Assembly (NCBI GenBank): GCA_015485125.1
Contig: WFUE01000138.1
Span: forward strand, 1-32,797
Source: Lysobacterales bacterium
GTDB taxonomy: Bacteria > Pseudomonadota > Gammaproteobacteria > Xanthomonadales > S139-57
Direction: 5' to 3'
DNA: 32,797 nt
Part shown: positions 1-32,797 of the stretch, in pieces
Layout: each line of letters opens with the position of its first letter
Numbering within the stretch: the first letter of the stretch is position 1
Notes under the pieces: model-generated
What the model was told of the DNA's origin: nothing
The model's database searches: none
What the model saw: the letters and a program-made list of their open reading frames with translations, nothing else
Made by a program: the position numbers and the translations under genes

Positions 1-1
1 G

Positions 2-679
2 CGGGTGCCACCACCCACCAGCGCCACGCCCGGTGAAATTTCCCTGGCCCATCACGGCGTGCTGTTTCTGGACGAATTGCCGGAATTTGACCGGCGGGTG
101 CTGGAAGTGCTGCGCGAGCCGCTGGAATCCGGCCAGATCACCATCTCCCGCGCCAGCCGCAAGGCCACCTGGCCGGCCCGCTTCCAGCTCATCGCCGCCA
201 TGAACCCCTGCCCCTGCGGCTATGCCGGTGACTCCACAGGCCGCTGCCATTGCACCGCCGAACAGATACAGCGCTACCGCAACCGCATCTCCGGCCCGCT
301 GCTGGACCGCATCGACCTGCAGGTGGAAGTGCCCCGTGCCCGCTTCGAGGAACTGGCTGGCGGTAACGACATGCCCGAGGAAGAAAGCTCGGCCACCGTG
401 TTGCAACGGGTGGCGCGGGCCCGTGCATTCCAGCAGGCCCGCAATGGCTGTCTCAACGCCCGGCTGGACAACCGGGGCATCGAGCAACATTGCCGGCTGG
501 CCGCGCCGGAACAGGCCCTGCTGGGCAAGGCCATGGAACGGCTGGGCTTTTCAGCCCGGGCCTATCATCGTATTCTCAGGCTGGCACGCACCATAGCCGA
601 CCTTGCGGGCGAAGACCACATTGGCCAGGCTCATCTCAGCGAGGCCCTTTCCCTGCGAACCCTGGACCGGAACCCATGA
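2..679 (+). CDS. comM: ComM/YifB-type Mg-chelatase AAA+ ATPase, 5'-truncated by window edge
   Basis: This is the C-terminal 225 or so residues of a protein that is normally about 500 long; the start lies outside the window. ComM is a hexameric AAA+ helicase that promotes branch migration when incoming DNA integrates during natural transformation. Visible motifs are the Walker B segment LFLDELPEF, the sensor-1 region AAMNPCPCGYAG with its cysteine pair followed by CHC, and the arginine-finger stretch GPLLDRIDLQVEVP. The C-terminal Mg_chelatase_C helical domain follows (SARAYHRILRLARTIADL). The residues just before PGEISLAH read VPPPTSAT, where most family members have a VGGG-type glycine run. 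This lies at the window edge, so I do not interpret it. The stop codon overlaps the ATG of the next gene (ATGA), so the two are probably translationally coupled. Confidence 0.95.
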   Translation, partial: RVPPPTSATPGEISLAHHGVLFLDELPEFDRRVLEVLREPLESGQITISRASRKATWPARFQLIAAMNPCPCGYAGDSTGRCHCTAEQIQRYRNRISGPLLDRIDLQVEVPRARFEELAGGNDMPEEESSATVLQRVARARAFQQARNGCLNARLDNRGIEQHCRLAAPEQALLGKAMERLGFSARAYHRILRLARTIADLAGEDHIGQAHLSEALSLRTLDRNP

Positions 680-1803
680 AAGACATCCACAACCTGCTGA
701 TCAAGGCCCAGAAGGGCGAAGCGCACGCGCAACTGGAGTGTGGTGCCTACTACCTGCATGGGCAGGACAGGGACATGGGCCGGGCCGAATACTGGTTTCG
801 CAAGGCCGCCGAGCAGGGCTTGCCCGAAGGCCAGACCGCGCTGGCCTATGTGCTGGAAACCTTTCACAAGCGCCCGCAAGAGGCAGTCATCTGGCTCAAG
901 CGGGCGGCGGTCAAGGGTCATCCGGACGCCCTCTACCGCATGGCGGTGCTGGGGCTGTGCCAGAAAACGACCGGCATGGAAGGGGAACAGGCGCTGCACT
1001 ACCTGCAACAGGCCAGTGCACAGGGCCATGTGGAAGCGGCGGAACTGGCCGCCTTCTGCCTGCATGTGGGCCGGGGCACGGCCATCCACCGCAAACAGGC
1101 GGCGCAGGCCTTCACCCAGGCCCTGAAACACGGCAGCGTGGCGGCCCGCCTGTGCCTGGCCCAGTGGCTGGAACAGGGCCACGGGCTGGAGCCGGAACCG
1201 GTCTCGGCCTTGCGCGCCTGGCAGGAAGTGGCGCAACGTTGCCCGCAGGCCGAAGCCGAAGTGGAACGGCTGGCCGCCACCCTGCGACCGGAGGAGCGGC
1301 AACTGGCGGAACGCATGAGTGCCCGGCAGGCCGATTGGCCGCCCTTGCAGCAATTGCCGCTCCGGCTGCCCGTGGAGCCGGTCTGCGTACAGGAGCGGCC
1401 CCTGCGGGTGGACTGGCCGGGGCTGGCCCATCCGCTGCTCTGCGCCAACTGGCTGGAAAAATACTGGCGGCGGCCGGAGCGCAAGCTCTGGCACCTGCCG
1501 CGGCGGGCGCATTCCGTTCGCCTGTACTGGCTGCTGGACCAGCTCAGCCCGCGCCTGCTGCAAACAGCCGAGGCCTGCCAGGGCCTGTGGCTGGGCCCGT
1601 ATCGGGCCCTGCCCCGGCCGGAACAGGGCCCGAGCGTGGACCTGCTGCTGCTGCCCCAGGGGCGTGATCGTCAGTATCCGGTCGGCACCGTGCGCATCAG
1701 CACCGGCGAGGATGCCGGCTGGCAGGGTGAAAGTCTGATCGCCCGGCTGGAATACACAGCGGAGCCACTCAGCCCGGGCGACCGTCCAGCCGGGGCGCGG
1801 TGA
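676..1803 (+). CDS. Sel1-repeat (TPR-like) cytoplasmic protein of unknown function
   Basis: The 375-residue product has no signal peptide or membrane segment. The N-terminal half (about residues 10-200) is a series of Sel1-like repeats with the recurrent pattern of a G/A-rich helix pair, for example AEYWFRKAAEQGLPEGQ, AVIWLKRAAVKGHPDA and ALHYLQQASAQGHVEAA. Such arrays are usually protein-protein interaction scaffolds. The C-terminal 170 residues, rich in Trp, Leu and Arg, match nothing I recognise. The ATG at 676 is preferred over earlier in-frame starts because it overlaps the comM stop codon in an ATGA and begins directly before the repeats. Coupling to comM suggests, but does not prove, a role with DNA uptake or recombination. 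Its 3' end overlaps the convergent nnrS gene by 35 bases. Confidence 0.8.
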   Translation: MKDIHNLLIKAQKGEAHAQLECGAYYLHGQDRDMGRAEYWFRKAAEQGLPEGQTALAYVLETFHKRPQEAVIWLKRAAVKGHPDALYRMAVLGLCQKTTGMEGEQALHYLQQASAQGHVEAAELAAFCLHVGRGTAIHRKQAAQAFTQALKHGSVAARLCLAQWLEQGHGLEPEPVSALRAWQEVAQRCPQAEAEVERLAATLRPEERQLAERMSARQADWPPLQQLPLRLPVEPVCVQERPLRVDWPGLAHPLLCANWLEKYWRRPERKLWHLPRRAHSVRLYWLLDQLSPRLLQTAEACQGLWLGPYRALPRPEQGPSVDLLLLPQGRDRQYPVGTVRISTGEDAGWQGESLIARLEYTAEPLSPGDRPAGAR

Positions 1804-2944
1804 GTATCGGGCGGTAGATCCGCAGAAATTCCACCGTGGCCAGTACCCACAAGGCCATGGAAACCTGCACCCACAGGGCCGGTTCTCCCCAGCCGGCCAG
1901 CAGGGGAACGGTACGGAAGGCCGTCGCCAGGCTCATCCACACAAACAGGCGGCCAATACCGGCGGGAGGCTCGTTGACCGCGCGGCCCGTGTGGCCCAGG
2001 CTGACCCGGCTCATCATTGCCAGCGTAATCAGGCCGATACCGCCCACGGCGAGAAAGTGCATGCCGGTCCAGATATTCACCGGCAGCCACAGGCGGGCGG
2101 CCAGCACGGCCAGCCCCAGGATCATCCACAGCTGGGCCAGCCACAGGCTCCAGAGCATGGGATTTTTCCAGATAGCCGGGTGATGCCAGCCTTTCAGGCG
2201 CAGGGCCAGTACGGCAAAGGCCAGCAGTGCCAGCCAGGGCAGCCAGCCGGCGGTGGGGAAGAAGGTCTGTTCGACAAAGATGCCCAGCAGGGCCAGCAGG
2301 CTGGTGAGGTCCATCCAGCGGGCATTGGGCAGGGGGTTTTCCAGCCCCAGGCCACGCTCGATGAAAAAGGGCACTACCCGCCGGCTCATGGTGAGAATCA
2401 GGCCGATGATCAGCCAGAAGCCCCCGTACAGCCCCCAGTGTACGGCTGCCGCGCTCAGCCAGCCCAGCGCGCCGGCGTAGTACAGGCCGTTGCCTACGGC
2501 CAGCAACAGCAGTTTGGCCAGAATGCCGGCCTGCCGCCACTGCCGTACCTGGACAATGGGGCGAGCCACGGCCAGCCACAGGCCGAGGTTGAACAGGCCA
2601 TCGGCCGCGGCCGCCCAGGGCAGGGCCGCGTCACCACCCAGCGGCAGCAGCCGGGCCAGCAGCCAGAGTGCAAACAGGGCGTTGAGGGGGTGGCCACTGG
2701 CGGTTTCCCGCCCGGTCCAGTTGCGTGCCGCGGTCAGCAGAAAACCCGCCACCACGGCCATGGCATAGCCATAGATCATCTCGTGGGCATGCCATTGCAT
2801 GGCCGCCACCGGTGAGAGCATGAAGCGCTGGTGGCCGGCGTAGAACAGCCACCAGAGCACCATGGAGAACGCGCCGTAGAAAGCCGCGCCGAGGAAAAAG
2901 GGGCGAAAACCGCTTTGCCAGAGAGTTTGTGCCGGTGTGCTCAT
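1769..2944 (-). CDS. nnrS: NnrS family heme/copper multi-pass membrane protein
   Basis: The 391-residue protein is almost entirely hydrophobic, with about eleven to twelve predicted membrane segments, and fits the NnrS family in length. The start MSTPAQTLWQSGFRPFFLGA contains the family's GFRPFFLGA motif. QWHAHEMIYGYAMAVVAGFLLTA (residues about 50-72) carries the conserved histidines, and further family-like stretches follow (NWTG, ARRWLPVNIWTGMHFLAVGGIG-type). NnrS proteins are inner-membrane heme and copper proteins that protect against nitric oxide and nitrosylated iron species; the biochemical activity is not settled. I chose the ATG at 2944 because the family motif starts here and an AGGA lies about 10 bases upstream. 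No nir, nor or FNR/NsrR gene is visible nearby. The gene is divergent from a GntR regulator across about 97 bp. Confidence 0.9.
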   Translation of the reverse strand: MSTPAQTLWQSGFRPFFLGAAFYGAFSMVLWWLFYAGHQRFMLSPVAAMQWHAHEMIYGYAMAVVAGFLLTAARNWTGRETASGHPLNALFALWLLARLLPLGGDAALPWAAAADGLFNLGLWLAVARPIVQVRQWRQAGILAKLLLLAVGNGLYYAGALGWLSAAAVHWGLYGGFWLIIGLILTMSRRVVPFFIERGLGLENPLPNARWMDLTSLLALLGIFVEQTFFPTAGWLPWLALLAFAVLALRLKGWHHPAIWKNPMLWSLWLAQLWMILGLAVLAARLWLPVNIWTGMHFLAVGGIGLITLAMMSRVSLGHTGRAVNEPPAGIGRLFVWMSLATAFRTVPLLAGWGEPALWVQVSMALWVLATVEFLRIYRPILTAPRLDGRPG

Positions 2945-3041
2945 GGTGCTGATCCTGTGGTCTGGATGATGCGGTTGCACAGTATACCCAAAGGCTGCTT
3001 TGCATGAATTGCGGGGGTAGCGGGCCGGCAGCGCCTTTGCT

Positions 3042-3791
3042 ATGGTGCGCCGCATGAGCCGCACCCCCCGTTATGTCGAAATTCGTGAATACCTGCGCAA
3101 GCTGCTGGATGAGGGCAGCTTGCAGCCGGGTGATCGCATTCCCACCGAGGCGCAGTTATGCGAGCAGTTTGGGGTCAGCCGCATGACCGTGAACAAGGCC
3201 GTGCGCGATCTGGTGCGGGAAGGCCGCTTGTTGCGCCGTGCCCGGGCCGGCACCATGGTGCAGGCCCCCAGAGGCGAGCTGCCACTGCACGCCATCCGCA
3301 ACATTGCCGAGGAAGTGCGCCAGCGTGGCCATGCCTACAGTGGCGAAGTGTTGCGGCTGGAAGCAGCACGGGCCGATGCGCGGCTGGCTCGTGCCCTGCG
3401 GGTAGCCGAGGGGGAACGCCTGTATCATTCCCTGATCGTGCACCGGGAAGATGGCCTGCCCATCCAGCTGGAAGACCGCTATGTGCTGGCTGATTGCGCG
3501 CCGGGCTATCTCAAGCAGGATTTCAGCCGCAACACGCCCAATGCCTTTCTCACCCGCCTGTGCCCGGCCCAGGCGGTGGAACACCGGGTGGAAGCGGTTC
3601 TGCCCAGTGAAAAACAGGCCCACTGGCTGCAAATGGAACGTACGGAGCCTTGTCTGCGGGTGTTGCGCCGTACCTGGGCGGCGGACCGGTTGATGTCCTA
3701 CGCGGAGTTGCTGCACCCCGGCAGCCGCTACAGCCTGCACAGCCTGTCCGGGCCGCTGGATGGGCAAGGCCCGGACGCAGCACTCAGGTGA
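3042..3791 (+). CDS. GntR-family regulator, HutC subfamily (HTH + UTRA effector domain)
   Basis: The 249-residue protein has an N-terminal winged-helix HTH (about 10-75, with DRIPTEAQLCEQFGVSRMTVNKAVRDL) and a UTRA ligand-binding domain (about 95-240). The UTRA part strongly recalls HutC: INVHREDG-type LIVHREDGLPIQLEDRY, GYLKQDFSRNTPNAFLTRLCPAQAVEHRVEA and LLHPGSRYSL. HutC represses histidine utilisation genes and is released by urocanate, but no hut genes are present here. Instead it is divergent from nnrS, which makes nnrS its most likely local target. The start may be the ATG at 3042 or the one at 3054; neither has a clear Shine-Dalgarno. The shared 97-bp region contains a GTATAC hexamer (2982-2987) but no convincing long palindrome. 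The effector is unknown. Confidence 0.88.
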   Translation: MVRRMSRTPRYVEIREYLRKLLDEGSLQPGDRIPTEAQLCEQFGVSRMTVNKAVRDLVREGRLLRRARAGTMVQAPRGELPLHAIRNIAEEVRQRGHAYSGEVLRLEAARADARLARALRVAEGERLYHSLIVHREDGLPIQLEDRYVLADCAPGYLKQDFSRNTPNAFLTRLCPAQAVEHRVEAVLPSEKQAHWLQMERTEPCLRVLRRTWAADRLMSYAELLHPGSRYSLHSLSGPLDGQGPDAALR

Positions 3792-3797
3792 CGCGCT

Positions 3798-4628
3798 TCA
3801 GAGAAAGTCGAAGGTATAGGTCACTACTTGCCGGCCCGGGTCCAGGGTTTCCAGTACTACCGGTACCAGCTGGCCGGGCGGCATGCCCGCCGCCAGAGCC
3901 TTGGGATCCTGGAGGTATTCCTGCGGACGGAAACGGCGCATGGCCACCACTTGTTCATCCAGATCCGATAGTTTCAGCTCGATGATGGGCCAGGGCTGGG
4001 GCCGTTCGTCCTGATTGACCATGGTGACGGAAATCAGCATGGCCCCCTGCACGCTGGGGTGAGCCTGCAGGCTGGTGTCCACGGCCTGGATGCGTTCCGG
4101 GTGGCGTTCCACGCTCAGTTCACAGGGCAGGGTGCTGCAGGCCTTTTCCACCAGCTCGGCGGTGGCCGGCAGCCGGGCCAGCGCGCCACGCCCCAGCCAG
4201 GCGGCTTGCAGCAGTGCGGTGATACTCAGCAGGGCCACCGCCAGCCGCCAGGGCCAGCGTTTTTCATGGCAGGCGGCACGGGCACGTGGCAGGGGCAGAT
4301 CGATTTCTTCTTCTGCCAGCGACGGCAGCGGGTCGTCGTTTTCCAGTGGCGGGTCGATGGCCGGTTCCACATCGGTGTGCTCGGGCAATTCCGGTTCGGG
4401 CTCCAGTGGCAGGGCCGGTTGCGGGTTCTTCTCGGCGGGTACCGGGGTGGCCACCAGTGTGTCATCTTCGGCCCGTTCACGGGTTTCCAGTTCCGGCACC
4501 CGGTCGCGCAGGGTGCCGGTGGCACGAAAATGATGGCCGCAGACACCGCAGCGCACCACGCCGTGGGCCTGCAGCTGTTCGGCCCGCAGGCGGTAGATGG
4601 ACAGGCAGGCGGGGCACTGGCTATACAT
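3798..4628 (-). CDS. Zinc-ribbon and DUF3426 domain single-pass membrane protein
   Basis: The 276-residue protein starts MYSQCPACLSIYRL, with two CxxC pairs at residues 5/8 and 27/30 forming a small zinc ribbon (MJ0042-type). An acidic, proline-rich linker (about 45-115) follows, then one membrane helix (about 125-146) and a C-terminal DUF3426 domain ending in TYTFDFL. The expected topology is a cytoplasmic zinc ribbon with the DUF3426 domain in the periplasm. Function is unknown. The gene is commonly found directly downstream of prmA in gammaproteobacteria; here the gap is 17 bp and both are probably one transcript. In Pseudomonas-type genomes dusB-fis follows, but here the operon ends and meets the GntR gene tail to tail 6 bp away. 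ATG 4628 is chosen because it opens the zinc ribbon. Confidence 0.88.
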   Translation of the reverse strand: MYSQCPACLSIYRLRAEQLQAHGVVRCGVCGHHFRATGTLRDRVPELETRERAEDDTLVATPVPAEKNPQPALPLEPEPELPEHTDVEPAIDPPLENDDPLPSLAEEEIDLPLPRARAACHEKRWPWRLAVALLSITALLQAAWLGRGALARLPATAELVEKACSTLPCELSVERHPERIQAVDTSLQAHPSVQGAMLISVTMVNQDERPQPWPIIELKLSDLDEQVVAMRRFRPQEYLQDPKALAAGMPPGQLVPVVLETLDPGRQVVTYTFDFL

Positions 4629-4645
4629 GCGCGGTTGGTCTCGCT

Positions 4646-5518
4646 TCAGGGGCGGGCAAATACCAGCCGAACCCAGTCGTCCTGGTTTTCCTGGTGTTGA
4701 AAGCGAAGATGGGGCGCATAGGCATTCCGTACCGTATCGGCTTGATCTGCCAGTATACCCGAAAGTACCAGCGTACCGCCGGTGGCGACCCGCGTGGCCA
4801 GGGTTTCCGCCAGCGCGCACAGGGGGCCGGCGAGGATATTGGCCAGTACCAGTGGGTAGTCGCCGGCAGGCTGGTTTTCCGGGGTATGCACCGTGAGCCG
4901 GTCCTGCAGACCGTTGCGGCGGGCGTTTTCCAGGCTGGCTTCCAGCGCCTGCGGGTCAATGTCCACACCCGTGGCCTGTTCGGCGCCCAGCAGCAGGGCG
5001 GCCAGGGCCAGCACGCCGGAACCACAGCCGTAATCCAGTACTTTCATGCCTTCGGGCGGATGAGCATCCAGCCACCGCAGGCAGAGGGCGGTGGTGGCAT
5101 GGGTGCCGGTGCCGAAGGCCAGGCCAGGGTCCAGATGCAGAACCACTTCCGCCGCTTCCGGCACGGCGTGGCTGGAGGGTACGATCCACAAGCGCCGGCC
5201 AAAGCGCATGGGCTGGAACTGATCCATCCAGGCCCGTTCCCAGGCCTGGTTGTGCACGGTTTCCACGCCCAGCCACTGGACGCCGGGGCGGGCTTCCAGC
5301 GCCGGGCGCAGTGCGTTCAGGTCCTTTTCGGCCTCGAACAGGCCCTTGAGGATCACTTCATCCCAGACGGGCTGTTCACCCGGTGCCGGTTCCAGCAGGG
5401 GCTGGTCTTCGGCGTCCAGCCAGGTGACCGACAGGGCACCGGCTTCCTCCAGTTGTTGCTGGATGGCCTCGGCCTCGGTACCCGGCAGGCGCAGGGCCAG
5501 TTGCTGCCAGTGGCTCAT
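4646..5518 (-). CDS. prmA: Ribosomal protein L11 methyltransferase
   Basis: PrmA is a cytoplasmic SAM-dependent enzyme that trimethylates several amino groups of ribosomal protein L11. The 290-residue length matches the family. The N-terminal substrate-recognition domain (about 1-100) includes [11 protein letters not shown]. It is followed by the signature [15 protein letters not shown] (129-143), the SAM-binding motif [10 protein letters not shown] (160-168), an acidic [10 protein letters not shown] and the ANILAGPL segment. The start codon overlaps the accC stop (ATGA), so translation is coupled. It lies fourth in the aroQ-accB-accC-prmA-DUF3426 operon. Confidence 0.97.
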
Positions 5519-6873
5519 GAATTTTCTTCGATATAGGCCTTGAGGCGCTCTTCCAGATAGTGGATGTTCATCCCGCCCTGCACGAATCCGGGATCGGTCA
5601 TGATGCGCTGGTGCAGCGGGATGTTGGTGGTGATGCCGTCGATGACCAGTTCGGAAAGGGCCAGGCGCATGCGGGCAATGGCCATTTCGCGGGTCTCGCC
5701 ATGCACGATCAGCTTGCCCACCATGGAGTCATAGTGGGGTGGCACGCTGTAGCCGGCATACAGGTGGGTATCCACGCGCACGCCCGGCCCGCCCGGCGAG
5801 TGGAAATGTTCGATCTTGCCCGGTGAGGGCATGAAGGTCAGCGGATGTTCGGCATTGATACGGCATTCAATGGCGTGGCCGTTGAACTGGATGTCTTCCT
5901 GCTTCCAGGGCAGCGGCTCGCCGGCGGCCACCAGCAGCTGGGCCTGTACCAGGTCCATCTGGGTAATGCGTTCGGTCACCGGATGTTCCACCTGGATGCG
6001 GGTGTTCATTTCGATGAAATAGAACTCGCCATCCTCGTAGAGAAACTCGAAGGTACCGGCCCCGCGATAGCCGATGCGCTTGCAGGCTTCCACACAGACC
6101 GCGCCGATCTCGGCCCGCTGTTTGGGGGTGATGCCGGGGGCGGGCGCTTCTTCCACCACTTTCTGGTGCCGGCGCTGCATGGAGCAGTCGCGTTCGCCGA
6201 AATGCACGGCGTTGCCATGTTCATCGGCCATGACCTGAATTTCGATATGGCGCGGGTTCTGCAGGAACTTCTCCATGTAGACGGTGGAATCACCGAAGGC
6301 GGCACCGGCTTCCTGGCGGGTGGTGGCGATGGCGTTCATCAGCGCCATTTCGGTATGCACCACGCGCATGCCGCGCCCGCCGCCGCCACCGGCGGCCTTG
6401 ATGATGACCGGGTAGCCGATGCGTTCGGCGATGCGCTGGTTTTCTTCCGGGTCGTCGCCCAGCGGGCCGCCGGAACCGGGCACGGTGGGGACGCCGGCAT
6501 CCTTCATGGCCTGGATGGCGGTGACCTTGTCCCCCATCATGCGGATGGTTTCCGAGCGCGGGCCGATGAAGATGAAGCCGGATTTTTCCACCCGCTCGGC
6601 AAAATCGGCATTTTCCGAGAGAAAGCCGTAGCCGGGGTGAATGGCCACGGCATCGGAGACTTCCGCCGCACTGATGATGGCGGGAATGTTCAGATAACTG
6701 TCGGTGCCGGGGGCCGGACCGATGCAGATGGATTCATCCGCCATGCCCACATGCTTGAGGTTGCGGTCCACGGTGGAGTGCACGGCCACGGTCTTGATGC
6801 CCAGTGTGTGGCAGGCGCGCAGGATACGCAGGGCGATTTCGCCCCGGTTGGCAATGACGACCTTATCCAGCAT
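5515..6873 (-). CDS. accC: Acetyl-CoA carboxylase biotin carboxylase subunit
   Basis: AccC carboxylates the biotin carried by AccB using ATP and bicarbonate, the first half-reaction of malonyl-CoA synthesis for fatty acids. The 452-residue protein has the full family layout. It has an N-terminal biotin carboxylase domain starting [17 protein letters not shown], then an ATP-grasp domain with the glycine loop [10 protein letters not shown] (161-170). The catalytic metal/substrate segment [14 protein letters not shown] lies near residues 288-301, and the C-terminal domain closes the protein. No key residue appears lost. It starts 11 bp after accB and overlaps prmA by 4 bp. Confidence 0.98.
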
Positions 6874-6884
6874 GGGACACCCGC

Positions 6885-7352
6885 TCAGCCTTCACGCACG
6901 AGAAACAGGGGCTGGTCGAATTCCACCGGCTGGCCGTTTTCCACCAGAATGGCGGTGATGGTGCCGCTGACTTCCGCTTCGATCTGGTTGAACATTTTCA
7001 TCGCTTCGATGATGCACAGCGGGTCGCCGGCCTGGATGGTATCGCCCACTTTGACGAATGGCGGCGCATCCGGAGAAGGCGCGGCGTAGAAAGTGCCCAC
7101 CATGGGGGAGCGGATGGGCGTGCCCTCGGTTTCCGCGGGTGCGGCATCCGTGGCCGGCAGGGCGGCGGGAGCCTCGGGTGCGGCTGCCGGCGCGGCCGGA
7201 ACGATGGTCTGGGCCGGCATGGGCGCAACCGCCGGGGCGGCGGAGCCGAAACGGGACAGGCGAACGGATTCCTCCCCTTCATGAATTTCCAGTTCGGCCA
7301 GGCCGGAATCTTCCAGCAGATCGATCAGCTTCTTGATTTTGCGAATGTCCAT
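6885..7352 (-). CDS. accB: Acetyl-CoA carboxylase biotin carboxyl carrier protein
   Basis: The 155-residue carrier has an N-terminal helical region ([18 protein letters not shown]), a flexible Ala/Pro-rich linker (about 37-78), and a C-terminal biotinyl domain. The biotin-accepting lysine is Lys119 in EAMKM; the residue after that motif is Phe where many orthologues have Met. BirA attaches biotin here, so this product is the main consumer of the pathway encoded at 19.2-23.9 kb. The gene sits 15 bp after aroQ and 11 bp before accC. Length and domain order are normal. Confidence 0.97.
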
Positions 7353-7367
7353 GAAACACCCTTGTTG

Positions 7368-7811
7368 TTATGGTTGCGCCAGATCATGGCAGGCGGCCTG
7401 CAAGGCCAGACTGTAGCCCAAAGGCCCCAGGCCCACGATGACCCCGCGCGCGACATCGGAGAAATAGGAATGGTGACGAAAGGACTCCCGGGCATGCACA
7501 TTGGAGAGGTGGATCTCGATAAAGGGCAAATCCACTGCCAGCAGGGCATCGCGCAGGGCCACCGAGGTGTGAGTGAAGGCGGCCGGGTTGATCAGGATAT
7601 AGGCGGTACCATCCTGACCAGCCGCCTGGATGCGTTCCACCAGCGCATGCTCGGCATTGCTTTGCAGGTGCTCGAGCCGGTGGCCGTGTGATTCCGCTTC
7701 GGCGCGCAACTGTGCCACAATCTGGTCCAGGGTCTGCCGGCCATAATGGTCGGGTTCTCGCCGGCCCAGCAGGTTGAGATTGGGGCCGTTGATCAACAGC
7801 AGTTGCGCCAT
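7368..7811 (-). CDS. aroQ: Type II 3-dehydroquinate dehydratase
   Basis: AroQ dehydrates 3-dehydroquinate to 3-dehydroshikimate, the third step of the shikimate pathway. The 147-residue product matches the small dodecameric type II enzymes. Visible motifs are [17 protein letters not shown] (8-24, containing the catalytic Tyr23 and lid arginines), [13 protein letters not shown] (49-61) and [17 protein letters not shown] (74-90). [20 protein letters not shown] (99-118) holds the catalytic His101. The ATG at 7811 is preferred to upstream starts because it opens directly on the family N-terminus and has AAGG about 6 bases upstream. It is the first gene of the accBC operon. Confidence 0.96.
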
Positions 7812-7841
7812 GCGATACCTTGTGCGTTTTCGGGAGTCCAG

Positions 7842-7867
7842 GTGCCGGGCTTGAGGTGGCCCGGCAC
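7842..7867 (-). promoter_or_regulatory. Strong hairpin in the aroQ-accBC leader
   Basis: A perfect 9-bp inverted repeat, GTGCCGGGC and GCCCGGCAC, is separated by 8 bases and lies 31 bases upstream of the aroQ start codon. No T-run follows on the minus strand, so it is not a simple intrinsic terminator. It could be a leader RNA stem that affects stability or elongation, or a protein-binding dyad. I see no known riboswitch. Confidence 0.45.
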
Positions 7868-7971
7868 GCGTGCGGCAAGTTTGCATGAGAAAAAAGAACA
7901 TGTCCAGTTCTCTGCAAGATTTCCGAAATTGACTGGCGGTTCGCTGCAAAGTTTACACAGGAGGCCATACG

Positions 7972-8706
7972 GTGGTGTATGGAGAAAAATGGTTGCAGCT
8001 CAGTGATTTTCATCTGGGCGCCGGGGAAGATTTCCGCATGAACGGCCACCATGTCCGTCAGCGGGCCCGAGCCCTGCTGCCCATGATGCAACGGGCGGAC
8101 CACATCCTCCTGAGTGGCGATCTTTCCGAAGACGGTTCTGTCGAGAGCTATCACTTCTTGTTGGAGTTGCTGCAACAGACTCCGGCCAAAGTCTGGGCCA
8201 TCGCCGGCAATCATGATGATCGGGGCACCCTGTTCGAGGTGCTGGGCCCGCGGCTGGAAAATACCGCGACCGTCGAACTGGCCCATTGGCAACTGCGGTT
8301 GCTGGACAGCAGCAGCAACCGCATCAGCCCGGAAAGCCGGCAACGGCTGCAGGCAGCGGCTCAGGCACAAAAGCCGCTGGCGGTGTTTCTGCATCATCAC
8401 CCTTTACCCTGCGGCTCGGCCTGGATGGACCAGTATCTGCTGCAAGATGCCGAAGCGCTGTTGCGGATTTTCGATGGCTTGCCCACGCTGAAAACCGTGG
8501 GTTTCGGCCATGTCCATCAGGCCCTGAACTGGTGGCGGGGCGGGGTCGGCTACCATGCCGGGCCTGCGGCGGCCTATGCGGTTGCGCCCTACAGCGAGAC
8601 CTTCCGGCTGCAGGAATCCGTGCCTGCCGGCCGCTGGTGGCACTTTTTGCCCGGAGGGCAATACCACACCTGGCTGGAGGATGCGGCTGGAGCCGGGTCC
8701 GGCTGA
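7972..8706 (+). CDS. Metallophosphoesterase, CpdA-like (putative 3',5'-cyclic-AMP phosphodiesterase)
   Basis: The 244-residue protein carries the complete calcineurin-like metal site: DFH (12-14), GD (49-50), GNHDD (79-83), HHH (141-143) and GHVH (179-182). The layout and the text GDLSEDGS...GNHDD...HHHP...GSAWMDQ resemble class III cyclic nucleotide phosphodiesterases (CpdA/Icc), which hydrolyse cAMP in the cytoplasm. The C-terminal third is shorter than usual for CpdA, so the substrate is not certain. The GTG start is supported by a near-perfect Shine-Dalgarno CAGGAGG at 7958-7964 with a 7-base spacer. The gene is divergent from aroQ. Confidence 0.85.
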   Translation: MVYGEKWLQLSDFHLGAGEDFRMNGHHVRQRARALLPMMQRADHILLSGDLSEDGSVESYHFLLELLQQTPAKVWAIAGNHDDRGTLFEVLGPRLENTATVELAHWQLRLLDSSSNRISPESRQRLQAAAQAQKPLAVFLHHHPLPCGSAWMDQYLLQDAEALLRIFDGLPTLKTVGFGHVHQALNWWRGGVGYHAGPAAAYAVAPYSETFRLQESVPAGRWWHFLPGGQYHTWLEDAAGAGSG

Positions 8707-8741
8707 CTGCTACCATAGCCCTTCATGCCACGGACACCGCC

Positions 8742-8951
8742 ATGCGAGAACAGCCGCCACTCGAGACCATCATGAAACGCCTGACGGAACTGCGCGAGCA
8801 GCACCGGGCGCTGGATGCCGATATCCAGCGCTTTGAGGAAAGCGGCGCGGTGGACATGCTGCATATCAAGCGGCTGAAACGGCGCAAGCTGCAACTGAAA
8901 GACCAGATCGTCTGGCTGGAAAACCGCCTGATACCCGATCTGGATGCCTGA
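8742..8951 (+). CDS. Small DUF465/YdcH family protein
   Basis: This 69-residue hydrophilic helical protein contains the DUF465 pattern: a LTELREQHRALDADIQRFEE helix, a short loop, and LKRRKLQLKDQIVWLENR at the C-terminus. These small coiled-coil proteins are widespread in proteobacteria and have no established function. The likely start is the ATG at 8742, 35 bases after the phosphodiesterase stop. An internal ATG at 8772 is possible, because neither has a strong ribosome binding site. Probably cotranscribed with the upstream gene. Confidence 0.75.
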   Translation: MREQPPLETIMKRLTELREQHRALDADIQRFEESGAVDMLHIKRLKRRKLQLKDQIVWLENRLIPDLDA

Positions 8952-8960
8952 TTTGGCGAA

Positions 8961-9066
8961 TAAAAGCCCGTGGCCGGGCCAGCACGGCATGCCCCTTTTC
9001 CATGAGATGGGGTTGGACCATTCCGTTCTTGTGGTAACCGGCGACCCGTTCGGCCCGGTTCATGGC
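8961..9066 (-). pseudogene. Degenerate fragment of the DUF3240 gene
   Basis: Read on the minus strand from 9063 this translates as MNRAERVAGYHKNGMVQPHL and on to HAVLARPRAF. It closely parallels MTPAERVAGYRKNQMFQTHL...TVLDRLKHAF inside the intact DUF3240 protein at 9415-9747. At DNA level about 39 of 50 bases match between 9013-9062 and 9536-9585. Only the middle third of the gene is recognisable: a stop codon lies upstream in frame at 9073, and the downstream part diverges into the 3' end of the DUF465 gene. It is best read as a remnant. A short expressed peptide cannot be excluded. Confidence 0.7.
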
Positions 9067-9120
9067 GTTTTTTCACCTTTTGGGGCGCGGGCTGTTTGCC
9101 AGGCCATCCACGCCCAGCTC

Positions 9121-9150
9121 TGGTCTGCTCAGGCCTTTCGTGGCCGGAAG
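9121..9150. repeat. Left copy of 30-bp imperfect direct repeat
   Basis: The 30 bases starting TGGTCTGCTCAGGCC and ending GGCCGGAAG match 17652-17681 at 28 of 30 positions, in the same orientation, and similarity stops sharply on both sides. The right copy is the 3' end and stop codon of the PepSY membrane protein gene. The pair brackets the whole metal efflux and two-component module. Confidence 0.75.
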
Positions 9151-9248
9151 GTACCTCCCGACAGCTCATCCATCTTGATCTCCTCTCTTCGAGAAGGGGC
9201 ATTTCTTCGTGTCGTCAGAGGGTCGTTTTTACATGTCGCCTGACAATG

Positions 9249-9269
9249 AAAAAAGGGCCCTGCGGGCCT
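9249..9269 (-). terminator. Intrinsic terminator of the metal efflux operon
   Basis: On the minus strand AGGCCC, loop GCA and GGGCCC form a GC-rich stem followed directly by six T residues (9254-9249). It lies 146 bp past the DUF3240 stop, in the right place to end the outer membrane/fusion/RND/DUF3240 transcript. Confidence 0.8.
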
Positions 9270-9414
9270 GTCCTGTCGAGTTCAGAAGCAAGTCTTGCAT
9301 GGGCCCGCAACAATCGGCACAAACTTTCTGACAATGTGTCAGCATGAAACGGCGAAGTCCATTTCAGGTGTGACGCAGACGCAGGCACACCCAGCCGGTT
9401 ATTGAACGCGGCTG

Positions 9415-9747
9415 TCAGGCCAGATGACCGCTTGCGAACAGGGGGCTGAGCCAGAAATGGATGTCACTGCCGTTGAATGCATGTTTGAGCCGGTCCAACA
9501 CGGTTTGGGCATGTTCTAGGGACAGATGAGTCTGGAACATCTGATTCTTGCGGTATCCGGCTACCCGTTCCGCCGGGGTCATGCAGTGTTCTTCTCCTCC
9601 ATGGCCGTTGACCGGCAGGCTGATGAAACCGCTGATTTCCGGTTGTTCCAGCAGCCAATCAGTCAACGGATCGGCCAGATCGGGTGGCATGATCAGGGTG
9701 AGCAGGGCTTGATGGGTCACCTCGGTGGTCGTGTTCGGGTGATTCAT
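9415..9747 (-). CDS. DUF3240 family small protein of the RND efflux operon
   Basis: The 110-residue soluble protein (MNHPNTTTEVTHQALLTLIMPPDL...) has the DUF3240 layout: a beta-strand start, PPDLADPLTDWLLEQPEISGF, then a His/Cys-containing segment GHGGEEHC and AERVAGYRKNQMFQTHL. Such proteins are typically encoded just downstream of CzcA-type pumps and are thought to be ferredoxin-fold or PII-like accessory proteins. Whether this one binds metal is not shown; the His-Gly-Gly-Glu-Glu-His-Cys segment is a possible site. Its ATG overlaps the pump gene stop (ATGA), and it is the last gene before a terminator. A broken second copy lies 350 bp further on. Confidence 0.82.
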   Translation of the reverse strand: MNHPNTTTEVTHQALLTLIMPPDLADPLTDWLLEQPEISGFISLPVNGHGGEEHCMTPAERVAGYRKNQMFQTHLSLEHAQTVLDRLKHAFNGSDIHFWLSPLFASGHLA

Positions 9748-12700
9748 GGCTGTTGCTCCTTGGGAAAGGCGAACCGGCGGTAGAGAATGGGCAGCAAGAT
9801 CAGTGTCAGTAGGGTGGCGGAAATCAGCCCGCCAATGACGACGATGGCAAGCGGTCGCTGAATTTCGGACCCAGGGCCAGTGGCAAACAGCAGCGGTACC
9901 AGGCCGAAGGCCGTGATGGAAGCGGTCATCATCACCGGGCGCAATCGCCGCCGGGCGCCTTCCACCACAGTATCCTGCAGAGAGCGGCCCATGGCATGCA
10001 GCTGATTGAAGTGGGTCACCATCACCACGCCATTGAGTACGGCGATGCCCAGCAGGGCGATGAAGCCGACCGAGGCCGGTACCGACAGGTAGGAGCCAGT
10101 GAGCCACAGCGCCACGATGCCACCGATCATGGCCAAGGGGATGTTGCTGAGGACCAGCGTGGCTTGGCGGGCCGAGCGGAAGGTGGAAAATAGAATGAGG
10201 AAGATTAGGCCTATGGCTGCGGGCACCACAAGGGCCAGCCGTTTGGCGGCCCGTTGCTGATTTTCGAACTCTCCTCCCCATTCCAGATAGAAACCGGTGG
10301 GTAGTTTCACCTGTTCGGCTACCCGCTGTCGGGCTTCCTCGACAAAACTCACCAGATCGCGGCCGGAGACATTGGCGATGACCACAGCCATGCGTTTACC
10401 CTTTTCCCGTTGCACGGAGACTGGGCCTTCCACCCGTTCCATCCTCACCAGTGAGGCCAGGGCTATCTGTCGGCCATCTGCCAGGGTCAGATGCAGCCCT
10501 GCGAAAGTGGCTGGGGAATTGCGCACCGTGGCTGGACCCTTGATCATCAGCGGTATGCGGCGCGTGTCTTCATAGACGGTGCCCAGGTGCAGCCCTTCGA
10601 TTTGGGCGCGCAGGCTGTCTTCCAGGCTATCCACGTCCAGGCCCAGCCTGCCGGCGGCCAGGCGGTCCACCACCAGTTTGAAATACTGAGCACCTTCGTT
10701 GCGCGGTGTGTAGACATCGGTAGCACCGGGAATGTCCTGCACCACCTTGACAATGGTCTCGGCGGTGCGTTTCAGGGCCTCCCGGTTCTCGCCGAAAATC
10801 TTGATGGCCAGGTCTCCGCGCACGCCGGTCAGCATTTCCGAAACGCGCATTTCGATGGGTTGGGTGAAAGCGAAGTTGACGCCGGGAAAATCCGCCAGGA
10901 CGGTACGGATTTTTGCTTTCAGAGCTTCCTTGTTGATGGCCTTGCCTTCTGCTCTCGGTTTGAGCACCAAAAAACTGTCGGTTTCGTTCAGGCCCATGGG
11001 GTCCAGGCCCAGTTCATCGGAACCGGTCCGGGCTATGACAGCAGTCACTTCGGGTACACGCTGCAGCAATGCCCGTTGAAAGGCCAGATCGATCTCCAGT
11101 GATTCTTCCAGATTGATGGAAGGCAGTTTCTCCAATTGCACGATGAGGTCGCCTTCGTCCATGGTGGGCATGAAGGTCTTGCCCACCTGGGTGTAAAGAA
11201 AGCCGGCCACCGCCAGCAGGGCAAGTGCCGTTATCATCACCGGCTTCACATGGTTCAGGCACCAGTTGAGTGCGGGGGCATAAAGCTTCTGCAGCCAGCG
11301 CACCACCAGCGGTTCTTTATGCGAAACCTTGCCCAGCAGGAAGGAGGCGAATACCGGGATTACCGTCAGCGACAGCAGCAGGGAGCCAGAGAGGGCGAAA
11401 ACAATGGTCAATGCCACCGGAATGAACAGTTTACCCTCCAGCCCCTGCAGGGTGAGCAGGGGCAGAAAGACCAGGATGATGATGAGTATGCCCGAGGCCA
11501 TGGGCAGGGCCACTTCGCGGGCAGCCCGATAGATGAGATGCAGGCGCGGCAGCCGGCTTTCCCCCTTGTGAGCAAGTTGAGTGATGATATTCTCCACCAC
11601 CACCACGGCGGCGTCCACGAGCATGCCAATGGCGATGGCCAGCCCTCCCAGGGACATGAGATTGGCCGACATGCCGAACTGGTGCATGAGAAGGAAGGTA
11701 ATCAATGCCGCCAGCGGCAAGATCAGCGCCACGGTGAGAGCCGCGCGCAGGTTACCCAGAAACAGCAGCAACAGCACCACCACCAGTACGATGGCTTCGG
11801 TCAGCGCCTGAGTGACGGTGGCCACGGCTTTGGAGACGAGCTTGCCGCGATCGTAGAACACACGAACCTTTACCCCTTCGGGCAGGCCAGGGGCCAGTTC
11901 GTCCAGTTTGGCGCGCACACCCTGAACCACCTGATTGGCGTTGGCACCACGCAGGCCCAGCACCAGCCCTTCCACGGTCTCGCCTTCACCGTTACGAGTC
12001 ACAGCGCCGTAACGGGTCAGCGATCCGATGCGCACTTCCGCCACATCTGCTACGCGTACGGGTCGCACCGGGTCGGCCCGTACCACGATATTGCGTATAT
12101 CGGCCAGGCGGGTGACAGCCCCTTCGGTACGAACCACCAGCACTTCCTCACCGTCGTTCAGCCGGCCAGCCCCATCATTGCGGTTGTTGGCCTTCAGTGC
12201 CGCGCGCAGTTGCGGAAGGCTGATGCCACGAGCCGTCATGCGGGTGTTGTTGGGCACTACCTCGAAGGTACGCACCAGCCCCCCCAGGGCATTGACATCG
12301 GCCACGCCGGGTACCGTACGCAGAGCGGGGCGAATGACCCAGTCCAGCAGATCACGCCGCTGGCGCAGATCCAGATCACCACCTTCGAGGGAGAACATGA
12401 ACATTTCACCCAATGGCGTGGTCAGGGGGGCAATGCCACCGCTGATAGACTGCGGCAGGTCATCCCAGATGCCGGTGAGCCGTTCGGCCACCTGCTGTCG
12501 TGCCCAGTAGACATCGGTACCCTCCTGGAAATCCACGGTGATGTCGGTCAGAGCGTATTTGGTCACTGAACGTAGTGTATGCATAGAGGGAATGCCCAGC
12601 ATTTCCACTTCCACCGGTGCAGTGATCCGGGATTCCACCTCCTCCGGCGTCATGCCGGGTGCCTTGATGATGATTTTGACCTGGGGCGTGGAAACATCGG

Positions 12701-12818
12701 GAAAGGCATCGATAGGCGTTTGCTGGAAGGCAACCCAGCCTCCGCCGGCGATCAGCGCCACCAGCAGCAGCATCAGCAACCGCTGGGTGAGGGCGAACTG
12801 GATGAGACGGGCCAGCAT
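9744..12818 (-). CDS. Heavy-metal efflux RND pump (CzcA/CusA family)
   Basis: The 1024-residue inner-membrane proton/metal antiporter has the HME-RND architecture: a first membrane helix (about 13-30), PIDAFPDVSTPQV, a large periplasmic porter/docking domain, helices from about 335, a second periplasmic loop and closing helices. The fourth-helix signature reads AIGMLVDAAVVVVEN (396-410). That pattern (AIG...DAA...EN) is the one linked to Cu/Ag exporters rather than the DFG...DG version of Co/Zn/Cd exporters. However, the second periplasmic loop reads MRVSEMLTGV, RLGLDV and LTLADGRQIAL where CusA has its methionine triad, so the Cu/Ag ligands look absent. Metal specificity is therefore open. 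It overlaps the fusion protein gene by one base and DUF3240 by four. Confidence 0.95.
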   Translation of the reverse strand: MLARLIQFALTQRLLMLLLVALIAGGGWVAFQQTPIDAFPDVSTPQVKIIIKAPGMTPEEVESRITAPVEVEMLGIPSMHTLRSVTKYALTDITVDFQEGTDVYWARQQVAERLTGIWDDLPQSISGGIAPLTTPLGEMFMFSLEGGDLDLRQRRDLLDWVIRPALRTVPGVADVNALGGLVRTFEVVPNNTRMTARGISLPQLRAALKANNRNDGAGRLNDGEEVLVVRTEGAVTRLADIRNIVVRADPVRPVRVADVAEVRIGSLTRYGAVTRNGEGETVEGLVLGLRGANANQVVQGVRAKLDELAPGLPEGVKVRVFYDRGKLVSKAVATVTQALTEAIVLVVVLLLLFLGNLRAALTVALILPLAALITFLLMHQFGMSANLMSLGGLAIAIGMLVDAAVVVVENIITQLAHKGESRLPRLHLIYRAAREVALPMASGILIIILVFLPLLTLQGLEGKLFIPVALTIVFALSGSLLLSLTVIPVFASFLLGKVSHKEPLVVRWLQKLYAPALNWCLNHVKPVMITALALLAVAGFLYTQVGKTFMPTMDEGDLIVQLEKLPSINLEESLEIDLAFQRALLQRVPEVTAVIARTGSDELGLDPMGLNETDSFLVLKPRAEGKAINKEALKAKIRTVLADFPGVNFAFTQPIEMRVSEMLTGVRGDLAIKIFGENREALKRTAETIVKVVQDIPGATDVYTPRNEGAQYFKLVVDRLAAGRLGLDVDSLEDSLRAQIEGLHLGTVYEDTRRIPLMIKGPATVRNSPATFAGLHLTLADGRQIALASLVRMERVEGPVSVQREKGKRMAVVIANVSGRDLVSFVEEARQRVAEQVKLPTGFYLEWGGEFENQQRAAKRLALVVPAAIGLIFLILFSTFRSARQATLVLSNIPLAMIGGIVALWLTGSYLSVPASVGFIALLGIAVLNGVVMVTHFNQLHAMGRSLQDTVVEGARRRLRPVMMTASITAFGLVPLLFATGPGSEIQRPLAIVVIGGLISATLLTLILLPILYRRFAFPKEQQP

Positions 12819-13897
12819 CAGTTTTCGGCCTCTTGCCAGGCGGCCTTGAGGGCGGCAGTGCCACTGATGGCCACCTGATCACCCGCTTTCAGTTCGCCTT
12901 CAATGACCAGGGTATTGGTTTCCTCGGCAAGGACGGATACGGGAAGGGGCATGAAGCCGCCAGTACGGGCGACCAGTATCCAGGCAGCATCCTGAATGCG
13001 AATGAGCGCCTGCCGGGGTATGCGCCAGGCGGTGCCTGTGCGAATACCGGCCCATTGCACTTCGACAAACTGGCCGGGTCGCAAAGCATGATCCGGGTTG
13101 GGAATTTCAGCCCGAACCTGCACGCTCTGACTTTCGCCGTGTACCGTGCTGCCAATAGTCAGAATGTGCCCCTGGACAGCGTGCTGCTTCACTCGCACGG
13201 TCATTCCCGGGGAGATTGCGGAAAGCCGCTCCAGTGGCACCTGGATTTCCAGCCAGAGCGGGTTGAGCTGGCCGATGTGATACAGTGGGCTGGCTATTTC
13301 CACTCGCTGGCCGGCTGTGGCCAGTTGCTCCAGCACCTGACCTTCCATGGGCGCACGCACCCACAGTTCAGCTGAAAGCCGCTGTTGCTGCTCCAGGGTT
13401 TGCAAGGCAGTCTCATCCATTCCTGCCAGTTTCAGTACCTGCCGGTGCTGGTCTGCTGCTGCCTGTGCCTGATTGAAATGGGCACGGGTTTCCAGAAAGC
13501 GCCGTTCGGAGATGATGCCTTCTTCATGGAGTTGCCGGTCCCGTTCCAGGCTGGTCCGGGCCAGTTCCAGGCGGCTGAGGGCTTCCAGATACCGTTGTTG
13601 AGCCTCCACCAGTTGGGGGCTTTGGATGAGGGCCAGTGGTTGGCCCTGATTCACCGTTTGGCCCGTGGCCACTTCCATGCGGGCGATCAGGCCTTCCAGG
13701 GGAGCGGTCACCACCATGAGCTGGTCGTTGGGAAGCCGTACACTGGCTGGAAAGGACGGACCCCAGCTTCGTGCTGCAGTTTCCACTGTTGTGGTACGGA
13801 TGCCCAGCGCATCCCGCTGTTCCGGGCGGATTGGGATCAAGGGTGCGGCCGTGGCCATGCCGGCCAGCAGCAGAAGTAAACCGGTCAGTGTTTTCAT
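12818..13897 (-). CDS. Periplasmic membrane fusion protein of the RND efflux system (CzcB/CusB family)
   Basis: The 359-residue adaptor starts with a signal peptide (MKTLTGLLLLLAGMATAAP). It then has the split lipoyl/barrel-sandwich domain (TAPLEGLIARMEVATGQTVNQGQPLALIQSPQL, about 64-96), a long helical hairpin (about 97-165), and the second lipoyl half (ELWVRAPMEGQVLEQL). A beta-barrel and a membrane-proximal domain ending GTAALKAAWQEAEN complete it. It bridges the inner-membrane pump to the outer-membrane channel. There is no N-terminal His-rich or Met-rich metal-binding extension of the kind some CzcB and CusB proteins carry. The start overlaps the upstream gene's stop (ATGA). Confidence 0.93.
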   Translation of the reverse strand: MKTLTGLLLLLAGMATAAPLIPIRPEQRDALGIRTTTVETAARSWGPSFPASVRLPNDQLMVVTAPLEGLIARMEVATGQTVNQGQPLALIQSPQLVEAQQRYLEALSRLELARTSLERDRQLHEEGIISERRFLETRAHFNQAQAAADQHRQVLKLAGMDETALQTLEQQQRLSAELWVRAPMEGQVLEQLATAGQRVEIASPLYHIGQLNPLWLEIQVPLERLSAISPGMTVRVKQHAVQGHILTIGSTVHGESQSVQVRAEIPNPDHALRPGQFVEVQWAGIRTGTAWRIPRQALIRIQDAAWILVARTGGFMPLPVSVLAEETNTLVIEGELKAGDQVAISGTAALKAAWQEAEN

Positions 13898-15108
13898 TGG
13901 GGCATGATTCCTGAAAGGTGGGTGCGAATTGCGCGGGCACGCGATTTTTCAAGCCGGCGTAGCGCGAGTTCTCGGCTGTCCTCGTAGTACTGGCGTTGGG
14001 CCAGTAGCAAGTGGTAGAGGTCCATTTCTCCCAGCTCGAAGGCTCGCTGGGCCAGTTTCAGCCGAGCCTGGGAATGGTCGTGTTGCTGTTCCGCCAGTGC
14101 TAGCAGTTTATCGGCCTGCTTCAGAGTCTGTTCGGCTTGTGCCAGTCGCAAGCGCAGTGATCTTCGTAACAGTCGGGCTTGTGTTTCGGCACGGGTCAGC
14201 TCGGCCTCGGCTTCGGCGATGGCGGGGGCGGACGGTGCACGGGTGCCCAGGGGCAGACTGAACTCCACACCCACGGATTCGGTGTAGCGTTCCTGTCGGC
14301 TGCCACGATCCTTTCTGGCGATCAGGGAAAGCTCGGGCGCGGCCCGTTGCCGGGCCTGGGCATCTTCCGCCATGGTCGCTGCCACCTGCACAGCATGGCT
14401 GGCAGCACGAATGCCGGGGTGCTGGTCCAGTACGCCCAGTTCCATGTCGGCGGGAAAATCTTCCAGGTCTTCAGGCAGTGTTTGCAGACCCGTATAGTTG
14501 TGCCAGGCCAGTTGTGCCCGCGCCTGGGCATCCAGTGCCTGTTGGTGGGTGATCTTGGCACTTACAAGATCCTGTTGTGCCAATAACAGGTCGTTGCGAC
14601 TCCGTTCTCCTGCTATGTATCGACGGTGAATGTCCTGCAGCAGGGCACGGGCGGCATCGACTTGCCGGGCGGATTGTTCCGCTTCACTTTCTGTGATGCG
14701 CAGCGCCCAGGCGCGTTCCAGCACCACACCCGCCACGGTCCAGCTGAAGCGGAGAAACTCGGCATCTGCGAGTTCACCCAGGCTGTCGGCAATGGCCGCT
14801 TTGGCGGCACGCTGACCGGGCCACCAGACAGGAATTGATAATCCGGCCACATATTCCTCATAACCAAAATGGCTGCCTGGCCCGTCACTGATAGCCGACA
14901 GTCTTATGGAGGGATCACCGGCAAACAGGGCCTCAGCCTGTTGCCGATAACCGGACTCCACCTTGTGTTGCGCCTGGGTCAACGCATGGTTGGGGTGTTG
15001 TCGCATGGCCGTTTGAACGGCCTCGGCCAATGTGATGGCATGGGCTGGGGCACCACACAACCACCACAGGATCAAACCGGTCAGCCAGGAAATGGACGGG
15101 GTGTGCAT
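13894..15108 (-). CDS. Outer membrane efflux channel (TolC/CzcC family)
   Basis: The 404-residue protein has a signal peptide ending near APAHA and two TolC-type repeats. Each is rich in long amphipathic helices (ITLAEAVQTAMRQHPNHALTQAQ and the second half from DQHPGIRAASHAVQVAATMAEDAQARQ). Strand segments lie at GLSIPVWWPGQRA and GVEFSLPLGTRAPSA. It is expected to trimerise as the exit duct of the pump. First gene of the minus-strand operon. The ATG at 15108 has only GAGG immediately adjacent, so its ribosome binding site is unusual. The promoter lies in the shared region with the PepSY/two-component operon. Confidence 0.92.
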   Translation of the reverse strand: MHTPSISWLTGLILWWLCGAPAHAITLAEAVQTAMRQHPNHALTQAQHKVESGYRQQAEALFAGDPSIRLSAISDGPGSHFGYEEYVAGLSIPVWWPGQRAAKAAIADSLGELADAEFLRFSWTVAGVVLERAWALRITESEAEQSARQVDAARALLQDIHRRYIAGERSRNDLLLAQQDLVSAKITHQQALDAQARAQLAWHNYTGLQTLPEDLEDFPADMELGVLDQHPGIRAASHAVQVAATMAEDAQARQRAAPELSLIARKDRGSRQERYTESVGVEFSLPLGTRAPSAPAIAEAEAELTRAETQARLLRRSLRLRLAQAEQTLKQADKLLALAEQQHDHSQARLKLAQRAFELGEMDLYHLLLAQRQYYEDSRELALRRLEKSRARAIRTHLSGIMPQ

Positions 15109-15144
15109 CCTCGTATACCGTGTTCTGATTTATGAAGTTTGCGC

Positions 15145-15150
15145 AGTGTA
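15145..15150 (-). promoter_or_regulatory. Predicted -10 box of the efflux operon
   Basis: On the minus strand this reads TACACT, separated by exactly 11 bases from the end of the symmetric operator at 15162. No good -35 box is present at the usual distance. This is typical of promoters activated by OmpR-type regulators bound just upstream. Confidence 0.5.
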
Positions 15151-15161
15151 GATGTTGATGA

Positions 15162-15198
15162 TGAAACCAAGCTGAAAAATCTTTTCAGTTTGGTTTCA
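15162..15198. promoter_or_regulatory. Symmetric operator between divergent efflux and two-component operons
   Basis: The 37-bp element is a nested dyad: TGAAACCAA, G, CTGAAAA, loop ATC, TTTTCAG, T, TTGGTTTCA. Only one central-arm position is mismatched. It can also be read as two direct repeats in opposite orientation: TGAAA at 15162 and 15173, and TTTCA on the other side at 15183 and 15194, each pair 11 bp apart. Half-sites one helical turn apart are characteristic of OmpR/PhoB-family regulators, and such a regulator is encoded at 15650-16309. It is the obvious candidate to bind here. Confidence 0.75.
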
Positions 15199-15209
15199 GC
15201 TGCTTTGCC

Positions 15210-15215
15210 TATCAT
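15210..15215 (+). promoter_or_regulatory. Predicted -10 box of the PepSY/response-regulator operon
   Basis: TATCAT, one base from TATAAT, begins 11 bases after the operator's right edge at 15198, mirroring the spacing on the other side. The resulting leader carries a small stem ACCCC-ATT-GGGGT at 15244-15256 before the ribosome binding site. Confidence 0.5.
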
Positions 15216-15291
15216 GGATCCAGCTGCCGGAAACGGTAGCGGAACCCCATTGGGGTAATATGCAATCTTCCCAGACCGGAGCGCTTCTCCT

Positions 15292-15675
15292 GTGCCAAAA
15301 TTGGTTTTCTACAGCATATTGATATCTGCCTTGGCACTGGGGGTAGCGGCTCTGTGGCTGGCCGGAGAAGTTTGGGAAGAACACGAAACAGGTGAGGTCG
15401 TGGACCTGACCACGACCGGCGCGGCCAGCCAGGTGGCACCGGGCTTTTTGCCGCTGGAGGAGATTCTGCGGCGCCTGTCGCTGCCGGTGGACAGTCACAT
15501 TCTGGAGGTGGAGAAGGAAATCGTGGAGGATCGTCTGCTGTACGAAATCGAATTGCTGATGCCGGATGGGCGCGTGCTGGAATGGTATGTGGACCCCAGA
15601 ACAGCCACGGTGATCAGCGTCGAAACCGGAGAAACGAGCGAGGCACACCATGCGACTGCTGCTGGTGGAAGATGA
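15292..15675 (+). CDS. Small PepSY-domain protein with N-terminal signal anchor
   Basis: The 127-residue product has an N-terminal hydrophobic helix (about 4-26) followed by one PepSY domain (about 50-115: [26 protein letters not shown]...[29 protein letters not shown]). PepSY domains in the periplasm often modulate proteases or sensor kinases. The GTG start at 15292 is preceded by GGAG with a 10-base spacer. The gene overlaps the response-regulator gene by 26 bases and is the first of a PepSY-regulator-kinase operon. This suggests that it tunes the kinase's periplasmic sensing, though that is inference from position. Confidence 0.8.
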
Positions 15676-16309
15676 CACACATTTGGTTCAGGCATTGGCT
15701 CCGGAACTCCGTCAGGCCGGTTATGCCCTTGATCATGCTGCCGACGGCCGGGAGGCGCTGTATCTGGGTGAAACAGAAAGCTACGATGCTGTGGTGCTGG
15801 ATCTGGGCCTGCCGCGGATGGGCGGACTGGAAGTACTCGAGCACTGGCGTACAGCCGGCCTGGACTTGCCGGTACTGATTCTCACGGCCCGCGATAGCTG
15901 GATGGAGAAGGTAGAAGGCCTGAAGAGCGGTGCCGACGATTATCTCACCAAGCCTTTTCACACCGAAGAATTGCTGGCCCGCATTCAGGCTCTGCTGCGT
16001 CGCCGCCATGGTCGAATGGAACAGATCCTGCGGGTACAAGGGCTGGTACTGGATGAGGAACAGCAGCAGATTTGCCTGGATGACGGCAGCCGAGTGGCCC
16101 TGACGGCCACCGAGTTTCGTCTGTTGCGCTATTTCATGCTGAATCCGGACCGGCCCCTTTCCAAGACACGCCTGACCGAGCATGTCTATGAACAGGATTT
16201 CGACCGAGACAGCAATCTTATCGAAGTCTACGTACGCCGGCTGCGGGAAAAAATTGGCCCGGATCGTATCGAAACCCGCCGGGGTCAGGGTTATGTCTTC
16301 AGAAGCTAG
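15650..16309 (+). CDS. OmpR/PhoB-family response regulator of the metal module
   Basis: The 219-residue protein has a receiver domain with the acidic pair in LLLVEDD (residues 7-9), phosphoacceptor Asp51 in VVLDLGLP, Thr79 in LTARD and Lys101 in LTKPF. It is followed by a winged-helix DNA-binding domain (about 125-219: [25 protein letters not shown]...[16 protein letters not shown]). It belongs to the PmrA/QseB-like group by appearance. It probably binds the symmetric site at 15162-15198 and controls both divergent operons. It overlaps the PepSY gene upstream by 26 bases and the kinase gene downstream by 17. Confidence 0.95.
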
Positions 16310-17618
16310 GTCGCCCGTTTCACTGGAACGGCAGCTCAGCCGGCTACTGGCCGTTTTGTTGCTGGCCGTGTTGCTGCTGTTGTTGGCCATTGCCGCCTGG
16401 ATTGGCCGTGAAAGTGCCATTCAGTTTGCCCTGTCGCGGCTTCATCACGATGCCGAAGCCATCATCAGCCACCTGGACGTGCGGGCAACACGCATCACCG
16501 GCAATCTTTCGCCCATTTATCTTCAGCCCCTTTCCGGCCACTATTACCGGGTACGCTTCGACGATGGTACTGAACTGCGATCCCGCTCTCTCTGGGATGA
16601 GCCTTTCGACATCCCTGCCGGTTCCGGAACCGGCGCTCATTATTGGCTGGCAGCCGGGCCACTCGATCAGCAACTGCTGATCTGGGAACGTGTTTTCGAG
16701 AAGGAAGATACGCAGTTCAGCATTGCCATCGCCGAGGATGTGGCACCGTTATTGTCCGCCATCTGGCGGTTTGTCTGGATCGGGGTGCTCGCCTCGTTGG
16801 GTGTGGTACTGCTGATGTTGCTGACTCAACGCTGGCTGATTCGTCGGGCCTTTGTCCGCTTGGATCGGGTGCGGGAGGAAGTACGGGCCGTGCGCCAGGG
16901 GAATCGCGAGGCCATCAGTATCGATGTGCCGGCAGAAGTGCGGCCTGTAGTGCAAGAGTTCAACCAACTGTTGCAAGCCTGGAAGCAGCACCGCGAGCGT
17001 TCCCGCAATGCCGTGGGCAATCTGGCCCATGCACTCAAGACACCGTTGCAACTGATTCTCGCTCGGGCCCGGCAGCGGGAAGAACCGGAGGTCGAGAAGC
17101 AGGCCCGTCGCATGCAGGAGCTGATCGAGCAGGAACTCAAGCGTGCCCGGCTCACAGGCCGTGCAGCCGTGGGCCGGCATTTTTCGCCAAGGAAAGACCT
17201 GGAAGCACTGGCGGACACCATGGCAACGCTGTATCACCACAAGGCCCTGCACATGGAGACCCGTATCGAGGCTCCCGAACGGTTGCAATTGGATCAGAGC
17301 GATCTCATGGAACTGCTGGGCAACCTGCTGGACAATGCGGCCAAGTGGGCCCGTCAGCACCTGCGCCTGGAATTGCAGGCCGACGCCCGTCAGTTGCAGA
17401 TGGTGATCGAAGATGACGGACCCGGTATCCATGCGGACCAGCGTCAACCGTTATTGCAACGAGGTAGCCGCCTGGATGAAAATCAGCCAGGCCACGGTCT
17501 GGGATTGGCCATTGTGGGTGATATTGTGACGCTTTACGACGGCAGGATCGAGATGGGCACCTCGGCCGCCCTGGGCGGCTTGCGGGTAGTGGTGACATTA
17601 CCGCTGGAACCTGACTGA
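16293..17618 (+). CDS. Membrane sensor histidine kinase partner
   Basis: The 441-residue protein has two membrane helices (about 16-37 and 158-178) enclosing a periplasmic sensor loop of about 120 residues. A HAMP-like linker follows (about 180-235), then the dimerisation and phosphorylation helix with His246 in [11 protein letters not shown]. The catalytic domain has [16 protein letters not shown] and GHGLGLAIV. All catalytic boxes look intact. The sensor loop contains several His residues but no obvious metal-binding cluster. The start at 16293 lies inside the response-regulator gene (17-base overlap). Confidence 0.94.
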
Positions 17619-17651
17619 CGATGACATTACCCGTCCACCGTGTTCGTGGGA

Positions 17652-17681
17652 GTGGTCTGCTCAGGCCCTTCGCGGCCGGAA
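17652..17681. repeat. Right copy of 30-bp imperfect direct repeat
   Basis: It matches 9121-9150 at 28 of 30 positions. This copy spans the last codons and the stop of the PepSY membrane protein gene (minus strand ending FRPRRA), so it is gene-derived. It lies 33 bp after the histidine kinase stop. Confidence 0.75.
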
Positions 17682-18359
17682 GCGGATCCACAACAGGGCG
17701 AAGCCGGTCAACACGAACAGCAGGCTGGAGAGGGCGAAACCGATCAGCAAGGGATGGTTGAAATCCTCGCGGTTTTCGTAATCCATGATGTGCAGCATCC
17801 AGAAAAAATCGAACAGCCGCCAGCGGTCGTTGCGGCGAGCGAGGATTTTTCCGCTTTCCGGCGAGACATACAGGCGGGTGTGGAGGTCATCATTCAGCTG
17901 GATCTGCCAGATGGGCAGCGGCCGGCCCCGGATTTCGCCCGGCGGTTGATTCTCGATCCAGCGCGCCTGCATGGCCGGGTCGGGGTCGATGTAGTCCCGC
18001 CGGGCCACGGCCAGGGCGGTTTCTTCGGCCAGGGGGTCCAGCCGTTGGCCGCTGCGGGCATCCAGCAGCCGGGCTTCACTGCCCTGCAGGCGGTAGACCG
18101 GCTTGTCCAGCAGCCAGTCCAGCGTGATACCGGTGGTTTCGGGGTAGCGGCGTAACACCTGCTCCAGCGGCAGCAATGGGCCGGCGCTGCGCAGTGGTGC
18201 CGGTGAGGCGGGCTCGGCAGCCCGGTGCTCGCCACGGACCTGTTCCAGCGGCAGCACGCTCATTACCACCCCGCCGGAAACCCAGAACAGCAGTTGCAGG
18301 CCCAGTACCAGCCCGGCCCACAGGTGTATCTTTCGAATCAGCAATGGCCAGCGAATCAT
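17661..18359 (-). CDS. PepSY-associated two-helix membrane protein
   Basis: The 232-residue protein has an N-terminal membrane helix (about 10-35, KIHLWAGLVLGLQLLFWVSGGVVMS), a periplasmic region with a PepSY-like fold (about 65-185), and a C-terminal helix in NHPLLIGFALSSLLFVLTGFALLW. The HLWAGLVLGLQL and WMLHIMDYENREDFNHPLL motifs recall PepSY_TM proteins associated with iron reduction and siderophore systems, but this one is shorter than the usual four-helix form. A good AGGAG sits 8 bases before the ATG at 18359. Convergent to the histidine kinase. Its own role is unknown. Confidence 0.82.
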   Translation of the reverse strand: MIRWPLLIRKIHLWAGLVLGLQLLFWVSGGVVMSVLPLEQVRGEHRAAEPASPAPLRSAGPLLPLEQVLRRYPETTGITLDWLLDKPVYRLQGSEARLLDARSGQRLDPLAEETALAVARRDYIDPDPAMQARWIENQPPGEIRGRPLPIWQIQLNDDLHTRLYVSPESGKILARRNDRWRLFDFFWMLHIMDYENREDFNHPLLIGFALSSLLFVLTGFALLWIRFRPRRA

Positions 18360-18399
18360 GGATCGGTCTCCTGTTGCGAAAGCGGAGTATAGCGAGTAT

Positions 18400-19080
18400 T
18401 CAGTTCTCTCTGGGTGTGCGTGCCAGTGCCAGTACATACACCTGACGGGCGCCGGCCTGCTTCAGCAGGCGGCTGCATTGGCTGGCGGTAGCGGTGGAGC
18501 TGACCACATCATCCACCAGCGCAACGCATTCAGGCACAGTGGGCCGGCTCAGCCTGAATGCATGACGCAGGTTTTTCTGCCGTTGGCTACGGGTAAGGCC
18601 GACCTGGTCGGCGGTGTTCCGGTGCTTGTGCAGGGCTTCCAGCACCGGCAGCCGGCCCGGGCGGGCCAGGCGATCGGCCAGCCACAGCGCCTGATTGAAA
18701 CCGCGTTCATGATGGCGGTGGTCGTGTACGGGAACAGGCACCAGCGCGGCGATATCCAATGGGCTCATCGCCTCGGCCAGCGCGGGCCAGAGGGCATCGG
18801 CGGCGGCCAGCTCGCCAGAGAACTTGAAACGCTGGATCAGCCGGGCGACTGCGTCTTCATAAATCCAGGGCGCGATCACCTGCTGGAAGGGTGGCGGTTT
18901 TTTCTGACAGCGTGCGCACAATTGCCCGGCCATGGCCTGCGGCTCGGCGCAGCGGCTGCAGGGGTTCTGGTTGCGTGGCAGCGCCGTGGCACAGGCCGCG
19001 CACAGCGGGCCGGTTTCACGGTGCAGGCTGTGGCAGCAAAGACAGGTACGTGGCAATCGGTGCAGCAGGTGGCGCAGCAT
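18400..19080 (-). CDS. comF: ComF family phosphoribosyltransferase-like protein
   Basis: The 226-residue protein has an N-terminal zinc-binding part with clustered cysteines (residues 13, 15, 16, 27, 30, 41, 44, 55 and 58) and a phosphoribosyltransferase-like domain. The PRPP loop is [13 protein letters not shown] (186-198), and the upstream family marker is [14 protein letters not shown]. ComF is needed for handling transforming DNA in naturally competent bacteria. The ATG at 19080 overlaps the first base of the BirA-type operator, so BirA binding could also affect comF. ComM at the left end of the window is a second competence gene. Confidence 0.93.
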
Positions 19081-19110
19081 GTCAACCTGGATGGTGCATT
19101 CTGGTTGACA
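19080..19110. promoter_or_regulatory. BirA-type biotin operator
   Basis: TGTCAACC (19080-19087) and GGTTGACA (19103-19110) form a perfect 8-bp inverted repeat with a 15-base spacer. This is the known layout of BirA operators (TTGTnAACC, 14-15 bases, GGTTnACAA). It lies directly upstream of bioB and covers the -35 box. It implies a DNA-binding BirA elsewhere in the genome that represses bio genes when biotin is plentiful. Confidence 0.88.
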
Positions 19111-19133
19111 GGGCCCCGACCCCTGCGGATACT
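19105..19133 (+). promoter_or_regulatory. bioB promoter
   Basis: A consensus -35 TTGACA (19105-19110), a 17-base spacer and GATACT (19128-19133) form a good sigma-70 promoter. The -35 box is part of the right BirA half-site, so BirA binding would exclude RNA polymerase. Confidence 0.75.
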
Positions 19134-19169
19134 GCCAGCCCCGACCGACAAATGATGGAAACCGCGCCC

Positions 19170-20144
19170 ATGTCTTCAACCTCCCTGCGCCATGACTGGC
19201 AGACCGATGAGATTCTCGCGCTGTTCGAGCTGCCTTTCAATGACCTGTTGTTTCAGGCCCAGCAGATGCACCGGCGGCACTTCAACCCCAACGCGGTGCA
19301 AATCAGCACCCTGTTGAGCATCAAGACCGGTCATTGCCCGGAAGACTGCGCCTACTGCCCGCAGAGTGTGCACCACGATGCCGAGCTGGAAATCGAATCC
19401 CTGCTTTCCGTGGAAGAAGTGCGGCAGAAGGCCCGCCAGGCCAAGGCCAGCGGCGCCAGCCGTTTCTGCATGGGCGCGGCCTGGAAAAAGCCCAACGATC
19501 GCAATCTGGAGGTGGTGGAGGCCATGGTGCGGGCCGTGCGCGAGGAAGGGCTGGAGACCTGCGTCACCCTGGGCATGCTGGAGGCCCATCAGGCCGAGCG
19601 CCTGCGCGATGCCGGCCTGGACTACTACAACCACAATATCGATACCTCACCGGAATACTACGGCAAGATCATCACCACCCGTACCTTCGAAGATCGGCTG
19701 GAAACCCTGGGCCATGTGCGCGAGGCGGGGCTCAAGGTTTGTAGTGGCGGCATTATCGGCATGGGCGAGCACCGTACCGACCGGGCACGCATGCTGCAAT
19801 CCCTGGCCAACCTGCCGGAGCACCCCCACAGCGTGCCCATCAACCAGCTGGTACAGGTGGAAGGCACGCCCCTGCATGGCGTGGACCCCACCGATCCACT
19901 GGAGTTTGTCCGTACCATTGCCGTGGCGCGGATACTGATGCCCCAATCCATGGTGCGCTTGTCCGCCGGGCGCGAGGCCATGAGCGAAGCGGTGCAGGCC
20001 CTGTGCTTTTTCGCCGGTGCCAATTCCATCTTCTACGGGGAAAAGCTGTTGACCACCGACAACCCGGAAACGGCAGCCGATCAGGCCCTGTTCACCAAGC
20101 TGGGACTGACGCCCATGCAGGAAGACGACATCGCCTGCTGCTGA
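19170..20144 (+). CDS. bioB: Biotin synthase
   Basis: BioB is a radical-SAM enzyme that inserts sulfur into dethiobiotin, the last step of biotin synthesis. The radical-SAM cysteines are in [13 protein letters not shown], and the second-cluster region is intact further on ([29 protein letters not shown]). The 324-residue length fits. The start at 19170 gives the family-like [11 protein letters not shown]-terminus and has a weak GGA 10 bases upstream; an in-frame ATG at 19152 is the alternative. The gene's stop overlaps the bioF start (TGATG). Confidence 0.96.
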
Positions 20145-21292
20145 TGTTGCGTCAACACCTGCAACTGTGTCGGGATGAGCGCCACCGGGCGGGGCTGGAG
20201 CGCAAGGCGCGAGCCTATGCCCATCCACGGGAGGTGTATTTACAGCGGCAGAACCGGCAATGGCTGAACTTCGCCGGCAACGACTATCTCGGCCTGCGGC
20301 AGCACCCGGCATTGAAGTCGGCGCTCATTCGCGCGGTGGAAGCGCAAGGGGCTGGCAGCGGTTCGGCCCATCTGATCACCGGCCATGACCCGGCTCATGA
20401 CAGGCTGGAACAGACCCTGGCGGAATGGCTGGGGTATGAAGCCGCCCTGCTCTTTCCCAGTGGTTATCAGGCCAATCTGGCGCTGATGGCCGGTTTGTTG
20501 CCACAGAAGGCCCCGGTGCTGCTGGACAAGCTGGCCCACGCTTCCCTCATCGATGGCGCTCGTCTTGCTGGCGCCCGTTTGCGCCGCTTCCATCACAACG
20601 ATGCGGCCCATGCCCGCCATTGTCTGCAACGGCAGCAGCCGTGGCTGCTGTCCACCGAAGGCGTGTTCAGCATGGATGGCGATGCCGCCCCGCTGCAGGC
20701 GCTGGCTTCCCTGTGCCAGCGAGATGCCTGCTGGTTGCATGTGGACGATGCTCATGGTTTCGGTGTGCTGGCCGATGGCCGGGGCAGCGTGGCCGCCGCC
20801 GGCCTGACCGCAAAGGAGGTTCCGCTGCTGACGATCACCTTCGGCAAGGCCATGGGCATGTCCGGAGCCGCGATTCTGGCCGAACGGGCCGTCATTGCGC
20901 ATCTGCAAAACCATGCCCGGCCCTGGATCTATTCCACCGCCACGCCCCCGGCCTGGGCCAAGGCCGGGCTGCAGGCGGTGGCGCTGCTGCGCCAGGCCGA
21001 TGACGCACGCGCACGGTTACGGGCGCATGTACAGCAGTTTCGTCAGGGTGCTGAAAAGCTGGGTCTGCCCCTGCTGCCGGGCTCAAGCCCCATCCAGATA
21101 TTGCCGCTGAGCGACAATGCGCAGGCCCTGCACTGGGGCGAGCAATTGCGGCAGCAAGGTCTGGTGGTGGGGGTGATTCGCCCGCCCACCAGCCCCACGC
21201 CACGCCTGCGAATCACCCTGAGCGCGGCCCACAGCGGCGAGCATATTCAACAACTGTTGCAGGCACTGGCCGGCTTGCAGGAGGCGGTATGA
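20144..21292 (+). CDS. bioF: 8-amino-7-oxononanoate synthase
   Basis: BioF is a PLP enzyme that condenses pimeloyl-ACP with L-alanine. The 382-residue protein has AGNDYLGL (44-51), GSGSAHLITGHDPAHDRLE, LLFPSGYQANL, DDAHGFGVL (201-209) and the PLP lysine Lys235 in TFGKAMGMSGA. All expected alpha-oxoamine synthase motifs are present. It is second in the bioBFHC operon, with one-base overlap with bioB and an ATGA overlap with bioH. Confidence 0.96.
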   Translation: MLRQHLQLCRDERHRAGLERKARAYAHPREVYLQRQNRQWLNFAGNDYLGLRQHPALKSALIRAVEAQGAGSGSAHLITGHDPAHDRLEQTLAEWLGYEAALLFPSGYQANLALMAGLLPQKAPVLLDKLAHASLIDGARLAGARLRRFHHNDAAHARHCLQRQQPWLLSTEGVFSMDGDAAPLQALASLCQRDACWLHVDDAHGFGVLADGRGSVAAAGLTAKEVPLLTITFGKAMGMSGAAILAERAVIAHLQNHARPWIYSTATPPAWAKAGLQAVALLRQADDARARLRAHVQQFRQGAEKLGLPLLPGSSPIQILPLSDNAQALHWGEQLRQQGLVVGVIRPPTSPTPRLRITLSAAHSGEHIQQLLQALAGLQEAV

Positions 21293-22068
21293 ATCCGGGC
21301 ATGAATACCGGGGCCATCCGCCGCGCCGGCAACCCGCAGGGCCCGCCACTGGTGCTGATTCATGGCTGGGCCATGCACGCCGGCATCTGGCAGGGGTGGC
21401 TGCCCTACCTGCAAGCGTATGATCTGTGGCTGGTGGATCTGCCCGGTCACGGACACCATCACGCACAGCCGCTGCCGGAAAACCCCGCCCGGGTCGCTAA
21501 AACCTTGCTGCAGCAAGTGCCGGCACAGGCCCGCTGGCTGGGCTGGTCTATGGGCGGGCTGGTGGCGCTGGAAGCCGCTCTGCAGGCGCCCCAACGGGTA
21601 CGGCAGCTGATCATGCTGGCGGCCACGCCCTGTTTCGTGCAGCGAGCGGACTGGCCCCTGGGCAAGCAGCCGGCCCTGTTCCGGGAGTTTGCCCGCCAAC
21701 TGCGGGCAGATCGTGAAAAGCTGCTACAGCAATTCCTGTTGCTGGAAGTGCAGGGCTGCCCGCAGGCACGTAGCCTGGTGCGGCAGATGCAGGCCTGGCT
21801 GGACAGCGCGCCACAGGCATCCATGCAGGGCCTTGTGACCGGATTGCAATGGCTGGAAACCATTGACCTGCGCCCGCAACTGGCCAAACTGGAAGTACCC
21901 AGCCTGTGGCTGGGCGGTACCCGCGACCGGCTGGTGCATCCGCAGGCTCTGACCGCGGCGGCGGCACTGTGCCCGTCGGGCGAAGCAACCCTGTGCGAGG
22001 GCGCCATTCACGCACCCTTTATCAGTCATCCACAATGGACGGCGGCACAACTGGACAGCCATTCATGA
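21289..22068 (+). CDS. bioH: Pimeloyl-ACP methyl ester carboxylesterase
   Basis: BioH hydrolyses pimeloyl-ACP methyl ester, ending the methyl-masked elongation cycle that BioC starts. The 259-residue alpha/beta hydrolase has the oxyanion region LIHGWAMHAGIW, the nucleophile Ser87 in GWSMGG, an acid in GTRDRLVHP and the catalytic His in GAIHAPFISHP. The gene overlaps its neighbours by four bases on each side, as expected for a coupled biotin operon. Confidence 0.93.
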   Translation: MNPGMNTGAIRRAGNPQGPPLVLIHGWAMHAGIWQGWLPYLQAYDLWLVDLPGHGHHHAQPLPENPARVAKTLLQQVPAQARWLGWSMGGLVALEAALQAPQRVRQLIMLAATPCFVQRADWPLGKQPALFREFARQLRADREKLLQQFLLLEVQGCPQARSLVRQMQAWLDSAPQASMQGLVTGLQWLETIDLRPQLAKLEVPSLWLGGTRDRLVHPQALTAAAALCPSGEATLCEGAIHAPFISHPQWTAAQLDSHS

Positions 22069-22958
22069 ACACGCATTTACCCAAAAGCACCATCATCCAG
22101 CAGGCCTTCAGCCGCGCCGCCGAAAGCTATGATGCCCATGCGGTGGTTCAGCGGGAGGCGGAAGACCGTTTGCTGGAACAATTGCAGGCGGAGAACCTGC
22201 AGCCGAACACCATTCTGGAACTGGGCTGCGGGCCGGGCCGGGCAGCCCACCGGCTGAAAAAACGCTGGCCGCGCGCGCGGGTGCTGGCCGTGGATCTGTC
22301 GCCAGCCATGCTGGAGCGGGTGCGGGCCGGCAACGGCTGGCTGCGCAAGGTGGAAACCCTCTGTGCCGATGCCCGCCACCTGCCATTGATCGATGCCAGC
22401 GTGGATCTGGTCTTCTCCAACCTGATGCTGCAATGGGTGGAGCAGCCGGCGGAAGTCTTTGCCGAACTCCGGCGGGTGCTGCGGCCCGGTGGTCTGCTGC
22501 TGATGCATACCCTGGGCCCCGGCACGCTGGAAGAGCTGCGCCAGAGCTGGCGCGCGGTGGACGACGGCGTGCATGTCAATCCCTTCGTGGACATGCATCA
22601 TCTGGGGGATGCCCTGCTGGGTCAGGGATTTCAGCAAGTGGTGGTACAGGCGGAAACCCTGACACTGGAATACCGTCAGGTGCGTGATCTGCTCAGGGAT
22701 CTCAAGGGTATCGGTGCCAGCAACCACCTGCCCCAGCGGCAAAAGGGCCTGATGGGCAAGCAGGCCTTTGCCCGCATGCAGGCCGCCTACGAGCGGTTTC
22801 GGCGTGCCGACTGGCTGCCGGCCAGTTGGGAACTGGTCAGCCTGCGGGCGCTGGCACCGGAACCCGGCCAGCCACGGCGGCTGCCACAAGGAGAAGAGGC
22901 GGGTATTCCGCTGGAACAGTTACGGGCGCAGCTGAAACGGCGAAAAGGGCCCCGGTGA
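22065..22958 (+). CDS. bioC: Malonyl-ACP O-methyltransferase
   Basis: BioC methylates the free carboxyl of malonyl-ACP so that the fatty acid machinery can build the pimeloyl chain. The 297-residue SAM methyltransferase begins with the family motif IIQQAFSRAAESYDAHAVVQREA. Motif I is LELGCGPGRA (51-60), followed by VLAVDLSPAML and FSNLMLQWVEQP, and it ends with the typical DLKGIGASNH segment. The ATG at 22065 overlaps the bioH stop. It is the last plus-strand gene of the bioBFHC block before the antisense gene. Confidence 0.94.
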   Translation: MNTHLPKSTIIQQAFSRAAESYDAHAVVQREAEDRLLEQLQAENLQPNTILELGCGPGRAAHRLKKRWPRARVLAVDLSPAMLERVRAGNGWLRKVETLCADARHLPLIDASVDLVFSNLMLQWVEQPAEVFAELRRVLRPGGLLLMHTLGPGTLEELRQSWRAVDDGVHVNPFVDMHHLGDALLGQGFQQVVVQAETLTLEYRQVRDLLRDLKGIGASNHLPQRQKGLMGKQAFARMQAAYERFRRADWLPASWELVSLRALAPEPGQPRRLPQGEEAGIPLEQLRAQLKRRKGPR

Positions 22959-22968
22959 TGGTCGATGC

Positions 22969-23166
22969 TCAGGAAGGCGAGCGCTTGAAACAGCCGTTCA
23001 TCTGCCCCAGCAACAGCCCCAGCACGATGCCGGCCGGGATGCCCATCAGCAGGCCGGTCACCGGTTGTTGCAAGGCCCAGCCGGTGGCACCGCCCAGTGC
23101 CATGCCCACAAACAGGCCTACAAACAGACAGGGCTTGATCAATTGGCGCTTGTCTTCAACTTTCAT
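22969..23166 (-). CDS. Small two-helix, glycine-rich membrane protein, unknown function
   Basis: The 65-residue product MKVEDKRQLIKPCLFVGLFV... has two hydrophobic segments (about 12-32 and 36-54). Glycine-spaced patterns (GLFVGMALGGATG and GLLMGIPAGIVLGLLLG) suggest tight helix packing. A strong GGGAGGA Shine-Dalgarno lies 6 bases before the ATG at 23166, which argues for a real gene despite its size. It lies antisense between bioC and bioD, with its stop 10 bp from the bioC stop and its start 57 bp from the bioD start. I do not recognise the family. Confidence 0.68.
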   Translation of the reverse strand: MKVEDKRQLIKPCLFVGLFVGMALGGATGWALQQPVTGLLMGIPAGIVLGLLLGQMNGCFKRSPS

Positions 23167-23223
23167 GCTGCATCCTCCCGTATCCTCCATCGGGATGGTA
23201 GCCAGCCAGCGGGTGGTTGACAA

Positions 23224-23919
23224 ATGAGCAACTGCTTAAGCAAGACCCCCATCGTTTTCGTCACCGGCACCGATACCGATGCCGGTAAAAGCTGGGTCAC
23301 GGCAGCACTGCTGCGCACGCTGCGTGCACAAGGCCTGCGAGTGGATGCGCTCAAGCCATTGGTTTCCGGCTGTCCGGATGGGAATCCGGCGGCCAATGCC
23401 GACATCGCCCTGCTGCTTCAGACCCAGCCGGAAAAAACCGTACGGGATCTCTGCCTGCATGCTTTTGAACCGCCCATCGCCCCGCATGTCGCCGCTGAAC
23501 GGGCTGGGGTGGAGATCCACGCGGAAACACTGGCCCGCTGGTGCCGGCGGCGGGCCGAGGGGCTGGATCTGCTGCTGGTGGAAGGCGTAGGCGGCTGGCG
23601 GGTGCCCTTGAACGACCATGAAAGCCTGTGCCACTGGGCACAGGCCATGGAGGCACAGGTGTTGCTGGTGGTGGGCATGAAGCTGGGTTGCATCAACCAC
23701 GCCCTGCTGACGGCGGAAGCCATTCTCAGTGACGGCCTGCCCCTGCAGGGATGGCTGGCCAACTGGCTGGACCCGCACATGCGCGAACCGGAAGCCAATC
23801 TGGCCACTTTGCAGGCCCGCATGCCGGCGCCGCTGCTGGCCCAGGCTCACTGGTGCGGCCATGCAAGCCAGCTGGAATTAGCGGGGCTGGATGTCAACCG
23901 ATGGGTGTTGAATGCATGA
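23224..23919 (+). CDS. bioD: Dethiobiotin synthetase
   Basis: BioD closes the ureido ring of dethiobiotin from 7,8-diaminononanoate, CO2 and ATP. The 231-residue protein has the P-loop VTGTDTDAGKSWVT (13-26), the KP pair in ALKPLVSGC and VEGVGGWRVPL. It is separated from bioBFHC by an antisense gene, so it may depend on read-through or on its own weak promoter. No strong ribosome binding site is seen before ATG 23224. bioA is not in the window and must lie elsewhere. Confidence 0.94.
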   Translation: MSNCLSKTPIVFVTGTDTDAGKSWVTAALLRTLRAQGLRVDALKPLVSGCPDGNPAANADIALLLQTQPEKTVRDLCLHAFEPPIAPHVAAERAGVEIHAETLARWCRRRAEGLDLLLVEGVGGWRVPLNDHESLCHWAQAMEAQVLLVVGMKLGCINHALLTAEAILSDGLPLQGWLANWLDPHMREPEANLATLQARMPAPLLAQAHWCGHASQLELAGLDVNRWVLNA

Positions 23920-23986
23920 TCCCGACAATATAGCCCGGGTGGTTTTCCTGATGGAGAGTGTGGGATACACAAGCCCGTTGAATTTC

Positions 23987-24015
23987 CAGCCGGTAGCATG
24001 CACCATGGCCGGCTG
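23987..24015. repeat. 7-bp inverted repeat upstream of the glycosyltransferase gene
   Basis: CAGCCGG and CCGGCTG are separated by 15 bases, 25 bases before the TTG start. It could be an operator or a chance dyad in GC-rich DNA. The rest of the 121-bp gap after bioD shows nothing clear. Confidence 0.3.
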
Positions 24016-24040
24016 AACCACGCACCCTTCGAGATCCACA

Positions 24041-26005
24041 TTGAATACCCCGAATCTACAAGCGTTGCAGCAGCGACTGGATGCCGGCGAGGCCCAGGCG
24101 GTGCTGGAGGAATGCCGGCAATGGCTGGAAGACCAACCCGGGCAACCCGCCCTGTTGCTGCTGGCGGCCAATGCCTGCATCCGCCTCAAGCACTGGGAAC
24201 CGGCCTGCGGTTATCTTCAGCCGCTGCTGGACCAGCAACCGATGAACCAGGCCCTGCGGCAGAATCTCAGCCAGTGCTGGAACAATCATGCGCGCCAGTG
24301 CCTGCTGGAAAATCAAGACAAGGCAGCCGAGCGGGCCTTTCGCAAGGCGGTGCAGATCTGGCCACAGAATGTGGATGCCGGCTACAACTATGGCCTGCTG
24401 GCGGTCAAACAGCGACAACTGGCCATTGCCCGCCAGTTGTTTGCCACCTGTGTGCAGCTCAAGCCCGATCATGCCGATGCCTGGCTGGAGCTGGCCCGGC
24501 TGGATGCCGCCGAAGGCCGTCTGCAACCCTTGCGCCAGTGTCTGGCCCGATTGACCCAACTGCCACTGGAGGCGGCCCAGAGCCGGCAACTGGCCCAGTT
24601 GCAACTACAGGCCGGTCAGGCCGCCGAGGGCCGCCAGCGCTTGCGCGCCCTGTTCGAGGCCGAAGGCGGTACTTTCGCCCAGGCTTGCCAGGCCGCTTTC
24701 AGCCATGATGTGGTTTACCGGGATGAAGCACATTTGCGGGAGGAAGCGGACAGTTTCGCCGATGGGCTGGCCTGGCTGGCCCGGCAAAAGCCCCGCGCAA
24801 GCGACTGGCCTGATCTGGCCTGGAGCCATTTCTTCCGCGCCTATCAGGGGGTGGACCACCTGCCGTCCTACCGGGAATATGCCGCGCAACTGCAACAAGC
24901 CATGCAGGCCTTGCCAAAAACCACCCCCACGGCACCACCGGGCCGGGAACGGCCACGGGTGCTGATGGTCTCCAGTTTTTTCCGGGATTGTACCGTCGGC
25001 CATTACTTTGCCAGCTGGGTGACCGGGCTGGAGCAGCGGGGGTTCGAAGTGCATTTGCTGCAACTGGGGCCGCAACAGGATGCCTTCAGCGACAGCCTGA
25101 TCAGTCAGGCCAGCACCGGCGCGGTGGTGGCCGATGTGATGGCGTTGCAGGCACAGATGCAGGCGGCACAGGCGGATATCCTGCTGTTTCCGGAGCTGGG
25201 CATGGACGCGCGCCTGTTCCCGCTGGCGGCACAACGCTGGGCGCCGGTGCAACTGGTGGCCTGGGGGCATCCGGAAACCACCGGGCTGGCACTGGATGGC
25301 TTCATCTCCTGCGCGGAAATGGAGCCGAAGGACGCGCAGCGATACTACAGCGAGCCCCTGCTGACCCTGCCCGGTCTGGGCACGGCCTATGCCCCGGCGG
25401 AGGCCATCAGCGGCCTGACCCGTGCCGATTTCCATTTGCCGGAGGGGGTGCCGCTGGTGCTGTTGCCGCACGCCCTGTTCAAGATTCACCCGGACTGCGA
25501 CCCCTTGTGGGCCCAGGTGGCCGAACAGGTGCCCGAGGCACAATTCGTGCTTTTCGAAGACCCGGCGCCGCTGACCACGCCGTTGTTGCTGGAACGCCTG
25601 CACCGGCATATTCCCCCGAAACGCATCCGCATGTTCCGCAACCTGCCACGCGGGCATTATCTGGCCCTGAACAGCCTGTGTGACCTGATGCTGGACAGCC
25701 TGCATTTTTCCGCCGGCAACACGGCGCTGGACGCGATCAGCGCCGGCCTGCCCATCGTTACCCTGCCGGGCGAGCGCATGCGCGGGCGGCAGGCGGCCTT
25801 CATGCTGCGCCGGCTGGGGCTGGAAGCATGGATCGCCGAAGACCGGGAGGACTATGTGCAAAAGGCCGTGCGCCTGTTGCAACAGCCGGAACAGCGGCAG
25901 GCGTTCCGCCAGATCCTGCTGCGCAACCAGCCCCGGCTGTTTCAGGACGAGGCGCCCCTGGACGCATTGGCTGCCTTGTTGAAACGGCAACTTTCCGGGG
26001 GCTGA
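24041..26005 (+). CDS. TPR-containing O-GlcNAc-transferase-like (GT41) glycosyltransferase
   Basis: The 654-residue soluble protein has an N-terminal TPR region (about 1-170, e.g. NQDKAAERAFRKAVQIWPQN). A linker to about 300 leads to a GT-B glycosyltransferase of the OGT/SPINDLY/HMW1C type. Marker segments are SSFFRDCTVGHYFASW (311-326), VAWGHPETTGLALDGFI (406-422, aligned with the OGT GYPGTSG loop) and HALFKIHPDCDPLW (477-490). Lys481 of that last segment falls where OGT has its UDP-contacting lysine. LDSLHFSAGNTALDAISAGLPIVTLPG (551-577) follows. It probably glycosylates Ser/Thr or Asn of a protein such as an adhesin or flagellin, but donor and acceptor are unknown. The TTG at 24041 is the only sensible start, since a stop lies at 24014 in frame and the next ATG would remove part of the TPRs. 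Confidence 0.85.
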   Translation: MNTPNLQALQQRLDAGEAQAVLEECRQWLEDQPGQPALLLLAANACIRLKHWEPACGYLQPLLDQQPMNQALRQNLSQCWNNHARQCLLENQDKAAERAFRKAVQIWPQNVDAGYNYGLLAVKQRQLAIARQLFATCVQLKPDHADAWLELARLDAAEGRLQPLRQCLARLTQLPLEAAQSRQLAQLQLQAGQAAEGRQRLRALFEAEGGTFAQACQAAFSHDVVYRDEAHLREEADSFADGLAWLARQKPRASDWPDLAWSHFFRAYQGVDHLPSYREYAAQLQQAMQALPKTTPTAPPGRERPRVLMVSSFFRDCTVGHYFASWVTGLEQRGFEVHLLQLGPQQDAFSDSLISQASTGAVVADVMALQAQMQAAQADILLFPELGMDARLFPLAAQRWAPVQLVAWGHPETTGLALDGFISCAEMEPKDAQRYYSEPLLTLPGLGTAYAPAEAISGLTRADFHLPEGVPLVLLPHALFKIHPDCDPLWAQVAEQVPEAQFVLFEDPAPLTTPLLLERLHRHIPPKRIRMFRNLPRGHYLALNSLCDLMLDSLHFSAGNTALDAISAGLPIVTLPGERMRGRQAAFMLRRLGLEAWIAEDREDYVQKAVRLLQQPEQRQAFRQILLRNQPRLFQDEAPLDALAALLKRQLSGG

Positions 26006-26090
26006 ACCGCCATTTCAGCTGCATTTTGTGGCCAGCATCGGGCAGGCTTGTTAAATCCTTGTTTATTCAGCCAAAACGAGGTGTCATTCC

Positions 26091-26119
26091 TTGCCTTGCC
26101 CTCGCCTGCCTGCTACATT
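26091..26119 (+). promoter_or_regulatory. Putative mreB operon promoter
   Basis: TTGCCT (26091-26096), a 17-base spacer and TACATT (26114-26119) match sigma-70 boxes at four of six positions each. This gives an approximately 75-base leader to mreB. It is the best candidate in the 194-bp gap. Confidence 0.45.
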
Positions 26120-26121
26120 GA

Positions 26122-27246
<1,125 letters not shown>

Positions 27247-27252
27247 CCCGCC

Positions 27253-28101
27253 GTGGCCGGCCGGGGCGCAGAACACAACCCGCTGTTCGTTGAACAAGTA
27301 CCGGGCAGCCTGCGGCTGGCCGTCTGGGTATTGCTGCTGGCGGTGTTGATGGTGCTGGATTACCGGCACCACTGGCTGCTGCAAACCCGGGCGTTCACCG
27401 GCAAAGTACTGGATCCGATCTTTACCCTGCTGGAGTTGCCGGATCGCGCGGGTCGGCAATTATCGACCTGGCTGGTGGAACATCAAAGCCTGCAGGCGCG
27501 CAAGCAGCAGCTGGAACAGGACAACATCCGCCTGCGGGTACAGCTGCGCCAGTGGCGAGCCCTGCTCCAGGACCAGCAACAGATCCAGACGCTGCTGCAA
27601 CCGCAGGTACAAGCCAGCGAACAATCGCAGGTGGCGCGGGTGGTGGCGCTCAACAGCCACCCCTTCGGTACCCGGGTGCTGATCAATCGGGGTGCCGCGG
27701 ACGGCATCGAAACGGGCATGGCCGCGCTGGACAGTCAGGGTGTGGCCGGGCAGGTCATCACCGTGCTGCCCCATCATGCCTGGGTGATGCTGATCTCCGA
27801 CCCCGACCATGCCTTGCCGGTACAGCTGCAACGCACGGGGGTACGCAGCATCGTGGTGGGCCGGGGTCAGGCGGATGAGCTGGAAGCCATGAATCTCCCC
27901 TTGAGCGCGGACATCCAGCATGGAGACATGCTGGAAACTTCCGGTATCGGCGGGCGTTTCCCGCCCCATTATCCCGTGGCGGTGGTCACCCATGTGGAAC
28001 GCGTGCCCGGTGAGCGCTTTGCCCATGTGCGGGTACGGCCACTGGCCGCGCTGGACCGGTTGCAGTTTCTGGTATTGTCACGGGGGCCGGCACCGCCATG
28101 A
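27253..28101 (+). CDS. mreC: Rod shape-determining protein MreC
   Basis: MreC is a bitopic inner-membrane protein that activates the PBP2-RodA synthase from the periplasm. The 282-residue product has one membrane helix (about 21-38), a coiled coil (about 72-110: QSLQARKQQLEQDNIRLRVQLRQ) and the two beta-barrel domains (about 118-275, with SHPFGTRVLINRGAADGIETGMA and SGIGGRFPPHYPVA). The GTG start lies 6 bp after mreB. It overlaps mreD by 4 bases. Confidence 0.95.
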   Translation: MAGRGAEHNPLFVEQVPGSLRLAVWVLLLAVLMVLDYRHHWLLQTRAFTGKVLDPIFTLLELPDRAGRQLSTWLVEHQSLQARKQQLEQDNIRLRVQLRQWRALLQDQQQIQTLLQPQVQASEQSQVARVVALNSHPFGTRVLINRGAADGIETGMAALDSQGVAGQVITVLPHHAWVMLISDPDHALPVQLQRTGVRSIVVGRGQADELEAMNLPLSADIQHGDMLETSGIGGRFPPHYPVAVVTHVERVPGERFAHVRVRPLAALDRLQFLVLSRGPAPP

Positions 28102-28598
28102 ACACCACACTGAAAAGACACCACCAGGGGCTGATGTGGTCATCGTTGCTCACGGCGCTGATGCTGGAGTTCTGGCATCCGGCGGGCGGTCTGGCCGACC
28201 AGCTCTGGCCCCAATGGCTGATGCTGGTAATGGCTTACTGGATCCTGGAACGTTCCCGCTGTGTATCCATGTTCCGTGGCGTGCTCTTCGGCTTGTTGCT
28301 GGATCTGGGGCGTGGCGTGATACTGGGGCAGCACGCCCTGTTGTTGGTCATTGGTATTTTCCTGCTACAGCAGACACGCTTGCGTGTGCGCTTCTACCCC
28401 ATGTGGCAGCAGACTGCGGCCCTCGCCGGCATTTTCCTGTTGCAGCAGGGGCTGCAGTGGGGCCTGTACCGCTGGTTGCATTACCCGGCGCAATGGCAGG
28501 ATGGCCTGTGGACCGTGTTCAGCTCGGCCCTGCTCTGGCCCTGGCTCTTTCTGCTGCTCGATCGCCTGAACATGTGGGTGCGCCGCAGTGAAGCCTGA
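28098..28598 (+). CDS. mreD: Rod shape-determining protein MreD
   Basis: The 166-residue protein is hydrophobic, with five to six membrane helices. It has the MreD-like RGVLFGLLLDLGRGVILGQHALLL segment, the family's hallmark (…G…LD…GQ/LG). It is an integral part of the elongasome, with role otherwise poorly defined. It overlaps mreC (ATGA) and mrdA (11 bases), consistent with tight coupling. Confidence 0.93.
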   Translation: MNTTLKRHHQGLMWSSLLTALMLEFWHPAGGLADQLWPQWLMLVMAYWILERSRCVSMFRGVLFGLLLDLGRGVILGQHALLLVIGIFLLQQTRLRVRFYPMWQQTAALAGIFLLQQGLQWGLYRWLHYPAQWQDGLWTVFSSALLWPWLFLLLDRLNMWVRRSEA

Positions 28599-30444
28599 GA
28601 TGCAACCGCGCTTCGACACCGGTCGGCGCAGAACACTGGGGCAAAACCAGCTTTCCGGGCGTTATTTTCGTCGCCGGGCCTGGGTGGCCCTGCTGGGAGT
28701 CAGCCTGATTTTTCTCGGCTTGTTCGCTCGTTTCTATTACCTGCAGGTGGTGGAGCACTCGCGCTACTCCAGCCAGTCGGAGGCCAATCGGGTGCGCATC
28801 CGCCCCATCGCGCCCAACCGCGGGTTGATCTATGACCGCAATGGCATGCTGCTGGCGCGTAATGTACCGGCCTACCGGCTGGAAGTAATTCCCGAGCAGG
28901 TGGGCAATCTGGAGGCAATGCTGGAGGAACTGGCGAACGTCATCCCCTTGAGTGAAACCGATCGCAGCCGGGTGCAGCGGCTGCGCAAACTGCGCCGCAG
29001 TTTTCAGCCCATTCCGGTGAAATTGCGCCTGAGCGAGGCTGATCTTGCCCGTTTTGCCGTCAACCGCTACCGCTTTCCCGGTGTGGAGGCCGTGCCCTAT
29101 CTCAGCCGCGATTATCCGCTGGGGGAGACCATGGCCCATGTACTGGGCTATGTGGGCCATATTTCGGAAAAAGAACTGGCCCGGCTGGATGAAAAACGCT
29201 ATCGCGGCACCAACCTGGTGGGCAAGACCGGTCTGGAGGCCTACTACGAAGATGCCTTGCATGGCGAGCCGGGCTTTGAGGAAGTGGAAACCAATGCCCA
29301 GGGGCGGGTGTTGCGTGTGCTGCGACGGGAATTGCCACAACCCGGCGAGGACTTGCACCTGACGCTGGATGCCGGCTTGCAACAAGCCGCTTACAAGGCC
29401 CTGGGCCAGCACCGGGGCGCGGTGGTGGCGATGAAGCCCGAAAGTGGTGAAATCCTGGCACTGGTGAGCAAGCCCAGCTTCGATCCCAATCCATTCGTGA
29501 CCGGCATTCTGCATCGGGACTATCAGGCCCTGCTGAGCCAACCGGGGCGGCCATTGTTCAATCGTGCCCTGCTGGGTGGCTATGAACCAGGCTCCACCAT
29601 CAAGCCCTTCATGGCACTGGCCGGGCTGGCCAGTGGCGTGCTGTCGCCGGACGAGACCTGGTACTCCGATGGCACCTTTCAGATTCCCGGTCGCAAGCGC
29701 ATCTATCGGGATTGGAAAAAAGGTGGTCACGGCAAAGTAAATCTGGAGCAGGCACTGGCCCAGTCGGTCAACGGCTTTTTCTACAATCTCGCCTTGCGCA
29801 TGGGCATCGACCGTATCCACGACTGGCTGGCACCCTTTGGTTTCGGGCAAGTGACCGGCATCGACATGCCCAGGGAAAAACCGGGTCTGCTGCCATCAAG
29901 AGCCTGGAAGCGCGCGGTGCACAATAGCGCCTGGTTCGATGGTGAAACGGTGATCGTCGGTATTGGCCAGGGGCCGTTCGTGGTCACGCCCCTGCAACTG
30001 GCCTGGGCGGTGAACAAGCTGGCCAGTCGCAAGGACCTGCCGCGACCGCATCTGAAAAAAATGACAGAACCATGGCCTGAACAAAGCCGCCTGGATCGTA
30101 TTCCGCCAGCGGCCTGGGAGCAGGTACAAAAGGGCATGGTGGCCGTGGTCCATGGTGCCCATGGTTCCGCCCGTCGTATAGGTCATGGCCTGCCTTTCAC
30201 CATGGCGGGCAAGACCGGCACTGCCCAGGTATTCGGCCACAAGGAAGATGCCACCGACGAAGAACGCAAGGTGGAAGGGCTGGCCGAGCACCTCAAGCAC
30301 CATGCCTTGTTCATCGCCTATGCACCGGTGGAAAAACCACAGATCGCCGTGGCCGTGGTGGTGGAGCACGGCGGTGGCGGCAGCCGGGTGGCGGCACCGG
30401 TGGCGCGGGATGTGATCCGCTACTGGCTGGAGCGGCAACCATGA
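28588..30444 (+). CDS. mrdA: Penicillin-binding protein 2 (elongasome transpeptidase)
   Basis: PBP2 is the class B transpeptidase that cross-links peptidoglycan during elongation, acting with RodA. The 618-residue protein has an N-terminal membrane helix (about 30-50), the dimerisation/pedestal domain with NRGLIYDRNGMLLARN (77-92), and the transpeptidase domain. Its active sites are Ser336-x-x-Lys339 in EPGSTIKPF, SVN at 393-395 and KTG at 542-544. Catalytic residues are intact. The start is the GTG at 28588 or the ATG at 28600; either overlaps or abuts the mreD stop. Confidence 0.96.
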   Translation: MKPEMQPRFDTGRRRTLGQNQLSGRYFRRRAWVALLGVSLIFLGLFARFYYLQVVEHSRYSSQSEANRVRIRPIAPNRGLIYDRNGMLLARNVPAYRLEVIPEQVGNLEAMLEELANVIPLSETDRSRVQRLRKLRRSFQPIPVKLRLSEADLARFAVNRYRFPGVEAVPYLSRDYPLGETMAHVLGYVGHISEKELARLDEKRYRGTNLVGKTGLEAYYEDALHGEPGFEEVETNAQGRVLRVLRRELPQPGEDLHLTLDAGLQQAAYKALGQHRGAVVAMKPESGEILALVSKPSFDPNPFVTGILHRDYQALLSQPGRPLFNRALLGGYEPGSTIKPFMALAGLASGVLSPDETWYSDGTFQIPGRKRIYRDWKKGGHGKVNLEQALAQSVNGFFYNLALRMGIDRIHDWLAPFGFGQVTGIDMPREKPGLLPSRAWKRAVHNSAWFDGETVIVGIGQGPFVVTPLQLAWAVNKLASRKDLPRPHLKKMTEPWPEQSRLDRIPPAAWEQVQKGMVAVVHGAHGSARRIGHGLPFTMAGKTGTAQVFGHKEDATDEERKVEGLAEHLKHHALFIAYAPVEKPQIAVAVVVEHGGGGSRVAAPVARDVIRYWLERQP

Positions 30445-31535
30445 ACCCCCTGGCCCTGTTTCGCTGGCACCGGCCGGACTGGGTGCTGCTGCTGACCATC
30501 CTCGCCCTGTTCGGCTTCGGTCTGGCCGTGCTCTACAGCGCTTCCGGGCACAATCCGGATGTGGTGCTCAAGCAGGCGGTGCGCATGGCCGTGGGCCTGC
30601 TGGCCATGCTGATCCTGAGCCAATTGCGCCCGATACATCTCTACAACTGGGCGCCCTGGCTGTTTGCCATCAGCGTGGCCCTGCTGCTGGCCGTGTTGCT
30701 GATGGGTTCGGTCAGCAAGGGTGCCAATCGCTGGCTGGACCTGGGCTTTTTCCGCTTCCAGCCCTCGGAACTGATGAAACTGGCTCTGCCACTGATGCTG
30801 GCCCGGTCATTGGCCCGGCGGCCACCGCCACTGGCCTGGCGTGATCTGCTTCAGGCACTGGCCTGGATGGGGCTGGCTGCCGCGCTCATCATCAAGCAGC
30901 CGGATCTGGGCACGGCCATCCTGGTGGTAGCCAGTGGTCTGTATGTGCTCTATCTGGCCGGGTTGCGCCGTCGGGTCATATTTACCACGCTGGTTCTGAT
31001 GCTGGCGGCCATGCCGGTGGTCTGGCGTTTCATCATGCATGACTACCAGCGTGACCGGGTGCTGACCTTTCTCAACCCGGAATCCGACCCGCTGGGCCGG
31101 GGCTGGAACATCATTCAATCGAAAATTGCCATTGGCTCCGGCGGCCTGTTCGGCAAGGGCTGGGGGCAGGGCACGCAAAGCCAGTTGGAGTTTCTTCCGG
31201 AACGGCATACCGATTTCATCCTGGCGGTGGTTGCCGAGGAATTCGGCCTGCTGGGCGTCAGTCTGCTGCTGTGTCTCTATGTAGTGTTGATCTATCGCGG
31301 CATGATCATCGCCATGGAAGCCAGCACGCCGTTCAACCGCCTGCTGGCCGGCAGCCTGACCCTGACCTTTTTCACCTATGTGCTGGTCAATGTGGGCATG
31401 GTCTCCGGTCTGTTGCCGGTGGTGGGCGTGCCCTTGCCGTTGATTTCCTACGGCGGCACTTCCATGGTCACCCTGTTGACAGCCTTCGGCATGATCATGG
31501 CCGTGGCCGGCGACAAACCCTTTCTGCATCGTTAG
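30441..31535 (+). CDS. rodA: RodA, SEDS-family peptidoglycan glycosyltransferase
   Basis: RodA polymerises glycan strands in the elongasome with PBP2. The 364-residue multi-pass protein has the SEDS signatures GSVSKGANRWLDLGFFRFQPSELMK, IIKQPDLGTAILV, KIAIGSGGLFGKGWGQGTQSQLEFLPERHTDFI and GVPLPLISYGGTSM. About ten membrane helices are expected. It starts in an ATGA overlap with mrdA. In many gammaproteobacteria mltB and rlpA follow; here a diguanylate cyclase with its own promoter follows. Confidence 0.97.
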   Translation: MNPLALFRWHRPDWVLLLTILALFGFGLAVLYSASGHNPDVVLKQAVRMAVGLLAMLILSQLRPIHLYNWAPWLFAISVALLLAVLLMGSVSKGANRWLDLGFFRFQPSELMKLALPLMLARSLARRPPPLAWRDLLQALAWMGLAAALIIKQPDLGTAILVVASGLYVLYLAGLRRRVIFTTLVLMLAAMPVVWRFIMHDYQRDRVLTFLNPESDPLGRGWNIIQSKIAIGSGGLFGKGWGQGTQSQLEFLPERHTDFILAVVAEEFGLLGVSLLLCLYVVLIYRGMIIAMEASTPFNRLLAGSLTLTFFTYVLVNVGMVSGLLPVVGVPLPLISYGGTSMVTLLTAFGMIMAVAGDKPFLHR

Positions 31536-31562
31536 CCGGGGCCAATGGCAGGCGCGGCGAAG

Positions 31563-31594
31563 TTTTGCCGCTTCTGCCGGCAAAGGCGGCAAAA
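31563..31594. promoter_or_regulatory. 32-bp dyad upstream of the sigma-54 promoter
   Basis: TTTTGCCGC (31563-31571) and GCGGCAAAA (31586-31594) are perfect inverted arms around the palindrome TGCCGGCA (31575-31582), all on the same centre. It lies about 58 bases before the predicted transcription start. It may be an activator site for a sigma-54 enhancer-binding protein, or a stem after rodA; there is no T-run for a terminator. Confidence 0.6.
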
Positions 31595-31609
31595 TCTTGA
31601 CGCTTTTGG

Positions 31610-31626
31610 TTGGCACGAACCTTGCT
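31610..31626 (+). promoter_or_regulatory. Sigma-54 (RpoN) promoter of the diguanylate cyclase gene
   Basis: TTGGCACG, AACC, TTGCT fits the sigma-54 consensus TGGCACG-N4-TTGCW at every defined base. The invariant GG (31612-31613) and GC (31624-31625) are ten bases apart. Start of transcription is expected near 31637, giving a leader of about 28 bases to the ATG at 31665. Confidence 0.85.
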
Positions 31627-31632
31627 GGACAA

Positions 31633-31654
31633 GTATACATCCGCCAATGTATAC
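31633..31654. promoter_or_regulatory. 22-bp palindrome across the predicted transcription start
   Basis: GTATACAT, CCGCCA, ATGTATAC is a perfect 8-bp inverted repeat with a 6-base spacer. It covers the predicted +1 of the sigma-54 promoter and ends just before the ribosome binding site. The position suits a repressor; which one is unknown. Confidence 0.7.
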
Positions 31655-31664
31655 GAGGTTCGAC

Positions 31665-32564
31665 ATGACCCAACTGGCAACGGCCACCGGCACTGCAACG
31701 GTCATCCACAAGCCCGAGACACATCTGCCCGCTCAGCCCGCGGGTACCCCCGAAACGTGGCAACAACTGCGCGTGGATTTGCTGGAAGTGCTGCAGACCT
31801 CCCTGGATGTGCCCACCCTGTTGCAACGCTTTCTGCAGCATGTGCAACCGGTCTATGGTCTGGAAGGTTGCCGCCTGCAAACCCGGGACAACCGTCACTG
31901 GCTGGCCGGTGACGAAGGCCTGTTTGCGCTGGAAGTCGAACTGGAAGTGGACCGGGAGCTGATCGGCACGCTGAGCCTTTCCCGCGATCACCGTTTTGCC
32001 CGGGAAGAACGGCTGCAACTGAAAGCACTGGCCCAGACCCTGCGTTTTCCCTTGTACAATGCCCTGGAATACCAGCGGGTACGCAAGGCCATGTTCACCG
32101 ACGAGCTGACCGGCCTGAACAACCGTCATGCCTTCGAGCTGAGCCTGCAACAGGCCATGGAAAGGGCCCGCCGCCAGCAACAGCCTTTGGGCATGATGGT
32201 GCTGGATCTGGATCACTTCAAGGCCATCAACGACCAGCAGGGCCACGCCGAAGGCGACGCCGTGCTGCGGCAACTGGCCCGCGCCATGGAAGCCGCCACC
32301 CGCGATGCCGATCTGCTGTTCCGTTTTGGTGGTGACGAATTCGTCATCCTGCTGCCGGATACCGATTCAAAGGGCCTGGAAAAAGTCGCCCAACGCCTGC
32401 AACAGACCGTCGCCGAGGCCAGCCAGGCTCACGGCACCCCCTTCACCATCAGCATGGGGCTGGCCAGCTGGCAAAACAGCATGAACGGGGCAAGCCTGTT
32501 CCGGCAAGCGGATGCCGCCTTGTATCGGGCGAAGGAGAAAGGGCGCAATACCTACAGCTTCTGA
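31665..32564 (+). CDS. GAF-like/GGDEF diguanylate cyclase
   Basis: The 299-residue protein has no membrane segment. After a low-complexity N-terminus (1-30) comes a GAF-like sensory region (about 35-140), then a GGDEF domain (about 143-299). The active site is GGDEF at 222-226. An RxxD inhibitory site (RDAD, 213-216) lies five residues upstream, so it should be an active, product-inhibited cyclic-di-GMP synthase. DELTGLNNRHAF (146-157) and DLDHFKAINDQQGHAEGD (181-198) are intact. The start at 31665 is supported by GAGG at 31655-31658 with a 6-base spacer; an in-frame ATG at 31647 lies inside the palindrome. Ligand of the sensory domain is unknown. Confidence 0.93.
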   Translation: MTQLATATGTATVIHKPETHLPAQPAGTPETWQQLRVDLLEVLQTSLDVPTLLQRFLQHVQPVYGLEGCRLQTRDNRHWLAGDEGLFALEVELEVDRELIGTLSLSRDHRFAREERLQLKALAQTLRFPLYNALEYQRVRKAMFTDELTGLNNRHAFELSLQQAMERARRQQQPLGMMVLDLDHFKAINDQQGHAEGDAVLRQLARAMEAATRDADLLFRFGGDEFVILLPDTDSKGLEKVAQRLQQTVAEASQAHGTPFTISMGLASWQNSMNGASLFRQADAALYRAKEKGRNTYSF

Positions 32565-32704
32565 TTTGGGCGGCTTGGTTTTGAGCGGCTTGTTTTCCGC
32601 CATACGGCGTTGGAGGGGATGCACTCGTCGGTCACATACTGGAATGTATGCTCCCTCCTCGTTTATCCCCTCCGCCTTGTCTGGCAAAAAACCGCTCGCC
32701 CAAA
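32565..32704. repeat. 140-bp inverted-repeat intergenic element
   Basis: Nested inverted arms are visible: TTTGGGCG/CGCCCAAA (32565-32572 and 32697-32704), GAGCGG/CCGCTC (32583-32588 and 32692-32697), GGAGGGGAT/ATCCCCTCC (32612-32620 and 32665-32673) and a central CATAC/GTATG hairpin (32635-32650). It starts right after the cyclase stop codon and could act as its 3' stem structure. No protein is encoded. It looks like a REP- or MITE-like dispersed element. Confidence 0.65.
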
Positions 32705-32729
32705 ATGGGTGCTGGTAGAAAGGGAAATG

Positions 32730-32797
32730 GGCGGCTTGTTTTCCGTATCTCTGCGTTGCACGGGCTGCCTCACTCGGTTGCCGTTCGTAGTCAATAC
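32730..32797. repeat. Start of a second, related repeat copy, cut by window edge
   Basis: GCGGCTTGTTTTCCG at 32731-32745 repeats 32585-32599 exactly and both are followed some bases later by GCGTTG. A third variant of the core lies at 32570-32582. The inverted partner, if any, is beyond the window. Confidence 0.5.

Follow-up and report, generated by a model that had tools for sequence, protein, structure and literature searches.

Bacteria use c-di-GMP as a "settle down" signal, and the diguanylate cyclases that make it are commonly encoded dozens to a genome, with the timing of each rarely known. The stretch of DNA analysed here (the window; 32,797 nucleotides, the entire contig C138 of a draft Lysobacterales genome) carries one such gene behind the rod-shape operon mreB-mreC-mreD-mrdA-rodA, which raises the question of the programme under which this particular cyclase is produced. 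We consider it likely that the gene encodes a DgcS-like cyclase of the polar-flagellar sigma-54 cascade, with FleQ/FlrA or FlrC as its activator, and that the enzyme would be made together with the flagellum.

The predicted protein, read as a soluble cyclase of 299 aa (31665..32564, forward strand), consists of an N-terminal region of about 140 residues without a Pfam family and a GGDEF domain (PF00990, E 3.4e-48). In the family alignment its FRFGGDEF motif and the other invariant columns are intact, and five residues ahead of the GGDEF motif it carries an RxxD motif (RDAD, R213-D216), of which the R is invariant and the D nearly invariant among the relatives. By these features it is predicted to be an active diguanylate cyclase with a putative RxxD product-inhibition site, in line with the initial annotation, which had placed an intact GGDEF enzyme with such a site here. 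The best full-length NCBIfam model is NF051473 (DgcS), which matches residues 36-298 to model positions 30-289 at 195.4 bits and so falls short of the curated equivalog cut-off of 400. The ATG at 31665 appears to be the best start codon, standing six bases past a likely ribosome-binding site, GAGG, read from the sequence at 31655..31658 (forward strand). Other candidates are the 31545 start of the longest open frame and an in-frame ATG at 31647; the former is disfavoured by indels that the sister genome (G001) has in the stretch from 31545 to the inverted repeat described below.

Ahead of the gene lies a sigma-54 (RpoN) promoter of the -24/-12 type, TTGGCACG-AACC-TTGCT, at 31610..31626 on the forward strand, from which transcription is predicted to start at about 31637. 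The claim of a full RpoN consensus proves correct: in TTGGCACGAACCTTGCT the GG and GC elements are spaced by exactly 10 bp, and the window holds no other exact match to TGGCACG-N4-TTGC, nor any other with fewer than two mismatches. All 17 promoter positions are identical in the sister genome, whose cyclase protein is about 90% identical, and the flanks are variable. The genome encodes one copy of rpoN, yields ten matches in a search for enhancer-binding proteins, and contains nine matches to TGGCAYR-N4-TTGCW against none for the reversed pattern.

Sigma-54 control of the cyclase is strongly supported because the promoter is conserved across the relatives of the enzyme. Scanning the contigs of genomes for the cyclase gave 80 relatives, and sigma-54 sites were scored by a consensus weighted by hand in place of a trained matrix. 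A site scoring at least 15 was found near the gene start in 59 of 77 relatives, as compared to 6 of 606 other open reading frames of these loci, 1 of 77 when the reverse complement was scored and 0 of 77 with the sequence reversed. When the NCBIfam DgcS model was used as an independent query, 30 loci were recovered; a site scoring 14.7 or more accompanies 29 of them and is present at 17 of the 18 that score highest. Removing near-copies leaves 73 non-redundant members of the DgcS-like family, which share about 30-40% identity and are drawn from Pseudoalteromonas, Colwellia, Rheinheimera, the DgcS-model hits and others. The initial annotation had looked to relatives for conservation of the promoter, and this class of site is indeed kept: a strong one stands upstream of 65 of the 73, which leaves eight members of the family without it, and upstream of only 1 of 12 GGDEF genes from outside the family (Fisher P 4e-8). 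Most family members are set apart from the outgroup in a tree, with a support of 89 that is not decisive and with one outgroup row inside the family. The gene looks rare in its own order, where the full-length homologs in G043, G057 and G506 also carry a sigma-54 site. Retention in nearly all sampled relatives strongly supports the view that a sigma-54 promoter is a trait of this cyclase family. A regulon read from exact sigma-54 patterns in eight relatives was rejected, the matches being mostly chance ones inside genes.

Upstream of the promoter, the 32-bp dyad described in the initial annotation is present at 31563..31594 (TTTTGCCGC...GCGGCAAAA), with 28 of 32 positions symmetric, a grade reached by only two 32-mers in the window. 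Its right arm is overlapped by a flagellar-type candidate activator box, GCGGCAA-AATC-TTGACGC (31586..31603), which resembles a FleQ-like GTCAA-N4-TTGAC with one base changed in the left half, and a second, poorer copy with one mismatch, GCGGCGA-AGTT-TTGCCGC, occupies 31554..31571. Conservation of promoter, dyad and inverted repeat together, as initially envisaged, is nearly complete in the sister genome with its same gene order: promoter, box, inverted repeat and the right arm GCGGCAAAA are identical, and the left arm TTTTGCCGC has one substitution. In each of these two genomes the pattern GCGKCAANNNNTTGMCGC (GCGKCAA-N4-TTGMCGC) occurs exactly at two places, the cyclase promoter and the flrC-fliE promoter.

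Similar half-sites recur before the cyclase genes of other bacteria. Among 51 non-redundant relatives, the hexamer with the highest enrichment over the 150 nt preceding the site is CGTCAA (20 loci versus 2.1 expected); CGGCAA (16 versus 3.7) and ATTGAC (17 versus 2.6) are also enriched, and the homolog in G057 has CGGCAA-tcgc-TTGCCG as its upstream element. Position counts against a shared arrangement: the TTGAC/GTCAA sites of the relatives are most frequent 50-100 nt upstream and form a second group downstream, whereas the box in the window is just upstream of the -24 element. Compared with the published FleQ box, GTCAAT-N2-ATTGAC (PMC10723142), the flrC-fliE box fits in both its GTCAA and its TTGAC half, whereas the cyclase box (GGCAA-AATC-TTGAC) is one base off. 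The dyad is probably a cluster of degenerate flagellar activator half-sites, and the proposal that it could be the activator's site is supported in this modified form: it carries or overlaps half-sites common to flagellar sigma-54 promoters.

Three of the genome's own TGGCAYR-N4-TTGCW sites precede flagellar operons, namely flgB, fliL and flrC-fliEFGHIJ (FlgB and FliE were confirmed by NCBIfam; fliL and the remaining operon genes were named from sequence). The flgB promoter shares the core of the cyclase promoter including the spacer AACC (TGGCAxGAACCTTGCT) and has TTGACGC twice, 11 bp apart, while flrC-fliE has GCGTCAA-N4-TTGACGC just downstream of its sigma-54 site. Both promoters combine a sigma-54 core with TTGACGC boxes, as the cyclase promoter does, although they serve flagellar structural or regulatory genes and their boxes are differently positioned, downstream in the case of flrC. 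In the flagellar regions of 15 relatives, TTGAC/GTCAA lies no more than 150 nt upstream of 26 of 51 sigma-54-like sites; the exact CGTCAA/TTGACG, though common upstream of the cyclase sites, precedes only 5 of the 51.

A FleQ is encoded on another contig of the same genome (C166; L162:7256-8620), with P. aeruginosa FleQ as its best PDB match (E 7.5e-123). It keeps the equivalents of R185 and N186, while HFDG replaces LFRS; we take these residues to have roles in the response of P. aeruginosa FleQ to c-di-GMP. That response may be weak or lost in the present protein, and with LFRS replaced, a c-di-GMP feedback through FleQ is therefore not to be assumed. A protein on contig C296 of the sister genome was rejected as a FleQ, being another sigma-54 activator, and was left out.

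Several further observations concern the flagellar loci and the other sigma-54 sites of the genome. The flrC-fliEFGHIJ operon is apparently sigma-54 driven, with a perfect box downstream, in both genomes (L161:6399-6456 and L167:5653-5710), and flrB was not seen directly ahead of flrC in either (L161, L167). In many relatives (L233, L234, L235, L240, L243 and L244), TTGAC occurs about 30 nt past a sigma-54 site before fliE-like genes and is possibly an FlrC site; FleQ and FlrC sites are not separable by sequence here. Strong sigma-54 sites also lie beside a pil locus (L165:10165, TTGGCACGCTTCCTGCT) and beside an ntrBC locus (L166:12009, TTGGCACAATACTTGCG). The genome's sigma-54 set seems to comprise flagellum, pili, nitrogen and the cyclase.

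We considered other explanations of this arrangement. For instance, a sigma-70 promoter, TTGGCA-N18-TATACA, might drive the cyclase with the inverted repeat over its -10 as a repressor operator, which would be an ordinary design, and both of its hexamers are recognisable on visual reading, at 31610-31615 and 31634-31639. We regard this as very improbable: a sigma-70 consensus scan places no site in this region, the relatives keep GG-N10-GC and not TATACA, and a 1-nt indel in the sister genome shifts the TTGGCA-TATACA spacing to 19 and leaves the GG-GC spacing unchanged. Alternatively, the dyad might serve to end transcription of the mre-rodA operon instead of binding an activator, a somewhat less far-fetched but still doubtful reading. 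The dyad does sit just past rodA, and its RNA folds well (-17.8 kcal/mol), but it is followed by no U-run, a terminator scan found none here, and CGGCAA/TTGCCG is enriched before those cyclase genes of relatives that are not behind rodA, a divergent gene preceding many of these.

The position of the gene might also be taken as a sign of a functional link between the cyclase and cell-wall elongation, as the initial annotation had suggested. The gene does stand directly behind mreBCD-mrdA-rodA, the last gene of which, rodA (PF01098), occupies 30441..31535 on the forward strand, and two species of the genus share the rodA-cyclase order. The cyclase has its own promoter, however, and among the 80 relatives mre/rodA adjoin it only in the sister genome, so that the proposed coupling finds no backing in the wider family and deserves next to no credence. 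Elsewhere the gene is variously placed, often near tilS-accA-dnaE (names from sequence). The genes past the cyclase in the sister genome were read by eye as a PepSY protein, ComF and BioB, and neither mltB nor rlpA, which the initial annotation had associated with this position, was recognised among them. Since the neighbours vary and the promoter remains with the gene, the comparison favours regulation by flagellar state over a link to the rod-shape operon, and the position behind rodA is incidental. A closer competitor, and nonetheless an unlikely one, would keep sigma-54 and replace the flagellar activator with NtrC (nitrogen), PilR (type IV pili) or PspF. Proteins like all three are among the genome's ten activator matches as judged by reading their sequences, and the ntrBC and pil loci have adjoining sigma-54 sites too. 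Nevertheless, the motif which the cyclase promoter shares with those of flgB and flrC-fliE, and which is enriched in the relatives, is a FleQ-type half-site, and 31554-31610 lacks the NtrC consensus, which we take to be TGCACCA-N5-TGGTGCA. Where the initial annotation had left a choice between nitrogen and flagellar control, the half-sites in common with flgB and flrC-fliE favour the flagellar side and disfavour nitrogen.

For the preferred flagellar reading, we envisage that the cyclase would be transcribed from its own sigma-54 promoter once FleQ/FlrA or FlrC binds the cluster of CG[T/G]CAA half-sites at 31554-31603 and opens it, that the enzyme would be produced along with the flagellum, and that it would then supply c-di-GMP for a later switch from swimming to attachment. 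The promoter, its family-wide conservation and the half-sites common to flagellar promoters are observed directly; a flagellar activator is what we infer as likely, and activation itself, the identity of the activator and the physiological outcome are likewise inferred. If true, the promoter would connect swimming with the very signal that brings it to an end. A promoter class and an enhancer motif tied to one cyclase family despite a changing neighbourhood lead to the prediction that the enzyme is made with the flagellum.

Among known systems, Shewanella DgcS (NF051473) is like the present cyclase in full-length layout and size, and the DgcS-model hits have sigma-54 sites as well, most of them with GTCAA upstream; at 195 bits against a cut-off of 400 the two are not equivalogs, and the present gene differs in lying behind rodA. 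In Shewanella oneidensis, as we understand it in part from a review (PMC8314016), DgcS promotes biofilm on electrodes. A search of the open literature, with most subscription journals outside its scope, turned up no account of the dgcS promoter and none that places dgcS or its family under sigma-54. Control of c-di-GMP genes by sigma-54 and FleQ is already known in Pseudomonas putida, where FleQ and sigma-N activate the genes of three GGDEF/EAL proteins, PP1144, PP3711 and morA (PMC5026340). These resemble the present gene as c-di-GMP enzyme genes within a FleQ/sigma-N flagellar cascade, but by name and description (GGDEF/EAL) they appear to encode other proteins, and their sigma-N dependence is partial. 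Sigma-54 promoters have also been predicted for yeaJ and yhjK, two cyclase genes of E. coli, and are presented there as single-genome predictions (PMC3162934), as compared to the conserved trait of one cyclase family described here. We see even chances for a broader speculation, that the polar-flagellar sigma-54 cascade of Gammaproteobacteria has the whole DgcS-like family as an output of ancestral origin that has been widely retained; the programme that builds the flagellum would then also stock the cell with an enzyme that later stops swimming.

Two smaller features complete the locus. The inverted repeat GTATACAT-N6-ATGTATAC (31633..31654) lies over the predicted start; initially described as a perfect 22-bp palindrome, it in fact has two perfect 8-bp arms around an asymmetric 6-bp spacer, with 18 of 22 positions symmetric. 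The window has 29 inverted repeats of the same grade (loop up to 10), and the repeat alone is therefore weak evidence, although all 22 of its positions are identical in the sister genome. As a regulon operator it was rejected, neither genome having a second site with up to two mismatches; a gene-specific operator is possible. Beyond the cyclase gene, at 32567-32797, the unit GGGCGGCTTG[G/T]TTT occurs at 32567, 32582 and 32728, together with a 41-nt repeat at the contig end, which may be a dispersed repeat responsible for the break in the assembly.
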